A stretch of 64,000 bases of DNA, taken from assembly GCA_016212215.1 (NCBI GenBank), contig JACRGV010000125.1, positions 1-64,000 of the forward strand, written 5' to 3'. This DNA is from Nitrospirota bacterium. GTDB taxonomy: Bacteria; Nitrospirota; 9FT-COMBO-42-15; HDB-SIOI813. How positions within the stretch are numbered: position 1 is the first letter of the stretch; each line of letters opens with the position of its first letter. A program made the position numbers and the translations under genes. The notes beneath the pieces were generated by a model, which ran no database searches, was not told the DNA's origin, and worked only from the letters and a program-made list of their open reading frames with translations. Shown piece by piece: positions 1-64,000 of the stretch.

Positions 1-79
1 CCCCCCCTTGTTAAGGGGGGGAAAGGTTCTCAATGGCCAACGGCAATCCCCCCCTTTTTTCAAGGGGGGGCATGGGGGG
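1..79. repeat. Poly-C/poly-G palindromic element
   Basis: Two C7...G7 inverted repeats (around 1-21 and 48-70) followed by a further G7 run. It resembles a degenerate relative of the G/C-rich palindromic family found through the first 38 kb. The element may continue to the left of the window. No coding role is seen. Confidence 0.6.
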
Positions 80-125
80 GTGATTTTCGGATGAACTCGC
101 ATGAACAGAGGGTTCACAAAGGGCC

Positions 126-213
126 ATGAAAATCAGCGGGACAAGAAAGTCCCGCCTATCCTCGAAGAAATGGATAGGCGGGGTTTTCTTACCCCGCCGG
201 AAGTGATTTTCGG
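126..213 (+). repeat. 90-bp palindromic repeat, family 2, copy 1
   Basis: The sequence contains an arm CAGCGGGAC...GTCCCGCCTATCC and its near-complement GGATAGGCGGGGTTTTC...ACCCCGCCGG, flanked by GAAAATC/GATTTTC. An almost identical copy in reverse orientation lies at 52786-52878. It sits directly upstream of the methyltransferase gene at 258 and ends about 45 bases before it. Confidence 0.8.
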
Positions 214-257
214 ATGAACCAAATTACGTTTAACAAAAATTACGGAGGAAAAAATAA

Positions 258-1115
258 ATGTCTACAATAGATCCAAAACAGTATATCGAAAAACAGCGGC
301 AGGACTGGAACAGGGTTGCATCTGCGTGGGAGAAGTGGGACGAGTATCTTGAGGAGAACCTGTCGTACGTCAGTTACAGACTGATAGGAGATTTGAGGCT
401 CAGGCCGGGGCAGGCCGTGCTTGACCTCGGATGCGGCACGGGTAATCCATCAATACTTGTTTCGCGAATAGTAGGGGATAGTGGGTCAGTTGTGGGTGTT
501 GACTTGTCTGAAAACATGCTTGCTGTTGCAAGGAGGAAGGCAGAGGCACTGGGGCTTTCAAACGTAAGGTTCATGGCAGAGGATGTTTCAACACTCCCTT
601 TTGAAAAAGAGTCCTTTGATGCAGTTATTAGCCGGTTCTGTCTTATGTTTTTACCTGACATTCCACAGGCAATGAAAGAGATTATCAGGGTTTTAAGGCC
701 GGGGGGTTATGTTGCAACGGCAGTCTGGTCTATGCCGGATAAAAATCCTTTTATAAGGATAGCAGTCGAAGTCCTGAAACAATTTACAGAGGTTCCTTCT
801 CCTGTCCCTGGACAGCCTGGGATATTCCGGCTCTCCAAACCTGCTGACCTGCTTAATATTATGAAAGATGTCGGTCTTACCGGGGTTGCAGATGAAGAGG
901 TTACAGGTGATTCTATATTCGATTCAGCAGACGAGTATCTTCTTAATATAAAGGATATGGCCGCACCATTAAAACCTCTATTTGCTAAACTATCCGCTGA
1001 ACAGGCGTCGGATGTTGATTCAAAGATAAAAGAATCAGTGAGCAAGTATAAAGTCGGCGATAAGATTGTTTTGCCGATGGCGTTCAGGATAGTGGTGGGG
1101 AGGAAGGCTTTGTAA
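258..1115 (+). CDS. SAM-dependent class I methyltransferase
   Basis: A 285-residue soluble protein with the Rossmann-like methyltransferase fold. The SAM-binding motif I VLDLGCGTGNPS lies at residues 54-65, an acidic residue ends strand beta 2 (VVGVDLSENML), and motif VLRPGGYVATAVW follows, typical of the Methyltransf_11/UbiE-like group. The start ATG is preceded by a good ribosome site (ACGGAGG) at suitable spacing. It stands alone between a family 2 repeat and a large palindromic element, with the next gene on the opposite strand, so the context gives no substrate. Small-molecule (quinone, lipid or xenobiotic) methylation is possible but unproven. Confidence 0.85.
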   Translation: MSTIDPKQYIEKQRQDWNRVASAWEKWDEYLEENLSYVSYRLIGDLRLRPGQAVLDLGCGTGNPSILVSRIVGDSGSVVGVDLSENMLAVARRKAEALGLSNVRFMAEDVSTLPFEKESFDAVISRFCLMFLPDIPQAMKEIIRVLRPGGYVATAVWSMPDKNPFIRIAVEVLKQFTEVPSPVPGQPGIFRLSKPADLLNIMKDVGLTGVADEEVTGDSIFDSADEYLLNIKDMAAPLKPLFAKLSAEQASDVDSKIKESVSKYKVGDKIVLPMAFRIVVGRKAL

Positions 1116-1156
1116 GGGCTGGGAGCAGAAGTTAGAAGCAAGAAGGAAGATATATA

Positions 1157-1318
1157 AACCCCACCCTCACCCTGACCCTCTCCCTGAGGGAGAGGGAATA
1201 ATTGTGCCTGACTCTCTCTGAGAGAGAGGGGATAGTGGTGTCTGATTCTCTCTGAAGGGTAGGGGGCTACGGTTATTCCCTCCCCTTCAAGGGGAGGGTT
1301 AGGGTGGGGATGGGGTTA
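1157..1318 (+). repeat. G/C-rich palindromic element (copy 1)
   Basis: Complete copy: a C-rich arm with the CTCCCTGAGGGAG hairpin on the left, two partial repeats of that hairpin, then a CTCCCCTTCAAGGGGAG hairpin and the G-run end GGGTTAGGGTGGGGATGGGG. It lies between the convergent ends of the methyltransferase and the histidine kinase genes. Confidence 0.9.
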
Positions 1319-1325
1319 TATATAT

Positions 1326-2714
1326 TTATTTAGGCAGATAAATCCGGAATATGCTTCCTTTGCCTATTGCGCTTTCTACTTCTACCTTTCCCTGATGTGC
1401 CTCGATGATTGCCTTTACGATTGAGAGGCCGAGGCCGCTGCCGGTTGTCTGTCCTCTGCTTGTATCCACACGATAAAATCTGTCGAATATTTTTGTAATC
1501 TCTTCTGAGGGTATACCGATACCGGAATCTTTTACAGTTGTTATAGCCCAGTTAAGGTCTTCACTTAATTCAATATTAATGGATCCGCCTTGACGATTAT
1601 ATTTGATGGCGTTTTCTGCTAAATTGGTAAGGACTTCTGTTATTGACTCCCTGTCGCAACTCACAATGACGCTCCGGTCAGTATAATTCATACTAACCTC
1701 CTTATTTGCCGCTGTCGTCTCAAGAAGTCTTAACACATCCTTAATAATATCTCCAAGATTTAGTGTTGAGGGTCTTATCTGCATGGTCTTTGTATCATGC
1801 CTTGATATAACCAATATCCTGTTAATAAGGTCGCACATCCTGTTTACGGATTCTCCCACTTTATTTAAGGCATCTCTGTAATCCTTTGCAGTCCTTTCCC
1901 TGCTTAGAGTAACATCACAATAACTTTTAATTATTGAGGTAGGGGTTCTAAGCTCATGCGATGCATCGGACAGGAATTGTCTTTGCCTTGCAAATGCACC
2001 TTCTATATTTACAAGCATCTTGTTAAAACTAACAGCAAGCGGCTTGAGTTCATTGTCAAGGTCCTTTTCATCAACCCTATCGCTCAGATTTTCTTCAGTA
2101 ATCTGACCTATCTTTGCGGAAAAGGTTTTTAGAGGACGCAGGGTCCTGCTCGTTATTAATAAGCCCCCAAACCCTGCTATGATAAAGACCATCGGGAGTG
2201 TGAAGATAATAATATTCCTGAAATTCTCAAGGATCTCATGAGTATCATCCAGTGCGTCTGCCATTTGTAAGGTTAAGGGACCTATAGAGAAATCCATTGA
2301 CTGGTAAGTAACACGGAGAGGAATATTTTTGGGGCCTGTAATTGTAGAAAACTGAGGTACTGTTGTGCCTATTAAAGGAGGAAGATTCACATTTGCCAGC
2401 CATAAAGAAGGGGATCGTGACAATATCTCACCGGTTGATGATGTAATCTGGTAGTAGTGACCGGATAGTTTCTCAGCATATTCACCCCTCTTTACATTAG
2501 CCAGTTCCCAAAGTTCCATCTGCAATTGACCATGAGATTCCTCAATCAGCATGACATCCGCAATGGTCTGAAGAGAGGCCATTAACTGATGGTCTACCTG
2601 GGCCAATACAAAACTCCTGAGTTCATAATACAGGAATATCCCCAAGCCGGTAAGGATGAAAGAAAAGATGATTAGAAGCCATGCAAATAGTTTAAGTTTT
2701 ATGGATTTAAACAT
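1326..2714 (-). CDS. Membrane sensor histidine kinase
   Basis: A 462-residue inner-membrane kinase. Transmembrane segments are at residues about 10-30 and 167-188 and enclose a periplasmic sensor of about 135 residues. HAMP follows (190-243), then HisKA with SDASHELRTP (phospho-acceptor His253), and HATPase with the N box NLAENAIKYN (364-373), G1 VKDSGIGIP (394-402) and G2 GSGLGLSIVKAI (425-436). All catalytic motifs are intact. It is the second gene of a minus-strand pair with the OmpR-type regulator at 2846-3514, and a palindromic element separates the two. The signal sensed cannot be told from the sequence. Confidence 0.95.
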   Translation of the reverse strand: MFKSIKLKLFAWLLIIFSFILTGLGIFLYYELRSFVLAQVDHQLMASLQTIADVMLIEESHGQLQMELWELANVKRGEYAEKLSGHYYQITSSTGEILSRSPSLWLANVNLPPLIGTTVPQFSTITGPKNIPLRVTYQSMDFSIGPLTLQMADALDDTHEILENFRNIIIFTLPMVFIIAGFGGLLITSRTLRPLKTFSAKIGQITEENLSDRVDEKDLDNELKPLAVSFNKMLVNIEGAFARQRQFLSDASHELRTPTSIIKSYCDVTLSRERTAKDYRDALNKVGESVNRMCDLINRILVISRHDTKTMQIRPSTLNLGDIIKDVLRLLETTAANKEVSMNYTDRSVIVSCDRESITEVLTNLAENAIKYNRQGGSINIELSEDLNWAITTVKDSGIGIPSEEITKIFDRFYRVDTSRGQTTGSGLGLSIVKAIIEAHQGKVEVESAIGKGSIFRIYLPK

Positions 2715-2735
2715 AATATTTTGAAATTAACGTTG

Positions 2736-2836
2736 CCCCCCCTCCCCCTAACCCCCTCCCGTCAAGGGAGGGGGAATTACTATCGCTCCTTCGTATCTCC
2801 CCTCCCCTTGCGGGAGGGGATTAAGGGGAGGGGGGG
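2736..2836. repeat. G/C-rich palindromic element (variant, copy 2)
   Basis: Degenerate copy with CCCCTCCCGTCAAGGGAGGGG and CCCTCCCCTTGCGGGAGGGG hairpins and C/G-run ends. It fills most of the gap between the response regulator and kinase genes of one operon, so it would be transcribed with them. Confidence 0.8.
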
Positions 2837-2845
2837 CTTTATGTG

Positions 2846-3514
2846 CTATCCTTTTAAAATGTACCCCGCGCCCCTGACAGTCTGAATCAGTTTATTATTG
2901 GAGTCCTTGTCAATCTTATTTCTAAGGTAGTTTATATAGACATCTACTACGTTTGAGTCCATATCGGTTTCCTCATGGTATATATGCTCTACAATATCTG
3001 TACGGCTTAGTACCTTATTTCTATTATATGCAAGATATTCAAGGAGTGCATATTCTTTGGCAGAAAGGGCGATGATATTTCCGGCACGTTTAACTTCGTG
3101 GCTGGCAGTATTAATCTCAAGGTCGCTGATATTTATTAATGCTTCTTTGACTGACCCTTTACGGCGCAGGAGTGACCGGACACGTGCAAGCAGTTCAGGA
3201 AATGAAAAGGGTTTGGTTAAGTAGTCATCAGCACCTGTATCAAGTCCGGCGATCTTGTCAACGATTGCATCCCTTGCTGTGAGGAGCAGTACAGGCGTTA
3301 TAATCCCCTTTTGCCTGATTGTTTTCAGGATGGTAAGCCCATCCATTACAGGGAGCATAATATCAAGTATGATAGCATCTGCCGGAAAGTTCTCAGCCAT
3401 GTACAGCCCTTCCTCACCATCATGAGCTGTTTCTACTATATAGCCATCTTCCTCAAGCCCCTGTTTTACAATAGCCGCCAGGTCCTTTTCATCTTCAACA
3501 AGTAAAATACGCAT
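2846..3514 (-). CDS. OmpR/PhoB-family response regulator
   Basis: A 222-residue DNA-binding regulator. The receiver domain (1-115) carries the acidic pair in LLVEDEKD, the phospho-acceptor Asp51 in IILDIMLPVMDG, Thr in LLLTARD and Lys in DDYLTKPF. The C-terminal winged helix (about 125-220) has the typical LSAKEYALLEYL and VVDVYINYLRNKID...VRGAGYIL segments of the OmpR family. It is the first gene of the pair with the histidine kinase at 1326-2714 and most likely receives its phosphate. Domain content and length are normal for the family. Confidence 0.96.
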   Translation of the reverse strand: MRILLVEDEKDLAAIVKQGLEEDGYIVETAHDGEEGLYMAENFPADAIILDIMLPVMDGLTILKTIRQKGIITPVLLLTARDAIVDKIAGLDTGADDYLTKPFSFPELLARVRSLLRRKGSVKEALINISDLEINTASHEVKRAGNIIALSAKEYALLEYLAYNRNKVLSRTDIVEHIYHEETDMDSNVVDVYINYLRNKIDKDSNNKLIQTVRGAGYILKG

Positions 3515-3538
3515 ATACTATTCCTTTCCTGCTAAGAA

Positions 3539-3707
3539 AACCCCATCCCCACCCTACCCCTCCCCTTGAAGTGGAGGGAATAATTGAAATACCTACCCCT
3601 CCCCTTGAAGGGAAGGGAATCAACAGAGTTACTTAACCCTACCTTTGAAAGGGAGGGGAAAACAACGCCCCCTCTCCCTCAGGGAGAGGGTCAGGGTGAG
3701 GGTGGGA
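3539..3707 (-). repeat. G/C-rich palindromic element (copy 3)
   Basis: Copy with hairpins CTCCCCTTGAAGTGGAG, CTCCCCTTGAAGGGAAG and a CTCCCTCAGGGAG hairpin at its right end, so its orientation is inverted relative to copy 1. It lies between the baeRF-like gene end and the regulator start, both on the minus strand. Confidence 0.85.
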
Positions 3708-3715
3708 TTTTCTGT

Positions 3716-3780
3716 TATCTTGCCTCTAACTTCTTACTTCTGCTCACTGCTCACTGCTCACTTCTCACTGCTTACTGTCT
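3716..3780. repeat. Low-complexity CTTCT/CTCACTG tract
   Basis: A short run of imperfect repeats (CTCACTGCTCACTGCTCACTT and TAACTTCTTACTTCTG). This is the complement of the GAAGTAAGAAG and AGTGAATAGTGA tracts seen beside other palindromic elements in the window. It ends one base before the neighbouring stop codon. Confidence 0.6.
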
Positions 3781-4902
3781 TTAATACCTCAGCAACGCCC
3801 CGATACTCCCTGCCACTTTCAGCTTTGTATTCTCAACAATTGCTGAAATTGCCGCTCCCTTGTCAATGGCACGCTGAATTGTGTAATCAATAAGATGATC
3901 AATCTTTTCAAATTCAGCACCGCAGTATGGGCATTTACCCATATCCTGCATTGTAAGGAAATTGCAGGATGTGCATCTGAACCCGGCGGCATTAAAACCG
4001 TCTAAGTAAATCAGGCGGTGAACGTTGCCTGCCTGCATCTGGGTAAGTACGTCCTGTAAACCGGCAGCGGCTGAACCGTTCTTGTTTGACCTTGTTATCA
4101 ATTCTTCCACAAGACCTTCTTCCGAGGTTTTACCGTTTTCTTTTATAATCTCCATCGTCTTTATAAGTATTTCGTCATTGCCTGCATGCATGTCGGCAAT
4201 AAATGTCCCTGAAATCTTTGCAATGATAGGCTGAGGAAGCATTTTATTAAACGTGATAACAGATTCCTCTGAACCTGCGAGTATAATGTGATTTACCTCA
4301 CCTAAGTGCAGTAATGCCTCAAGGTGTTTTACAACATCCATCAGGTGAAAATGGACATGGACATCAATGTGCCTCCTGAAACGGTTTTCATCCCTTCCCT
4401 GCCATCCGCCTTTTTTATGCTTCCGGGGAATGTCCGGTGTGAAAAGTTCAGAGTACTCGGAAATCTCTCCAAGCTGGATCCTGAATATCCTTGCATGTTC
4501 CCTGTCAACTACTGCAACTGCATAGCTGTGATATTGATCGAGTATACCTGCAAGCGGTTTAACATAAGGCGTACGGTCAATGACAGCCTGATTCTTGACA
4601 GGAACAGCGAGGTGATAAACCTCCCACAGGTCAGCAGTGGAAGAACTGAATATTGCAATAGACTTTTTAAATTCCGTTTTACCGGACTTGATGTACGTTT
4701 CAATCCTCTTAATATCCTCCTGAATGAGTTTCTGATCAGAGCTGTTAAGTTTGTCGGTCTCCTGTTTCAAAAGATTCCTGGCGTTAACAAAATACTCACC
4801 CTTTGGATTTGTAACCGGATTAACATTCAGAAAAACACTGGTATACAATTTCCCTTCATCTCTCATGCTGTTCAGGCGATTTAAGTCATCTTTAGTTAAC
4901 AT
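3781..4902 (-). CDS. baeRF/Vms1-type eRF1-like protein with zinc ribbon
   Basis: A 373-residue protein that resembles bacterial relatives of archaeo-eukaryotic release factor eRF1 (baeRF/VLRF1-like group). A central RNase-H-like portion (about 120-250) holds YAVAVVDREHARIFRIQLGEI followed by a basic and histidine-rich stretch (KHKKGGWQGRDENRFRRH...HVHFH). The C-terminal L7Ae-like portion carries a CxxC...CxxC zinc ribbon (CTSC...CPYC, about 308-328). Known relatives act at ribosomes on stalled peptidyl-tRNA. That role here is an inference, since no catalytic residue can be assigned by eye. The gene is monocistronic or leads into the two-component operon. Confidence 0.7.
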   Translation of the reverse strand: MLTKDDLNRLNSMRDEGKLYTSVFLNVNPVTNPKGEYFVNARNLLKQETDKLNSSDQKLIQEDIKRIETYIKSGKTEFKKSIAIFSSSTADLWEVYHLAVPVKNQAVIDRTPYVKPLAGILDQYHSYAVAVVDREHARIFRIQLGEISEYSELFTPDIPRKHKKGGWQGRDENRFRRHIDVHVHFHLMDVVKHLEALLHLGEVNHIILAGSEESVITFNKMLPQPIIAKISGTFIADMHAGNDEILIKTMEIIKENGKTSEEGLVEELITRSNKNGSAAAGLQDVLTQMQAGNVHRLIYLDGFNAAGFRCTSCNFLTMQDMGKCPYCGAEFEKIDHLIDYTIQRAIDKGAAISAIVENTKLKVAGSIGALLRY

Positions 4903-4956
4903 TGTGATGTCCTCCCCTTAGTTAATGTAATCAAATAATGTAATCACATAATAAAA

Positions 4957-7149
<2,193 letters not shown>

Positions 7150-7199
7150 TCATGTACCTCTTATATAGCACAAGTAGAATAAGACTTCAAAGTATTTTT

Positions 7200-7275
7200 C
7201 CCCTCCACTCTCAAGGGAGATGGAACATAACAAAATACCCTCCCCCTTGAGAGTGGAGGGATAGGGTGGGGGTGA
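7200..7275 (+). repeat. G/C-rich palindromic element (short variant, copy 5)
   Basis: Two CCTCCAC(T)CTCAAGGGAG-like arms and the end AGGGATAGGGTGGGGGTGAG. It sits in the divergent gap between ligA and the first CheW gene, so it could affect expression of both. Confidence 0.75.
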
Positions 7276-7351
7276 GCCTATGATGATGCTAATGATAAGG
7301 TATTGTAATTTACTAACAGCAATGATATTATCTGCCCATATACCTGATAAG

Positions 7352-7367
7352 TACCTTAAAAAAGGTA
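7352..7367. promoter_or_regulatory. Perfect palindrome upstream of cheW
   Basis: TACCTTAAAAAAGGTA is a perfect 6-bp inverted repeat with a 4-base centre, 18 bases before the CheW start codon. It could be an operator or a small mRNA hairpin next to the ribosome site GAAGGG. No factor can be named. Confidence 0.25.
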
Positions 7368-7385
7368 TTCAATCGAAGGGATTTA

Positions 7386-7871
7386 ATGAACGAATCCTAT
7401 GAAAATAAATCTTCTCAAACCCCATATATTTTAGTATTTACACTTGATGACCTCCTGTTTGCCCTGCGAACATCCTCTGTTGAAAGAACAATCCGTATGG
7501 TTGAGATAACCCCTTTACCTAAGGCACCTGAGATAGTCCTTGGAATTATAAACGTTCAGGGATTAATAGTCCCTGTAGTAAATATCAGAAACCGCTTCCA
7601 ACTTCCTGATAAGGAATCAGGATTAACTGATTCAATTATTATTGTAAGCACCGGCGTAAGGAAGCTTGGGATCGTTGTGGATACAGTTAAAGATGTCATT
7701 GAACTCGATGAATCCAAGATAGTTTCTCCACCGGATATTATTAATGGTATTGAACATGTTGAGGGCATCCTGAAACTTGAAGACGGCATGGTACTGATAC
7801 ATGATATTAATAAGTTTTTGTCATTAGAAGAAGGGTATGCTATTGATAAAGCAATAGTGAATAGTGAATAG
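7386..7871 (+). CDS. cheW: CheW coupling protein (cluster 1, WspB-like)
   Basis: A 161-residue CheW-domain protein that couples the chemoreceptor to the CheA kinase at the inner membrane array. The CheW fold is visible from YILVFTLDDLLFALRTSSVERTIRMVEITPLP through VLGIINVQGLIVPVVNIRNRF and SKIVSPPDIINGIEHVEGILKLEDGMVLIHDINKFLS. It opens cluster 1. The last residues (NSE) and the stop come from an AGTGAATAGTGAATAGTG repeat tract that runs past the gene, so the native C-terminus may have been replaced by repeat sequence. Confidence 0.95.
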   Translation: MNESYENKSSQTPYILVFTLDDLLFALRTSSVERTIRMVEITPLPKAPEIVLGIINVQGLIVPVVNIRNRFQLPDKESGLTDSIIIVSTGVRKLGIVVDTVKDVIELDESKIVSPPDIINGIEHVEGILKLEDGMVLIHDINKFLSLEEGYAIDKAIVNSE

Positions 7872-7916
7872 TGAAGACAGGTTTTACCATTCACCATTTA
7901 CTATTAACCATTCACT
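7856..7916. repeat. AGTGAATAGTG inverted low-complexity tract
   Basis: ATAGTGAATAGTGAATAGTG is followed after a short spacer by its approximate complement (CCATTCACCATTTACTATTAACCATTCACT). The tract overlaps the last codons of the CheW gene and ends before the ribosome site of cheR. Confidence 0.6.
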
Positions 7917-7933
7917 AATAAAAGGATTAGCTG

Positions 7934-9484
7934 ATGCCGTTGATTTCCCCTGACATTCTTTCACGATTAAGTGAATTTATTACATCAGCAACAGGTCTTA
8001 GCTTTACCGAGACTCAACTGCCTGAGCTTGAGAGGAGGATGGGGACTGCAACTGTTGAGTTTGGTTTTAATAATACAGAAGCCTTTATTTCATGGCTCCT
8101 GTCAACCACACTGACAAAGAAAAATATAGAAACCCTTGCAAGCCACCTTACTGTTGGAGAGACATATTTTTTCAGGGACAGCATGAGTTTTAAGGTGTTG
8201 GAAGAGACTATACTGCCCCAAATAATACATGAGAAATTAAATGCTAAACATGGGAATGAAAAACACCTGAGGATTTGGAGTGCCGGATGTAGTACAGGTG
8301 AAGAGCCTTATTCAATAGCAATACTACTTAACAGGACGATACCGGATATTAAAAACTGGAATATAACAATACTCGCAACTGATATAAATACTAAATTTAT
8401 TAATAGGGCATCTGAAGGGATATACGGCGAATGGTCATTTCGTGAGACCCCTGACTGGATTAAAGAAAGATATTTTAGGAACAAGGCCGGAGGGAAGTAT
8501 GAGATATTACCATTTATTAAGAAGATGGTAACCTTTTCATATCTTAATCTTGCGGATGATATATACCCATCCCTGCTGAATAATACAAATGCCATGGACC
8601 TGATATTTTCCCGCAATGTACTTATGTACCTGACTGATGAATGTTCAGGGAAGGTAATCAATGGATTTGCAAACTCATTAGTTGAGGGCGGGTTTTTGTT
8701 TTCCAGCCCAACAGACCCGGTCAGGACATTATCAGCAAGATTCACTACGATTAATTTTCCAGAGGTGATTCTTTACAAGAAAGGAGTCAGGGTAAAGGCT
8801 GAGGGTGGGCAGGGAGCAGAAGCAAGAAGTCAGAAGTTAGAAGTAAGATATGATGAGTCAGAAGCAAGAAGTAAGAAGTCAGAAGTCAGATATGATGAGT
8901 CAGAAGAAAGAAGTAAGAAGTCAGAAGCAAGAAGTAAGATGGTAGAAGAAATAAAAACGGAGGAAATTTCCCTCCCCTTCAAGGGGAGGGGTAGGGTGGG
9001 GATGGTTTTAGAAGAAGCCTCCTCCCTTTTCAAATCCGGCCAATACTCAGAAGCGATTAATGAACTATGCAAGCTCATATCTCATGAATATGACAACCCT
9101 GAGGCATATCCTTTAATTATACGGGCTTATGCAAATCAGGGCATGCTTGATGAGGCATTAGTGTGGTGTAAAAAGGCGGTATCGGAAGAGGTAGTGAACC
9201 CGGCATATCATTATCTGACAGCCACGGTACTTTTGGAGAAGGGCAGGACTGAGGAGGCTGTAAGGTCATTAAAGAATGCTCTCTACCTTGACCCAAGGTT
9301 TGTGATTCCATACTTTCTGCTTGGAAACATAATGCTGATTAAAGGAAATATTAAATCCGCAAATAAGTATTTTAAAAATGCCTCAGACCTGTCATCATCA
9401 TTAAACCCGGATGAAGTGCTTCCGGAGTCTGATGGAATGACGGCGGGGAGGATGGTGGAGATTGTTGGGGCATTGGTACAGTGA
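7934..9484 (+). CDS. cheR: CheR methyltransferase with TPR tail (WspC-like)
   Basis: A 516-residue chemoreceptor glutamate methyltransferase. The CheR N-terminal helical domain (1-80) precedes the SAM-binding domain with RIWSAGCSTGEEPYSIAILL (113-132) and MDLIFSRNVLMYL (221-233). The C-terminal third (about 355-500) holds TPR repeats, as in WspC and other CheR-TPR fusions of non-flagellar chemosensory systems. Between the two lies a repeat-derived linker: residues about 297-337 are repeats of SEARSKKSEVRYDE-type sequence, and residues 346-357 (SLPFKGRGRVGM) come from half a palindromic element. The site is an interdomain linker, so both folds should survive. The ribosome site is AAAGGA before ATG 7934. 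Confidence 0.95.
   Translation: MPLISPDILSRLSEFITSATGLSFTETQLPELERRMGTATVEFGFNNTEAFISWLLSTTLTKKNIETLASHLTVGETYFFRDSMSFKVLEETILPQIIHEKLNAKHGNEKHLRIWSAGCSTGEEPYSIAILLNRTIPDIKNWNITILATDINTKFINRASEGIYGEWSFRETPDWIKERYFRNKAGGKYEILPFIKKMVTFSYLNLADDIYPSLLNNTNAMDLIFSRNVLMYLTDECSGKVINGFANSLVEGGFLFSSPTDPVRTLSARFTTINFPEVILYKKGVRVKAEGGQGAEARSQKLEVRYDESEARSKKSEVRYDESEERSKKSEARSKMVEEIKTEEISLPFKGRGRVGMVLEEASSLFKSGQYSEAINELCKLISHEYDNPEAYPLIIRAYANQGMLDEALVWCKKAVSEEVVNPAYHYLTATVLLEKGRTEEAVRSLKNALYLDPRFVIPYFLLGNIMLIKGNIKSANKYFKNASDLSSSLNPDEVLPESDGMTAGRMVEIVGALVQ
8812..8945 (+). repeat. GAAGTAAGAAGTCA tandem repeat inside cheR
   Basis: Imperfect tandem units such as GAAGCAAGAAGTCAGAAGT and GAAGTCAGATATGATGAGTC. 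The tract is in frame within cheR and encodes a highly charged S/E/R/K linker. The same low-complexity sequence appears between genes elsewhere in the window. Confidence 0.85.
8968..9005 (+). repeat. Half palindromic element inside cheR (copy 6)
   Basis: Only the right half of the element is present (CTCCCCTTCAAGGGGAG hairpin and GGGGTAGGGTGGGGATGG). It is read in the frame giving SLPFKGRGRVGM, the same frame used in the cheA-REC and cheB copies. Confidence 0.9.
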
Positions 9485-9538
9485 ATAGTGGTTAGTGGTT
9501 AGTCAGAGGTAAGAAGTTAGAAGTAAGAAAACTTAGAT

Positions 9539-9703
9539 ACCCCACCCTCACCCTGACCCTCTCCCTGAGGGAGAGGGAATATAAGAGGAACTGATGCTCC
9601 CTGAGGGAGAGGGAATATAAGAGGAACTAACGCTCCCTGAGGGAGAGGGTACTAAGTTAATTCCCTCCCCTTCAAGGGGAGGGTTAGGGTGGGGATGGGG
9701 TTA
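9539..9703 (+). repeat. G/C-rich palindromic element (copy 7)
   Basis: Complete copy with three tandem CTCCCTGAGGGAG hairpins, then the CTCCCCTTCAAGGGGAG hairpin and the G-run end. It ends 8 bases before the start codon of the next CheW gene, and no other Shine-Dalgarno-like sequence lies between. Confidence 0.92.
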
Positions 9704-9710
9704 ATAACGC

Positions 9711-10307
9711 ATGCCAACAATAAACTGGACTGAAATATACAATCGTCTTGAAGCAGTAAATAAAGCCATTGAGAGCGGATTCAGCCAATCAGGAGAGGAA
9801 CGGGCTGTCATCCTTAAAAAGAGGGCTGAGGCCCTTGCAAGGGAGTCTGAGGAAAAGACTGCAGAAGGTGAATATATTGAGGTTGTTGAATTTGTGCTGG
9901 CTTATGAAAGATATGCAATTCAGACAAGCTATGTACGGGAGATTATTGTACTGAACGAGCTTATCAGAATACCCTGCACGCCCTTGTTTACAGCAGGGAT
10001 AATCAATCTCAGGGGAGAGATAATCTCTGTGATAGATTTAAAGAGATTTTTTGACCTCCCTGCCAAAGGGATCTCTTACCTGAATAAGGTTATAATACTT
10101 CATAATGAAGAAATGGAGTTTGGGATACTTGCAGACTCAATCACAGGTGTCCGTAATCTGAATATGAATGAAATTGAACCAAAATTGCCCACACTGACAG
10201 GGATTAGAGAAGAATATCTAAAAGGCATTACAAGAGATCAGGTTGTGTTTATTGATGCAGAGAAACTCTTAACTGATAAAAAGATGATCATAGATGAAAC
10301 GGTATGA
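9711..10307 (+). CDS. cheW: CheW-domain protein with N-terminal extension (WspD-like)
   Basis: A 198-residue coupling protein. Residues 1-55 form a helical extension (RLEAVNKAIESG...KKRAEALARESEEK) and residues about 60-195 form a CheW domain (EVVEFVLAYERYAIQTSYVREIIVLNELIRIPCTP...INLRGEIISVIDLKRFFDLP). The extended form and the position after CheR-TPR match WspD of Wsp systems. The start ATG lies 8 bases after a palindromic element whose terminal G-rich sequence is the only candidate ribosome site. The gene is followed by another full element and then the receptor gene. Confidence 0.93.
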   Translation: MPTINWTEIYNRLEAVNKAIESGFSQSGEERAVILKKRAEALARESEEKTAEGEYIEVVEFVLAYERYAIQTSYVREIIVLNELIRIPCTPLFTAGIINLRGEIISVIDLKRFFDLPAKGISYLNKVIILHNEEMEFGILADSITGVRNLNMNEIEPKLPTLTGIREEYLKGITRDQVVFIDAEKLLTDKKMIIDETV

Positions 10308-10334
10308 AGAGAGGTAGGAAGTTAGAAGTTAGAT

Positions 10335-10544
10335 ACCCCACCCTCACCCTAACCCTCTCCCTGAGGGAGAGGGAATATAAGAGGTGCTGACGCTCCCTGA
10401 GGGAGAGGGTGCTAAGTTAATTCCCTCTCCTTCAAGAGGATGTGGTTATGTAGTTCAAATATTCCCTCCCCTTCAAGAGGATGTGGTTAGGTAGTTCAAA
10501 TATTCCCTCCCCTTCAAGGGGAGGGTTAGGGTGGGGATGGGGTT
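10335..10544 (+). repeat. G/C-rich palindromic element (copy 8)
   Basis: Left C-rich arm with two CTCCCTGAGGGAG hairpins, two degenerate CCCTCCCCTTCAAGAGGATG units each followed by TGGTTA(T/G)GTAGTTCAAATA, then the final CTCCCCTTCAAGGGGAG hairpin and G-run end. The duplicated middle unit shows local tandem growth. It lies upstream of the MCP gene, which keeps its own ribosome site. Confidence 0.9.
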
Positions 10545-10581
10545 TATTTTCGTATGAATTCAAACTTAGGAGGAATGATAT

Positions 10582-12222
10582 ATGAAGTGGTTTATTGATC
10601 TCTCCACACGCACCAAGCTGTTATTGAGTTTTGGACTCGGCATTATCTTGTTGATCGTAGTCATCATGTTTTCAATAAAAGGTATTGCAAGGGTTGAAGA
10701 CCGGGAGAAGGAGACAGTTAAACATGAGTTCGCAAATACTACCGACCTACTGACTCTCATGTCTTATGAAAATGAGGTCAGGGTCGGTTTGCTTTCAATG
10801 ATGGCGGTTAATGATGAAACCGGAAGGGGAAAATGGCATCAACTCATAAAGGAACGCTCCAGTCAGATCGGGAAGTTGATGTACAGGCTTACAGAAAGAA
10901 ATAAGGACACACCGGAAGACCAGAGTATGCTTAATGAATTAAGCGACATTAGGGGTGCATTCACACAGACAAGGGATAATGAGATTGTCCCTCTGATATA
11001 TGATAAGAAGATTGATCAGGCAAGGAGACTTGCTATGGGGATTCAGGCTGAACGATATGAAAAGATGAAGGCTATTACAACAGAACTCCTGAAAATGGAA
11101 AATGAAAGGGTAAAACTGCATTTATCTGAATCAGAACAGGAGACAGCAAGGACAAAGAGTATCTTTTACACAGCCGGTGTTATAGCAATCGTTGCAAGCA
11201 TTATCATGGTATTTTTCTGGAACAGTATAATCGCAAGGCCGTTAAAAGAGTTATCAGAAACGGCTGAAAAGGTCTCTTCCGGTGACCTTACTGTAAGTTT
11301 TCCCCTTAATGGAAGACTTGATGAGGTTGGTGTTTTAATGCGCATCTTCCGTACAATGATAGAGCGGATGCAGAGACAAACAAGGGATATCTCAGAATCA
11401 GTCAGCGTCCTTGCATCCTCATCTAATGAGATTGCGTCAACAACTGCACAGCTTGCAGCAGGTACTGAACAGACTGCCATAGCTGTCACAGAGACCACCA
11501 CTACAGTGGAAGAGGTTAAACAGACAGTTAATATGGCATCTGAGAAGGCAAAGAATGTTTCAGCAGTTGCACAGAATGCAGTACAGTTTTCTCAAAACGG
11601 CATGAGACTTGTGGGCGAGACTATAGATGGGATCAACAATATTAAATCCCAGATGGACTATATTGCTGAGACTATTGTTAAACTCAGTGAACACAGTCAG
11701 GCCATTGGAGAGATTATTGCTGCGGTGGATGATATAGCGGAACAGTCCAATCTCCTTGCAGTAAATGCCGCTATTGAGGCAACAAAGGTGGGGGAATACG
11801 GCAAGGGTTTTATTGTTGTTGCACAGGAGATAAAGAGCCTTGCAGAGCAGTCCAAACAGGCTACCAGACAGGTAAGGATAATACTTAATGATATACAGAA
11901 ATCAAACACAGCCGCGGTGATGGCTACAGAGAAGGGGGCTAAGGCTGTGGAGGCTGTGGTCAAGCAATCCTCCAACACAGGCAATGCAATACAGGAACTT
12001 TCAAAAGGTATTACTGAAGCCTCACAATCTGCTATACAAATAGCCGCATCAAGCCAACAGCAGTTGATAGGCATGGACCAGGTAGCACTTGCAATGAATA
12101 ACATCAAACAGGCAACAACACAGAACGCCGCAAGCACAAGACAGGTCGAATTGACAATGCGCACACTGCAGGAGGTCGGGCAGAGATTGAAGACGCTAGT
12201 GGATTATTACAGGGTGAGTTGA
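10582..12222 (+). CDS. Transmembrane chemoreceptor, MCP (WspA-like)
   Basis: A 546-residue methyl-accepting receptor. It has TM1 (about 12-31), a helical periplasmic ligand domain resembling the four-helix-bundle type (about 32-193), TM2 (194-213), HAMP (about 214-268) and a cytoplasmic signalling domain. The hairpin tip lies near residues 384-412 ([30 protein letters not shown]), where [11 protein letters not shown] replaces the commoner AARAGE(Q/H)GKGF. The start is set by TAGGAGG 9 bases upstream. It is the single receptor of cluster 1 and the expected partner of the CheW and CheA-REC proteins around it. Confidence 0.95.
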
Positions 12223-12228
12223 AGAAAG

Positions 12229-12299
12229 TGGATAGTGGTTAGTGGATAGAAGTAAGAAGTAAGAAACAAGAAGAAAGAAGCAAGAAGAAAGAAAACAGA
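12229..12299 (+). repeat. GTGGTTAGTGG / GAAGTAAGAAG tract
   Basis: A low-complexity purine-rich tract (GAAGTAAGAAGTAAGAAAC, AAGAAGAAAGAAGCAAG) directly after the MCP stop and directly before a palindromic element. The pairing of tract and element recurs throughout the window. Confidence 0.6.
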
Positions 12300-12510
12300 A
12301 ACCCCACCCTCACCCTAACCCTCTCCCTGAGGGAGAGGGAAATAAGAGGAACCGGCGCTCCCTGAGGGAGAGGGAATATAAGAGGTGCTGACGCTCCCTG
12401 AGGGAGAGGGAATAGAGGGGGAGCCTTGTTATTCCCTCCCCTTCGAGAGGGTTAGGTTTTTCAAATAATTCCCTCCCCTTCAAGGGGAGGGTTAGGGTGG
12501 GGATGGGGTT
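12300..12510 (+). repeat. G/C-rich palindromic element (copy 9)
   Basis: Left arm with three CTCCCTGAGGGAG hairpins, a degenerate middle CTCCCCTTCGAGAGGGTTAGG unit, then CTCCCCTTCAAGGGGAG and the G-run end. It ends 9 bases before the ATG of the CheA-REC gene. The G-rich end is the only ribosome-site-like sequence there. Confidence 0.92.
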
Positions 12511-12519
12511 TATTTATTC

Positions 12520-14766
12520 ATGAACAAGCGTGAAGAAGAGTTCCATAAGCGGTTGTTGGTTACCTTCAGGGGGGAGGCACAGGAGCATCTGAGGGCTATA
12601 TCCAATGGCCTGCTTGGGCTTGAGACCCCCAAGCCGAGGGAAGAAGAAGCAGGGGTGCTTGAAACCATATTCCGTGCATGTCACACGCTCAAAGGGGCCG
12701 CAAGGGCTGTCAATTTAACAGATATTGAGTCCATCTGTCAGTCGCTGGAGGACATTTTTGATGACTGGAGACATGAGGGTATTAAGAGGTCTTCAGAAAC
12801 GTTTAACTCATTACATAAGGCACTTGAATCAATGAACCGCCGGTTGTCCTCTATGAAAGCAGATGGGACATTGATAGGTGAAGAAGAATTATCCAGGGTT
12901 GCAGCGGGGTTGTCAGTGCTTGTGAAGATGCCGCCGATACCGGAGAGTGCGGAGGGCGGAAAACCCCACCCTCACCTTTATCCTCTCCCTGAGGGAGAGG
13001 ATAATTCCCTCCCATTCAAGGGGAGGGTTAGGGTGGGGATGGGGTCACTCTCCCACGACACCATCAAAATCTCCACCGCAAAACTCAATGCCCTTCTCCA
13101 CAAATCAGAAGAGATGCTGGCGATTAAGCGCACTGAGGGCCAGCGCTATTCAGAGGTTAATGATATTTACAATACATTTGATGCGTTTAAAAGAAAGATG
13201 TCTGCTATTTCACCAATAGAAGATACTGAAACTTCAGAATATGTAGTATTACAACTGAAGTCAATAAAAAACAAACTCTCAGCATTGAAAAAATCCGCCC
13301 GGCAGGCAGATGTAATATTTACCAGGGCAGTAGACAATCTCATTGATGAATCCAAGAAGGCAATGATGCAGTCGTTCTCTGAGATTACAGAGGGGTTTCC
13401 GTTACTTGTAAGGTCTGTCTCGCATGAACAGGGGAAAGAGGTTATCCTAAAGATTCAGGGAGAAGATGTTGAAGTGGACAGGAGGATACTTGCAGAGATT
13501 AAAGACCCGTTAATCCATATTATAAGAAACTGTATTGACCATGGAATTGAATATCCCGCAGTAAGGGAGGCAAACAACAAAGATAGAACAGGTACTATTT
13601 CAATTAATATATCACTTAAGGAGAACAGTAAGGTTGAGATTATTATTTCTGATAACGGTAAAGGTATTGATATTGAGAAGATTAAGGGAACGTCCATTAA
13701 AAATGGACTAATCTCAAGGGAGACTGCTGAAAGTCTGAATGATGAAGATGCATTATCCTTTATCTTTCATTCAGGGTTTTCAACCTCTCCGTTGATTACC
13801 TCAATATCAGGCAGGGGGCTTGGTCTCGCTATTGTACGAGAGAAGATAGATAATCTCAGCGGGACTGTAACAGTAAAATCTGAGTTAAATTCCGGTACTG
13901 CATTTTCAATAATAATCCCTGTTACTCTTGCCACATTCCGGGGGATTCTGATACGTGTTAATGACCAAGTATTTATTGTCCATTCAAATAATGTTTTAAA
14001 GGTAATGATGATAAAAAAGGATGAAATAAAGACAGTAGAAAACAGGGAGTGCATAGTGTATAATAGCCGACCTGTATCGTATGTACGGCTTAAAGATATA
14101 CTTCAGATTGATACGGGAAAAAGTATCCGGCCCAAGTCGGAATACGTTACAGTCTTGATATTAAAAGGTATGGATATAAATATTGCGGCCGGTGTTGATG
14201 AGATAATTGAAGAGTCAGAGGTATTGGTTAAAAATCTCGGAACACAGCTTGTACGTGTAAGAAATGTCTCAGTCGCCGCAATCATGGGGACAGGCAGGAC
14301 TGTTCCGGTTCTCAATGTTAGTGACCTGATAAGGACTGCCTTAAAAAATGCTGTAAGTGCACTGCCGGTATATCCTGTAATGACAACAGAGGTTGAAACA
14401 GAAAAGTTGTCAATCCTTGTTGCAGAGGATTCGATAACATCCCGAATCCTGTTAAAAAATATCCTTGAATCCGCAGGATATAATGTCAGGACAGCAGTAG
14501 ATGGTGTTGATGCCATAACAATGCTCAAGACAGAGGATTTTGACCTTGTAGTATCCGATATTGAAATGCCCCGCATGGATGGATTCGGCCTCTGCTCAAA
14601 GATACGCAGTGATAAAAAACTTGCTGAACTTCCTGTAGTATTAGTAACAGCCCTCGAGACAAGAGAAGACCGTGAAAAAGGCATCAGCGTTGGGGCTAAT
14701 GCATATATAGTGAAGAGCAGTTTTGATCAGAGTAATTTGATTGAAGTGATTAGAAGGCTGATATAA
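12520..14766 (+). CDS. cheA: Hybrid CheA-REC histidine kinase (WspE-like)
   Basis: A 748-residue chemotaxis kinase fused to a receiver. The HPt domain carries phospho-accepting His55 in FRACHTLKGAAR. The ATPase core shows the N box (HIIRNCIDHGIEYP) and G boxes (ISDNGKGIDI, GRGLGLAIVREKI). A CheW-like domain (about 465-610) follows, and a C-terminal receiver (about 627-748) has Asp680 in VVSDIEMPRMDGFG. This matches WspE/FrzE-type CheA-REC. Residues about 147-176 (PHPHLYPLPEGE and SLPFKGRVRVGMG) are encoded by an in-frame palindromic element at 12961-13045, placed in the linker after HPt. Confidence 0.95.
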   Translation: MNKREEEFHKRLLVTFRGEAQEHLRAISNGLLGLETPKPREEEAGVLETIFRACHTLKGAARAVNLTDIESICQSLEDIFDDWRHEGIKRSSETFNSLHKALESMNRRLSSMKADGTLIGEEELSRVAAGLSVLVKMPPIPESAEGGKPHPHLYPLPEGEDNSLPFKGRVRVGMGSLSHDTIKISTAKLNALLHKSEEMLAIKRTEGQRYSEVNDIYNTFDAFKRKMSAISPIEDTETSEYVVLQLKSIKNKLSALKKSARQADVIFTRAVDNLIDESKKAMMQSFSEITEGFPLLVRSVSHEQGKEVILKIQGEDVEVDRRILAEIKDPLIHIIRNCIDHGIEYPAVREANNKDRTGTISINISLKENSKVEIIISDNGKGIDIEKIKGTSIKNGLISRETAESLNDEDALSFIFHSGFSTSPLITSISGRGLGLAIVREKIDNLSGTVTVKSELNSGTAFSIIIPVTLATFRGILIRVNDQVFIVHSNNVLKVMMIKKDEIKTVENRECIVYNSRPVSYVRLKDILQIDTGKSIRPKSEYVTVLILKGMDINIAAGVDEIIEESEVLVKNLGTQLVRVRNVSVAAIMGTGRTVPVLNVSDLIRTALKNAVSALPVYPVMTTEVETEKLSILVAEDSITSRILLKNILESAGYNVRTAVDGVDAITMLKTEDFDLVVSDIEMPRMDGFGLCSKIRSDKKLAELPVVLVTALETREDREKGISVGANAYIVKSSFDQSNLIEVIRRLI
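12961..13045 (+). repeat. Palindromic element inside cheA-REC (copy 10)
   Basis: Compact copy: one CTCCCTGAGGGAG hairpin and one CCTCCCATTCAAGGGGAGG hairpin with both outer ends. It lies in frame within the linker between HPt and the kinase core, and uses the same reading frame as the cheB copy. Confidence 0.93.
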
Positions 14767-14802
14767 GGCAGTGGATAGTGAATAGTGAATGGAAGAAAGG
14801 CG

Positions 14803-15008
14803 AACCCCACCCTCACCCTAACCCTCTCCCTGAGGGAGAGGGAATATAAGGTGACTGACGTTCTCCCTGAGGGAGAGGGAATATAAGGTGACTGAGGTGC
14901 TCCCTGAGGGAGAGGGTGCTAAGTTTATTCCCTCCCCTTCAGAAGAGGGTTAGGTTCTTCAAATAATTCCCTCCCTTTCAAGGGGAGGGTTAGGGTGGGG
15001 ATGGGGTT
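14803..15008 (+). repeat. G/C-rich palindromic element (copy 11)
   Basis: Left arm with three CTCCCTGAGGGAG hairpins separated by AATATAAGGTGACTGA-type spacers, a degenerate CTCCCCTTCAGAAGAGG unit and the G-run end. Its last bases contain GTG and ATG codons in frame with cheB, so it overlaps the possible 5' end of that gene. Confidence 0.92.
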
Positions 15009-15024
15009 AACAAAGGAGAACATC

Positions 15025-16185
15025 TTGCCGGAACAACACAAAAAAATAAACGTACTGATTGTGGAAGACTCGGCTGTGGTGCGGGAATATTTAAAACATA
15101 TACTGGAATCTGACCCGAAATTGCATGTAATGGGGATGGCTGAAGACGGTGAAGAGGCTGTTAATTTTGTTAGCGATAACAAACCGGATGTAATCACTAT
15201 GGATGTTAATATGCCCGACATGAACGGTCTTGCAGCAACCAGAAAGATTATGGAGATAAATCCGGTTCCCATAATCATTGTAAGCGCCAGTTTCAGCCAT
15301 CGGGATGTTGAAAGGTCATTTAAGGCCATACAGGCAGGTGCCATTGCAGTTGTGGAGAAACCTCCGGGGCCCGGTAATCCCAGATACGAACATACCGCGA
15401 GTGAACTGATACAGACTGTGAAACTTATGTCTGAGGTAAAGGTTGTAAAAAGGTGGAACAAAAGTAAGATAATATCAACCTTAGTATCCACGGCGAAACC
15501 CCACCCTCACCCTAACCCTCTCCCTGAGGGAGAGGGAATAGAAGGGGATCCTTGTTATTCCCTCCCCTTCAAGGGGAGGGATAGGGTGGGGATGGGGTCA
15601 TCTCCAGTTCCTCATAACGACATCAAGCTCATTGCCATCGGTGCCTCTACCGGCGGGCCGCCGGTGCTTCTAAGAGTACTTTCCGGACTTCATGCAGGAT
15701 TTCCTGTTCCAATACTTATTGTCCAGCACATTGCAATGGGTTTTCTCAGAGGTTTAGTTGAATGGCTGGGAAACAATATTGAACTTCCCGTAGTTATTGC
15801 TTCAGATGGAGAGCGTATAAAACCGGGAACAATATATTTTGCCCCTGAGGACCTTCATCTGGGTGTAGATAAGGGAAAAAGGATTTCCTTGAGTGATGCC
15901 TCTCCGGAAAACGGCATAAGGCCGTCAGTATCTTATCTCTTCCGTTCTGCATTTAATGCTTATGGAGGAAGTGCCGCAGGCATACTGCTTACAGGGATGG
16001 GAAGGGATGGGGCTGAAGAGCTTTGTCTGATGAGATACAGCGGGGCATTAACTATTGCTCAGGATAAAGAAAGCTCTGTTGTGCATGGGATGCCCGGCGA
16101 GGCAATAAGGCTCGGCGGGGCTGCACAAGTGCTTCCGCCGGAGAGGATAGCGGCGTTGCTGGAGAAGATTGGGAGAGAGGCGTGA
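15025..16185 (+). CDS. cheB: CheB receptor methylesterase (WspF-like)
   Basis: Receiver plus methylesterase/deamidase that removes methyl groups from the receptor. The receiver has Asp60 in TMDVNMPDMNG and a KPPGPGNP linker. The esterase has Ser208 in IGASTGGPPVLL, His235 in VQHIAMGF and Asp328 in LTGMGRDG (numbered from TTG 15025). I prefer that TTG start because AAAGGAG lies 6 bases upstream. In-frame GTG 14995 and ATG 15001 lie within the preceding palindromic element and would add 10 or 8 residues. Residues about 158-192 are encoded by a second element (15496-15599) in the interdomain linker, giving [13 protein letters not shown] and SLPFKGRDRVGMG. Confidence 0.94.
   Translation: MPEQHKKINVLIVEDSAVVREYLKHILESDPKLHVMGMAEDGEEAVNFVSDNKPDVITMDVNMPDMNGLAATRKIMEINPVPIIIVSASFSHRDVERSFKAIQAGAIAVVEKPPGPGNPRYEHTASELIQTVKLMSEVKVVKRWNKSKIISTLVSTAKPHPHPNPLPEGEGIEGDPCYSLPFKGRDRVGMGSSPVPHNDIKLIAIGASTGGPPVLLRVLSGLHAGFPVPILIVQHIAMGFLRGLVEWLGNNIELPVVIASDGERIKPGTIYFAPEDLHLGVDKGKRISLSDASPENGIRPSVSYLFRSAFNAYGGSAAGILLTGMGRDGAEELCLMRYSGALTIAQDKESSVVHGMPGEAIRLGGAAQVLPPERIAALLEKIGREA
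15496..15599 (+). repeat. Palindromic element inside cheB (copy 12)
   Basis: Complete compact copy in frame between the receiver and esterase domains of cheB. It encodes [13 protein letters not shown], a short spacer, and SLPFKGRDRVGMG. Confidence 0.94.
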
Positions 16186-16200
16186 TTAAAGCCCAACCCA

Positions 16201-16348
16201 AACCCCACCCTCACCCTAACCCTCTCCCTGAGGGAGAGGGAATATAGGGAGGGGCTTCTTTGTAATTCCCTCCCCTTCTAAGGAGAGGGTTAGGTTTTTC
16301 AAATAATTCCCTCCCCTTCAAGGGGAGGGTTAGGGTGGGGATGGGGTT
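16201..16348 (+). repeat. G/C-rich palindromic element (copy 13)
   Basis: Left C-rich arm with one CTCCCTGAGGGAG hairpin, a degenerate CTCCCCTTCTAAGGAGAGG unit and the final hairpin with G-run end. Codons GTG and ATG at its end are in frame with the hybrid kinase gene that follows. Confidence 0.92.
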
Positions 16349-16400
16349 ATATGGAGATGAAATACAGGGCATTAATAATCTACAGGAAAGGGATACTGAA

Positions 16401-18890
16401 ATGGACGATAAAAATTATATCTTAATCGTTGAAGACAGCCCTACGCAGGCACAGCAGGTGGAAACAATTCTTTGTTTTCTTGATCATCCCTGCAAGACAG
16501 CCGGTAGTGCAAAGGAGGCGCTTGAATTCATAAAAAAACAAAAGCCGCTGATTGTTGTTGCAGATATACTGATGCCTGAGATGGATGGTTATGAACTCTG
16601 CCGCAGGATTAAAGGAAATTTTGAAACCAGACATATCCCGGTTGTCCTCCTTACACGTCTTTCTGAGCCAAGGGATATAATCAAAGGACTTGAGTGCGGG
16701 GCTGATGATTTTATTATAAAACCATATAATGAAGAGATTATTCTGACACGAATACAGACTGTACTCTCTCTCAGACAAAAACAGGAGGCTGCTTCTAAAC
16801 AGGAAAATATACTTATTGTTGAAGATAGCCCCACACAGGCAGAGCAGATAAAGTTTTTACTCGAAGAAGAAGGCTATTCAGTATTAACAGCCTCAAACGG
16901 GGCAGAGGGGTTTGAGATTGCAAAAGAGGTAGGACCTTCACTTATTATCTCTGACATTATTATGCCGGTTATGGACGGTTTTGAATTGGCCAATAAGATT
17001 AAAAATGATGACGCCCTGAAAAATACACCAATAATTTTTTTAACATCATTACAGGACAGTAAGCTTTTAGTGCAAAAGGTCTCTGTTGTAGCTGATGGTT
17101 TCTTTACCAAGCCTTTTGACGAAAACTATCTCTTATCCAAGATCCAGTTTCTTATCGCTGCTTCACAGCACAGGCTTGAAGACATGCAATTAAAGGGTAT
17201 TGAGATAAACTTCTGGGGGGAATGGTTTGTAATAAATGCCGGTTTCAGGCAGGTAGTAAATTTTCTCCTCTCAACTTATGAAGGAGCCATCCGCCAGAAC
17301 AGTGACCTTGTATATATGCAGAGGGAACTGCAACAGCTAAATCAACAGCTTGAGTCAAAGGTTCTGGAACGTACAGAGAAACTCAAATCCTCAGAAGAAA
17401 ATTTCAGGGCACTTGCGGAGAATTCAGGAGACGGCATCTTAATAGCCAAAGCACCGGATGTTTTTATATATGCTAATCATCGTATGTCTGTTTTAACCGG
17501 ATACAGTGAATCTGAACTGATGAATATGCCATGTAAGGATATTATTATTCCTGCTGATGCAGATAAAATATCTGCGAAATGCAAAAAGATGATGATGACA
17601 GGGAAACCCTTCTCTGAGCAGTTTGAGACATCTATCCTTTCAAAAGATAACATAGAAATACCCATAGAGATAACTACATCAGGGACTATCTGGGAGGGTG
17701 AGCCTGCTATTATGATATTCTTCCGGGATGTTACAGATCGAAAGAAGAGAGTTGAAGATATTATAAGAAAGGACAAGCTTGAATCAGTAGGTGTCCTTGC
17801 CGGCGGCATTGCACATGACTTTAACAACCTCCTTACCGGTATCCTCGGCAATATCTCAATGGTACTGATGGAGATCGTAAATGATAAAAAGAATTACAGC
17901 CTGTTGGCTGATGCTGAAAAGGCAACATTAAGGGCAAGGGATTTGACATGGCAGTTGTTAACTTTTTCCAAAGGCGGGGCACCCTTAAAAGAGGCATCTT
18001 ATATTAATGAACTCATTGAAGAATCCGCCATGTTTGCATTAAGGGGTTCAAAGATAATTTGTAATTTCTCATTGCATGATGATCTGCGGCTTGTTGAAGT
18101 GGATAAGGGACAATTCAGCCAGGTCATCAATAATCTTGTTTTAAATGCAAAACAGGCGATGATTAATGGCGGGACTTTATCTATATCTGCGGAAAATACA
18201 GAGGTCAGGGTTACAGACAACCTTCCGTTAGATCCGGGCAGATATGTAAAGATTAGTGTTAAAGATACAGGGACAGGTATACCTAAAGATATTCTCCCCA
18301 TGATATTTGACCCTTATTTCACAACCAAGGTAGGCGGATCCGGTCTCGGGCTTGCATCTGTATATTCAATAGTAAAAAATCATGAGGGTTACATTACTGT
18401 TGAGTCAAATCCTGGTGAAGGAACAGTATTCTATATATATCTTCCTGTATCTTTACAGAAAGCCCCTGTTGTAAAACATGCGGAAGAACAGTTCCTGCAT
18501 GGAACAGGCAGGGTTTTGATTATGGATGATGAGGAGATTATCAGAGAGCTTACAGAAGAGATGCTGAAGAAACTTGGGTATGACGTAGTATCCGCAAAAG
18601 ACGGGCGTGAAGCAATAGAGCTATATAAAAATGCTATGCATACAGGCTCACCATTTAGTGCAGTAATAATGGATCTGACAGTCCCCGGAGGAATGGGCGG
18701 CGCTGTTGCTATAAAGAAACTCATAGAAGAAGACCCTTCAGTTAAAGCCATAGTCTCAAGCGGTTATTCAAATGACATAATGATTGCTGAGTATAAGAAA
18801 TACGGTTTCAGCGGCTTCATAGTAAAACCATACCGCTTCTCAGACCTAAGCAGGGTAGTGCATGAGGTGATTACCGGAATAAGAGTATAA
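16401..18890 (+). CDS. REC-REC-PAS-histidine kinase-REC hybrid
   Basis: A soluble 829-residue hybrid kinase. It has receiver 1 (Asp55, VADILMPEMDG), receiver 2 (Asp185, ISDIIMPVMDG), a coiled coil (about 300-330, QRELQQLNQQLESKVLERTEKL), PAS (about 332-455), HisKA with His472 in LAGGIAHDFNNLLTG, HATPase (DTGTGIP, GGSGLGLASVYSIV) and receiver 3 (Asp758, VIMDLTVPGGMGG). Both N-terminal receivers begin with ILIVEDSPTQA. I start at ATG 16401, which has AGGAAAGGG upstream; in-frame codons from 16335 lie in the preceding element. It is the last gene of cluster 1, in the position where Wsp systems carry WspR, and may be the output target of CheA-REC. Confidence 0.9.
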   Translation: MDDKNYILIVEDSPTQAQQVETILCFLDHPCKTAGSAKEALEFIKKQKPLIVVADILMPEMDGYELCRRIKGNFETRHIPVVLLTRLSEPRDIIKGLECGADDFIIKPYNEEIILTRIQTVLSLRQKQEAASKQENILIVEDSPTQAEQIKFLLEEEGYSVLTASNGAEGFEIAKEVGPSLIISDIIMPVMDGFELANKIKNDDALKNTPIIFLTSLQDSKLLVQKVSVVADGFFTKPFDENYLLSKIQFLIAASQHRLEDMQLKGIEINFWGEWFVINAGFRQVVNFLLSTYEGAIRQNSDLVYMQRELQQLNQQLESKVLERTEKLKSSEENFRALAENSGDGILIAKAPDVFIYANHRMSVLTGYSESELMNMPCKDIIIPADADKISAKCKKMMMTGKPFSEQFETSILSKDNIEIPIEITTSGTIWEGEPAIMIFFRDVTDRKKRVEDIIRKDKLESVGVLAGGIAHDFNNLLTGILGNISMVLMEIVNDKKNYSLLADAEKATLRARDLTWQLLTFSKGGAPLKEASYINELIEESAMFALRGSKIICNFSLHDDLRLVEVDKGQFSQVINNLVLNAKQAMINGGTLSISAENTEVRVTDNLPLDPGRYVKISVKDTGTGIPKDILPMIFDPYFTTKVGGSGLGLASVYSIVKNHEGYITVESNPGEGTVFYIYLPVSLQKAPVVKHAEEQFLHGTGRVLIMDDEEIIRELTEEMLKKLGYDVVSAKDGREAIELYKNAMHTGSPFSAVIMDLTVPGGMGGAVAIKKLIEEDPSVKAIVSSGYSNDIMIAEYKKYGFSGFIVKPYRFSDLSRVVHEVITGIRV

Positions 18891-18901
18891 TGAAAACAAC
18901 A

Positions 18902-18951
18902 ACACATTCCCGCTTAAAGACTGCGGGAATGACAGAAGGAGGATAATACTG
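18902..18951. repeat. Partial ATTCCCGC...GCGGGAATGAC hairpin repeat
   Basis: The hairpin CATTCCCGCTTAAAGACTGC GGGAATG is followed by a second GTGGGAATGACA copy. It is related to arms of the MITE-like elements around typA and lies just upstream of the antitoxin gene. Confidence 0.6.
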
Positions 18952-18978
18952 TGGGAATGACAACGAAAGGAGTATCCT

Positions 18979-19191
18979 ATGAAAAGTAAATCTTTTTTTA
19001 ATGATGCCCTCGATTTAGTTGAATCATTACCGGAAGAGCAAAGAGAATCCCTGATTACAATTGTAAAACAAAGATTAATCGAAGAACGCAGGGATAATCT
19101 CTCACTCCGCATAAAAGAGGCTAAAGAAGAATATGCACGCGGGGAAATAAGGAAAGGAGATATAGATGAATTAATGAGGGAGATTTCTTAA
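18979..19191 (+). CDS. Probable antitoxin of type II TA module
   Basis: A 70-residue charged, helical protein (DALDLVESLPEEQRESLITIVKQRLIEERR...GEIRKGDIDELMREIS). Its stop codon overlaps the toxin start (TAATG, one base shared). Size, order and overlap are those of type II antitoxins, and the sequence resembles small addiction-module components paired with RelE/YafQ toxins. The first part would bind DNA or dimerise and the C-terminal part wrap the toxin, but this is inferred from the family pattern. The ribosome site is AAAGGAG. No clear operator was seen. Confidence 0.75.
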   Translation: MKSKSFFNDALDLVESLPEEQRESLITIVKQRLIEERRDNLSLRIKEAKEEYARGEIRKGDIDELMREIS

Positions 19192-19478
19192 TGAGGACTC
19201 TTATATGGAGTAACACTTTTAGCCGGGCATTAAAGAAATTTATAAAAAAACAACCCAATTGTAAACAAGATATTGCAAACACCCTGAGACTTTTGACAGA
19301 AGACCCATTTACTCCTCAATTGGAAACGCATAAACTTAAAGGTAAACTTTCAGGTACATGGGCGTGCAGTGCAGGATATGATTTACGTATTATATTTGAT
19401 TTTGTAAAGGGTGAGAAAGAAAAAGGAGATGATGATATTTTCCTGATAGAGATTGGTACACATGATGAGGTGTATTAA
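19191..19478 (+). CDS. RelE/YafQ-family mRNA interferase toxin
   Basis: A 95-residue toxin-like protein with the RelE/YafQ pattern: N-terminal TLIWSNTFSRALKKFIKK, then HKLKGKLSGTWACSAGYDLRIIFDF and a C-terminal IEIGTHDEVY. Family members cleave mRNA in the ribosomal A site. The conserved basic and aromatic positions and the final GTHDEVY suggest an intact toxin. It shares one base with the antitoxin stop, so the two are translationally coupled. The module sits between the two chemosensory clusters. Confidence 0.87.
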   Translation: MRTLIWSNTFSRALKKFIKKQPNCKQDIANTLRLLTEDPFTPQLETHKLKGKLSGTWACSAGYDLRIIFDFVKGEKEKGDDDIFLIEIGTHDEVY

Positions 19479-19667
19479 ATCCAAACTCATTACCGGAAAA
19501 GGTGTAAAGATGACATGATGAGGCCGTCTGTCCTTGACACAGCAGTTTAATTCAGTTATATCAATATCAGCTCTTTTTATTATAATAATCAATTCTCCAT
19601 CTGAAATTCAAAAGATAGTTCCAAATTCAAAAGTAAATCACCAAGGCAATCACAACTAAGAAATATT

Positions 19668-19862
19668 AACCCCACCCTCACCCTAACCCTCTCCCTGAGG
19701 GAGAGGGAATAAAAGTATGGCTGACGTTCTCCCTGAGGGAGAGGGAATAAAGAAAAGGCTAAGGGAGGTTGAACCACGTATATTCCTTCCCCTCCAAGGG
19801 GAAGATTAGGTACATTTTAAATTCCCTCCCCTTCAAGGGGAGGGTTAGGGTGGGGATGGGGT
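19668..19862 (+). repeat. G/C-rich palindromic element (copy 14)
   Basis: Left arm with two CTCCCTGAGGGAG hairpins, a degenerate CCTCCAAGGGGAAGATTAGG unit and the final hairpin with G-run end. The stretch 19479-19667 before it holds only A/T-rich sequence; I see no gene or clear signal there. Confidence 0.9.
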
Positions 19863-19872
19863 ACTCTCCACT

Positions 19873-19883
19873 TAAGGAGGTGA
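19873..19883 (+). promoter_or_regulatory. Near-perfect Shine-Dalgarno for parA-like gene
   Basis: AAGGAGGTGAT is complementary to the full anti-Shine-Dalgarno end of 16S rRNA. It fixes the GTG start at 19893 and predicts strong translation. Confidence 0.8.
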
Positions 19884-19892
19884 TACTTTTTC

Positions 19893-20642
19893 GTGAAAAA
19901 GATTACAGCCATCGTGAATCAAAAAGGCGGGACCGGTAAGACTACTACTGTCCTGAACCTTGGGAGCGCCATTTCAATCCTCGGGAAAAAGGTTATGCTT
20001 ATTGACCTTGATCCACATGCCGGACTAACTTATGCACTTGGAATTATTGCCCCAGAGTTCACCATATCCGATGTCTTTGCCGGTCAAAAGACACTGAAAG
20101 AGATACTAGTTGAAAAGGAGGGTATGTACGTTGCCCCTTCTTCAACAGAGCTTGCGGATATAGAGCTTTATTTGAAAGACCGGCCCGGAAGGGAAAACTA
20201 CTTATTAAAAAATCTTGCTGAATGTAGTTCCAAGTTTGATTACATCCTTATTGACTCTCCGCCATCCATATCAATCCTGATGCTCAATGCCTTAAAAGCC
20301 GCTGACGAGCTGGTTGTACCCATGCCGATGGAGGTTCTTAGTCTTGAAGGCCTGAACGGTTTTATGAAAACAGTCGGGGATTGCAGAAGCACCTTTAAAA
20401 AGGAACTGCCTATTAAAGGAATCATTGCAGTCAGATATGACAGCCGTTTGAAACTGAGTAAAGAGGTATTGGACTATATCAAAAACAACATTGATCAGAA
20501 TCTGTTTGAGACAAAGATAAGATACAATGTTCGCGTCGCAGAATCACCATCCCATGCACAAAGCGTAATTCACTATGCACCATCTTCAAACGGGGCAAAA
20601 GATTACATGGCCTTTGCAAAAGAATTTTTAAAGATGAAGTAG
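19893..20642 (+). CDS. ParA/Soj-like ATPase, chemosensory-linked
   Basis: A 249-residue P-loop ATPase of the ParA/MinD superfamily. The deviant Walker A motif KGGTGKTT spans residues 11-18, with the signature Lys11. Further motifs are LIDLDPHAGLTYALG (Walker A') and YILIDSPPSISILMLNAL (Walker B). The long N-terminal DNA-binding domain of plasmid ParA is absent, as in chromosomal Soj. No ParB gene follows; the next gene is a soluble chemoreceptor. In other bacteria, ParA-like proteins such as PpfA and ParC position chemosensory arrays, so a role in segregating the cluster 2 array is likely. A chromosomal parAB role is less likely here. Confidence 0.85.
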   Translation: MKKITAIVNQKGGTGKTTTVLNLGSAISILGKKVMLIDLDPHAGLTYALGIIAPEFTISDVFAGQKTLKEILVEKEGMYVAPSSTELADIELYLKDRPGRENYLLKNLAECSSKFDYILIDSPPSISILMLNALKAADELVVPMPMEVLSLEGLNGFMKTVGDCRSTFKKELPIKGIIAVRYDSRLKLSKEVLDYIKNNIDQNLFETKIRYNVRVAESPSHAQSVIHYAPSSNGAKDYMAFAKEFLKMK

Positions 20643-20645
20643 ATG

Positions 20646-20867
20646 AACCCCACCCTCACCCTAACCCTCTCACTGAGGGAGAGGGAATAGTAAGAGGCGT
20701 AACTCTCCCTGAGGGAGAGGAAATATTTTGAGGCGTAGCACTCCCTGTTGGGGAGGGAATAAAAGAGGGAAATATCTACATGTAAATTCCCTCCTCTACA
20801 AGGGGCGGGTCAAGTACCTCATAAATCCCCTCCCCTTCAAGGGGAGGGGTAGGGTGGGGATGGGGTT
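20646..20867 (+). repeat. G/C-rich palindromic element (copy 15)
   Basis: Left arm with one intact and several degenerate CTCCCTGAGGGAG hairpins, a degenerate CTCCTCTACAAGGGGCGGGTCAAG unit and the final hairpin with G-run end. It lies between the parA-like and receptor genes. Confidence 0.88.
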
Positions 20868-20923
20868 GATGTTGGCTATTGGGTTTACTGGTAACACTGA
20901 ACAAAATAACCAGGAGGTAAAAC

Positions 20924-23737
20924 ATGCCATTAGGAGAAAATATTTCAAAGCACAAGCTAATCAAGAGTACAGAAGGCGGGGATGTGATGATGGAAGATGA
21001 GCCGTATTTTGTAAAGGAGCCGGAGGGCGGCAAAAGGCATGGGGGTATACCCCCTTCTCTGATGCCCATGCTGTTAAGGGCATTGAGGGCGGCAAAGAAC
21101 GGGGACTTTACAACGAGACTGCCTGAGGATGAGAGATTCGGTGAGGTAGCTGTTGTCTTTAATGAATTGATAGGGATTAATCAGGGGATTACAAATGAGA
21201 TTATGAGGATAAGCAAGGCAATCGGTGAAGAGGGTAAACTTACTGAGCGAGCATCCCTCTCAGGAATTCAAGGGGCATGGATGCTGAACATAGAATCATT
21301 TAATTCCCTTATAAACGCAATGGCACAGCCGACTACTGAGGTTGGAAGGGTAATTACCGCGGTTGCTGAAGGTGACCTTTCAAAAAAGATGCGTATGGAA
21401 ATCGAGGGTAAGCCTTTAAAAGGCGAGTTCGCACGGATTGGAACAATAGTGAATACAATGGTCGGCCAGTTGGGGTTATTTGCTTCTGAGGTAACTCGTG
21501 TTTCCAAAGAGGTCGGCACAGAAGGCAAACTCGGCGGCCAGGCAAAGGTAGAGGGGATAGCCGGTACATGGAAGGAATTAACATATAATGTCAATGCAAT
21601 GGCAAGCAGTCTGACATCTCAGGTCAGGGATATTGCAAAGGTGACAACAGCGGTTGCAAACGGCGATATGTCGCAAAAGATTACAGTTGAGGCTAAAGGC
21701 GAGATACTCCAATTAAAGGAAACAGTAAATAAAATGGTTGACCAGCTCAGTGCCTTTGCATCAGAGGTTACGCGTGTTGCAAGAGAGGTAGGCACAGACG
21801 GTAAACTTGGCGGCCAGGCTGAGGTTAAAGGTGTTGCAGGTACATGGAAGGAACTCACAGACAATGTGAATATGATGGCAAACAACCTTACCAGTCAGGT
21901 GCGAAATATTGCAGATGTAACAACAGCGGTTGCAAACGGCGATCTCTCCAAAAAGATTACAGTTGAGGTTAAGGGTGAGATGCTTGAGTTGAAGGATACG
22001 ATTAATACAATGGTTGACCAGCTCAATGCCTTTGCCTCAGAGGTTACGCGTGTTGCAAGAGAGGTAGGTGTGGATGGGAAGCTCGGCGGTCAGGCACAGG
22101 TAAAGGGTGTTGCAGGGACATGGAAGGAGCTGACAGACAATGTGAATATGATGGCAAATAACCTCACCAGCCAGGTGAGAAATATTGCGAGCGTTACAAC
22201 AGCAGTTGCTACAGGTGACCTCTCAAAGAAGATTACAGTAGAGGCCAAGGGGGAGATACTGGAACTCAAGAATACCGTCAATATAATGGTTGATCAGTTA
22301 AATGCATTTGCCTCAGAGGTTACACGTGTTGCAAGAGAGGTTGGTGCAGAAGGAAAACTTGGCGGACAGGCTGAGGTGCGCGGTGTAGGCGGTACGTGGC
22401 GTGAACTTACAGAGAACGTGAATATGATGGCATCCAACCTTACAAGCCAGGTGAGAAATATTGCAAGTGTTACAACAGCGGTTGCAAATGGTGACCTGTC
22501 TCAGAAGATTACAGTTGAGGCAAAAGGAGAGATCCGCCAGTTAAAGGATACGATTAACAGGATGGTTGACCAGCTCAATGGCTTTGCCTCAGAGGTTACG
22601 CGTGTTGCAAGGGAGGTTGGTACTGACGGTAAACTCGGTGGTCAGGCGGAGGTCAAGGGCGTGGGCGGTACATGGAAAGACCTTACGGATAATGTAAATA
22701 TGCTTGTCTCTAATCTTACCAACCAGGTCAGAAATATCGCGAGCGTTGCAACAGCAGTTGCAAATGGTGACCTCTCAAAGAAGATTACGGTTGAGGCAAG
22801 AGGCGAAATAATGGAGCTGAAGAATACTATAAATACAATGGTTGATCAGCTCAATGGCTTCGCCTCAGAAGTAACTCGTGTTGCAAGAGAGGTCGGCACT
22901 GACGGAAAACTCGGCGGACAGGCTGAGGTAAAGGGTGTTGGCGGTACGTGGAAGGAGCTTACAGAGAATGTCAACATGATGGCATCCAACCTTACCAGCC
23001 AGGTGAGAAATATCGCGGGTGTTACAACAGCGGTTGCAAATGGTGACCTGTCTCAGAAGATTGTGGTTGATGCAAGGGGTGAGATACTTGAGTTAAAGAA
23101 TACCATTAACGGCATGGTTGATAACCTGAATACGATTATAGGTGAGATCAATGATGTAATGGCCATGGTTGGTGAAGGTAACCTTACAAAGATGATTGAG
23201 GTAAAGGCACTCGGTGAATTTAATTCCATGGTTGACGGAATTAACGGTACTATGGAGAGTCTGCGCGGTATTGTAACAGAGCTAAGGGAGGCAGGTATCA
23301 ATATAGGCTCTGTTTCACAGAACATGCTCAGTGCAGGACAGGAGATGAATGCAATGGTTACACAGTTGTCGTCTTCAGTCGGTCAGATTGCCGAGGGTGC
23401 GAAGGGGCAGGCTTCGCAGATAGCCGCGGCATCCAAGGAGTCTGAAGGGGTCGGCAAGACAGCATCAAATACGCTGGGTCAGGCAGAGAGCATGAACGAG
23501 GCCGCAGAGGTTGCAAACAGGGCTGCTGCAGAGGGCGGCAAGGCAATGGGAGAGACCATCAAATATACTGACCTCATGCTTGACGGTTCAAAAGAGTCAG
23601 TTGCAAGGATTGAGTCCCTCAGTAAGAGCAGTGAGCAGATTCAGGAGATTGTAGAGGTTATCCGGGATATTGCCACCCAGACAAACATCCTTGCCATCAA
23701 TGCGGCTATTGAGGCCGTGCGTGCAGGGAAACTATGA
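20924..23737 (+). CDS. Soluble poly-HAMP chemoreceptor, truncated by in-frame TGA
   Basis: A 937-residue product with no transmembrane segment. Six near-identical 92-residue units (about residues 234-785) each carry a [19 protein letters not shown] half and an [19 protein letters not shown] half, that is, paired HAMP modules. They closely resemble the HAMP repeat array of fungal group III hybrid kinases (Nik1/Os-1). The MCP signalling domain then begins, but a TGA at 23735-23737 stops translation at [14 protein letters not shown], inside the hairpin tip that contacts CheA and CheW. The same frame stays open to 24283. A full protein would have 1119 residues. The receptor of cluster 2 is therefore a truncated gene, a readthrough case, or an assembly error. 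Confidence 0.9.
21623..23278 (+). repeat. 276-bp tandem repeats coding for HAMP pairs
   Basis: Six tandem units of 276 bp (starting near 21623, 21899, 22175, 22451, 22727 and 23003), each coding for one 92-residue HAMP pair; the last diverges in its second half. Blocks such as GAGGTTACGCGTGTTGCAAG recur almost unchanged, so copy number could change by recombination. Confidence 0.9.
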
Positions 23738-24283
23738 AAAGGGTTTGCTGTTGTTGCAGAAGAGGTTAAGACACTTTCTGCGGACAGCAAGGCACAGGCC
23801 AAGAAGATTTCAACGCTCGTGCAGTCGGTTCTTAAAGAGACGGATGAGACATCAACTACTATTAAGACAATGGCAGGAAACGTTGAAACAGGCAGACGCT
23901 CGATTGAGCAGACATCAAAGGCATTCGGGGATATTAACCGCTCAATTGAGATAACCTCCCAGACAGCAAAGGGGATATCTGTTGCAGCCGCAGACCAGAA
24001 AAAGAGCATTGATTCCATATCAATAAGCCTTGATAAAATAAGCGGTATAGCGGTAGACACATCAAACAGCAGTACACAATCTGCTGAAAGCGGCAAACGC
24101 CTCCTCGCAAAGACGCAGGAACTATCAACCACCGCAACCACACTCGCCGCCATGTCTGAAAAACTCCAGCAGACAGTGGGAAGATTTACCATTGAAGGAA
24201 GCGGGGGGACAACCAAGCCCATGACAGGAGGAACAAGAAGGACACAACGCTTAGGGGAGAGGCAGATGTCAGGACGGGCGTAA
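23738..24283 (+). pseudogene. C-terminal MCP signalling fragment after the TGA
   Basis: This is the in-frame continuation of the poly-HAMP receptor. Directly after the TGA it reads KGFAVVAEEVKTLSADSKAQAKKI, the conserved descending arm of the MCP hairpin, then the methylation helix region to residue 1119. The TGA falls where receptors have Gly in GKGFAVV, so a single G-to-T change (GGA to TGA) explains it. Methionine codons inside it (for example 23819) have no good ribosome site. Confidence 0.85.
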
Positions 24284-24337
24284 GGATAAGGTAAGGCTGA
24301 AGGTAGATAGACTGAAGGCTGAAGTAAGAAGCAAGAA

Positions 24338-24468
24338 AACCCCACCCTCACCCTAACCCTCTCCCTGAGGGAGAGGGGGCGCAGAAGATTCCCTCTCCTT
24401 CAAGGGATGGTTAGGCATCTTTTAAATCCCCTCCCCTTCAAGGGGAGGGGTAGGGTGGGGATGGGGTT
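24338..24468 (+). repeat. G/C-rich palindromic element (copy 16)
   Basis: Left arm with one CTCCCTGAGGGAG hairpin, a degenerate CTCTCCTTCAAGGGATGG unit and a final CTCCCCTTCAAGGGGAG hairpin with GGGGTAGGGTGGGGATGGGG. It is preceded by a GAAGTAAGAAGCAAGAAAA tract. The following 24469-24567 carries the ribosome site ACGGAGG of the next gene. Confidence 0.9.
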
Positions 24469-24567
24469 GCTGTTGCTGTTTCCAAACATGAGCATAGCAA
24501 TCAGAGGAGAAACGATTCAGCAAATCAACGATTAAACGATTAAACATTTTTTACGGAGGACCAGGCT

Positions 24568-25089
24568 ATGAATGAAGAGAACAATCTGCAGGAGGAAATT
24601 GAAAAGGACCAGTATCTTATCTTTACAATCAGGTCACAGGAATATGCTATACAGGCTATGCGGGTCAGAGAAATATCAGCCATACCGGCGGTTACCCAGG
24701 TCCCCACAGCCCCGCCTTATATAGACGGCATCCTGAACCTCCGTGGACAGCTTGCAACAGTTATTAACTTTCGTAGAAAATTCCAATTTGAACACAAGGA
24801 AAAGGATGAAGATACACGGGTAATTATTGTTGAACACGGCGGCTTCCCCATAGGCGTGTCCGTGGACAGCGTGGAAGAGGTAATAAGGATACCTGATGAG
24901 AGGATACAGACATTGCCTGAAGAGGCCACCACAGCCATGTCGAGGGAATACATAACCGGTGTAGCCATGCTTGAAAAGAGACTCATTATCATACTCAACA
25001 CAGATAAACTCTTATCAAATAGCGAGATGACAGAGGTAAAGGCGGCAAGCGGACAGAACATCCAGATGCCTGAGTTACAGGAGGCGTGA
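24568..25089 (+). CDS. cheW: CheW coupling protein (cluster 2)
   Basis: A 173-residue CheW-domain protein that links receptor and kinase. Typical segments are YLIFTIRSQEYAIQAMRVREISAIPAVTQVPTAPPYIDGILNLRGQLATVINFRRKF and MSREYITGVAMLEKRLIIILNTDKLLS. The start ATG follows ACGGAGG at good spacing. It lies between the receptor and cheB of cluster 2. Confidence 0.96.
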   Translation: MNEENNLQEEIEKDQYLIFTIRSQEYAIQAMRVREISAIPAVTQVPTAPPYIDGILNLRGQLATVINFRRKFQFEHKEKDEDTRVIIVEHGGFPIGVSVDSVEEVIRIPDERIQTLPEEATTAMSREYITGVAMLEKRLIIILNTDKLLSNSEMTEVKAASGQNIQMPELQEA

Positions 25090-25135
25090 GGTGAGAAGAA
25101 AGCGGAGGCAAGAGGTTAGAAGTAAGACGCAAGAT

Positions 25136-25242
25136 AACCCCACCCTCACCCTAACCCTCTCCCTGAGGGAGAGGGAATATAGGGGGGGACTGCTTTTTAA
25201 TTCCTTCCCCATCAAGGGGAGGGTTAGGGCGGGGATGGGTTT
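25136..25242 (+). repeat. G/C-rich palindromic element (copy 17)
   Basis: One CTCCCTGAGGGAG hairpin, a TTCCCCATCAAGGGGAGG hairpin and the end GGGTTAGGGCGGGGATGGG. It ends 6 bases before the GTG start of the cheB N-terminal part, and no other ribosome site is visible. Confidence 0.88.
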
Positions 25243-25248
25243 TTTCGG

Positions 25249-25554
25249 GTGAACGTTCTTATCATTGATGATTCACATTACATGAGCCGGGCTTTGACGC
25301 ATGTTCTTGAATCAGATAAGGAGATAAAGGTTGTTGCTGTTGCAGTGGATGGGGAGGATGCTTTACATAAGATTGAAGAGCAAAATCCTGATGTAATTCT
25401 GCTTGATATAGACATGCCCGGGAATGAGGGGCCGGATGTGCTTGCATATCTTATGGCGGCCCATCCTGTACCGGTAATTATCCTGAGCAAGGATAGCGAG
25501 GCCGATAGAAAATTAACAATCCGATACCTCAAAAACGGTGCAGTGGACTTTTAG
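25249..25554 (+). CDS. cheB: CheB receiver part, cut by a 1-nt frameshift
   Basis: A 101-residue receiver domain (Asp53 in LLDIDMPGNEGP; YLKNGAVDF near the end) that stops at TAG 25552. Reading on in the -1 frame from the T run gives LEKPPAITYYDID and then the CheB esterase domain at 25608-26276. LEKPP is the usual junction after a CheB receiver (compare VEKPPGP in the cluster 1 copy). One base is therefore missing from the T run (four Ts instead of five). The start is GTG 25249, just after a palindromic element. A sequencing error is possible. Confidence 0.85.
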   Translation: MNVLIIDDSHYMSRALTHVLESDKEIKVVAVAVDGEDALHKIEEQNPDVILLDIDMPGNEGPDVLAYLMAAHPVPVIILSKDSEADRKLTIRYLKNGAVDF

Positions 25555-25607
25555 AAAAACCGCCGGCAATTACCTATTATGATATTGATATTATAAAAAA
25601 TGAACTG

Positions 25608-26276
25608 TTGTACAAGATTAAGAGAACATCAGGAATAAACCTTCAGAAAACGGCATTCCCATCCTTTAAAAATGCAGGACTGCAACAAAGAACAAACAGC
25701 ATTACCCAAAATAAGATTGTGATTATCGGGGCCTCCACAGGCGGGCCAAAGGCAATAGAAACAATACTGTCAGGGTTACAGAGAGAGATACCTGCTTCAG
25801 TAATAATAGTTCAGCATTTGGGGAAAAAACTTATGCCGTCATTTGCAGAAAGGCTAAGCTGGATGAGTTCCTTTGATGTCTCGCTTGCAGGGGATAATGA
25901 TGTTATAGAGCCGGGAAGAATAATGGTCGCACCCGGCGGTTTTAACACAATAATCGTACAAGATGAGGATAAGACAAGGATAGCCATTGCCGGCAGGTCC
26001 AAGCATTTTGATGATTTTCCTTCAATTGATACAACAATGAAATCAGCGGCCAATGCTTATGGCAAAGAGGTCATCGGCGTCCTGTTAACTGGAATAGGTG
26101 ATGACGGTGTAAAGGGCCTGAAGGCTATAAAAGAGGCAGGCGGCAGCACAATCGTTGAGGAGCAGTCCACCTGCATGGTCTACGGCATGCCCAAAGCCGC
26201 CATTGAAGCCGGCGTAGCCGACGAAATAATCTCCCTGCCGTTTATAGCAGAGGCGATAATGAAGAAACTAATTTGA
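25608..26276 (+). CDS. cheB: CheB methylesterase part, downstream of the frameshift
   Basis: A methylesterase domain with Ser in IGASTGGPKAIE, His in VIIVQHLGKKLMPSFAERLSW and Asp in LLTGIGDDGVKGLKAI, so the catalytic triad is intact. Its true upstream frame extends back to 25551 and joins the receiver part. The TTG at 25608 is only the first formal start and has no ribosome site. If the frameshift is real, cluster 2 lacks a regulated esterase. Cluster 2 also has no CheR. Confidence 0.87.
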   Translation: MYKIKRTSGINLQKTAFPSFKNAGLQQRTNSITQNKIVIIGASTGGPKAIETILSGLQREIPASVIIVQHLGKKLMPSFAERLSWMSSFDVSLAGDNDVIEPGRIMVAPGGFNTIIVQDEDKTRIAIAGRSKHFDDFPSIDTTMKSAANAYGKEVIGVLLTGIGDDGVKGLKAIKEAGGSTIVEEQSTCMVYGMPKAAIEAGVADEIISLPFIAEAIMKKLI

Positions 26277-26277
26277 T

Positions 26278-26360
26278 ATTCCCTCCCCTTCAATGGAGGG
26301 TTAGAATACTCTACGAATCCCCTCCCCTTCAAGGGGAGGGTTAGGGTGGGGATGGGGTTT
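26278..26360 (+). repeat. Right-half palindromic element, doubled (copy 18)
   Basis: Two right-half units only: CCTCCCCTTCAATGGAGGG and CTCCCCTTCAAGGGGAG with the G-run end. The C-rich left arm is absent. It lies between cheB and cheA of cluster 2. Confidence 0.85.
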
Positions 26361-26382
26361 CTTAAATAGGAGAAAATTACCA

Positions 26383-28044
26383 ATGCCGGAAGAAACTACG
26401 GACATGGATTTTAAGATATTTTTACATGAATATCTGGATGATGCTAAGGAGGGGTTTCAGAAGGCTAATACTGCCCTGCTGGAATTTGAGAAGGATTATA
26501 GTCATAAGGAGCGGCTGGATGAGCTGATGAGGGTGTTTCATACGCTCAAGAGTTCTTCTGCAATGCTGGATTTTAAAGATATTGCTGAACTTGCTCATGC
26601 AGTGGAAAATCTGGTTGACCGCATAAAAAAAGGTGAGGTTCTTGTTTCGCAGGGTAGTCTCGATATTGTATTTGAGGGCGTTGATATATTGGAAAAGATG
26701 ATGCTTATTAAGGAGAAAGGGACAGGCGAGAATGAATCTTTACTGGGCCAACAGGTTGCTGAATTATGGAATAAGATCACGGAATCGGAAAAGGAGTCTT
26801 CAAATACCATAGCCGCCAAACAACAGGCATCAGTGCATGGAAGTGTACGCTCTATCCCGTTAATAGAAAAGATTGAGAAGGTGAAGGTAGATGTTAAGTT
26901 ACTGGATGATCTCTTTAATCTGGTTGGTGAGATAATTATAAATAAGAACCGTGTTAATAATCTCATCTCAGGCTCTGTAAATAAAGAGTTAAAGGCTACG
27001 CTTGCCGACCAGGACAGGAAGATTAATCAGCTTCGTGAGTTTGTTTCATCGGCAAGGATGGTGACTGTTGATGAGATATTGCAGAAATTTCCGAGGATGG
27101 TCAGAGACCTTGCAAGGGCACAGAACAAGGATATTGAGATGGTGATTGAGGGGAGGGAGATTGAGATAGATAAATCCGTTCTTGATTCAATAACTGAACC
27201 GCTCCTGCATCTTTTGAGGAATTCTGTTGACCATGGGATTGAGACAAGAGAGGAGAGGCAGAAGGGGAATAAAAAGATAAGGGGTACAATCAAACTCGCC
27301 TGTCGAAGGACTGAGAACAATATTGTTATTGACGTTGAAGATGACGGTAAGGGGATTGATATAGATAATATAAGGGATATTGCCCTGACGAGGGGCATTA
27401 TACAAAAAGATGATCTGGAGGTGCTTGAGGATAAGGATATTATTAACATACTTTTCAAACCCGGATTCAGTACGTCAGCAGAGATAACAGGTCTGTCCGG
27501 CAGAGGGGTCGGGCTTAATGTAGTAAAGACTGTGGCAAGAGAACTTGGCGGGATTGTTGAGGTTGCTACTGAGAAGGAAAAGGGTACAAGATTTTCATTA
27601 ACACTGCCTGTAACAACAACGGTTGTTCGCACCCTTATCATCGGTGTTGACGGACACTCCTATGCTATCCCTGCGAGTATTGTGCTTGAGATTTTGAAGG
27701 TTGATTCTACAAGTATAAAAGATGTGGGAGATGGGCGTGTATTCATGAGGGGTGAAGAGGTCCTTCCGTATGTGTGGCTCGGTAAGGTACTCGGTCTTTC
27801 GGATTTCAAAGAAGGGGAGCTGACTATTGTGCTTATTCAGCGGGGCGACAGTTTTACAGGCCTCGGCGTTGATATTGTAATTGACCAGATGGACAGTATT
27901 GTCAAGCCGCTTGACCGGCTGGCCAGGGATTTCAGGGGATTTTCCGGCGGGATCGTACTTGGAGACGGCAGTGTAGTTCTGCTGTTGGATATACCAACCC
28001 TGTTGAACTTTAAGACAGTTCAGAAAGAGAGGTTTGTGATATGA
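26383..28044 (+). CDS. cheA: CheA histidine kinase (cluster 2)
   Basis: A 553-residue chemotaxis kinase without a receiver. The HPt domain has His53 in LMRVFHTLKSSSAML, followed by a dimerisation helix pair (LDDLFNLVGEIIINKNRVNNL). The ATPase carries N box LLHLLRNSVDHGIE and G boxes DVEDDGKGIDI and GLSGRGVGLNVVKT, and the C-terminal CheW-like domain begins near residue 410. No P2 CheY-docking domain is evident. The ribosome site is TAGGAG before ATG. Its stop overlaps the CheC start by 4 bases (ATGA), so the two are coupled. Confidence 0.96.
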   Translation: MPEETTDMDFKIFLHEYLDDAKEGFQKANTALLEFEKDYSHKERLDELMRVFHTLKSSSAMLDFKDIAELAHAVENLVDRIKKGEVLVSQGSLDIVFEGVDILEKMMLIKEKGTGENESLLGQQVAELWNKITESEKESSNTIAAKQQASVHGSVRSIPLIEKIEKVKVDVKLLDDLFNLVGEIIINKNRVNNLISGSVNKELKATLADQDRKINQLREFVSSARMVTVDEILQKFPRMVRDLARAQNKDIEMVIEGREIEIDKSVLDSITEPLLHLLRNSVDHGIETREERQKGNKKIRGTIKLACRRTENNIVIDVEDDGKGIDIDNIRDIALTRGIIQKDDLEVLEDKDIINILFKPGFSTSAEITGLSGRGVGLNVVKTVARELGGIVEVATEKEKGTRFSLTLPVTTTVVRTLIIGVDGHSYAIPASIVLEILKVDSTSIKDVGDGRVFMRGEEVLPYVWLGKVLGLSDFKEGELTIVLIQRGDSFTGLGVDIVIDQMDSIVKPLDRLARDFRGFSGGIVLGDGSVVLLLDIPTLLNFKTVQKERFVI

Positions 28045-28661
28045 GTGTGAAAACTGTGACAAAAGAAAGGATTGAGTTTATGGAAGATAGACTAAGCATT
28101 GCCGCTGATAAGGCCGCACATGCCCTGAGCCAGATGCTGAAATGCAGGGTTGATGTGAATATGTCTTCCTTACATATAACTGACCTGCCGGGCCTGCCGG
28201 GTATTGTGGAAGATCCCAAAACCCAGGTTGTGGGTGTCAGGATGAATATGTTCGGAGACCTCAAGGGTGAGGTCTTTTTTCTTATCTATGAGAAAGATAA
28301 GGACTCACTGATGCAGCAGATTAATGATGCAACCTTTGGAGAGGGCGCTGGTGTTGGATTAGATATATCCATTCTGGAAGAGGTTGGTAACATAGTGGCA
28401 GGGGTTTACCTTACAACCATATACGAAATAGCCAGGCTGAATGTTTATCACTCTATCCCATCGGTTGCAATGGATATGTTCTCATCACTTATAGATGAAT
28501 CCATTGCTGAGGAGAGTATGGCAAGCCCGCAAATAGTGATGATTGAGAACCTGTTTACAGTTACAAAGGAGAGTATAAAAACATTTTTACTCCTCCTTAT
28601 CCCGTCATCAAATTATGTGAATGTGTTTCTGGATGCCGTTGAACGTGCGGAGAATCGGTAG
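28041..28661 (+). CDS. cheC: CheC-type CheY-P phosphatase
   Basis: A 206-residue CheC/CheX-family protein. Residues SILEEVGN, then 22 residues, then P fit the phosphatase signature [D/S]xxxExxN-x22-P exactly. Only this one site is recognised; the second site present in many CheC proteins is not visible, so it may act like a one-site form. It would remove phosphate from a CheY-type receiver, yet no stand-alone CheY lies in the window, so the target is encoded elsewhere or is a receiver of cluster 1. It is translationally coupled to cheA. Confidence 0.88.
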   Translation: MSVKTVTKERIEFMEDRLSIAADKAAHALSQMLKCRVDVNMSSLHITDLPGLPGIVEDPKTQVVGVRMNMFGDLKGEVFFLIYEKDKDSLMQQINDATFGEGAGVGLDISILEEVGNIVAGVYLTTIYEIARLNVYHSIPSVAMDMFSSLIDESIAEESMASPQIVMIENLFTVTKESIKTFLLLLIPSSNYVNVFLDAVERAENR

Positions 28662-28699
28662 GTGAAAGACGAACGGGAAGATAAAAGACATCGCCATTG

Positions 28700-28980
28700 A
28701 ACCCCACCCTCACCCTAACCCTCTCCCTGAGGGAGAGGGAATAGAAGAATGGCTGACGTTCTACCTTTAAATTCCCTCCCCTTCAAGGGGAGGGAATTAA
28801 AGATGTACCTAATCTTCTCATTGAAGGGGAGGGAATTAAAGATGTACCTAATCTTCCCCTTGAAGGAGAGGGAATTAAAAGAGGGTCTCTCATCTTCTAT
28901 TCCCTCTTCCTCAGGGAGAGAGTTAGTACCTTTTCATATTCCCTCTCCCTCAGGGAGAGGGTTAGGGTGAGGGTGGGGTA
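28700..28980 (+). repeat. Expanded palindromic element (copy 19)
   Basis: A large composite: left C-rich arm with CTCCCTGAGGGAG, the CTCCCCTTCAAGGGGAG hairpin, two tandem GGGAATTAAAGATGTACCTAATCTTC repeats with (C)CATTGAAGGGGAG arms, and a right end with CTCCCTCAGGGAG and GTTAGGGTGAGGGTGGGG. It fills the 337-base gap between cheC and the HD-GYP gene. Confidence 0.88.
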
Positions 28981-28998
28981 AGAAAGGCAATTATTATC

Positions 28999-31182
28999 AT
29001 GAAAGTGAATGAATTAGATGTCCAAACTGATCTCTCTCTCCTCAAATCTGAGCTTGCACGGAAGGAGCTTGAGATTGCTTCTTTACGGGACAAACTGCAT
29101 GAGCATCGCAATCAACAGACGGAAATTGAGGATGAACGCCGTGCACTTTTGTATATGCTTGAGGACCTTAATGAGTCGTCATCAAAGATTACGATGGCTC
29201 AGAAGGAGTGGATTGGGACGTTTGATTCCATCTCTGACCCTATATTTATACACGATGAAGATTTCAGGATAATCAAGGCAAATACGGAGTATCAGAAGAT
29301 TTCAGAAACCCCTTTCGGGGAAATTATCGGTCAGCCGTATTATTATATCTTTCCTAAGTTATTCGGCCCGCAGGGCATCTGCCATAAAGAGCATGAGTTA
29401 TCTGAGTCTGAAGAAGAGCTTGAAGTCCCATCAATATCAAAGGTTTTTAAGGTTAAGTCATATCTTTTGAAACAAAATGAAAGAGAACATAAATATTTCA
29501 TCCATGTTATAGAGGACATTACAGAGCTGAAGGGTGCATATCAGACATTAAAACAGGAGACGGAGATCAACACTCACCTGCTTATGATTGCAGAGGCAAC
29601 GGCACAGTTGACTGATATTAATAAATTAATGCAGCGTGTCCTTCATTGCATGTTTAATATCCTGAAGAATGACATTAGCCTTTCATACCTCTATGATGAT
29701 GAGGCAAATTGCTTCAGGCCGTTAGAGTCATATAATCTTGACAAAAAGGCGGTCTCCCTTTTCAGGACTGAGGCAATTGATAAAAACCTTGAATACGTAA
29801 AATGGGCATTGAAATTAAAAGAAGCGGTTATCATACCTCCGCCGTTTGATATGACTATAAAGACGAAAAATAAGCACCATAGCCGGCCGCAGTCCAAACC
29901 CATTGAGGTTCTAACATGGATTGAAAAAAATAGTACCTTAATTTTTATCCCTTTGATAAGTAAAGATAGTATCCTTGGGCTTGTGATTTGTGTTTTTAAG
30001 AACCATAGAGAGTTCAGCGAAAGGGACAGGAAGCTTTTACAGGGCTTATCACACCAGATTACAACAGCCCTTGAGCAGGCGAGGCTCTACAGGAGTTCAA
30101 TGGAAAAGACAATTGAACTCTCTCATAAGATTGAGGCTATTCAGATAATGCATGAGACTGACAGGACTATTCTGTCAACACTTGAACCGCAGGACATACT
30201 TGACACGACAGTAAGGATGATCGGAAGACTTATCCCATGCGATAGGATGACTGTTGTTTTAGTTAATAAAGAGCAACAGATTTTTGAAGTAGCGGCCGCC
30301 TTTGGGACATCATTTGCCAAAAAAGGTTTTTTTGTAAAGTTTACAGATACCATTACAAAGGAGGTGCTGGATACAGGCAGGCCGCAGTACAATCAGAATC
30401 TTCTTCATATAAAATCCCCGCTTTTGCTTGAAAAGCTGCTTATCGAAGATGGTTTCTTATCTGACATCAGGGTTCCGCTGACAGTTAAAGGCGAGGTTAC
30501 AGGGATTATATCCTTAGGTTCAAAACGGCAGGCGGCCTTTACTCCTTCTGATCTAAAAACATTAGAGAATCTCACCTCCCAGATTGGGATAGCAATGGAG
30601 AATTCAAGGCTCGTTTCAGACCTCGAAGACCTCTTTATGGGCGTGGTTACTGCATTATCATCTGCAATAGATGCAAAATCTACATGGACCTCAGGTCATT
30701 CTAAAAGGGTTACAAAGTATGCCGGGGATATTGCTAAAGAGATGGGGCTGTCTGAGAAAGATTTACGGGATATAGAATTAACAGGTCTGCTTCATGATGT
30801 CGGAAAGATTGGCACTTACGAGGCAATACTTGATAAGCCGGGAAAAATTAATGATGAAGAGATAAGGATTATGAGGTCTCATCCGTCAAAAGGTGCAGAA
30901 ATCCTGTCGCCGATAAAATTTCTCTATAATGTCATACCCGCCATAAAACACCACCATGAATACTATAACGGCACCGGTTATCCTGACGGCTTGCAGGGAG
31001 AAGATATCCCCCCCTTACACGCAAGGATACTTGCAGTAGCAGACACAGTGGATGCAATGGGTGCAGAAAGGCCGTACAGGAAAGGCCGTTCGATTGAGGT
31101 CATAGTTGATGAGCTGAAAAGGTGTTCAGGCACACAGTTCGATCAGGGGGTAGTGGCGGCGTTTTTGAGGACGTTGGAATAA
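28999..31182 (+). CDS. PAS-GAF-GAF-HD-GYP c-di-GMP phosphodiesterase
   Basis: A soluble 727-residue signalling protein. An N-terminal coiled coil (about 5-55) leads to PAS (about 70-185), two GAF domains (about 195-360 and 390-545) and a C-terminal HD-GYP domain. The catalytic HD pair is His599-Asp600 in LLHDVGKIG, and HHEYYNGTGYPDGL carries the GYP triad (660-662). HD-GYP enzymes with intact motifs break down cyclic di-GMP. The ligands of PAS and GAF are unknown. It follows cluster 2 on the same strand, suggesting that the chemosensory system and c-di-GMP turnover are linked. The stop codon TAA is the first sequence of the next palindromic element. Confidence 0.95.
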   Translation: MKVNELDVQTDLSLLKSELARKELEIASLRDKLHEHRNQQTEIEDERRALLYMLEDLNESSSKITMAQKEWIGTFDSISDPIFIHDEDFRIIKANTEYQKISETPFGEIIGQPYYYIFPKLFGPQGICHKEHELSESEEELEVPSISKVFKVKSYLLKQNEREHKYFIHVIEDITELKGAYQTLKQETEINTHLLMIAEATAQLTDINKLMQRVLHCMFNILKNDISLSYLYDDEANCFRPLESYNLDKKAVSLFRTEAIDKNLEYVKWALKLKEAVIIPPPFDMTIKTKNKHHSRPQSKPIEVLTWIEKNSTLIFIPLISKDSILGLVICVFKNHREFSERDRKLLQGLSHQITTALEQARLYRSSMEKTIELSHKIEAIQIMHETDRTILSTLEPQDILDTTVRMIGRLIPCDRMTVVLVNKEQQIFEVAAAFGTSFAKKGFFVKFTDTITKEVLDTGRPQYNQNLLHIKSPLLLEKLLIEDGFLSDIRVPLTVKGEVTGIISLGSKRQAAFTPSDLKTLENLTSQIGIAMENSRLVSDLEDLFMGVVTALSSAIDAKSTWTSGHSKRVTKYAGDIAKEMGLSEKDLRDIELTGLLHDVGKIGTYEAILDKPGKINDEEIRIMRSHPSKGAEILSPIKFLYNVIPAIKHHHEYYNGTGYPDGLQGEDIPPLHARILAVADTVDAMGAERPYRKGRSIEVIVDELKRCSGTQFDQGVVAAFLRTLE

Positions 31183-31339
31183 CCCCATCCCCACCCCCCG
31201 ATTACTTCTTCGGGGGCAAGCTCTAACCCTCCCCTTGAAGGGGAGGGACTAAGCAAGCTCCCTCTCCCTCAGGGAGCTTGCTTAGTCCCCCCGAAAATTC
31301 CCTCTCCCTCAGGGAGAGGGTTAGGGTGAGGGTGGGGTA
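31181..31339. repeat. G/C-rich palindromic element, reverse orientation (copy 20)
   Basis: It starts AACCCCATCCCCACCCCC, carries a CTCCCCTTGAAGGGGAG hairpin and two CTCCCTCAGGGAG hairpins, and ends GTTAGGGTGAGGGTGGGG. Its first TAA codon serves as the stop of the HD-GYP gene. Confidence 0.88.
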
Positions 31340-31346
31340 AAGAATC

Positions 31347-31376
31347 TTGAATATTTATCCCATATTAGGTTACAAT
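31347..31376 (+). promoter_or_regulatory. Candidate sigma-70 promoter
   Basis: TTGAAT, an 18-base spacer and TACAAT lie about 44 bases before the ATG at 31420. The -10 box matches at five of six positions. It would drive the 99-residue protein and the antiporter gene. Confidence 0.35.
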
Positions 31377-31419
31377 AAACTCTACAATTTAAATATACTG
31401 AAATAAACAGGAGGGAAGT

Positions 31420-31719
31420 ATGCATATTGTTTTTCTTGAACGGGTATTATCAGATGGGAAATTTGAGCTAACTATCAGGCAGGGCAGGGAGGAGCTTAAA
31501 AGGGAGATTGGGAGGAAGTATACCTTTCCTGAGAAGTTAGTCCTAACTCAACAGCAGAGGGACGATAACAAGGATTGCCTCAAGGACATAATTACAGGGG
31601 CATTTTGCATACAGGAGTTAACCGGCGTTACCTTTGTTGTGAAAAATGAAAAGGGAGAGACGCTTCCTGAATATTATAAAAGCCTGTATGATGATATAGG
31701 AGAAGGGGTCAGGATGTAA
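31420..31719 (+). CDS. Hypothetical 99-residue protein
   Basis: I do not recognise this protein. It is soluble and charged, starts MHIVFLERVLSDGKFELTIRQGREELKREIG and ends DIGEGVRM, with two cysteines (DCLKDIITGAFCI) and no metal motif. A strong ribosome site (AGGAGGGAAGT) supports the start. It is probably co-transcribed with the antiporter gene that starts 9 bases after its stop. Confidence 0.75.
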   Translation: MHIVFLERVLSDGKFELTIRQGREELKREIGRKYTFPEKLVLTQQQRDDNKDCLKDIITGAFCIQELTGVTFVVKNEKGETLPEYYKSLYDDIGEGVRM

Positions 31720-31728
31720 GGAAATTAA

Positions 31729-32742
31729 ATGACTTACAACCTGATAATTCTATTAGTATCCCTGATTGTTATTGTTATTGCCGCAGAAGTTTTTACCAAT
31801 GCAATCGAATCTCTCGGTGCAAAGCTCGAGTTTTCAGAAGGCGTAACCGGGAGTATATTCGCCGCAGTCGGTACTGCCCTCCCTGAGACAATGGTACCTC
31901 TTGTTGCTATTTTTGCCGGAAACTCGGCAGCAATAAAGGAAGAGGTCGGTGTGGGTGCCATACTCGGTGCACCGTTCATGCTTTCTACTCTTGCCATGTT
32001 TCTTGCCGGCGGAGCGGCTTATGTTTTTAAGAGAAGACGGAACAGGTCATACATCTCTCCTGAGTATTCCGGTCTTAAACGGGACTTGGAGTTTTTTCTA
32101 TTTGTTTTTTCACTGTCATTCATTGTTGCCTTTACACCGCCCGCATGGAGGCTTTTACGAATATTTGTAGCTATTCTGCTGGTACTGACCTATTTTTATT
32201 ACATACTCGAGACTGTAAAATCCAGCAAGGCTCTTGTTAATGACGGTCATGCGACTGAGGAAAGTAAAAATCTTTATTTGTCTGCAATATTTAAAGACCA
32301 CATGTTATTTGTTGTTGTCCAGCTTCTGGTTGCTCTCTCTCTTATTGTCGCAGGGGCTAAAGGGTTTGTAGTAGGCGTTGAACACCTTGCAGGGGCATTT
32401 CGTATTCCGGTGATAGCACTCTCTCTTTTGATAGTCCCCATTGCCACAGAGCTTCCTGAAAAGATAAACAGCATTACATGGATCAGGGCAGGTAAAGATA
32501 CCATTGCTATCGGAAACATCACAGGGGCAATGGTGTTTCAGGGGAGTCTGCTTCCGGCAATCGGTATATTTCTCACACCCTGGACAACTAACCTTACAGT
32601 GACAACAAGCAGTATTATTACCATACTGGCAGGTTCGTGGGTATATCTGCTTGTCAGGAAAAGGATAAAAATGACCCCGCCGCTTTTCATTGTTAATGGT
32701 CTGCTATATATCGCATTTGTAATTATTGTGCTTACCACTTGA
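31729..32742 (+). CDS. CaCA-family sodium/calcium antiporter
   Basis: A 337-residue inner-membrane protein with about ten hydrophobic segments in two halves. Each half carries an alpha-repeat signature: FAAVGTALPETMVPLVA near residues 44-60 and LLIVPIATELPEKINSITW near 235-253. The acidic residues of these PE motifs bind the exchanged cation in the family. It therefore exports Ca2+ (or another divalent ion) in exchange for Na+ or H+. It lies 9 bases after the 99-residue gene and appears to share its transcript. Confidence 0.88.
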   Translation: MTYNLIILLVSLIVIVIAAEVFTNAIESLGAKLEFSEGVTGSIFAAVGTALPETMVPLVAIFAGNSAAIKEEVGVGAILGAPFMLSTLAMFLAGGAAYVFKRRRNRSYISPEYSGLKRDLEFFLFVFSLSFIVAFTPPAWRLLRIFVAILLVLTYFYYILETVKSSKALVNDGHATEESKNLYLSAIFKDHMLFVVVQLLVALSLIVAGAKGFVVGVEHLAGAFRIPVIALSLLIVPIATELPEKINSITWIRAGKDTIAIGNITGAMVFQGSLLPAIGIFLTPWTTNLTVTTSSIITILAGSWVYLLVRKRIKMTPPLFIVNGLLYIAFVIIVLTT

Positions 32743-32812
32743 CAATATTGAACCAAAATTGTTATTTTATATGTTCTTGTAATTGAGATTACTCAAAATG
32801 GGGGATGTGTAA

Positions 32813-33016
32813 ATGCAGGTTAAGATAAATGGAAAGGCTGAGGATATTCAGGAAAAGACGATACTTGATATTCTGAGGTCTAAGAATGTTGAACCGAGGA
32901 TGGTGGCTGTTGAGGTGAACACTGAACTGATTGAACGTGAACAATATGAAACTACTTTCTTAAAAGAAGGCGATGAGATTGAGTTTCTCTATTTCATGGG
33001 GGGAGGCATTAATTAA
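32813..33016 (+). CDS. ThiS-like sulfur carrier with residues after Gly-Gly
   Basis: A 67-residue beta-grasp protein (MQVKINGKAEDIQEKTILDILRSKNVEPRMVAVEVNTELIEREQY...EGDEIEFLYFMGGGIN). It has the ThiS pattern, but the carrier tail GG is followed by Ile-Asn before the stop. E1 enzymes need a free C-terminal glycine, so two residues (or one depending on the site) must be removed first. The JAMM protease at 37817-38227 in the same cluster is the obvious candidate. Cysteine synthase starts at the next base, which points to cysteine synthesis rather than thiamin, and no other thi gene is nearby. Confidence 0.88.
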   Translation: MQVKINGKAEDIQEKTILDILRSKNVEPRMVAVEVNTELIEREQYETTFLKEGDEIEFLYFMGGGIN

Positions 33017-33946
33017 ATGAACAAAGGAATTTTTGATAATGCATTATCCTTAATAGGAAGCACGCCTCTGATTAAACTCGCAAAGTCTTCTGAAAAGGCA
33101 GGCGGAAATATTTATGCAAAGCTGGAGTCAAGTAATCCGGGTGGAAGCATAAAAGACCGTATATGTCTCAGCATGATAGAGGCGGCTGAAAAGGCCGGCA
33201 GGATTCATCCCGGAGATACACTTGTTGAGCCGACAAGCGGCAATACCGGTATAGGTCTCGCACTCGTAGCCGCAGTAAAGGGTTACAAGGCAATACTGAT
33301 AATGCCGGAGAGTATGAGTACGGAAAGGTTCGGACTGCTTGCCTCATTCGGGGCAGAGGTTATATTAACCCCTGCAATAGATGGCATGAAGGGTTCCATA
33401 ATCGAGGCAGAGAGACTGCTTAAAGAAAATCCAAATTACTATATGCCTGACCAGTTTTCAAACCCTGCAAATCCGGAAGGTCACAAAAAGACTACTGCAC
33501 CTGAGATATGGGAGGCATTAGGCGGAAAGGTTGATGCCTTTGTTGCAGGTGTTGGGACAGGCGGCACTATTACAGGAGTTGGAGAGGTATTTAAAGGTAA
33601 GAACAGTTCAATTAAGATTGCGGCAGTTGAACCTGCAACATCACAGGTATTGTCCGGCGGCTCACCTGGGCCTCATAAGATACAAGGAATCGGGGCAGGC
33701 TTTATCCCAAAGGTGTTGAACAGGGAAATTATTGATGAGATTATCCATGTTACTGATGAAGACGCATTTGAGACCGCAAAGTTCCTCGCAAGGGAAGAGG
33801 GCCTGATGGTCGGCATATCCTCTGGGGCAAACGTCTTCGCTGCAATGGAACTGGCAAAGAGACTTGGCCCTGAGAAGAATGTAGTGACTGTTCTGCCGGA
33901 TACAGGGGAACGGTATATTAGTATTGAAAAGTATTTTAGGATGTGA
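33017..33946 (+). CDS. cysK: PLP-dependent cysteine synthase
   Basis: A 309-residue fold-type II PLP enzyme. The lysine that binds PLP is Lys46 in NPGGSIKDRI. The substrate loop is EPTSGNTGIGLALVAA, the phosphate-binding loop GVGTGGTITGVGEVFKG, and the C-terminal serine motif SSGANVFAAMELA followed by LPDTGERYIS is of the CysK type. It makes cysteine from an activated serine and a sulfur donor. It directly follows the ThiS-like carrier with no gap, so a protein thiocarboxylate may deliver the sulfur, as CysO does for CysM in Mycobacterium. Whether O-acetylserine or O-phosphoserine is used cannot be decided by eye. Confidence 0.95.
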   Translation: MNKGIFDNALSLIGSTPLIKLAKSSEKAGGNIYAKLESSNPGGSIKDRICLSMIEAAEKAGRIHPGDTLVEPTSGNTGIGLALVAAVKGYKAILIMPESMSTERFGLLASFGAEVILTPAIDGMKGSIIEAERLLKENPNYYMPDQFSNPANPEGHKKTTAPEIWEALGGKVDAFVAGVGTGGTITGVGEVFKGKNSSIKIAAVEPATSQVLSGGSPGPHKIQGIGAGFIPKVLNREIIDEIIHVTDEDAFETAKFLAREEGLMVGISSGANVFAAMELAKRLGPEKNVVTVLPDTGERYISIEKYFRM

Positions 33947-33960
33947 GAGGGGCATAGATT

Positions 33961-34056
33961 AACCCCACCCTCACCCTGACCTTCTCCCTGAGGGAGAGAG
34001 GGCGGCTAAGTTAATTTCACCCCTTCAAGGGGAGGGGTAGGGTGGGGATGGGGGTT
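33961..34056 (+). repeat. G/C-rich palindromic element (copy 21)
   Basis: A compact copy: C-rich arm with CTCCCTGAGGGAG and CACCCCTTCAAGGGGAGG with GGGGTAGGGTGGGGATGGGG. It lies between cysK and the first E1 gene. Confidence 0.9.
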
Positions 34057-34079
34057 TTCTTAATAACCAAGAGGAACAA

Positions 34080-34880
34080 ATGGGTTTTACAGACGAACAG
34101 GTTAAGAGATACAGCAGGCATATAATATTACCGGAGGTCGGCGGCAAGGGGCAGAAGAAGATGCTCCAGTCAAAGATGCTGGTTATCGGGGCAGGCGGGC
34201 TTGGTTCACCGGCGGCATTTTATCTTGCTGCGGCTGGTGTGGGGACTATCGGTATAATTGACGGGGACGTTGTAGACCTCTCCAATTTACAACGCCAGAT
34301 AATCCATTACACGCCTGACATTGACAAGCCAAAGGTAATATCTGCAAAAGAGAAGATAGAGGCGATCAATCCTGATGTAAAGGTCAATACATATCAGGAA
34401 CTGCTGACCTCAAAGAATGCACTTGAACTTTTCAAAGAATACGACGTAATCATTGATGGTACTGATAATTTCTCTGCTAAATTTCTTGCAAATGATGCGG
34501 CTGTATTTGCAGGAAAACCTCTTGTGCATGGCGGGATCCTGAGATTTGTAGGACAGGCAATTTCGATTGTACCTCACAAGTCTGCATGTTACAGGTGCAT
34601 ATTCAACAGCCCTCCGCCGGCTGGGCTGATACCGACCTGTCAGGAGGCCGGTGTTGTCGGTGTACTTGCAGGTGTAATAGGGACTATACAGGCTACAGAG
34701 GCGCTGAAACTGATACTTGGTATCGGCGATCCGCTGACGAATCGTTTAATGACTTTTGATGCACAGAAGATGGAGTTCAGGCAGATTAGAGTGAAGAAGA
34801 ATCCAAATTGCCCCGTATGCGGGGATAACCCAACAATAAAAGAGCTAATAGACTATGAACAGGAAGTTTGCAGAATCTGA
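34080..34880 (+). CDS. moeB: MoeB/ThiF-type E1 adenylyltransferase, copy A
   Basis: A 266-residue E1-like enzyme that adenylates the C-terminus of a ubiquitin-like sulfur carrier. It has the nucleotide loop GAGGLG (37-42), IIDGDVVDLSNLQRQIIH with the arginine finger, the active-site-type Cys187 in PTCQEAG, and two CxxC zinc pairs (CYRC and CPVC). The rhodanese domain of MoeZ/MOCS3 is absent. Copy B at 37003-37806 is a close paralogue, sharing most of the first 30 residues. Its 3' end overlaps the threonine synthase start by 26 bases. Confidence 0.93.
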   Translation: MGFTDEQVKRYSRHIILPEVGGKGQKKMLQSKMLVIGAGGLGSPAAFYLAAAGVGTIGIIDGDVVDLSNLQRQIIHYTPDIDKPKVISAKEKIEAINPDVKVNTYQELLTSKNALELFKEYDVIIDGTDNFSAKFLANDAAVFAGKPLVHGGILRFVGQAISIVPHKSACYRCIFNSPPPAGLIPTCQEAGVVGVLAGVIGTIQATEALKLILGIGDPLTNRLMTFDAQKMEFRQIRVKKNPNCPVCGDNPTIKELIDYEQEVCRI

Positions 34881-36117
34881 CGTTTTAAAAAATAAGATTA
34901 AAGGTTTGAAGTGCAGGGAGTGCGGCAAGATGTATCCGGCGGCGGCCCTGCATGTGTGCGAGTTTTGTTTTGGCCCTCTTGAGGTTGACTACAATTACGA
35001 AGAGATAAAGAAGAGTATCAGCAGGGAGAAGATTCAGAACGGCCCTAAAAGTTTGTGGCGTTATCTTGACCTACTGCCGATAGAGGGGCTTCCTACGGTA
35101 GGGTTACATGCAGGATTGACGCCTCTTGTTGAGGCAAAAAACCTCGGTGCAGAGCTTGGGTTAAACAAACTCTACATAAAGAATGATACTGTAAATCATC
35201 CGACACTTTCATTCAAGGACAGGGTTGTTGCAGTGGCAATCACAAGGGCTAAAGAGCTTGGTTTCTCTGCTGTTGCTTGTGCCTCAACCGGTAATCTTGC
35301 AAATTCCGTTGCTGCTCATGCGGCAGAGGCAAAGCTTGAGTGTTATGTGTTTATACCCGGTGACCTTGAGGCAGGGAAGATACTTGGGAGCCTTATTTAC
35401 TCCCCGACAGTGGTTGCTGTAAATGGTAATTATGATGATGTGAACAGGCTGTGCAGTGAGGTTGCGGGAGAGTATAGCTGGGCATTTGTGAATATAAATG
35501 TAAGACCATATTATGCAGAAGGTTCAAAGACCCTTGCTTATGAGACAGCAGAACAGCTTGGATGGAAAGCCCCTGACCATGTAGTTGTACCGGTTGCATC
35601 AGGTTCTCTATTGACCAAGATATGGAAGGGCTTTAATGAAATGCATAAACTTGGTTTGATAGACAGTGTGCACACAAGGGTCAATGGTGCTCAGGCGGAA
35701 GGATGTTCGCCTGTAGCAACTGCATACAGAGAGGGCAGGGATTTTGTAACACCGGTAAAACCAAAGACCATTGCAAAGTCCATAGCCATTGGTAATCCTG
35801 CTGACGGATACTATGCACTAAGGGCAGTTCACGAGAGCAAGGGTGCATTTGATGTTGCAACAGATGAAGAGACTGTAGAAGGGATCAAGCTCCTTGCAAG
35901 GACTGAGGGAATATTTGCCGAGACAGCAGGCGGCGTGACCATAGCAGTGTTAAAAAAACTGGCAAAGAAGGGTCTTCTGCCGAAAGACGAGACAGTAGTA
36001 GCTTATGTTACCGGCAACGGGTTAAAGACACAGGAGGCCGTGATTAATGCGGTCGGCGATGTGGTAAGGATTGACCCATCACTCGATTGCTTTGAGAAGG
36101 CGATCAAAGGACAGTGA
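34855..36117 (+). CDS. thrC: Threonine synthase with N-terminal zinc ribbon
   Basis: A 420-residue fold-type II PLP enzyme. An N-terminal zinc ribbon (CREC...CEFC, about residues 20-36) precedes the catalytic core with NHPTLSFKDRVVAVA (PLP lysine), CASTGNLANSVAAHAA and PVASGSLLTKI. The family converts O-phosphohomoserine to threonine. The start overlaps the E1 gene by 26 bases, so translation is probably coupled. Its position among sulfur-carrier genes is unusual: either threonine and sulfur amino-acid synthesis are co-regulated, or this enzyme uses a thiocarboxylate to make homocysteine from phosphohomoserine. The second option is speculation. Confidence 0.9.
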   Translation: MNRKFAESDVLKNKIKGLKCRECGKMYPAAALHVCEFCFGPLEVDYNYEEIKKSISREKIQNGPKSLWRYLDLLPIEGLPTVGLHAGLTPLVEAKNLGAELGLNKLYIKNDTVNHPTLSFKDRVVAVAITRAKELGFSAVACASTGNLANSVAAHAAEAKLECYVFIPGDLEAGKILGSLIYSPTVVAVNGNYDDVNRLCSEVAGEYSWAFVNINVRPYYAEGSKTLAYETAEQLGWKAPDHVVVPVASGSLLTKIWKGFNEMHKLGLIDSVHTRVNGAQAEGCSPVATAYREGRDFVTPVKPKTIAKSIAIGNPADGYYALRAVHESKGAFDVATDEETVEGIKLLARTEGIFAETAGGVTIAVLKKLAKKGLLPKDETVVAYVTGNGLKTQEAVINAVGDVVRIDPSLDCFEKAIKGQ

Positions 36118-36158
36118 ATAGTGAATAGTGAATAGTAAGAAGAAAGACAAACATATAA

Positions 36159-36292
36159 AAACCCCACCCTCACCCTAACCCTCTCCCTGAGGGAGAGGGT
36201 GCTAAGTTTATTCCCACCCTTAAAGGAAGAGGGTTAGCATCAATTTTGATTCCCTCCCCTTCAAGGGGAGGGTTAGGGTGGGGATGGGGTTA
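36159..36292 (+). repeat. G/C-rich palindromic element (copy 22)
   Basis: C-rich arm with CTCCCTGAGGGAG, a degenerate CCACCCTTAAAGGAAGAGG unit, then CTCCCCTTCAAGGGGAG and the G-run end. An AGTGAATAGTGAATAGTGAATAG tract (36116-36138) precedes it. Codons near its end are in frame with the CysO-like gene but are probably not used. Confidence 0.9.
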
Positions 36293-36313
36293 AGAATTAA
36301 ATTGGAGAAAACT

Positions 36314-36595
36314 ATGGCGATTAAGGTAAGGATTCCAACTCCCTTACGGAAGTTGACTGATGGCAAAGGGGAAATAGATGGTGCAGGTAATACAATTGAT
36401 GAATTATTTATAAACCTTGAGAATACATATCCGGGGATGAAAGAGAGATTATGCGATGAGACCGGAAATATCCGCAGGTTTCTTAATGTATATGTAAATG
36501 AAGAGGATATAAGATTCAAGCAGGGAAGAGAGACAGTACTGGCAGATGGTGATGAGGTTTCGATAGTACCTGCTATTGCAGGAGGAGGCAGATAA
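36314..36595 (+). CDS. CysO/MoaD-like sulfur carrier with residue after Gly-Gly-Gly
   Basis: A 93-residue ubiquitin-like carrier that resembles mycobacterial CysO (KVRIPTPLRKLTDGKGEIDG, then NIRRFLNVYVNEEDIRFKQG and LADGDEVSIVPAIAGGGR). The C-terminus is GGG followed by Arg, so the reactive glycine is masked by one residue, as also seen for the ThiS-like carrier of this cluster. In Mycobacterium, CysO thiocarboxylate feeds CysM and the JAMM enzyme Mec releases cysteine. ATG 36314 is chosen because of TTGGAG upstream; earlier in-frame codons lie in a palindromic element. The stop overlaps the NIL gene start by one base. Confidence 0.9.
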   Translation: MAIKVRIPTPLRKLTDGKGEIDGAGNTIDELFINLENTYPGMKERLCDETGNIRRFLNVYVNEEDIRFKQGRETVLADGDEVSIVPAIAGGGR

Positions 36596-36834
36596 TGGCA
36601 AGTTATAAGATAAGGATCAGTTTTCCTGAAGATAAGATAAAGGAGCCGATTATTTATCAGATTGGCCATGAGTACAAGGTGGTTACAAATGTCAGGCGCG
36701 CAGATGTCAGGGAAAAGACAGGCTGGGTTGAACTTGAACTTACAGGTGATTCTACCGAAATAGAACACGCAGTTGAATCATTAAAGGCTAAGGGTGTTAA
36801 GGTGGAACCGATAGAACGGAACATCATAGAGTAA
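36595..36834 (+). CDS. NIL-domain protein
   Basis: A 79-residue stand-alone NIL domain (YKIRISFPEDKIKEPIIYQIGHEYKVVTNVRRADVREKTGWVELELTG...AVESLKAKGVKVEPI). NIL domains end methionine ABC transporter ATPases and occur next to ferredoxin domains in sulfur assimilation proteins. A role in sensing or binding a sulfur amino acid or in homocysteine formation fits the neighbours but is inferred. It shares one base (TAATG) with the CysO-like stop, so the two are coupled. Confidence 0.87.
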   Translation: MASYKIRISFPEDKIKEPIIYQIGHEYKVVTNVRRADVREKTGWVELELTGDSTEIEHAVESLKAKGVKVEPIERNIIE

Positions 36835-36878
36835 TCTAAGCGCAGGAACAAGAAGTTAGAAGCAAGAAAATACAAATA

Positions 36879-36971
36879 AAACCCCACCCTCACCCGTACC
36901 CTCTCCCTGAGGGAGAGGGTGCTAAGATTATTCCCTCCCTTCAAGGGGAGGGTTAGGGTGGGGATGGGTTA
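36879..36971 (+). repeat. G/C-rich palindromic element (copy 23)
   Basis: A compact copy with CTCCCTGAGGGAG and CCCTCCCTTCAAGGGGAGG hairpins and the G-run end, lying between the NIL gene and the second E1 gene. It is preceded by a GAAGTTAGAAGCAAGAAAA tract. Confidence 0.9.
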
Positions 36972-37002
36972 AAGATTAAGCAAGAAAAACAGAGGGAAAC
37001 AA

Positions 37003-37806
37003 ATGGAATTTACGGATGAGCAGGTTAAGAGATATAGCAGGCATATAATCCTTCCGGAGGTTGGTGGGAAGGGGCAGAAGAAGTTACTGCAATCAAAGGT
37101 TTTTATAACCGGAGCCGGCGGACTTGGGTCTCCTGCGGCGCTTTATCTTGCAGCAGCAGGGGTCGGTACACTTGGTATTATTGATAATGATATTGTAGAC
37201 CTCTCGAACCTTCAGAGGCAGATACTTCACTCCACAAAAACACTTAACCGTCCTAAGGTTGATTCAGCAAAGGAGACACTTGAGGCATTAAACCCTGACG
37301 TCAATGTTGTCACATATCAGGAGAGGCTTACCTCAGAGAATATACTGGAAATAATAAAAGATTATGATATTGTGCTTGATGGCTCCGATAATTTCCCTAC
37401 CAGATTTCTTATCAATGATGCGTGTTTCTTTACAGGCAAAACCCTTATATCAGGGAGCATATTCAGGTTTGAAGGGCAGGTGACAACACTTAAGCCACAT
37501 GCAGGGCATCCGTGTTACCGCTGTCTGTATCCTGAGCCGCCGCCACCGGGGCTTGTCCCAAGTTGTCAGGAGGCAGGTGTGCTTGGGGTGCTTGCAGGTA
37601 CAGTCGGCGTGATTCAGGCTACAGAGGCTGTGAAAGAAGTTATAGGCCTGCACAGTTCACTTGCATCACACTTGCTGATATACAGTGCCCTTGACATGAC
37701 TTTCCTAAAGGTAAAAACACAGAAAGATCCCAACTGTCCTTTATGCGGCAAGGAACAGAAGATAACAAAGCTTCTCGACTATGAACAAAGCTGCGTATTA
37801 AGATAG
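37003..37806 (+). CDS. moeB: MoeB/ThiF-type E1 adenylyltransferase, copy B
   Basis: A 267-residue paralogue of copy A at 34080-34880. It keeps the nucleotide loop GAGGLG, IIDNDIVDLSNLQRQILH with the arginine finger, Cys188 in PSCQEAG and the zinc pairs CYRC and CPLC. The two copies diverge most in the middle third (carrier-binding side), so each may serve one of the two carriers in the cluster. The JAMM protease gene begins 10 bases after its stop, which suggests one transcript. Confidence 0.93.
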   Translation: MEFTDEQVKRYSRHIILPEVGGKGQKKLLQSKVFITGAGGLGSPAALYLAAAGVGTLGIIDNDIVDLSNLQRQILHSTKTLNRPKVDSAKETLEALNPDVNVVTYQERLTSENILEIIKDYDIVLDGSDNFPTRFLINDACFFTGKTLISGSIFRFEGQVTTLKPHAGHPCYRCLYPEPPPPGLVPSCQEAGVLGVLAGTVGVIQATEAVKEVIGLHSSLASHLLIYSALDMTFLKVKTQKDPNCPLCGKEQKITKLLDYEQSCVLR

Positions 37807-37816
37807 ATTCACCAAC

Positions 37817-38227
37817 GTGCTGAAAATACCATTAATAATTTATGAAGATATGATTGCACATGCAAAGGAGGATTTTCCTCTTGAATGTTGTGGAATACTT
37901 GGAGGTATAAATAACGAGATAACTAACAACTACAGGATTAAGAATATTGATGAATCTAAGGTAACTTATCTCATGGACCCTAAAGAACAGATAAAGGCCT
38001 TTAAAGAGATGAGAACCAATGAAATTGAAATAACAGCAATATACCATTCTCACCCTAACCACCCGGCATATCCGTCTCAGACTGATGTAAGACTCGCCTA
38101 CTATCCTGAGGCAGTATACATAATAATCTCTATAAATGATAATAAAGAAATAGAGATGCACGGTTTCAGGATCCTTGAGGGAAATATCACAGAAGAAGAA
38201 ATTGATATAATCAAAGAATCGATGTGA
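37817..38227 (+). CDS. JAMM/Mov34 metalloprotease (Mec/QbsD-like)
   Basis: A 136-residue zinc isopeptidase of the bacterial JAMM group. All metal and catalytic residues are present: Glu23 in PLECCGILGG, then His77-x-His79-x7-Ser87-x2-Asp90 in YHSHPNHPAYPSQTD. Known relatives either free cysteine from CysO-Cys (Mec) or trim residues after the GG of sulfur carriers (QbsD, HcyD). Both carriers of this cluster have such residues, so trimming is a strong prediction; release of amino-acid adducts may be a second role. The start is GTG 37817, 10 bases after the E1 gene. Confidence 0.93.
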   Translation: MLKIPLIIYEDMIAHAKEDFPLECCGILGGINNEITNNYRIKNIDESKVTYLMDPKEQIKAFKEMRTNEIEITAIYHSHPNHPAYPSQTDVRLAYYPEAVYIIISINDNKEIEMHGFRILEGNITEEEIDIIKESM

Positions 38228-38260
38228 GCTGTCGGCTCATAAAGGATGATGAAAATAATA

Positions 38261-38408
38261 CCCCCTCACCGTGCCCCCTTCCTGCCTCCCCCCGCAAAGG
38301 AGTGGGGGGAGGAATTTGGTAGGAATTTAATTGCAGCTCTCCCGCCAGGGGAGAGGGTACATAGCTTTATCCCCCCTCCCTTGACGGGAGTGGGTTAGGG
38401 GGAGGGTT
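38261..38408 (+). repeat. Divergent G/C-rich palindromic element (copy 24)
   Basis: Degenerate copy (CCCCCTCACCGTGCCCCCTT, CCCCCGCAAAGGAGTGGGGGG, CTCTCCCGCCAGGGGAGAG, CCTCCCTTGACGGGAGTGG). It is the last member of the family in the window; no copy is seen from 38409 to 64000. Confidence 0.75.
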
Positions 38409-38425
38409 AGCTGTGGTTTTAGATT

Positions 38426-38662
38426 ATGGTTAAACGGTCATTTTATTTTGTCGGCGGAATAGTTTTTATATTTTTAGGAATAATAGGGTTTTTACTCCCG
38501 ATTATCCCTGGTTTTATACCTTTTATTATTGGAGTGGTTATGCTTTCAAGATCAAGTAAGACCATCAGGGGGTACATGCTGAGAATAAAAGCAAGATATC
38601 CAAAACAGTTTGAGAAGATGCATGAACTGAGGGAGAAGATGGGAAGGCATAGATTTAAATAG
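38426..38662 (+). CDS. Small membrane protein with PIIPGFIPF motif
   Basis: A 78-residue protein with two hydrophobic segments (about 5-23 and 29-43) joined by LPIIPGFIPF, then a basic cytoplasmic tail (MLRIKARYPKQFEKMHELREKMGRHRFK). The pattern resembles small DUF454/PGPGW-type membrane proteins of unknown function. The start lies shortly after a palindromic element, and no strong ribosome site is visible. It is monocistronic. Confidence 0.7.
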   Translation: MVKRSFYFVGGIVFIFLGIIGFLLPIIPGFIPFIIGVVMLSRSSKTIRGYMLRIKARYPKQFEKMHELREKMGRHRFK

Positions 38663-38663
38663 G

Positions 38664-38722
38664 CAGAAGTAAGAAGCAAGAGGCAAGAAGTTAGATGCAA
38701 GAGGCAAGAAGCAAGAAAGAAA
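38664..38722 (+). repeat. GAAGTAAGAAGCAAGAGGCAAG tract
   Basis: Imperfect repeats of GAAG(T/C)AAGA(A/G)GCAAGA between the small membrane protein gene and the MITE-like element. This is the same low-complexity family as inside cheR. Confidence 0.65.
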
Positions 38723-38736
38723 AAAACAACAACTAG

Positions 38737-38868
38737 AGGCTCTTGCAAAAGTCTCTGTCATCCCCGAAATCCTTTATCGGGGATATGTTTACTATTAAAA
38801 AAATAATAGATTCCCGCTAAAAACATGCGGGAATGACAGCATTTTGGGACTTTTGCAAGAACCTCACT
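38737..38868. repeat. MITE-like element upstream of typA
   Basis: A 132-bp element with terminal inverted repeats (AGGCTCTTGCAAAAGTC and GACTTTTGCAAGAACCT). It carries two internal hairpins (TCATCCCCGAAATCCTTTATC GGGGATA and ATTCCCGC...GCGGGAAT). It has no coding capacity and ends 22 bases before the typA start codon. Confidence 0.8.
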
Positions 38869-38890
38869 AAAGAAAAGGCGGGATTAAATT

Positions 38891-40693
38891 ATGGAAAATG
38901 GATTAAGGAATATAGCAATAATTGCCCATGTTGACCATGGTAAGACTACACTTGTTGATGCAATGCTTAGGCAGACCGGGACATTCAGGGCCAACGAGAA
39001 GGTTCAGGAGAGGGTGATGGATAATATTGACCTTGAGCAGGAAAAGGGTATCACTATTATGGCAAAGAATACTGCCATAGATTACAAGGGGGTCAAGATA
39101 AATATCGTTGATACCCCCGGACATGCAGACTTTGGAGGAGAGGTTGAGAGGACCATGAAGATGGTGGATGGAGTTCTGTTGCTGGTAGATGCATCAGAAG
39201 GCCCGCTTCCACAGACAAGGTTTGTCTTGAAAAAGGCACTTGAGCTGGGACTCCCTCCGGTGCTTGTTATAAACAAGATTGACCGCTCTGATGCAAGGAT
39301 TCAGGAGGTGCTGAATGAGGTTTATGACCTGTTCATTGACCTTGATGCCACAGAGGAACAGCTTGACTTTCCTGTTGTCTATACCAATGCTAAGAAGGGG
39401 ATTGCGAAGCTTGACCTTAATGATGATGCAAGTGATCTGATACCCCTATTTGACCTTATCCTGAAGGTAATTCCTCCACCAACCGGAGATCCGGAGGGGA
39501 CACTGCAGATACTCGTAACAAATATTGACTATAGCGATTATGTGGGCAGGCTTGCAATAGGCAGGATATTTTCAGGGAGTGTTAAAGTAGGTGACCAGGT
39601 AGCAATGATTAGCCATGACGGGAAGAAGACACCAACAAAGATAACAACCCTCTATACATTTAAAGGACTTGAAAGGATAGACACAAAGAGTGCATATCTT
39701 GGAGATATTATCGCACTTGCAGGGATTGAAGGGATAAATATAGGGGATACTATTACTGACATTGAAAATCCCAAACCTCTGCCGAGGATCAAGGTAGATG
39801 AGCCGACAATATCAATGGTCTTTTCCATAAACACATCACCATTTGCAGGAAAAGAAGGTAAGTTTGTTACATCAAGACATTTAAGGGAGAGGCTTGAGAA
39901 GGAACTCCTTTATAATGTTTCCATTAAAGTTGATTTCGGCAGCACTGATTCCTTTAAGGTTATGGGGCGAGGTGAGTTACAGCTTGCAATACTTATAGAG
40001 ATGATGCGGCGTGAAGGGTATGAGATGTCAATCTCGATGCCTGAAACTATAACCAAAGAGATAGATGGCGTTTTACATGAACCTATGGAGCATCTTGTGA
40101 TAGATGTACCGGAGGATTTTGTTGGAGTAGTAACACAGCAGATCGGCATCAGAAAGGGTAAGATGCAGAAGATGCAGAATAATGGACATGGCAGGGTCAG
40201 GCTTGAATACAGGATACCATCAAGGGGTTTAATCGGCTTCAGGTCGGAATTTCTGACTGACACACGAGGTACCGGACTTCTGAATCATCTGTTTGACGGA
40301 TATGAACCTTGGTGCGGACAAATAGCAACACGTAAGACAGGTGCCCTTATCTCAGACAGGACAGGCAGCACCACTGCTTATGCACTATTTCATTTACAAC
40401 CAAGGGGAACACTATTTGTAAGGGAAAGTACCCCGGTTTATGAGGGGATGATCGTCGGTGAAAACTCAAGGGATAATGACCTGGATGTTAATGTAGTAAG
40501 GGAAAAGAAACAGACAAACATGCGTGCATCAGGTTCAGACGAGGCATTGCAGTTAGTACCGCCAAGACTAATGACCCTTGAACAGTCCTTAGAGTGCATC
40601 AAAGAGGATGAACTGGTTGAGGTAACACCTAAGTCCATCAGAATCAGGAAAAGGATTCTGGAAGCGAATAAAAGGCCGAAGGCAAGGGTTTAG
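38891..40693 (+). CDS. typA: TypA/BipA ribosome-associated GTPase
   Basis: A 600-residue translational GTPase of the EF-G family that acts on the ribosome under stress and in assembly. G motifs are visible: [11 protein letters not shown] (G1), GITI (G2), [14 protein letters not shown] (G3) and NKIDRSDAR (G4). Domain II follows, then the TypA-specific C-terminal part with [45 protein letters not shown]. Full length for the family. It stands between two MITE-like elements and probably has its own promoter in or before the upstream copy. Confidence 0.98.
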
Positions 40694-40773
40694 GCATAGG
40701 TAAGAGGATTGTAGAGTAAGAAGTAAGATGATTGATAGATGCAAGAAGCAAAAGATTGCCTACGAAACACTAC

Positions 40774-40928
40774 AGGCTCTTGCAATAGAGCCCAAAATGC
40801 TGTCATTCCCGCATGTTTTAAGCGGGAAGTTTTGTTTTATAACAAAAAATCATATCTGTATGTCCCCGAATGCATCTATCGGGGATAGAAGATTTCGGGG
40901 ACATACAGACTTTCGCAAGAACCTCACT
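40774..40928. repeat. MITE-like element downstream of typA
   Basis: A 155-bp relative of the 38737 copy. The outer ends AGGCTCTTGCAA and GCAAGAACCTCACT match in the same orientation, while the inner hairpins are in the opposite order (CATTCCCGC... first, CCCCGAATGCATC... second). A short open frame across it is considered chance. Confidence 0.75.
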
Positions 40929-41001
40929 AAATAAACTTAACATAATATACATTATCAGACGTTACATAAATTAAATCTATTAGATTTTACCACGAAGGCC
41001 A

Positions 41002-41057
41002 GTGACAAAAAAATGTTAAAATTTAATTTAATATTAACAGGTTTTTGTCACTTTTTT
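41002..41057 (+). terminator. Long hairpin with T run
   Basis: GTGACAAAAA pairs with TTTTTGTCAC, and inside it TGTTAA pairs with TTAACA. T6 follows directly. It could end transcripts from typA. The rest of the 40932-41252 gap is A/T-rich and otherwise shows only a candidate promoter. Confidence 0.5.
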
Positions 41058-41156
41058 AAAAATTACATCCCCAAATTAACAGATGAATTCTTTATTATTC
41101 CTCTTAGTTAAATGTCATAACTATATGATTTATCGGTCTATTACGACATTTTAAAG

Positions 41157-41185
41157 TTGTCAAACAACTCTAATCATCCTTTAAT
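41157..41185 (+). promoter_or_regulatory. Candidate sigma-70 promoter
   Basis: TTGTCA, a 17-base spacer and TTTAAT (with TAATAT overlapping) lie about 70 bases before the zinc-ribbon gene. The -35 box matches at five of six positions. Confidence 0.4.
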
Positions 41186-41252
41186 AATATATATGGTACT
41201 ATCTTTGCATTAACTATAAATAATCGGTTAATTAAGAAAGGGGAAACAACAA

Positions 41253-41426
41253 ATGCATTGTCCCAAATGTGGCGGGTTCATGACAAACGAAAGGCTTACA
41301 GATTACTCTCTGGTATTCTACGCATGGCGTTGTATCAATTGTGGCACAATTGTTGACAACACCATATTACAAAACAAGAAGTCACCAACTTTTATGAATG
41401 GCTTGTTTAATTCGATGAAGATTTAA
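41253..41426 (+). CDS. 57-residue zinc-ribbon protein
   Basis: A short gene with a clear ribosome site (AAAGGGG) before ATG 41253. It encodes MHCPKCGGFMTNERLTDYSL, then WRCINCGTIVDN, then a short tail. Two CxxC knuckles 20 residues apart form a complete zinc ribbon. I do not recognise a specific function; small stand-alone zinc ribbons can act in transcription or as RNA or protein adaptors. A candidate promoter upstream and a separate A/T-rich gap downstream suggest it is a single-gene unit. Confidence 0.72.
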   Translation: MHCPKCGGFMTNERLTDYSLVFYAWRCINCGTIVDNTILQNKKSPTFMNGLFNSMKI

Positions 41427-41552
41427 GTAATTAAGAATATAAGGTTTATCCCATCCGCTTGGCCAAAATACTCACCCTTGTCTTTATCACCACTTGATTT
41501 TCTATTTTATATATCATAAAGTTCCTATATTTTACTGAAAGGTAAAATATGT

Positions 41553-42128
41553 ATGTTAAGGATTATTGGCGGTAAATTAAAGGGTAAGTTGCTCAATGTC
41601 CCCAACGGGAACAGAATACGTCCTACATCAGATAAAGTAAGAGAATCCTTATTTAATATTTTAGATACTGATATAATTACAGGCTCACGCTTCCTTGATT
41701 TATTTGCCGGAAGCGGTGCAGTGGGTATTGAGGCATTAAGCAGAGGCGCTCAATTTGTCACGTTTGTAGAATCAGATATAAAACATATTAAAATACTCAG
41801 AGAAAATCTGAATACCTGTAATTTATTTCAGCAATCAGAGGTTATATCAAGTGACATATACAAATTAATCGAATCTCTTTCATTTAAAGAACGGCCATTT
41901 GATGTCGTCTTTGCAGACCCGCCATACAATATCTCTAATATAGATATTCTCTTGCAGAAAATTACCACAAATGTTAATATTCCTGATTACGGTGTTTTGG
42001 TAATTGAACATTCTTCCAGAATATTATTAGCAGGAACTATGAAAGAGTTTAATAAATACCGTGACTATAAATATGGAGACACTACTTTAACTGTTTATAG
42101 AAAAGTGTTTGGAAAGTTAGAGATTTAA
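41553..42128 (+). CDS. rsmD: 16S rRNA (guanine-N2)-methyltransferase RsmD
   Basis: A 191-residue SAM-dependent enzyme that methylates G966 of 16S rRNA. It shows the N-terminal RIIGGKLKGKLLNVPNGNRIRPTSDKVRESLFNIL signature of RsmD, SAM motif FLDLFAGSGAVGIEALSRGA and the catalytic motif ADPPYN. Length is normal. The stop shares one base with the coaD start (TAATG); the rsmD-coaD pair is a common bacterial arrangement. Confidence 0.97.
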   Translation: MLRIIGGKLKGKLLNVPNGNRIRPTSDKVRESLFNILDTDIITGSRFLDLFAGSGAVGIEALSRGAQFVTFVESDIKHIKILRENLNTCNLFQQSEVISSDIYKLIESLSFKERPFDVVFADPPYNISNIDILLQKITTNVNIPDYGVLVIEHSSRILLAGTMKEFNKYRDYKYGDTTLTVYRKVFGKLEI

Positions 42129-42610
42129 TGACAGTAACAGCAATATATCCAGGTACATTTGACCCTATTACAAATGGTCATATAGATATTATTATCAGGA
42201 GTCTGAAGTCTTTTGATCATATTATAGTCGGCATAGGACCTAACCCAAAAAAGACCACGTTGTTTTCACTTGAAGAAAGAATTTCAATGGTAAAAGAATG
42301 TTTAGGCTCTACTCCAAATGTCAGTGTTAAAACCTTTGATGGACTTCTGGTTGATTTTGCCAAAAAGCAGAATGCAACTGTAATTATAAGAGGACTAAGG
42401 GCTATATCCGATTTTGAATACGAATTCCAGATGGCACTCATGAATAGAAAGCTTGATTCTGATATAGAAACAGTGTTCTTGATGCCGAGTGAAGAATATT
42501 CATATCTTACATCAAGCATTATAAAGGTTGTTGCCAGTTTTGGAGGAGATATATCCTCATTAGTTCCAAGTGTTGCAAATGATATGTTAAAGTTAAAGTT
42601 CAAGAAATAA
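42128..42610 (+). CDS. coaD: Phosphopantetheine adenylyltransferase CoaD
   Basis: A 160-residue nucleotidyltransferase for the fourth step of coenzyme A synthesis (4'-phosphopantetheine plus ATP to dephospho-CoA). The ATP motif GTFDPITNGH (HxGH-type, TNGH) and the later VIIRGLRAISDFEYEFQMALMNRKL and YSYLTSSIIKVVASFGGDIS segments are typical. It is translationally coupled to rsmD. Confidence 0.98.
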   Translation: MTVTAIYPGTFDPITNGHIDIIIRSLKSFDHIIVGIGPNPKKTTLFSLEERISMVKECLGSTPNVSVKTFDGLLVDFAKKQNATVIIRGLRAISDFEYEFQMALMNRKLDSDIETVFLMPSEEYSYLTSSIIKVVASFGGDISSLVPSVANDMLKLKFKK

Positions 42611-42622
42611 GGAGTGAAAATA

Positions 42623-43819
42623 ATGTCTCTTGCTAAACGTGTTTCAATGATTAAGCCCTCCCCTACCCTTTCATTAGAGGCAAAGGCAAAGGCTATGAAG
42701 AAAGATGGTATTGATGTTATAAGTTTCAGCGCCGGTGAACCTGATTTTGATACACCGGATGGGGTTAAAGAATCTGCCATTTTATCAATAAAAGAGGGTT
42801 TTACAAAATATACGCCTTCTTCAGGTATTGAGGAATTAAGGCAGGCTGTTGCCGACAAACTTTCAAAAGAGCATGGCCTCATATATAAATCAAAGGATAT
42901 CCTTATTTCCTGCGGTGCAAAGCACAGTCTTTATAACATCGCAATGGCCCTGTTTGAAGAAGGTGATGAAGTAATAATTCCGGCGCCTTACTGGGTTACC
43001 TATCCTGAGCAGGTTTTATTGAGCGGTGCAAAACCGGTGATTGTTGATACACTTGAGGAAGATGAATTCTTACTTAAACCTGAAGTGCTTGAGTCTGCGG
43101 TAACTTCAAGAACTAAGGCTTTGATACTCAATACACCCTCTAATCCGGTTGGATCGGCTTATGACCTTCCTCATTTGGAAAAGATTGCCGAGATTGCAGT
43201 CAGAAATAACTTTTATGTTATTTCTGATGAAATTTATAACGAAATTGTTTATGATGGCTTTAAGCAGGTAAGTATTGCTTCCTTAAATAAGAATATCTTT
43301 GACCTAACAATAATAGTAAATGGAGTCTCCAAGTCTTATGCCATGACAGGCTGGCGAATAGGGTATGCGGCAGGTCCAACATATATCATAGAGGCCATGG
43401 GGAACTTGCAAAGCCAAAGCACATCAAACCCTGCTTCGATTTCCCAGAAGGCTGCTGTTGAGGCGATCAGCGGCAGGTCTGCGGACTTTGTTAAAATGAT
43501 GGTTGAAAGATTTGACCGCCGCCGTCATTACATTTTTGACAGATTAATGAAGATAGAAGGTATTACATGCATAATGCCTAAAGGTTCTTTTTATGTTTTT
43601 CCTGATGTAAAAGGAATTCTTGGAAAAAGATTTGGGGATATTTTGATAGATTCAACAGTCAAGTTATCAGAATATTTGTTAAATGAGGCAAGGGTTGCCG
43701 CTGTTCCCGGTGAGGCATTCGGTGCCCCTGGTTATATGAGGCTTTCTTTTGCATCGTCTATGGAAAACATTGAAAAAGGTATGGACAGGATAGAAACAGC
43801 ATTAAAGAATCTGAAATAA
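42623..43819 (+). CDS. Class I/II aspartate aminotransferase
   Basis: A 398-residue PLP aminotransferase of the aspartate (Igamma) group. It has SFSAGEPDFDTP at the N-terminus, NTPSNPVGSAYD, and the PLP lysine in NGVSKSYAMTGWRIGY, with the substrate arginine near YMRLSFASS. It transfers amino groups between aspartate and 2-oxoglutarate; related members also accept prephenate. ATG 42623 is preferred over GTG 42614 since AAGGAG lies 8 bases upstream of it. It follows coaD by 12 bases. Confidence 0.94.
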   Translation: MSLAKRVSMIKPSPTLSLEAKAKAMKKDGIDVISFSAGEPDFDTPDGVKESAILSIKEGFTKYTPSSGIEELRQAVADKLSKEHGLIYKSKDILISCGAKHSLYNIAMALFEEGDEVIIPAPYWVTYPEQVLLSGAKPVIVDTLEEDEFLLKPEVLESAVTSRTKALILNTPSNPVGSAYDLPHLEKIAEIAVRNNFYVISDEIYNEIVYDGFKQVSIASLNKNIFDLTIIVNGVSKSYAMTGWRIGYAAGPTYIIEAMGNLQSQSTSNPASISQKAAVEAISGRSADFVKMMVERFDRRRHYIFDRLMKIEGITCIMPKGSFYVFPDVKGILGKRFGDILIDSTVKLSEYLLNEARVAAVPGEAFGAPGYMRLSFASSMENIEKGMDRIETALKNLK

Positions 43820-43866
43820 TCCATATCAACTTTAACAATAAAATTAAAAAGGAGGTGTTTTAACCA

Positions 43867-44070
43867 GTGCCCATCTATGAATACAAATGCGATGAATGCG
43901 GACATATATTTGAAGCAATCCAGAAGGTCAGTGACCCGCCGATTACCAAGTGCCCAAAGTGTTCCGGTGCAACAAACAAAATAATTTCAGCGGCCGGACT
44001 CCAGTTTAAAGGAAGCGGTTGGTATATTACTGACTACTCAAATAAAGGGAAAGCCAAAGACGAGAAATAG
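43867..44070 (+). CDS. FmdB-family zinc-ribbon protein
   Basis: A 67-residue protein with the FmdB/CxxC-CxxC-SSSS regulator pattern: MPIYEYKCDECGHIFEAIQKVSDPPITKCPKCSG, followed by KIISAAGLQFKGSGWYITDY. The two CxxC pairs bind zinc. The start is GTG 43867 with AAAGGAGGTG upstream. The function of these small proteins is not firmly known. Confidence 0.9.
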   Translation: MPIYEYKCDECGHIFEAIQKVSDPPITKCPKCSGATNKIISAAGLQFKGSGWYITDYSNKGKAKDEK

Positions 44071-44098
44071 TGCTAACGTTTAACAAAAATCTGTAGGC

Positions 44099-44887
44099 TT
44101 ATTTAAAATCCCTTTTTTGAAATATTATACCGGCCAGTAAAAGCAGGCAGGCAATATAAAGCAATCCATATATAGTAACAAAAGTAATATAAGAAAGAGG
44201 GATATGTAATCCATAAACTACACGGCCCTTTATATTGAAATTGTCGAGATTAGGAAGAAGGTAATATATAAAATTTGTCACTGTTTTAGTAGGAATATTT
44301 GCGGCCTTATCACCTAAAAGTTTTATGTCCTCTGTAAGATGACCAACTACATAAGCGGCTAAAGTAAAGATTGCACTTAACGTAGAGGAGCTTGAGAATG
44401 TTGAAAATAGTATTGCAATTGCAGTCATAACCATAAACTCTATTAATATCAGGTAGATAGCCTTCCAAATATCAACGTTTACATTTCTAACGCCATGACC
44501 CCACAGATATTCATTTAACATAAGTGCAAGGTAAAGACCAATTCCCATAATAATAGTATTTACAGTAACCGTTATCAGTAAGCCTATGTATTTGCCCGCA
44601 AGAAATTGATAACGAGGGACAGGTTTTGCAATGATGGTGAAGATTGTCCTCTTCTCAATCTCCTTACTAATCAGCCCAATACCAAGAAATACAGAGATCA
44701 GTAATCCAAAGACATTTATACTTGCAAGACCCAGATCAATGATAATTTTTGAGCGATCTCCAACTGTTAAAGTCGCAAATAGAAGAGATAGACTTATTAA
44801 AAGCAGTGCAAAGAATAGGAGATTATAGAGAATCTTATCCCTTATTGCCTCTTTGAATGTATTTATAGCTATTACAATGATGTTCAA
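44099..44887 (-). CDS. ABC-2 type transporter permease (PilI-like position)
   Basis: A 262-residue membrane protein with about six hydrophobic segments, starting MNIIVIAINTFKEAIRDKILYNLLFFALLLISLSLLFATLTVGD, the usual start of ABC-2 permeases. Its gene overlaps the ATPase gene by 4 bases. In the order pilin, pilin, TPR protein, ABC ATPase, permease, it takes the place of PilI in the myxobacterial pilA-pilG-pilH-pilI group, which is needed for pilus assembly. The substrate is unknown, so the pilus role is a context-based inference. Confidence 0.88.
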   Translation of the reverse strand: MNIIVIAINTFKEAIRDKILYNLLFFALLLISLSLLFATLTVGDRSKIIIDLGLASINVFGLLISVFLGIGLISKEIEKRTIFTIIAKPVPRYQFLAGKYIGLLITVTVNTIIMGIGLYLALMLNEYLWGHGVRNVNVDIWKAIYLILIEFMVMTAIAILFSTFSSSSTLSAIFTLAAYVVGHLTEDIKLLGDKAANIPTKTVTNFIYYLLPNLDNFNIKGRVVYGLHIPLSYITFVTIYGLLYIACLLLLAGIIFQKRDFK

Positions 44888-45819
44888 GAAGAAATTACTC
44901 CAGTCTTTTTAATAAATAGTTCTTCTAAGGTCTCGCGATGAGGTATTACTGATACTACTCTACCCTTTCCTGCTAATATTAATTTCAATACGATTTCAAG
45001 GGAGAGTTCATCCTGAACTTTGATTGATATCCTGTCATAGCTCTCATAAATAGATATCCCTGTCTGAGATATAGAAGTCAATTCTTCTTTAGTTATACCA
45101 CTTGCAATGACCTCAATATGTTTAACCTTTGTATCAATAATGTTGTCTAATCTTCCAACATTTACAAGCTCTCCATTGATCAGGATGCCGACACGATCGC
45201 AAATAAGTTCAACATCAGGGATTATATGTGTACTGAAGAATATAGTTTTCCCTTCTTCTTTCAATTTTAAAATCAGTTCACGTATCTCTTTTCTTCCAAT
45301 AGGGTCAAGACCTGACATAGGTTCATCTAATACAACCAAATCCGGATGATTCATGATAGCCTGTGCAATACCGATTCTTTGAAGCATTCCTTTTGAGAAT
45401 TTTCGTAACTGCAGACCCTTTGCTTTTTCAAGCCCTACTGTGGAAAGTAGTGAAGGAATAATATCCCTAAGAGAATCTTTATGAATTCCTGACAATTGAC
45501 CATAAAACTTTAAGAACTCTTCTGAAGTCAAATAGTCATAAAAATAAGGTTGTTCAGGAAGGAAGCCAATCCGCCTTTTAACTTCTACATTACCCAATTC
45601 CTTATCTAACAGCCATGCCTTACCGCTTGTTGGGTAAATCAACCCCATGAGTATTTTTATGGTAGTAGTTTTTCCAGCCCCATTCGGGCCAAGAAAACCA
45701 AAAATTTCTTTGCTATTAACCTCAAGATTCAGGTTTCTTATCGCAGTAATTTTTCTGCCCATGAAACCGGTCTTAAAGACTTTTGTAAGTCCTTCAGTCT
45801 TTATAATAGTTCTTATCAT
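44884..45819 (-). CDS. ABC transporter ATP-binding protein (PilH-like position)
   Basis: A 311-residue ABC ATPase. Walker A GPNGAGKTTTIK (about 42-53), signature LRKFSKGMLQRIGIAQA, Walker B LVVLDEP and the H-loop STHI are all intact. The C-terminal 80 residues form the extra domain common in ABC-2 exporters. It pairs with the permease gene that overlaps it by 4 bases. Its position after two pilins and a TPR gene resembles pilH of Myxococcus. Confidence 0.93.
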   Translation of the reverse strand: MIRTIIKTEGLTKVFKTGFMGRKITAIRNLNLEVNSKEIFGFLGPNGAGKTTTIKILMGLIYPTSGKAWLLDKELGNVEVKRRIGFLPEQPYFYDYLTSEEFLKFYGQLSGIHKDSLRDIIPSLLSTVGLEKAKGLQLRKFSKGMLQRIGIAQAIMNHPDLVVLDEPMSGLDPIGRKEIRELILKLKEEGKTIFFSTHIIPDVELICDRVGILINGELVNVGRLDNIIDTKVKHIEVIASGITKEELTSISQTGISIYESYDRISIKVQDELSLEIVLKLILAGKGRVVSVIPHRETLEELFIKKTGVISS

Positions 45820-45828
45820 TTTTACTCT

Positions 45829-46722
45829 TTATTCTTGCCCCTTAATAAATAGCTTCATTCTTTTCTTAACTATACTACTGTAAACATTTCCATTGACAGG
45901 ATTAATTAAGTAATGCCCACCGAAGGGTTCAGATGGGATATTACTGATATATCCTTTTGTTAGAAGATCTGTTAATTTTGTCGGATAAGCCCTATTGGCC
46001 TCTTTGTATTTTTTTACTATCCCCTCCAGCATCCTAATATCCTTCTCTACGGTAACTTCTTTTATTCTGTTAGAAATGCTTTCCTTAACCTTTTCATCAT
46101 TTGATTCTTTGTACATTCTATAGAGAAATTCAATCGCAACATCAGGGTCTCCTGACTGTACATAAAGCCTTGCAGCAAGCTTAGGAAGGTACTCCGGATG
46201 TCCCGGAAGTTCTGATGCCTTTGCCATATATTCTGCTGCAAGTTTGTAATCCTGTAGATAGAAAAAATAATTAAATCCAATATAGAATGGTATCTGCCAT
46301 ACATCAGGGTTTTCCTTAAACCCCTTTATTAATAATTTATTACTTAAGTCAGGTTGTTGAGCCAGGACGGCTAAAGTTACTCCACCCAGTTGATATACGT
46401 AAGAAAACTTAGGATCAAGCGTAGTTACAACATCTAACGCATGATATACCCAGTTATATGCTTTTGGCGTCACTGTTTTGTCACCAATTACCTGAATTAC
46501 TTTAAGCCATATAATATCACCTGCAAGCTGTTCATATCCAAGAACAACCGGTTTAAGATATTCTCCTTTCGGTAACAACATAAATTCTTCAATCTTTTGT
46601 CCTACACCTTTATATGTCTCTATCCTTGTCTGAAGAAAATATATGGGTATAAATAAGGTTATTATTGAAAGAACTATAATATAATATTTTATTTTAATAT
46701 ATATATTCACCCTAAAATCCAT
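45829..46722 (-). CDS. Membrane-anchored TPR protein with pilin-like C-terminal region
   Basis: A 297-residue protein. One N-terminal membrane segment (about 13-29) precedes a helical TPR-like region (about 70-220; for example DYKLAAEYMAKASELPGHPEYLPKLAARLYVQSGDPDVAIEFL). The end (YPTKLTDLLTKGYISNIPSEPFGGHYLINPVNGNVYS) resembles the YP...L..L...G.....P.DPWG pattern of GspG/PilE-type pseudopilin cores. It lies between the pilin genes and the ABC transporter, in the PilG position of myxobacteria. I infer a role in pilus assembly. Ten bases separate it from the ATPase gene. Confidence 0.75.
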   Translation of the reverse strand: MDFRVNIYIKIKYYIIVLSIITLFIPIYFLQTRIETYKGVGQKIEEFMLLPKGEYLKPVVLGYEQLAGDIIWLKVIQVIGDKTVTPKAYNWVYHALDVVTTLDPKFSYVYQLGGVTLAVLAQQPDLSNKLLIKGFKENPDVWQIPFYIGFNYFFYLQDYKLAAEYMAKASELPGHPEYLPKLAARLYVQSGDPDVAIEFLYRMYKESNDEKVKESISNRIKEVTVEKDIRMLEGIVKKYKEANRAYPTKLTDLLTKGYISNIPSEPFGGHYLINPVNGNVYSSIVKKRMKLFIKGQE

Positions 46723-46728
46723 TTAGGT

Positions 46729-46787
46729 CGCCCCCGAATGCCTCTATCGGGGATATAGATTCCCGATAAAAAATTTCGGGAATGACA
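46729..46787. repeat. CCCCGAATGCCTCTATCGGGG hairpin pair
   Basis: Two hairpins (CCCCGAATGCCTC TATCGGGG and TTCCCGATAAAAAATTTCGGGAA) ending in TGAC. It is the inner part of the MITE-like family without the terminal repeats. It lies upstream of the TPR gene and could also terminate minus-strand transcripts from the second pilin. Confidence 0.65.
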
Positions 46788-46834
46788 AAATTGAGGCAAG
46801 ATATAAGGTTAGTCTCAAAGATGAAATCCGGCTC

Positions 46835-47299
46835 TTAAGGTGTGGATACATCATTTTGCAGGTTTGTAAAAACCCTATCCTGATTATAGAGCCATTGGTC
46901 TGTAGATGCGTCCCTATCAATATTTCCTACTGACCCTACAATAATGGTATTGACTGTTGCAGTAGAACCCGGGTCAGAATAATCTACTCCTGCTTCAGCG
47001 TTTGTAGGAGTGCCTGCTGCAGCTAATCCATTATACCAGTAACGGTATCTGGTTGTACCATTTGCCTGCCATCCGATGCCGGACCAATCAGTCACAAAGG
47101 TTCCATATTCTGCCTTGTAAGCAAGCGCTGATTCTGCTATTGAACTAATGTTTGATTTTGCCTCAGCCTGTTTTGATTTTGCCTGATAGCTAAGAAAGCT
47201 GCCGGTTGCAAGTGTGGCTAAGATTCCAAGAATTACCACAACGATCATAAGTTCTATTAATGTGAAGCCATTTGACTTATATAAAATAGACTTTTTCAT
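46835..47299 (-). CDS. Type IV pilin-like protein 2
   Basis: A 154-residue prepilin. The leader MKKSILYKSNG is cut before FTLIELMIVVVILGILATLATGSFLSY, with Glu5 of the mature protein present. The C-terminal part is short and rich in G, A, T and N, including a PGSTATVNTIIVGSVG segment. The body shares KQAEAKSNISSIAESALAYKAEYGT with the neighbouring pilin, so they are paralogues. A terminator-like hairpin lies between the two genes. It may be a minor or an alternative pilin. Confidence 0.9.
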   Translation of the reverse strand: MKKSILYKSNGFTLIELMIVVVILGILATLATGSFLSYQAKSKQAEAKSNISSIAESALAYKAEYGTFVTDWSGIGWQANGTTRYRYWYNGLAAAGTPTNAEAGVDYSDPGSTATVNTIIVGSVGNIDRDASTDQWLYNQDRVFTNLQNDVSTP

Positions 47300-47329
47300 T
47301 TTTGTTTAAGTATAATATCAGGAAAACAA

Positions 47330-47354
47330 AAGGGGTGCAATTATTGCACCCCTT
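47330..47354 (-). terminator. Intrinsic terminator after pilin 1
   Basis: A perfect 11-bp inverted repeat (AAGGGGTGCAA / TTGCACCCCTT, three-base loop). On the minus strand it is followed by TTGTTTTCC. It would end or attenuate transcription between the main pilin and the second pilin. Confidence 0.8.
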
Positions 47355-47394
47355 AATAAAGGATTATGGTTTGTTATGTTAAATGTAATCCATA

Positions 47395-47907
47395 TTAACT
47401 GCTTACATCGTTTACATCATTAACAAGGGTACGGGTTTCGTCGTAATGCCATTCATCGCATGAGGCATCAGAATCAATTTCACCTTTAGTAGCAGCATCA
47501 TAAGTACTGGCAGCAGCAGTAACTGCTGCGGTAGCAGGGGCAGTTGACCTGTTACATCCACCTGAAGCAGATAAGTCAGCACCCGCGCCACTATAGGTTG
47601 CACCTCCAAGAGGAATTACTGTAGCAGTTCCAGCAACATCATACCAGTACGAATACCTAACTGTACCTTGTGGCGCCCATCCAAGGTTGCCGATTGCAGC
47701 AACAACATAAGTCCCCTGTTCTGCGCGCCATGATTCTGCAGATGTTCCAATAGCGCCAAGGTTGGTCTTAGACTCTGCCTGTCTTGATTTGGCTTGGAAT
47801 CTCATAAAATTAGGGATAGCTATGGCTGCCAGAATGCCAAGTATGGCAACAACAATCATTAATTCTATCAGGGTAAAACCCTTTTCATTTCTGCTAATCT
47901 TCTTCAT
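47395..47907 (-). CDS. pilA: Type IV major pilin-like protein PilA
   Basis: A 170-residue prepilin. The short basic leader MKKISRNEKG is processed before FTLIELMIVVAILGILAAIAIPNFMRFQAKSRQ, the classic type IVa N-terminal helix with Glu5. The C-terminal domain has two cysteines (GGCNRS and DASCDEW) that may form the D-region disulfide. It has the strongest ribosome site of the pair, a candidate sigma-54 promoter at 47987-48002 and a palindrome further upstream, as expected for a PilSR-controlled major pilin. Confidence 0.93.
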   Translation of the reverse strand: MKKISRNEKGFTLIELMIVVAILGILAAIAIPNFMRFQAKSRQAESKTNLGAIGTSAESWRAEQGTYVVAAIGNLGWAPQGTVRYSYWYDVAGTATVIPLGGATYSGAGADLSASGGCNRSTAPATAAVTAAASTYDAATKGEIDSDASCDEWHYDETRTLVNDVNDVSS

Positions 47908-47986
47908 TTTAATCTCCTTTCAGTTATTAAATAAAAATTATTAGAGGTAAATTTCACCTCCTTTCAAATATTTATTAATGTAAATA

Positions 47987-48002
47987 TGCAGGTATTATGC
48001 CA
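47987..48002 (-). promoter_or_regulatory. Candidate sigma-54 promoter of pilA
   Basis: On the minus strand TGGCATAATACCTGCA has the invariant GG and GC separated by exactly 10 bases, as in -24/-12 promoters. The transcript would start near 47976, about 70 bases before the pilin start codon. Confidence 0.6.
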
Positions 48003-48099
48003 TAATTAAATACATATATAATATATTTGATATATCAATATGTTATGATTAATATATCAACAATACTATAAAGTATTATGTATTGTATAAATGCTTAAA

Positions 48100-48118
48100 A
48101 GTGACAATTATTGTCACT
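48100..48118. promoter_or_regulatory. Palindrome upstream of pilA (possible activator site)
   Basis: AGTGACAATTATTGTCACT is a perfect inverted repeat about 100 bases upstream of the candidate -24/-12 promoter, the usual distance for a sigma-54 activator. It contains TGTC, the core of reported PilR sites. It could also be a weak terminator for the TPR lipoprotein gene. Confidence 0.45.
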
Positions 48119-48174
48119 GCTCTGCACTTTATTTTGTTGGATAGAAGTAAGATAGAAGTAAACAAATTTATAGA

Positions 48175-50037
48175 CTATTCTGGATAAAAAGGTATTTCTT
48201 CTGAAGGGATTATTTCTTGAGGCACTTCCGGCATTATTAATTTGTTTTTATTGTATTCTTCATACTTCTTTTTTAGATTCTCATCTTCATTAGGATCCCC
48301 AAAACCGGAATCTTTGAACTTTTCGATCAATTTTTCATTACTTAGATCCATCTCCAATGCCTTTATATATTCTTTTTTTGCATCTTCTTTCATATTCTTC
48401 TTCAGATAAATATCTCCAAGATGTTCAAAGACAGTCGGGTCATTGGGTAATAACTCAATAGCTTTTTTGAGTTGTTCAATTGCCTCATCAATCATGCCTT
48501 TCTTATAATAAGCCCATCCAAGACTATCAATGTAAGCGCCATTGTCAGGTTTAATCTTGAGTGCCCTTTCTATCAAAGATATAGCCTCATCTATGTTTAT
48601 TCCTTTATCAGCATAACTGTAACCAAGATAGTTTAATGCGTTTCCATGGTAACTATCTATCTCGATAGTCTTTTTCATTTCAACTACCATATTGTCAAAA
48701 TCCTGAACCTTATCGTATATTACTCCAAGATTAAAATGCAATTCCGGGTCATTTGGGATGACTTGAATAGCTTTAATAAATACTTCCTTTGCTTTGTTGT
48801 AATCTTTATCCTGGTAATACATCATCCCAAGCAGAAAATAGGCATTAGGCCTATCCGGTTCAAGTTCGATTGCCTTATTTAATGCGTTAATTGCACCGTC
48901 TTTATTTTCCTTTCTGAGATTAATGAATCCAAGATGAAGATAAGCCTGTACATTATCAGGTTCAATTTCAATTATTGCTTCATATTCTTTCTGAGCTTTA
49001 TCGTAATCTTTTGTTTCTTCTAATAAAAACCCAAGGTACTCCCGATATTTGACGTCTTGTGGTTTTGAAGCAACAATTTTTTGCAGCTTTTCTATAGCCT
49101 TTAAATATTTCTTATCATCCCTATATAATAGGGCCAATTTAAAAATTATATCTAAATCCCTGGGATTATATTCTAATGCCTTTTCAAGTACATCTATAGC
49201 ATCAGACGTGCGTCCCTTCTTAGCATACATTTGAATAAGATGAGAAATGGCATCATGGCTGAATGGATTGATTTTGGATAAGATATTCTTAAATATTTTT
49301 TCAGCCGCATCAAAATCCCCTTCTTTTAAATAAGTTTGTCCTATCCTTAAATGCGCAATTTCAAATTCTGGATTTACTGATAATGACTTTTTATAATTTT
49401 TCCTTGCATTTTTAAAATCACCTTTATCGAAGTATATATCACCAAGATACACAAAATTTATCGGTTTTTCATTATCAAGTTTTATGCCCTTTCTAACAGA
49501 TTCAATCCCCTTTTCATATTCTTTTATTTTGGCAAGTGAAATACCTTTAGTAATGTAGGCCCTAACATTATCAGGATGTTTCTCAAGTATCCGGTTATAT
49601 ATCTCTATAGCCTTACTGAAATCCCCTGTGTTGTAATACATCTCAGCAAGGAGAAATAGTGCTGTTTCAGAATTTGGGGCAAGTGGTATTAATTTATTCA
49701 TTGTCTCAATTGCATCATTATATTTACCCATTTTTGACTGGATTGATGCAACTCTGGATAAAAGAAAAAGAGAGTCTTCATCATACAAAAGGGCATCTTT
49801 ATATCGTTCAAGGGCTTCTTTAAAATTTCCTGATAGTTCAGACATGAAACCATCAAGGAATCTTGAGTATGCCTCAGGTGAAGCGATTCTATCTGCTTTA
49901 TCCTGTGACTGTGTATCCCCTGCAATTAAGGAGGTTTCTGCCGGCTCCGGAATAACAACACTTTTAGTTGGTGCACAAGCAGTTAATGCACTTAATGAAA
50001 TAGAAATGACTGCTAAAAAGATTATAATGCTATTCAT
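48175..50037 (-). CDS. TPR-repeat lipoprotein
   Basis: A 620-residue exported protein. The signal peptide ends in a lipobox, LTAC, with Cys21 as the lipid-modified residue. About fifteen TPR motifs of 34 residues follow (for example AYFLLGMMYYQDKDYNKAKEVFIKAIQVIPNDPE), filling residues about 55-580, then an acidic, proline-rich tail. Such proteins scaffold envelope complexes. Its place between pilA and dnaB suggests, but does not prove, a role in pilus or envelope assembly. It has its own start 29 bases after the dnaB stop. Confidence 0.9.
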   Translation of the reverse strand: MNSIIIFLAVISISLSALTACAPTKSVVIPEPAETSLIAGDTQSQDKADRIASPEAYSRFLDGFMSELSGNFKEALERYKDALLYDEDSLFLLSRVASIQSKMGKYNDAIETMNKLIPLAPNSETALFLLAEMYYNTGDFSKAIEIYNRILEKHPDNVRAYITKGISLAKIKEYEKGIESVRKGIKLDNEKPINFVYLGDIYFDKGDFKNARKNYKKSLSVNPEFEIAHLRIGQTYLKEGDFDAAEKIFKNILSKINPFSHDAISHLIQMYAKKGRTSDAIDVLEKALEYNPRDLDIIFKLALLYRDDKKYLKAIEKLQKIVASKPQDVKYREYLGFLLEETKDYDKAQKEYEAIIEIEPDNVQAYLHLGFINLRKENKDGAINALNKAIELEPDRPNAYFLLGMMYYQDKDYNKAKEVFIKAIQVIPNDPELHFNLGVIYDKVQDFDNMVVEMKKTIEIDSYHGNALNYLGYSYADKGINIDEAISLIERALKIKPDNGAYIDSLGWAYYKKGMIDEAIEQLKKAIELLPNDPTVFEHLGDIYLKKNMKEDAKKEYIKALEMDLSNEKLIEKFKDSGFGDPNEDENLKKKYEEYNKNKLIMPEVPQEIIPSEEIPFYPE

Positions 50038-50065
50038 ATATAATGTTTCCTTTAATAAGGTTCAT

Positions 50066-51445
50066 CTAATAAGTCTCTTCGTGAGTCTTCTCCAGATTCT
50101 CAAACTTAGTATAGCTATTTATAAATGCAAGCTTAACCGTCCCTACAGGGCCGTTTCTCTGTTTGCCGATGATAATCTCTGCAATACCTTTATTTTCATC
50201 AGTCTGTTTATATACCTCATCCCTGTATATAAACAGAATAACATCCGCATCCTGTTCAATGGCACCGGATTCACGTAAATCAGCAAGCATCGGTCTCTTA
50301 TCATGCCGTGATTCTACAGCACGGTTTAACTGGGAAAGTGCAATAACAGGGACTGATAGTTCTTTTGCAAGTGCCTTGAGAGACCTTGAAATTTCTGAAA
50401 TCTCCTGTTCACGGTTGTCGGATCCTCCCCTTCTTCTATCAGATCGTCCGCTCATCAATTGCAAGTAGTCTACAATTATAAGGCTTAAACCATGTTCAGC
50501 CTTTAACCGTCTTGCCTTTGCCTTCATCTCCAGTACTGATGTACCTGCTGTATCATCAATGAATATAGGCGCCTCAGATAAACGGCCTGCGGCAGTAGTA
50601 AGTCTCGGCCAATCGGACTTGCTCAGGAACCCTGACCTAAGTTTATGAGAGTCAACCCTTGATTCTGAGCACAACATCCTTATTACCAATTGCTCCTTTG
50701 CCATTTCAAGGCTGAATACTGCTACTGGTACACCTTTCTCAATTCCAACATGCTGGGCAATACCAAGACAGAAGGCAGTTTTACCCATAGAAGGCCTGCC
50801 TGCAACTATAATTAAATCTGCCGGTTGAAACCCTGATGTCATCAAGTCCAGATCTAAAAATCCTGAGGGGGATCCTGTGACCCTCTCCTTTTTTTCAGAA
50901 AGTCGTTCTATGGCCTCAAAGCTGTTTTTAATTATTTCTTTTACAGGGGTAAATGAGGGTTTAATCTTTTTCTCTGAGATACTGAAGATTGAATTTTCAG
51001 CATAATCAAGCAATTCCTCAACATCCCTTGTATCCTCATAGCCCCGTGTAACAATCTCAGTAGCCGTGTGGATTAAATTTCTCAGTATCGCCTTTTCATG
51101 CACTATCTTAGCATGATACCTTATGTTTGCCGCAGTCGGAACAGCGTTGGATAACTGTGATACGTATGTTGCCCCTCCGGCAATATCAAGGTCATTTTTC
51201 TTTTTTAGGAATTCAGTGATTGTAACGAGGTCAATTGCCTCATTTTTCTCACTTAATTCAATCATAGCAAGAAATATTTTTCTATGGGACTCTTTGTAAA
51301 AATCATCAACACTTAATATCTCCACAGCCTTATACACAGCATCATTCTCAATAAGTATCGCCCCAAGAATAGATTGTTCTGCATCAATATTCTGTGGTGG
51401 AACTTTATATATTGCTTCTTCTAAATCTGTCCCGAACCTGTCCAT
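50066..51445 (-). CDS. dnaB: Replicative DNA helicase DnaB
   Basis: The replication-fork helicase, 459 residues from ATG 51445 (463 from TTG 51457). The N-terminal domain includes PPQNIDAEQSILGAILIE. The RecA-like core has Walker A GRPSMGKTAFCLGIA, the H1a motif FSLEMAKEQLVIRML, Walker B LIIVDYLQLM and the arginine-finger region RESGAIEQDADVILFIYRDE. No intein is present. ATG 51445 is preferred because GAGAG lies just upstream. A hairpin repeat lies between it and hisZ. Confidence 0.97.
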   Translation of the reverse strand: MDRFGTDLEEAIYKVPPQNIDAEQSILGAILIENDAVYKAVEILSVDDFYKESHRKIFLAMIELSEKNEAIDLVTITEFLKKKNDLDIAGGATYVSQLSNAVPTAANIRYHAKIVHEKAILRNLIHTATEIVTRGYEDTRDVEELLDYAENSIFSISEKKIKPSFTPVKEIIKNSFEAIERLSEKKERVTGSPSGFLDLDLMTSGFQPADLIIVAGRPSMGKTAFCLGIAQHVGIEKGVPVAVFSLEMAKEQLVIRMLCSESRVDSHKLRSGFLSKSDWPRLTTAAGRLSEAPIFIDDTAGTSVLEMKAKARRLKAEHGLSLIIVDYLQLMSGRSDRRRGGSDNREQEISEISRSLKALAKELSVPVIALSQLNRAVESRHDKRPMLADLRESGAIEQDADVILFIYRDEVYKQTDENKGIAEIIIGKQRNGPVGTVKLAFINSYTKFENLEKTHEETY

Positions 51446-51469
51446 TATGTCTCTCAAAGGATCATTTCT

Positions 51470-51500
51470 GTCATCCCCGAATGCCTCTATCGGGGATATA
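51470..51500. repeat. CCCCGAATGCCTCTATCGGGG hairpin
   Basis: A single hairpin (TCATCCCCGAATGCCTCTATCGGGGATA, split here only for naming) between hisZ and dnaB. It is the same sequence as at 46729 and part of the MITE-like family. Confidence 0.6.
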
Positions 51501-52773
51501 ATTTATTTCTCTCGGTCTTTGTTTTTTTCCCTGTTTTCACATCAATAATAAAAAACTGCTTTTTATTTTTACCCTCAATATAAATGATCTTCTCAATATT
51601 GTTTTTTGCTGCGTAACTAATTGATGAATCTATGTCTGCAAGTCCTGTATCCAATATGGCGCTGTAACCTTTAATCCTCAATCCTCTAACCATGTTAATG
51701 GCCTCGGCAGTTTCTTTTCCTTCTCCGGTAATAAGATATTTAACATTATTATTTATATACTTTTCCCTGCTGTTCAGTTCTATCAATCTAATTATGGATT
51801 CAATATCAATAGCAAAACCGGTTGAAGGAGATTCGCATCCGAACTTTCCAATCAGATTATCATATCTGCCCCCGCGTCCAATCGGATACGGTATCCCTGG
51901 TGAGAAAATCTCAAAGAATAAACCTGTATAATAGTCAATCTCTCTTATATCACAAAGGTCAAAGATAATTTTATCTTTAAGTCCATAATAACACAAAGTT
52001 GAGTATATCTCCTTTAAATTATTTATTGCATCATAAGATACCTGATTTGCAGAGATATCAGCCGCCTTATTGAATATCTCATCACCTCCGAACAAATCCG
52101 GAAGTTGGATCAGGTTTCTTTTTGTTTCTATTGATAGACCAATCTTGTTAAGGATATTCTCTAATTCCCCGGCGTCTTTTTTGGTTATAGCATCTTTTAA
52201 TGAGTGTTCATTTTCCTGTGAAATAGAAATTCCCGGAGAGTTATTCAGAGAAGAAATAATTCCATATAAATAATTTACATTGCCCACAACTATCTTAAAG
52301 TCTTCAATCCTTAATCTCATTAAGGATTCTGAGGCCAGGGCTATCATCTCAGCATCTGCTTCAGGAGAGGCACTGCCGGCAAGTTCACATCCTACCTGAA
52401 ATATCTCCTGCTCTCTGCCTGCGTGGGCCTCCTCATATCTGAAGATATTGCCATAATAACATAACCTGAGCGGCTTTGGTTCATTGGAAAGGATACCTGC
52501 AGCCATTCTTGCAACCTGAGGAGTTATATCCGGCCTCAGGAGCATAATCTTTCCGGTTTCCCTGTCTATGAATTTATAACTCTTTTCATTTAATCCGCTT
52601 GTAAGACCGGCAGATAGGACATCAAGATATTCAAAAACAGGTGTAACAACCTCTTTGTAACCCCAGTCAAAGAACGTTGACAGCAATGCCTCCTGAGTAT
52701 ATCGCCTCAGCGATGCAACTTCAGGAAGATGTGTTGCCGTTCCCCTTGGGATTTTAATAATTGATTCTTGCAT
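51487..52773 (-). CDS. hisZ: HisZ, ATP phosphoribosyltransferase regulatory subunit
   Basis: A 428-residue histidyl-tRNA-synthetase paralogue that activates the short form of HisG in the first step of histidine synthesis. It keeps the class II core (PRGTATHLPEVASLRR, RPDITPQVARM, FRYEEAHAGREQEIFQVGCELAG, GGRYDNLIGKFG). The motif 2 region and the poor C-terminal anticodon domain fit HisZ better than HisS. I start at ATG 52773, since AGGTG precedes it; GTG 52785 would add four residues. No hisG is nearby. A family 2 palindromic repeat lies directly upstream. Confidence 0.87.
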   Translation of the reverse strand: MQESIIKIPRGTATHLPEVASLRRYTQEALLSTFFDWGYKEVVTPVFEYLDVLSAGLTSGLNEKSYKFIDRETGKIMLLRPDITPQVARMAAGILSNEPKPLRLCYYGNIFRYEEAHAGREQEIFQVGCELAGSASPEADAEMIALASESLMRLRIEDFKIVVGNVNYLYGIISSLNNSPGISISQENEHSLKDAITKKDAGELENILNKIGLSIETKRNLIQLPDLFGGDEIFNKAADISANQVSYDAINNLKEIYSTLCYYGLKDKIIFDLCDIREIDYYTGLFFEIFSPGIPYPIGRGGRYDNLIGKFGCESPSTGFAIDIESIIRLIELNSREKYINNNVKYLITGEGKETAEAINMVRGLRIKGYSAILDTGLADIDSSISYAAKNNIEKIIYIEGKNKKQFFIIDVKTGKKTKTERNKLYPR

Positions 52774-52785
52774 TATTTTTTTCAC

Positions 52786-52878
52786 CTGAAAATCCTTCCG
52801 GCGGGGTAAGAAAACCCCGCCTATCCATTTCTAAATTATGGATAGGCGGGACATTCTTGTCCCGCTGGTTTTCATGTC
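52786..52878 (-). repeat. 90-bp palindromic repeat, family 2, copy 2
   Basis: CTTCCGGCGGGGTAAGAAAA...CCCGCCTATCCAT and ATGGATAGGCGGGAC...GTCCCGCTGG form a long imperfect hairpin. Read on the minus strand, it matches 126-213 almost base for base. It separates hisZ from serA. Confidence 0.85.
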
Positions 52879-53030
52879 CATTTATGAGTGATCCTCTCGT
52901 GTATGTTTCATTTTTAAATAATTTTAGGAATGAATTTGTTTTAGGAGTTCTGCACAAGTATTTCAATATATTTATACCTGTGCAGAACTTTAAAGAGCAT
53001 CTGATTGGTTATAATCCCACGTAATTCTTT

Positions 53031-54611
53031 TTACAGTTTTATCTGTTTCACAGATAAAACATTAGGAAGTTTTCTGATATTATCAAGCAATTCTTCTGAA
53101 ACCGGTGTATCAATACTTATAACTGATACCACCTTTCCACCCGGGACATCTCTCCCAAATTGCATACGTGCAATATTGATATTATGCTGTCCCAATAATG
53201 TCCCGGTATTTCCTACTACACCGGGCTTATCTACATTTGTAAGAACAAGCATATATCCTTCGGGTACAACCTCCAGAGGAAAACCATTAAGCTCGATAAT
53301 CCTTGGGTCCCGCCTGCTGAACAGGGCGCCTTTTGCAGTATTTGTTCCGCTGTTAGTTGTGACGGTTATATTTATAAGACTAATATAATCCCCTGCGTCT
53401 TTATTTATTGATTCTTCAATTGTAATCCCTCTTTCCTGTGCAATGGAAGAGGCATTTACAAAATTTACAGTGTCTTCAAGTATCGGTGTAAGTAACCCTT
53501 TGACTGCCGCTATTGTAAGCGGGGCTATATTTAATTCAGCCACCTTACCCCTGTATTCAATGCTAACCTTTTCAATTCCACCCTCGCATATACTTGCATG
53601 GAAAGCACCTAATTTTTCAGCGAGTGTAATATAAGGCTGTAGTCTTGGCAGCACATCCGGTGACACTGAAGGGAAGTTTGCTGCATTTCTGATAACACCT
53701 TTAGTGAGGTAATCCACTATCTGCTCTGCAATAGCAAGTGCAACATTTTCCTGTGCCTCAGTCGTTGAAGCGCCAAGGTGAGGAGTTGAAATAAAATTAT
53801 CCAGTGTCAGTAATGGATGTTTCGGATCAACCGGCTCTTGTACGAATACGTCAAATGCCGCTGCTGCAATCTTTTTGGATTTAAGCGCCTCATAAAGTGC
53901 ATTTTCATCAACAATACCACCCCTTGCACAATTCACCATCATAACCCCGTCTTTCATCTGACTTATAGCCTCTGCATTTATCAGATTTTTGGTCTCCGGT
54001 GTTAACGGTGAGTGTATGGTAATAAAGTCCGACCTGCGGTATATATCCTGTAAGGTAACAAGTTCAACACCCATCTTCTGTGCATTTTCAGGAGAAAGGT
54101 ATGGGTCATAAGCCAGCACATTCATCATCAATCCCTGTCCGAGCTTTGCTGCATGGCTTCCTACCCTTCCCATACCGACAATGCCGAGCGTTTTGTTGTA
54201 AAATTCAGTTCCTGTAAATTTGCTCTTTTCCCACTTACCGTTCTTCAGTGATGCCGTAGCCTGAGGAATCATTCGTAACATTGCCAGCAGCATTGAAATT
54301 GCATGTTCAGCAGTAGTAACTGTATTGCCGCCGGGTGTATTCATAACAACAACACCCTTTTTTGTGGATGCCGGTAAATCAATGTTATCCAGTCCTGCCC
54401 CGGCCCTGCCGACTACTTTAAGGTTCTTTGCTGCATTCAGTACCTCAGCGGTTACCTTTGTAGCACTCCTGACTACGAGACCGTCATAATCCCCTATCAC
54501 CTTTAAGAGGTCTTCTTTACTGAGTTTGGTATTTACATCAACAGATAACCCGGAGTTCTTTAATATTTCAACACCCTTTTCTGATAAACTGTCACTTACA
54601 AGTACCCGCAT
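53031..54611 (-). CDS. serA: D-3-phosphoglycerate dehydrogenase SerA
   Basis: A 526-residue NAD-dependent dehydrogenase, first step of serine synthesis. The catalytic and NAD domains show GRAGAGLDNID, the dinucleotide motif GIVGMGRVGSHAAKLG (about 145-160), MVNCARGGIVDE and the catalytic histidine in STPHLGASTTEAQ. The long C-terminus carries the intervening (ASB) domain and an ACT domain ending NVLSVKQIKL, as in type I enzymes. It lies just downstream of the class V aminotransferase on the same strand, and the two probably form a serine-synthesis unit. Confidence 0.97.
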   Translation of the reverse strand: MRVLVSDSLSEKGVEILKNSGLSVDVNTKLSKEDLLKVIGDYDGLVVRSATKVTAEVLNAAKNLKVVGRAGAGLDNIDLPASTKKGVVVMNTPGGNTVTTAEHAISMLLAMLRMIPQATASLKNGKWEKSKFTGTEFYNKTLGIVGMGRVGSHAAKLGQGLMMNVLAYDPYLSPENAQKMGVELVTLQDIYRRSDFITIHSPLTPETKNLINAEAISQMKDGVMMVNCARGGIVDENALYEALKSKKIAAAAFDVFVQEPVDPKHPLLTLDNFISTPHLGASTTEAQENVALAIAEQIVDYLTKGVIRNAANFPSVSPDVLPRLQPYITLAEKLGAFHASICEGGIEKVSIEYRGKVAELNIAPLTIAAVKGLLTPILEDTVNFVNASSIAQERGITIEESINKDAGDYISLINITVTTNSGTNTAKGALFSRRDPRIIELNGFPLEVVPEGYMLVLTNVDKPGVVGNTGTLLGQHNINIARMQFGRDVPGGKVVSVISIDTPVSEELLDNIRKLPNVLSVKQIKL

Positions 54612-54672
54612 GATTCCCCCTCTTTTTTAAGATAATTTAAAACTATAGAGAACACAGAGTATAATTACCTTA

Positions 54673-55812
54673 TTATGCTTTTATAAATAGCTCTTCAGCC
54701 TTTCTTAATCCGCTTCCAAGCTCCCCTGAATAACCCATCTCTTTTAATACCATCTCTGTTGCGGCAATTGCAGTAATAACATCAAATTTATCGCAATACC
54801 CCATGTGAGATATCCTGAATATTTTTCCTTTAAGGTGGTCCTGGCCGCCTGCTGCTGTAACTCCATATCTTTCTCTCAGCCTTTTGTATATCTGCTGTCC
54901 GTCAAATCCCTCAGGTGCCTTTACTGCTGTAACAGCATCGCTCGGTGAGGATTTAGGGAATATCTCCAACCCGAAACCTTTAATACCTTCACGTGTTGCA
55001 TTTGCAAGAAGACTGTGCCGTGTAAATATGTTCTGGAGACCTTCTCCTTTCAGATTTCGCAGTACCTCCTGAAGGCCGAGGATAAGTGTTACCGCAGGGG
55101 TATATGCTGAGGTATTTTTCCTTATATTATCCCTTTCCTTTTTGAAATCCAGATAGAACCTTGAACACTTTGCAGTCTCATTCATCTTCCAAGCCTTTTC
55201 ACTTACACTTGCGAATGCAAGTCCCGGAGGAAGCATAAGCGCCTTTTGGGAACCTGTAACAAGTATGTCAATCCCCCATTCATCCGGTCTTATGTCAAAG
55301 ACACCGAGTGCTGTAATAGCATCTACAACAAGAATGGTGCCGGGATAATTCTTTACAATGCCTGCAATGGTTTTTACATCATGGGCCACACCGGTAGAAG
55401 TCTCGCTTGCCTGCACATACACTGCCTTTATTGAAGGGTCGTTTTTCAGTTGGCCGGCAATAATCTGTGGGTCTACTGCCTCGCCCCATTCAACCTTTAT
55501 CTCTGTTGCATTTACCCCAAAAGCCTTACATATCTTTCCCCAGCGCTCACCAAATTTACCGCCATTTACGGTTATTACCTTGTCTCCCGGTGAAAGGAAA
55601 TTTGAAACAGACCCTTCCATAGCGCCTGTTCCGCTTGATGCCATAAGGAGAACATCATTCTGTGTCTGGAATAACCATTTTAATCCTTCACTTACTTCCT
55701 GCATTATCGGACCGAAGTCAGGTGCACGGTGGTGGATCATCGGATATGCCATCCGTAGTAGAACTTCCGGTGGTACCTGTGTAGGCCCTGGTGCTAACAA
55801 ATATTTTTTCAT
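54673..55812 (-). CDS. Class V alanine-glyoxylate/serine-pyruvate-type aminotransferase
   Basis: A 379-residue PLP enzyme of the class V aminotransferase group. It starts with LLAPGPTQVPPEVLLRMAYPMIHHRAPDF, has SSGTGAMEGSVSNFL for phosphate binding, VDAITALGVFDI, and the PLP lysine in TGSQKALMLPPGLAF. In many bacteria this enzyme is encoded with serA and may perform the phosphoserine aminotransferase step where serC is absent. The 61-base gap to serA supports co-transcription. The real amino donor and acceptor are not certain. Confidence 0.9.
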   Translation of the reverse strand: MKKYLLAPGPTQVPPEVLLRMAYPMIHHRAPDFGPIMQEVSEGLKWLFQTQNDVLLMASSGTGAMEGSVSNFLSPGDKVITVNGGKFGERWGKICKAFGVNATEIKVEWGEAVDPQIIAGQLKNDPSIKAVYVQASETSTGVAHDVKTIAGIVKNYPGTILVVDAITALGVFDIRPDEWGIDILVTGSQKALMLPPGLAFASVSEKAWKMNETAKCSRFYLDFKKERDNIRKNTSAYTPAVTLILGLQEVLRNLKGEGLQNIFTRHSLLANATREGIKGFGLEIFPKSSPSDAVTAVKAPEGFDGQQIYKRLRERYGVTAAGGQDHLKGKIFRISHMGYCDKFDVITAIAATEMVLKEMGYSGELGSGLRKAEELFIKA

Positions 55813-55849
55813 AATTTATCCGCCCTCTTTAAATGTTAAAGTTATATTT

Positions 55850-55875
55850 ATTAACCACCTGAACCTGTGGTTAAT
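55850..55875. promoter_or_regulatory. Palindrome between rnc and the aminotransferase gene
   Basis: ATTAACCAC and GTGGTTAAT form a perfect 9-bp inverted repeat with an 8-base centre. It may be an operator for the aminotransferase-serA unit or a weak terminator after rnc; no T run follows. Confidence 0.3.
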
Positions 55876-55913
55876 CCTCGAATTTTTGGAATTTTTGGGT
55901 TAAATTAGCATAA

Positions 55914-56618
55914 TTACATTTTATTTGTCAAGAAATATAATGCCTCTTTCGCGGCCCTTTGTTCCGCCTCTTTCTTATTCTTACCGCTGCCTCTCCCATA
56001 AACTTCACCATCTATAATCAACTCTATCTCGAATATCTTTTTATGATCCGGCCCGCTCTCTTTCAGTACCTTGTAAACAGGTAACGGAAGAGCCTTACCC
56101 TGACAGTATTCCTGCAGGTCAGTCTTATAATCTACACTAATACCTTCCCTGACGATAGTTGATAATTCTTCTGAAAAGTTATTCTTTATGAATTTATCTG
56201 CAGGGTAATAGCTACCATCGAGATAGATTGCAGCAATGATAGCCTCTAATGCATTTGCAAGCAAAGATTCCTTTTTACGGCCGCCTGTATGTTCCTCACC
56301 CCTGCCGAGAAGCAGATACTGTCCAATATCAAGTGATGAGGCTATATTTGAAAGCGCAGGCTCACTAACAATAATAGATTTAAATCTCGAAAGCTCTCCT
56401 TCAGATAGATGGGGATAATTGTTTATAAGGAAAGTGCTTATAGAAAGGGATAATACAGAATCACCAAGAAATTCAAGTCTTTCATTATCTTTCAGGTTTT
56501 CATCAGGATTCTCATTCACATAAGATTTATGTGTCAGAGACTCCTGAAGAATGTCCGGATTCTTAAAGGTATATGAAATCCTTTTTTGAAAACTGTCCAG
56601 CAGCGCATCTAATTTCAA
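55914..56618 (-). CDS. rnc: Ribonuclease III
   Basis: A 234-residue double-strand-specific RNase for rRNA and mRNA processing. The endonuclease domain holds the signature ERLEFLGDSVLSL (about 47-59) and the second acidic site LLANALEAIIAAIYLDGSY. The C-terminal double-strand RNA-binding domain (about 160-230) ends GSGKNKKEAEQRAAKEALYFL. It is the last gene of the fab cluster, 20 bases after fabF, a common bacterial order. Confidence 0.97.
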   Translation of the reverse strand: MKLDALLDSFQKRISYTFKNPDILQESLTHKSYVNENPDENLKDNERLEFLGDSVLSLSISTFLINNYPHLSEGELSRFKSIIVSEPALSNIASSLDIGQYLLLGRGEEHTGGRKKESLLANALEAIIAAIYLDGSYYPADKFIKNNFSEELSTIVREGISVDYKTDLQEYCQGKALPLPVYKVLKESGPDHKKIFEIELIIDGEVYGRGSGKNKKEAEQRAAKEALYFLTNKM

Positions 56619-56638
56619 TTTATTTACCCAGTAATTTA

Positions 56639-57883
56639 TTATCCGTGATATTTTCTGAAAATCAGGCTTGCATTAGTCCCGCCGAACCCAAAGGAGTTTG
56701 ACAAAGCAACATCAACCTTTTGGGGCCTTGCCTTATTCGGGACATAATCCAGATCACATTCCGGATCCGGGAATTCGTAGTTAATTGTAGGAGGGATTAT
56801 ACTCTTGTCTATGGTTAACACAGAAAATACTGCCTCAATACCGCCTGCAGCGCCTAACAGATGACCTGTCATGGACTTTGTTGAACTTACAGGAATTTCG
56901 TAAGCCCTTTTTCCAAAAACAGTCTTAATTGCTGATGTCTCATTTTCATCATTGAATTTTGTGGATGTGCCGTGTGCATTAATATAACTTATCTCTTCTC
57001 CGTTTAATCCGGCATCGTTTAATGCCACCTTCATACATCTTGCAGCACCCTCACCCTCCGGCGCCGGGGTAGTCATGTGGTAGGCATCGCCTGTCATTCC
57101 ATAACCGATAACTTCTGCATAAATCCTGGCACCCCTTTTTTCAGCAAAAGAAAGCTCTTCAAGAACTACTACGCCTGCACCCTCACCCATTACAAATCCA
57201 TCCCTCATAGAGTCAAAAGGGCGGCTTGCCTTTTGAGGTTCATCATTCCTGGTGGAAAGTGCCCGCATGGCACAGAAGCCGCCGATTCCAAGAGGGCTGA
57301 TAGTAGATTCAGTACCACCTGCAACCATTATATCAGCATCTCCCCGCTGAATAATCTTAAATGCATCACCTATTGCATGTGTGCCTGTTGCACAGGCTGT
57401 AACTACAGATGAGTTGGGGCCTTTTGCCCCTAACATCATTGCGATATGACCGGACACAAGGTTGATAATAACCATTGGGATAAAGAAAGGTGTAAGCTTC
57501 TTTATGCCGCCTTCGAGAAACTTGATGTGATTTGATTCGATTGCAGGAAGTCCCCCCATACCTGACCCGACATACACACCTGCCCTTTCAGCTATAGAGC
57601 CGTTAATCTGAAGACCTGAATCATCCATCGCCATTCTTGCTGCTGCGACCCCATACTGGATGAATTTATCCATCTTCTTGATCTCTTTCTTATCAATAAA
57701 GACAGCAGGGTCGAAATCATTAACCTCAGCGGCAATCTGTGACGGCAGTCCGCCCGCATCAAATCTTGTTATCTTTCCAATGCCGGATATACCATCACAT
57801 AAGGCTGTCCAGCTCTTTTCAACACCTGTGCCCAATGGGGTTACCATGCCCAGTCCTGTAATGACTACTCGCCTTTTCAACAT
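56639..57883 (-). CDS. fabF: 3-oxoacyl-ACP synthase II FabF
   Basis: A 414-residue condensing enzyme for fatty acid elongation. Catalytic residues are Cys164 in [12 protein letters not shown], and histidines in [11 protein letters not shown] and [12 protein letters not shown]. The C-terminal [14 protein letters not shown] loop is typical. It shares one base with the acpP stop on the minus strand, so it is coupled to the carrier protein gene. Confidence 0.98.
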
Positions 57884-58116
57884 TACATCCTTTCCTTAAT
57901 ATAATCCACGGAGTTCTGAACGGTTATAATCTTTTCAGCATCATCATCAGGTATCTCAATACCGAACTCTTCTTCAAATGCCATAACCAGTTCAACCGTA
58001 TCGAGTGAGTCTGCACCCAGGTCTTCTACAAATGAAGCCTCCGGTGTTACCTCCTCATCATCAACCCCTAATTGCTCTGCGACAATCTTCTTCACCTTTT
58101 CTTCAACTGATTGCAT
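57883..58116 (-). CDS. acpP: Acyl carrier protein
   Basis: A 77-residue acyl carrier. [12 protein letters not shown] holds Ser37, the site for the phosphopantetheine arm. ATG 58116 gives the standard length and serine position; GTG 58128 overlaps the AAAGGAGGTG ribosome site and is unlikely. It lies between fabG and fabF. Confidence 0.97.
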
Positions 58117-58138
58117 TAATCTACTCACCTCCTTTATA

Positions 58139-58227
58139 AATTAGAAATTAAAGATTAAAAATCAAAAATTCAATCCAAAATTTTAAAATAACTGTTTCAG
58201 TATTTTTGATATTTGATATTTTATTTT
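58139..58227. repeat. A/T-rich AAATTAAAGATTAAAAATC / TTTTTGATATTTGATA tract
   Basis: An A/T-rich tract with an approximate inverted structure between fabG and acpP. A related tract (AAAATCAAATATCAAAATGA, AATTCAAAATTAAAAC) occurs at 63155-63211. No gene is seen. Confidence 0.4.
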
Positions 58228-58235
58228 TGATTTTC

Positions 58236-58979
58236 CTACATATACATCCCGCCGTTTATATGTATAACCTGCCCTGTAATATAAGATGCATCATCTGAGG
58301 CTAAGAATTTTACAGCATTTGCTACATCCTCAGGCGTCCCCAGCCTGCTCATGGGAATCTGGGCAATCAAGCCTTTCCTTACATCTTCTGATAATGCCCT
58401 TGTCATATCTGTTTCTATAAACCCAGGTGCAATCGCATTGGCAGTTATGCCCCTGTTTGCATATTCCCTGGCTATTGTTTTTGTGAATCCTATTATCCCT
58501 GCCTTTGATGCAGCATAGTTTGCCTGTCCCGGGTTCCCCATTTCAGCAACTATAGAGGCAATGCTGATAATCCTGCCGCTCCGGTTTTTTACCATCCCCC
58601 GTATTACTGCCTTTGTACAATTAAATGTACCGGTCAGGTTTATCCTGATCACCCTGTCCCATTCATCATTATTCATGCGCATCAGAAGATTATCTTTTGT
58701 TATCCCTGCATTGTTCACAAGTATATCAACCCTTCCCAATGCCTTAACCGCATCATTCACTGCTGTTTCAACACTACCATAATCACCCACGTCTGCATGA
58801 AGAGAAAAAGCCCTTTTGCCGGTAGCCTTTGCCAGTTCATCCATGGATGTTTTTAATTCATCAATGTTAACGTCAACACCGGCAACATCTGCCCCGGCAC
58901 CTGCCAATGTTAAAGCAATAGCCTTTCCTATTCCCCGGCTTGCCCCTGTAACAAATGCAACTTTACCATTCAACAGCAT
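58236..58979 (-). CDS. fabG: 3-oxoacyl-ACP reductase FabG
   Basis: A 247-residue short-chain dehydrogenase that reduces 3-oxoacyl-ACP with NADPH. It has the cofactor motif VTGASRGIGKAIA (10-22), the NNAG motif, and the catalytic Ser and Tyr-x-x-x-Lys in ISIASIVAEMGNPGQANYAASKAG. The C-terminal YITGQVIHINGGMYM is typical. It lies 6 bases after fabD. Confidence 0.97.
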   Translation of the reverse strand: MLLNGKVAFVTGASRGIGKAIALTLAGAGADVAGVDVNIDELKTSMDELAKATGKRAFSLHADVGDYGSVETAVNDAVKALGRVDILVNNAGITKDNLLMRMNNDEWDRVIRINLTGTFNCTKAVIRGMVKNRSGRIISIASIVAEMGNPGQANYAASKAGIIGFTKTIAREYANRGITANAIAPGFIETDMTRALSEDVRKGLIAQIPMSRLGTPEDVANAVKFLASDDASYITGQVIHINGGMYM

Positions 58980-58985
58980 ATATAT

Positions 58986-59933
58986 TTAAGCCCTAATAGC
59001 TTCCACAGTTTTTCTTAAACTGTCTGCATCTTCTACATTCATAATGTCTACTTGTGCACCCATATCACGGGCAATCTTCCTTATCAGCCCTGACAACACC
59101 CGGCCCGGCCCAACTTCTACATAAGTGTTATATCCCATATTAATTAACGTACTCATTGATTCACACCACCTGACCGGATTGGTCAGTTGCCGGATTAATG
59201 AGTCCTTTATGTCCGTAAAAAGAGTGATAACTTTAGCATCCACGTTAGTAATTAACGGTATCTTTAAATCAAAAAAACTTACACCATCCAGAACCTTTGA
59301 GTATCTCTCCGAAGAAACCTTCATTAACTCAGTGTGCGATGGAACACTGACACTCAATGGAACGATTTTTTTTGCCCCGTTTTCTTTTGCAAGTTCCATA
59401 GCCTTTATGACAGCTTCTGTTTCTCCTGCAATAACTATCTGGTCAAAAGAATTAATATTTGCAGGAGTAACAATTCCATTCACTGCGGCGTTTTTACAGA
59501 CATCTGTTACAACATCTACTGTAAGCCCGAGGATTGCCGCCATCATCCCTTTACCTTTTGGAACCGCATCCTGCATGTATTCGCCGCGTTTTTGAACTGC
59601 AGGCAATAAATTTATCAAATCTGCACCGCCTGCGGATAACAATGCCGAATATTCACCAAGGCTATGTCCTGCAACGATCTCAGGGGAAATTCCCTCTGCC
59701 TCAAGCACCTTCCACGCCGCAAAACTGGTGACTAAAATAGCAGGTTGAGTATATTCTGTCAAATTGATTTTATCATCTTTATTTTCAAAGCACAGACCCT
59801 TAATATCCCACTTCAAAACCTCTTCAGCAGAATCAAAAACATCTCTCGATTCTTTAAAGTTATCATACAAAGACTTCCCCATTCCAACATACTGAGACCC
59901 CTGCCCCGGAAAAACAAAAGCAATCTTTCTCAT
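58986..59933 (-). CDS. fabD: Malonyl-CoA:ACP transacylase FabD
   Basis: A 315-residue transferase that loads malonyl groups on ACP. It has FVFPGQGSQYVGMG at the N-terminus, catalytic Ser91 in AGHSLGEYSAL, and the partner histidine in VPSHTELM. A 200-base low-complexity gap separates it from fabH, so it may be expressed from a new promoter. Confidence 0.97.
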   Translation of the reverse strand: MRKIAFVFPGQGSQYVGMGKSLYDNFKESRDVFDSAEEVLKWDIKGLCFENKDDKINLTEYTQPAILVTSFAAWKVLEAEGISPEIVAGHSLGEYSALLSAGGADLINLLPAVQKRGEYMQDAVPKGKGMMAAILGLTVDVVTDVCKNAAVNGIVTPANINSFDQIVIAGETEAVIKAMELAKENGAKKIVPLSVSVPSHTELMKVSSERYSKVLDGVSFFDLKIPLITNVDAKVITLFTDIKDSLIRQLTNPVRWCESMSTLINMGYNTYVEVGPGRVLSGLIRKIARDMGAQVDIMNVEDADSLRKTVEAIRA

Positions 59934-59950
59934 CTCTTTCCCCCTTAAAG

Positions 59951-60119
59951 ACAGTGAATAGTGAATAGTGAACAGTGATTATTAATCCCCGTTACATATC
60001 ACCAACACTTCTTACTTCTTGAATCTTCATTCAACCTTAAACCTTCACCCTTCTTGCTTCTTGCATCAACCTTCTACCTTCAACTATCAACCTTCTACCT
60101 TCTTGCTTCTTACATCAGC
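59951..60119. repeat. AGTGAATAGTGA and CTTCTTGCTTCTTGCATC tracts
   Basis: GTGAATAGTGAATAGTGAAC is followed by imperfect CTTC(T/A)(A/T)CCTTC / CTTGCTTCTTGCATCA repeats. These are the same low-complexity families found beside palindromic elements in the first 38 kb, here without any G/C-rich element. It fills the fabH-fabD gap. Confidence 0.65.
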
Positions 60120-60133
60120 CTATGCCTATCTTC

Positions 60134-61126
60134 TCACCATTTTATAAGACTAGCCCCCCATGTTAATCCCCCGCCGAAGGCATCCAGAACTACATAATCA
60201 CCTTCCAATATCCGTCCCTCAGTAACGGCATCGTGTAATGCTATAGGGATGGAGGCTGCAGATGTGTTACCGTATTTCTCCAGATTTACCATGAACTTCG
60301 ACATAGGTATATCTAATTTCTTACCGACAGCCTGGATTATCCTGAGGTTGGCCTGATGAGGAATAAAGAGCTTAATATCATCCGATGTAAGTCCGTTATA
60401 TTTCAACACCTCTCTGGCCGCCTCTGTCATGGTATTTACAGCTACCTTAAACAGTTCATTTCCCCTCATCTTAATAAATTGCTGCCTGTCTTTCAACATA
60501 TTCTCACCGGGAGGTATTCTTGTCCCACCCCCAGGTACATAAAGCATATCCCATAATTTACCGTCTGATCTCAGATGTGTTGAGATTATCCCATGTTCAC
60601 CGGAATCTGCCTGTAATACTGCGGCTCCACCGCCATCCCCGAACAATACACAGGTGCCTCTGTCGGTCCAGTCCACCAGTCGAGACATTACCTCAGCCCC
60701 TATAACAAGCCCTGTGCGATACATGCCGGATTTTATAAAATTGTCTGCAACTGACATGGCATAAACAAATCCTGAACATGCGGCTGACAGGTCAAAAGCA
60801 AATATCCCGTCTATGCCGAGTTTCTGCTGGACAAGGCATGCGGTTGATGGAAATAACATATCAGGCGTAACTGTTGCAACAATTATGAAATCCAGGTCTT
60901 CAGGCTTGATTCCTGCATTTTTCAGGGCACACCTTGATGCATTATAAGCAAGGTCGGATACGGCCTCATTTTCTGATGCAATCCTCCTTTCAGAGATACC
61001 TGTCCTGCCCATAATCCATTCATTGGATGTATCAACCATCTTTTCCAGATCATAATTTGTCAGAACCTTTTCCGGTAGATATGACCCGGTACCGATAATT
61101 CTCGTCCTAATTGTACGAACATTCAT
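60134..61126 (-). CDS. fabH: 3-oxoacyl-ACP synthase III FabH
   Basis: A 330-residue condensing enzyme that starts fatty acid synthesis from acyl-CoA and malonyl-ACP. The triad is Cys117 in DLSAACSGFVYAM, the histidine in IPHQANLRII and the asparagine in YGNTSAASIPIAL. RTGISERRIA near the N-terminus is typical. Its gene begins 1 base after plsX ends. Confidence 0.98.
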   Translation of the reverse strand: MNVRTIRTRIIGTGSYLPEKVLTNYDLEKMVDTSNEWIMGRTGISERRIASENEAVSDLAYNASRCALKNAGIKPEDLDFIIVATVTPDMLFPSTACLVQQKLGIDGIFAFDLSAACSGFVYAMSVADNFIKSGMYRTGLVIGAEVMSRLVDWTDRGTCVLFGDGGGAAVLQADSGEHGIISTHLRSDGKLWDMLYVPGGGTRIPPGENMLKDRQQFIKMRGNELFKVAVNTMTEAAREVLKYNGLTSDDIKLFIPHQANLRIIQAVGKKLDIPMSKFMVNLEKYGNTSAASIPIALHDAVTEGRILEGDYVVLDAFGGGLTWGASLIKW

Positions 61127-61127
61127 T

Positions 61128-62144
61128 TTAATTCAAATCCTCACCATAGAAATTCATAAATTTATTTAAATCTTCCTGCAGGTAATCTATTGTCTGCATT
61201 CTTGTAAAATCTATCGCCATTGTTATAGCATTTTTTATTGCCTTTGGGGTAGAACGGCCATGACAAATTATGCAGCCGCCGTTGACCCCAAGCAATGGGG
61301 CGCCGCCGTATTCTGCATAATCAACCTTTTTCTTGAATGATTTAAAGGCAGGCTTTAAAAAGAGATACCCGATTTTTCCAAATATTGATTTCTCAATTTC
61401 CCTTCTTAATAACTTATTTATTGTCTCAGCAACACCTTCGCTGATCTTTAGGGCAACATTACCTATGAAACCGTCACATACAACCACATCTGCACTCCCG
61501 GAATAGACATCCCTTCCTTCAACATTTCCGATAAAATTGAGCGGACTATCTTTAAGGTGTCTAAAGGTCTCTTTTGTGAGGATATTCCCTTTTGTATCTT
61601 CCTCTCCAATGCTTAAAAGCCCTATCCTCGGTTTCTCCCTTTGAAGCACCCTTGTTGCATATACATGCCCCATTATTGCAAACTGATATAAATGTCTTGG
61701 TTTGCAATCAACATTAGCACCTACATCAAGCATAATGGCAATACCATCAAGGGTCGGCAGGATTGTAGCAATTGCAGGACGTTCCACACCCTTTACAGGT
61801 CCTAATATAAAGAAGCCAGCTGCCATAGTAGCACCGGTGTTTCCGGCACTTACAACTGCCGAGACTTTGCCTTCTTTTACTAGGTTTGTGGCTACTACTA
61901 TAGAGGAATCTTTCTTTCGTCTAAGAGCGGACGCAGGACTTTCGTGCATCTCAATCCGCTGGGATGCATGGTGTATTGAAAGGGGAAGATTAGCAGTTTT
62001 ATGCTTTTCAAGCTCAGCCCTGATGAGTTTCTCATCACCAACAAGGACTATCTCAGTATTGAATGCTCTTGCTGCTAAGATTGCCCCTTCAACTTCTGCG
62101 GACGGGGAACTATCCCCCCCCATGGCATCTAAAGCAATCTTCAT
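61128..62144 (-). CDS. plsX: Phosphate acyltransferase PlsX
   Basis: A 338-residue enzyme that makes acyl-phosphate from acyl-ACP for phospholipid synthesis. It has the start MKIALDAMGGDSSPSAEVEGA, VSAGNTGATMAAGFFILG, LDVGANVDCKPRHLYQFA, GNVEGRDVYSG and GFIGNVALKISEG. It stands in the conserved order DUF177-rpmF-plsX-fabH, 13 bases after rpmF. Confidence 0.98.
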   Translation of the reverse strand: MKIALDAMGGDSSPSAEVEGAILAARAFNTEIVLVGDEKLIRAELEKHKTANLPLSIHHASQRIEMHESPASALRRKKDSSIVVATNLVKEGKVSAVVSAGNTGATMAAGFFILGPVKGVERPAIATILPTLDGIAIMLDVGANVDCKPRHLYQFAIMGHVYATRVLQREKPRIGLLSIGEEDTKGNILTKETFRHLKDSPLNFIGNVEGRDVYSGSADVVVCDGFIGNVALKISEGVAETINKLLRREIEKSIFGKIGYLFLKPAFKSFKKKVDYAEYGGAPLLGVNGGCIICHGRSTPKAIKNAITMAIDFTRMQTIDYLQEDLNKFMNFYGEDLN

Positions 62145-62157
62145 AACCGGTTATTAG

Positions 62158-62340
62158 TTATTCTTCAACAACTGCAATTATTTCACGGCCTTTATAAGTG
62201 CCGCAATTGAGACACACATTATGGGGTAGTTTCGGCTCATGACATTCAGGGCACAGTACATAACCTGGTTTGGAAAGTTTCTTATGAGTCCTTCTCTTAT
62301 CACGACGGGATTTTGATAATTTATGTTTTGGATTAGGCAT
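62158..62340 (-). CDS. rpmF: 50S ribosomal protein L32
   Basis: A 60-residue ribosomal protein. The basic N-terminus MPNPKHKLSKSRRDKRRTHKKL is followed by a four-cysteine zinc site (CPECHEP...CLNCGTYKG), so this is the zinc-binding form. It lies between the DUF177 gene and plsX as in most bacteria. Confidence 0.98.
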   Translation of the reverse strand: MPNPKHKLSKSRRDKRRTHKKLSKPGYVLCPECHEPKLPHNVCLNCGTYKGREIIAVVEE

Positions 62341-62364
62341 GACTTAAATCTCCTTTTTCTTTTT

Positions 62365-62495
62365 ATACATAGCGTTATAACTTCGCATACCTGCGTTGTT
62401 CCTCGTCTCGTCGTTGCAGCGTATGTTAAATACGCCTCACTCCTCGCCTTCGTCGCGCCTTGGTCTCCTGTGTTCTAACGCTCTGTATCTGTTAT
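62365..62495. repeat. CATAGCGTTATAAC...GTTCTAACGCTCTGTAT palindromic repeat
   Basis: Imperfect terminal inverted repeats (TACATAGCGTTATAAC and GTTCTAACGCTCTGTA) enclose CGCATACCTGCGTTGTTCCTCG and a GCAGCGTATG arm. The element fills the 155-base gap between DUF177 and rpmF and differs from all other repeats in the window. Confidence 0.6.
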
Positions 62496-63017
62496 TTATT
62501 GTTCCTTAAATAATCCCTTTATTACATTAAATGGATTAGCTAAATCTTCCGCATGGCAGTCACATGTTTTTGTATTCAGGTTTATCCCGCAGACACGGCA
62601 AAGCCCGCGGCAATCCTCCCTGCATAACGGGTGCATCGGAACTGCAAGAAATAACTGCTCCCTAAATATATCGTTAATTTCTATTTCATTGCCCCCGTAA
62701 TGGTCAATGTCCATATCCTTCTTCAGTAAAAATATACTTTCATCCTTACTCGCCTGACTTAAAGGCTCTTCGTGACAGTGGAAAAAAACATCAACATCAT
62801 ATAAGAAGTCTACTCCACACCTGCTGCATGTAAGATTTATGGCTGTCTTGAGTGACCCGTCTACAAATAAAACAGGTCCTTCAGTTGTTATCTTAGCATC
62901 AATAAGTACATGATCTTTCAATTCCATATCAGAAGGCAGGATATTCAGAGTCTCCGCATTCTCCGAACTGTGAATCTCTATCCCCTCATCAGGGATTTTA
63001 TTTATCAGTACCTTCAT
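62496..63017 (-). CDS. DUF177/YceD-family protein
   Basis: A 173-residue protein of the YceD family, which aids accumulation of large-subunit rRNA and is nearly always encoded before rpmF. Cysteine pairs are CSRCGVDFLYDVDVFFHC and CREDCRGLCRVCGINLNTKTCDC near the end. I choose ATG 63017; TTG 63026 would add three residues. It is the first gene of the L32-plsX-fab operon. Confidence 0.93.
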   Translation of the reverse strand: MKVLINKIPDEGIEIHSSENAETLNILPSDMELKDHVLIDAKITTEGPVLFVDGSLKTAINLTCSRCGVDFLYDVDVFFHCHEEPLSQASKDESIFLLKKDMDIDHYGGNEIEINDIFREQLFLAVPMHPLCREDCRGLCRVCGINLNTKTCDCHAEDLANPFNVIKGLFKEQ

Positions 63018-63294
63018 TATTTCCAAATAAACTGCTCTGCCTAATGGAAAAGAGATTATACAGAAATTAAGAATGATTTGTCAATTTTAGGGAAAATTCA
63101 ATTTTGAATAATCTTGACTCTATCTGAGAGACTTGCTATTGTGTGGTCACATTGAAAATCAAATATCAAAATGAAAAAGTCAAAATGACAGATAATAATT
63201 CAAAATTAAAACCTCATGGTTGCAGATATTAGTTTATTTTTTAATTTTTGAGATTTTATTTTTAATTTATAAGGTTTTTATGAAAGGAGCTATT

Positions 63295-63987
63295 ATGCAG
63301 AATTGGAAAATTCGTAAAAGAGTTATCAGTGTGTTGTTAATAGGGTTCATGAGTTTTCTTCAGGTCAGTACAGTCCTTGCTGATGAGGTGAGTGACCAGG
63401 TGGACGAGGCATTGAAACTCTATAAGGAAGGGAAATATTCACAGGCTGCATCTGAGCTTGAGTTTGCAGTTCAGCAGATCAGGGAAAAACAGGCAGAGAA
63501 TCTCAAAGATATATTTCCAGCACCTCTTCAGGGATGGAAGGCTGATAAGCCTGAAGTGGGAGCCTCCGGTGCAATGATGCTCGGCGGAGGGGTTACTGCC
63601 TCAATACGTTATTACAAATCATCCGCTAAACAATCTGAAAAAAAGATTCCGGTTTATGGTATGGAGGGGGATGAAGGTGAAGAAGGTGGTGAAGTAACTG
63701 AAATCAGGCTGGAGATTGTTACTGATTCTCCACTGCTTCAGGGGATGCTCCCGCTGTTTGCCAATCCTGCACTTGCAGGGAGTCAAGGGGGGAAGGTAAC
63801 AAAGGTAAAAGGTTACAGGGGGATTCTAAAAAAACAGGGAGACGATGGCGGTGCTGAATTAAGTCTTGTTGTGGCAAACAAGATACTGGTTATACTGCGT
63901 GGTAATGATGGGGCTGCTGATACCGATGTTCTTGCGTATGGAAATGCTATCAATTATCAGGCATTGGAAAAGCTGGTAGCACCGTAA
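63295..63987 (+). CDS. Secreted protein of unknown function
   Basis: A 230-residue exported protein. The signal peptide MQNWKIRKRVISVLLIGFMS, continuing to VLADE, is probably cut after Ala (VLA). The mature part begins DEVSDQVDEALKLYKEGKYSQAASELEFAVQQIREKQ, one TPR-like helical pair, followed by a mostly beta region with GGGVTASIRYY and a glutamate-rich loop (MEGDEGEEGGEVTEIRLE). I do not recognise the family. ATG 63295 is chosen because AAAGGAG lies 5 bases upstream; earlier in-frame codons would place a second hydrophobic segment before the signal. It is divergent from the DUF177 operon. Confidence 0.8.
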   Translation: MQNWKIRKRVISVLLIGFMSFLQVSTVLADEVSDQVDEALKLYKEGKYSQAASELEFAVQQIREKQAENLKDIFPAPLQGWKADKPEVGASGAMMLGGGVTASIRYYKSSAKQSEKKIPVYGMEGDEGEEGGEVTEIRLEIVTDSPLLQGMLPLFANPALAGSQGGKVTKVKGYRGILKKQGDDGGAELSLVVANKILVILRGNDGAADTDVLAYGNAINYQALEKLVAP

Positions 63988-64000
63988 AGACAGTGGTTAG

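Follow-up and report, generated by a model that had tools for sequence, protein, structure and literature searches.

We found that dozens of unrelated proteins, the essential DNA ligase included, carry an in-frame repeat built of the intrastrand-triplex motif (TM, or PIT element) in the genome of the uncultured Nitrospirota bacterium from which our window (the whole analysed stretch of 64,000 nucleotides) was taken. This in-frame spread is what is new here. Very probably, the repeat is non-autonomous and went through a burst in this lineage, its frame-keeping copies survive in genes, and the encoded peptide is tolerated and not selected. According to this explanation, a high-copy element of two oppositely oriented triplex motifs would have multiplied in the lineage mainly between co-directional genes, often up to the start codon, and copies landing in genes would persist only where the frame stays open. 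The copies would move by insertion, through a trans-acting or replication-linked mechanism, and the host proteins, judging from their sequences, probably still work.

Since the element has spread in frame through dozens of proteins, "junk" DNA supplies ready-made peptides to conserved enzymes. In addition, the genome offers hundreds of oriented TM copies, many of which stand at a start codon. It also offers dozens of natural insertions that keep the frame of conserved enzymes, some of them essential, and orthologues with the empty site allow comparison. Thus, the spread of TM, any effect of it on translation and the conversion of non-coding DNA into protein become testable questions.

The repeat family and its distribution

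The inserts in cheR, cheA, cheB and ligA are real, and their family is larger than the original prediction described: 1.41 Mb (47%) of the genome contains at least 471 of its ends, grouped into 345 clusters, and the reversed-pattern controls gave 2. The same sample contained 105 left-right pairs in inverted arrangement. In the whole genome, 362 left ends and 421 right ends were counted versus 0 for the controls. These end counts against reversed patterns exclude a chance origin of the family. It should be noted that the statistics are based on the 1.41 Mb sample, in which a simple hexamer model served to call ORFs, and on roughly 0.67 Mb from one relative. The genome is 100% complete, and its assembly is fragmented into 164 contigs. 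Furthermore, the abundance points to a burst, with 209 copies here, 1 in a genome of the same genus and 1–5 in other members of the family, and the TM motif itself is scattered over many phyla.

Both element ends include a TTA loop, a hairpin and a third strand, which makes each of them an intrastrand-triplex motif. The G-rich strand is the bottom strand in the left motif and the top strand in the right one (CCCTCCCCTTCAAGGGGAGGGTTAGGGTGGGGAT), and the terminal inverted repeats are imperfect and about 27 bp long (AACCCCAYCCYCACCCTAACCCTCYCC). Using class II triads (G.GC, A.AT, T.AT; hairpin plus mirror third strand; at least 7 triads, at most 1 mismatch), we found the triplex geometry in 435 of 471 real ends, perfectly in 310, versus 1 of 471 shuffles; it was also present in 77 of 87 intragenic ends, and this evidence consists of computed geometry and hairpin folding. 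Over 36 nt, the left end is 97.2% identical to the E. coli TM, and it was located at 24,072 places across 4,494 genomes of that species. Because of this match and the triplex geometry at both ends, the repeat is of a known kind; the suggestion that it might be a distinct family was not supported, as both halves are of the TM/PIT kind.

The full element occurs as an 81-bp (27-codon) subfamily and an 89-bp (88–89 bp) majority, and in multi-unit arrays hairpin units of about 36–39 nt lie between the ends (Table 1). In the che operon, the spacers with elements measure 149–297 nt, versus −8 to 26 nt in the motif-free syntenic operon of G006. The right end of the element in the cheR/cheW-like gap lies about 10 nt 5′ of the ATG at 9711, and that of the element before cheA about 11 nt 5′ of the ATG at 12520. 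The right flanks of the elements resemble TTATTTTCGGATGAA, the left flanks end in AAAA, and flank alignment showed no consistent target-site duplication. An Rfam scan of window positions 1–40,000 gave no known RNA family, the exact 81-type pattern had no match in named genomes, and a literature search for the insert peptide strings returned no paper. Spread by viruses was rejected, since the exact 32-nt left end had no match in viral_contigs.

Table 1. Elements and gene inserts located in the window
Feature	Position	Strand	Host ORF
Intergenic element	1157..1317	+	
Intergenic element	3539..3709	-	
Two left-type motifs as an inverted pair, in frame in ligA	6127..6260	-	ligA, 4957-7125
Right-half triplex motif alone, in frame in cheR	8970..9007	+	cheR, 7934-9484
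Intergenic element (left end, ~36-nt hairpin units, right end), cheR/cheW-like gap	9538..9702	+	
Multi-unit intergenic element, cheW-like gene/MCP gene gap	10334..10544	+	
Multi-unit intergenic element, MCP gene/cheA gap	12300..12510	+	
Full 81-bp element (CACCTTTATCC variant, coding subfamily), in frame in cheA	12962..13046	+	cheA, 12520-14766
Multi-unit intergenic element, cheA/cheB gap	14803..15008	+	
Full element, in frame in cheB	15497..15599	+	cheB, 14995-16185
Element at cheB/next-gene junction	16201..16348	+	
Multi-unit intergenic element	19668..19863	+	
Multi-unit intergenic element	20646..20867	+	
Intergenic element	24338..24468	+	
Intergenic element	25136..25242	+	
Intergenic array of several hairpin units between a left end and a reversed left end	28700..28980	.	
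Intergenic element	33961..34055	+	
Intergenic element	36160..36291	+	
Intergenic element, 88-89 bp type	36880..36971	+	

Insertions in protein-coding genes

All four inserts named in the original prediction were recovered close to where it had placed them, and the translations bore out its single reading frame for the halves in the three che genes. The cheA insert makes up residues 148–175 (KPHPHLYPLPEGEDNSLPFKGRVRVGMG; the element reads KPHPHLYPLPEGEDNSLPFKGRVRVGMGS) between Hpt (aa 12–104) and HATPase (aa 329–469), the cheB insert lies between REC (aa 20–124) and CheB_methylest (aa 213–388), and the right half in cheR, read as SLPFKGRGRVGM, lies between CheR (aa 76–275) and the TPRs (from aa 359). 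Thus, the Pfam domains confirm the proposed siting in interdomain linkers for these three inserts. However, the inserts in ligA, BioF and a P-type ATPase are sited outside such linkers. In ligA, two left-type halves, and not a left and a right one, face each other at residues about 289–332, within the adenylation domain (Pfam). In addition, a 7-nt tandem repeat at 8817–8960, 5′ of the cheR insert, is likewise read through.

About 20 orthologues of the same family span insertion sites and lack the insert, and for ligA, cheB and cheA the search extended to 24 relatives. The cheB homologues of relatives align on either side and lack residues about 160–205; their LigA proteins match 1–284 and 335–722 with nothing between; and the syntenic cheA of G006 (L202) gives a full-length alignment (50%) without the element. 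Compared to see whether they carry the same inserts, related lineages thus lack them, and the origin of the peptides from the element was not refuted. The ligA gene itself gave a single match in the source genome, with no second copy. Meanwhile, inserts were found in other ORFs of related genomes (G005 L145, G007 L148 and G004 L149) and in the Mfd of Chloroflexi UBA6077 (L325). The peptides recur in other phyla, in this Chloroflexi Mfd and in an Omnitrophica MutS-domain ORF, and therefore annotation can be misled.

In the 47% sample, 65 of the 345 clusters are in-frame ORF inserts, which supports the idea that a mobile, non-coding repeat here also persists as a protein insert. The hosts include LigA, MutS, BioF, ArgC, GltX, MtaB and AnmK, and insert-bearing enzymes scored high against curated models, for example 1072 bits for MutS, 451 for BioF, 435 for ArgC and 452 for MtaB. 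Copies in genes are filtered by length: 15 of 17 intragenic full elements have a length that is a multiple of 3, versus 10 of 84 intergenic ones (P about 1e-9), and 10 of 18 members of the 81-bp subfamily are intragenic, versus 7 of 87 of the 89-bp majority (P about 2e-5). This subfamily fits genes because it is 27 codons in length and open through both halves and the usual flanks (DEK-PHPHLNPLPEGEEISLPFKGRVRVGMG-xFSDE).

The copies are also filtered by frame. The stops CCC TAA and GGT TAG were located in the frames predicted for them, and genome-wide counts agree that they set which frames are tolerated. For right halves of the main type that lie on the sense strand, the LPFKGRVRVGMG frame is used 26 times, the alternative open frame 3 times and the closed frame twice, and both closed-frame copies have lost the TAG by mutation; a second subfamily is in its sole open frame in 11 of 11 cases. 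Reading frames of the inserts therefore track the stop codons of the element, and the claim that the frame is always the same, true of the che genes, becomes "mostly" for the whole genome. Furthermore, the 26:3 bias is above the stop-codon expectation (P about 2e-5), and a TGAA-like junction explains it partly (P about 0.009 after correction). Thus, another filter or a target preference exists. Codon-position counts gave no signal of selection on the insert peptide, and the synonymous/non-synonymous changes in inserts (11/22) are near the neutral expectation (27/80). From these sequence comparisons, the peptide appears to be tolerated, not selected.

Orientation, start codons and alternative explanations

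The element is strongly oriented and lies close to start codons. Of 172 single intergenic copies, 158 have the G-rich tail on the sense strand, full elements are co-directional with the gene in 63 of 68 cases, and the start codon follows the G-tail by 0–16 nt in 94 of 182 motif-gene pairs, with sharp peaks at 10–11 and 15 nt. In addition, TTTTC(N)RTGAA, often at gene starts, is enriched over control 16-fold here and 12-fold in G004. These results would fit a mobile translation-start cassette, in which the G-rich right tail and the TTATTTTCGG(ATG) context are kept, or inserted by preference, just upstream of starts because they aid operon expression or the initiation of translation; the protein inserts would then be off-target copies. 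We hold this to be unlikely. In G004 the TTTTC(N)RTGAA sites are largely without the G-rich tail (GGGG upstream in 12 of 58), so the start context may predate the element and merely flank it; an SD-like tetramer stands between tail and start in 23 of 94 pairs only; and the E. coli TM is reported to have neither strand bias nor a hint of a general regulatory role (PMC4666352). It is also conceivable, although we consider it rather improbable, that movement of the repeat is coupled to transcription or translation starts, with insertion in one orientation beside start codons, a TGAA-like target and a mechanism independent of the repeat transposases known so far, and that a frame-preserving 27-codon sub-lineage seeds the linkers of the proteome.

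Palindromes in high copy number, inverted pairs and frequent mosaics, as in REP/BIME, could suggest a repeat moved by RAYT (IS200/Y1 transposase). However, neither the GTAG nor the CGTC tag was present at the aligned element ends, and the search for a parent transposon, which covered the Y1 family, gave 0 matches to PF01797 (IS200/RAYT transposase) in this complete genome. PF01797 occurs in 70 of the 99 genomes searched (this one and 98 relatives) without a burst, and G065 and G080 have the motifs and no Y1 match. As PF01797 is missing here and uncorrelated with the motif across relatives, RAYT/IS200 mobilisation was rejected as very unlikely. Identical peptides in many proteins, and the fact that the hydrophilic LPFKGRVRVGMG frame is strongly favoured and the Trp-rich open frame seldom used, might instead indicate that selection has spread a functional module, such as a localisation tag or a basic linker. 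The near-neutral changes, the unrelated functions of the hosts, the several distinct peptide readings and the intergenic, non-coding position of most copies make this highly improbable. Finally, repeats assemble poorly, and in a fragmented assembly the inserts could come from mis-assembly, pseudogenes or ancestral low-complexity linkers. Such an artefact is extremely unlikely given open frames and matching lengths at 65 loci, such inserts in other ORFs of related genomes and in the Chloroflexi Mfd, the single-copy ligA and the orthologues without inserts.

Comparison with known systems

The TM/PIT literature (Holder et al. 2015; Hoyne and Maher cited therein; PMC4666352) describes an E. coli motif that is always intergenic, with 23 copies in MG1655 and no known function. 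Our repeat shares with it the hairpin, the TTA loop, the purine third strand, type pairs in inverted repeat orientation, occurrence in many phyla and no known mobilising enzyme. However, the second loop of the types here is unlike that of E. coli type B, and there are 471 ends in 47% of the genome. Strict intergenic siting and unbiased orientation do not hold here (65/345 clusters intragenic; 158:14 and 63:5 oriented with transcription). Further differences are the placement at start codons, the multi-unit arrays and the 81-bp subfamily of two motifs that lies in frame within proteins.

Short palindromes, multi-unit mosaics and high copy number are shared with REP/BIME of RAYT systems (PMC3733652, PMC2817692). 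The differences are the missing tags and the missing RAYT. Pneumococcal BOX elements have a fixed left end, a variable number of internal units and a fixed right end, and this modular build is a likeness of architecture only.

Of the Neisseria 107- and 155-bp elements, a short form with an open frame is reported to occur in ORFs, and a form that carries stops or breaks the frame between genes (PMC2229807). The Correia/NEMIS, ERIC/RU-1 and YPAL/RU-2 MITEs, likened here by description only, have the same short open form in ORFs and closed form between genes, whereas our repeat showed no consistent target duplication in the flank alignment, and no parent transposon was found in the search of the Y1 family. 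Rickettsia palindromic elements (RPE) were reported in 19 reading frames and are tolerated by enzymes such as gmk (PMC2229807). The proposed likeness to RPE is supported as one of behaviour: both are palindromic repeats of about 100 bp, intergenic as well as in frame in unrelated proteins whose orthologues lack the insert. The present element, however, is built of triplex motifs common to E. coli, is not restricted to Rickettsia and reaches 65 in-frame clusters in 47% of one genome.

Structure and identity of the element

The genome holding the window comprises 2.99 Mb in 164 contigs (100% complete by score), and 1.41 Mb of it (47%) was joined and scanned for both element ends; this portion is the basis of the statistics. 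We found 471 ends at up to 5 mismatches and only 2 with reversed patterns, and a whole-genome count at up to 2 mismatches gave 362 left ends, 421 right ends and none for the control. It should be noted that the copies, being related by descent, are not independent of one another. The basic unit joins a left end, AACCCCACCCTCACCCTAACCCTCTCCCTGAGGGAGAGGG, to a right end, TTCCCTCCCCTTCAAGGGGAGGGTTAGGGTGGGGATGGGGTT, and the two are approximately reverse complements of each other. Unit lengths peak at 81 and 89 bp, and longer forms carry additional hairpin units of about 36-39 nt.

Each end combines a hairpin and its three-base loop with a purine-rich third strand mirroring the purine stem. For instance, the parts of the right end are AAGGGGAGGG, the loop TTA and GGGTGGGGAT, with ten allowed triads. 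By a geometric test, 435 of the 471 ends (310 perfect) but 1 of 471 shuffles fit a class II intrastrand triplex, and the fit is kept in 77 of 87 intragenic ends; the triplex structure is predicted from this geometry. In addition, thousands of places on E. coli chromosomes match the left end, with up to 97% identity over 36 nt. Among 30 such places sampled, 29 lie outside any annotated feature, and the remaining one reaches into the final 26 bases of ycjD. This is the TM (PIT) motif described by Holder et al. (2015; PMC4666352). According to that paper, the E. coli TM is always intergenic and forms a stable triplex in vitro; it occurs at times in inverted type pairs, and strand bias and a nearby mobility gene are absent. 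Other genomes with an exact 32-nt left end include those of Enterobacterales, Pseudomonas, Aeromonas, Verrucomicrobia, Chloroflexi and Omnitrophica.

Several further repeats were noticed. Two modules, one of about 50 bp (ATTTTCGGATGAAC..CATGAGCC..GGCTCACAAAGGGCAATGAAAAT) and one of the form GCGGGACAAGAAAGTCCCGCC..GGCGGGGTTTTC, alternate with the element in mosaics genome-wide, for example flanking 89-bp elements, and a CTTCGACAAGCTCAGGATGACA repeat adjoins several elements. Seven-base AGAAGTM-type tandem repeats lie near several gene ends; that of the cheR linker (8817-8960) is read through as a SQKSEVRSKKSE-like peptide and represents a second repeat family entering proteins.

Other repeats located in the window
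Repeat	Position	Remark
AGAAGTM-type tandem repeat	8817-8960	
AGAAGTM-type tandem repeat	12219-12300	
AGAAGTM-type tandem repeat	38650-38730	
AGAAGTM-type tandem repeat	60008-60112	
276-bp unit, six tandem copies	21449-23128	all within one long ORF (20924-23737)
Dispersed palindromic repeat CCCCGAATGCNTCTATCGGGGATA (family D17)	38750, 40852, 46720, 51463	

Copies inside proteins

Gene starts and boundaries were taken from a simple hexamer gene caller made for this analysis, by which 223 of 345 element clusters are intergenic, 57 lie at gene edges and 65 are inside ORFs. The hosts include LigA (one match only in this genome), CheR, CheA, CheB, MutS, BioF, ArgC, GltX, MtaB, AnmK and a P-type ATPase. 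Inserts are not confined to linkers, as LigA, BioF and the P-type ATPase carry theirs within Pfam domains. In line with the original prediction that such peptides are missing from close orthologues, none of about 20 spanning orthologues, taken from part of the related genome G004 and from fragments of G006, G002 and G001, carries the insert. A search of 24 relatives for LigA, CheB and CheA gave LigA and CheB matches on both sides of the insert, which was itself missing. A few of the same linkers hold other repeat peptides in relatives, such as CHPELVSGSQTK in the G004 AnmK orthologue.

Length is divisible by three in 15 of 17 complete intragenic elements versus 10 of 84 intergenic ones, and the intragenic share is 10/18 for the CACCTTAATCC subfamily (mostly 81 bp) versus 7/87 for the remaining elements. 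Sense-oriented copies of the main right half can be read in two open frames, used 26 and 3 times, and in a third with TAG, used twice with the TAG mutated in both cases; a second right-half subfamily has a single open frame, used in 11 of 11 copies. The 26:3 skew exceeds the prediction from stops. Provided that the junction represents a TGAA-like target, codon phase accounts for part of this skew, because two thirds of in-gene TGAA are in the phase xxT-GAA. Changes in coding copies (11 synonymous, 22 non-synonymous) are near the chance expectation of 27:80, and we read the insert peptides as tolerated, not selected.

Spread and intergenic placement

At up to 3 mismatches, this genome has 209 occurrences of the element pattern, against one in the sole same-genus genome compared and 1-5 in each of eight other members of the family; its multiplication in this genome is a recent burst. 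Copies in frame within ORFs are also found in copy-poor relatives (G004, G005 and G007). The 114 motif places examined in named genomes include some where a triplex-motif peptide is in frame within Chloroflexi UBA6077 proteins, namely Mfd (twice) and a BadF/DUF2229 protein, and within a MutS-domain ORF of an Omnitrophica genome.

Of 172 single motifs between co-directional genes, 158 carry the G-rich tail on the sense strand, and 63 of 68 full elements follow the direction of transcription. For 94 of 182 motif-gene pairs, a start codon lies 0-16 nt after the tail; the distances peak at 10-11 and 15 nt. The che operon spacers measure -8 to 26 nt in G006, where they are motif-free, and 149-297 nt here, where elements occupy them. 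TTTTC(N)RTGAA adjoins the right end; it is enriched here (237 versus 15 for the control pattern) and in G004 (58 versus 5), and many of its copies lie ahead of long ORFs. This sequence may thus have been a start-site repeat before the element joined it.

Mobility and known in-protein repeats

A profile search found no Y1 (IS200-type) transposase gene in this genome, and the presence of Y1 genes in relatives did not match motif occurrence. The exact 32-nt left end was absent from viral contigs, and flank alignment gave no consistent target duplication. The element would best be regarded as a non-autonomous repeat, copied perhaps by an unrecognised factor or through a process linked to replication or transcription, which the triplex may promote.

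The literature searched contained no report of TM/PIT motifs inside proteins. The survival of small mobile repeats in frame is established for Rickettsia palindromic elements (19 reading frames), a 107-bp Neisseria element, RU-1 and RU-2 (PMC2229807). That paper also describes a split between a form with an open frame, found in genes, and one with stops, found between genes, and this parallels the split between 81-bp and 89-bp forms of the element here.
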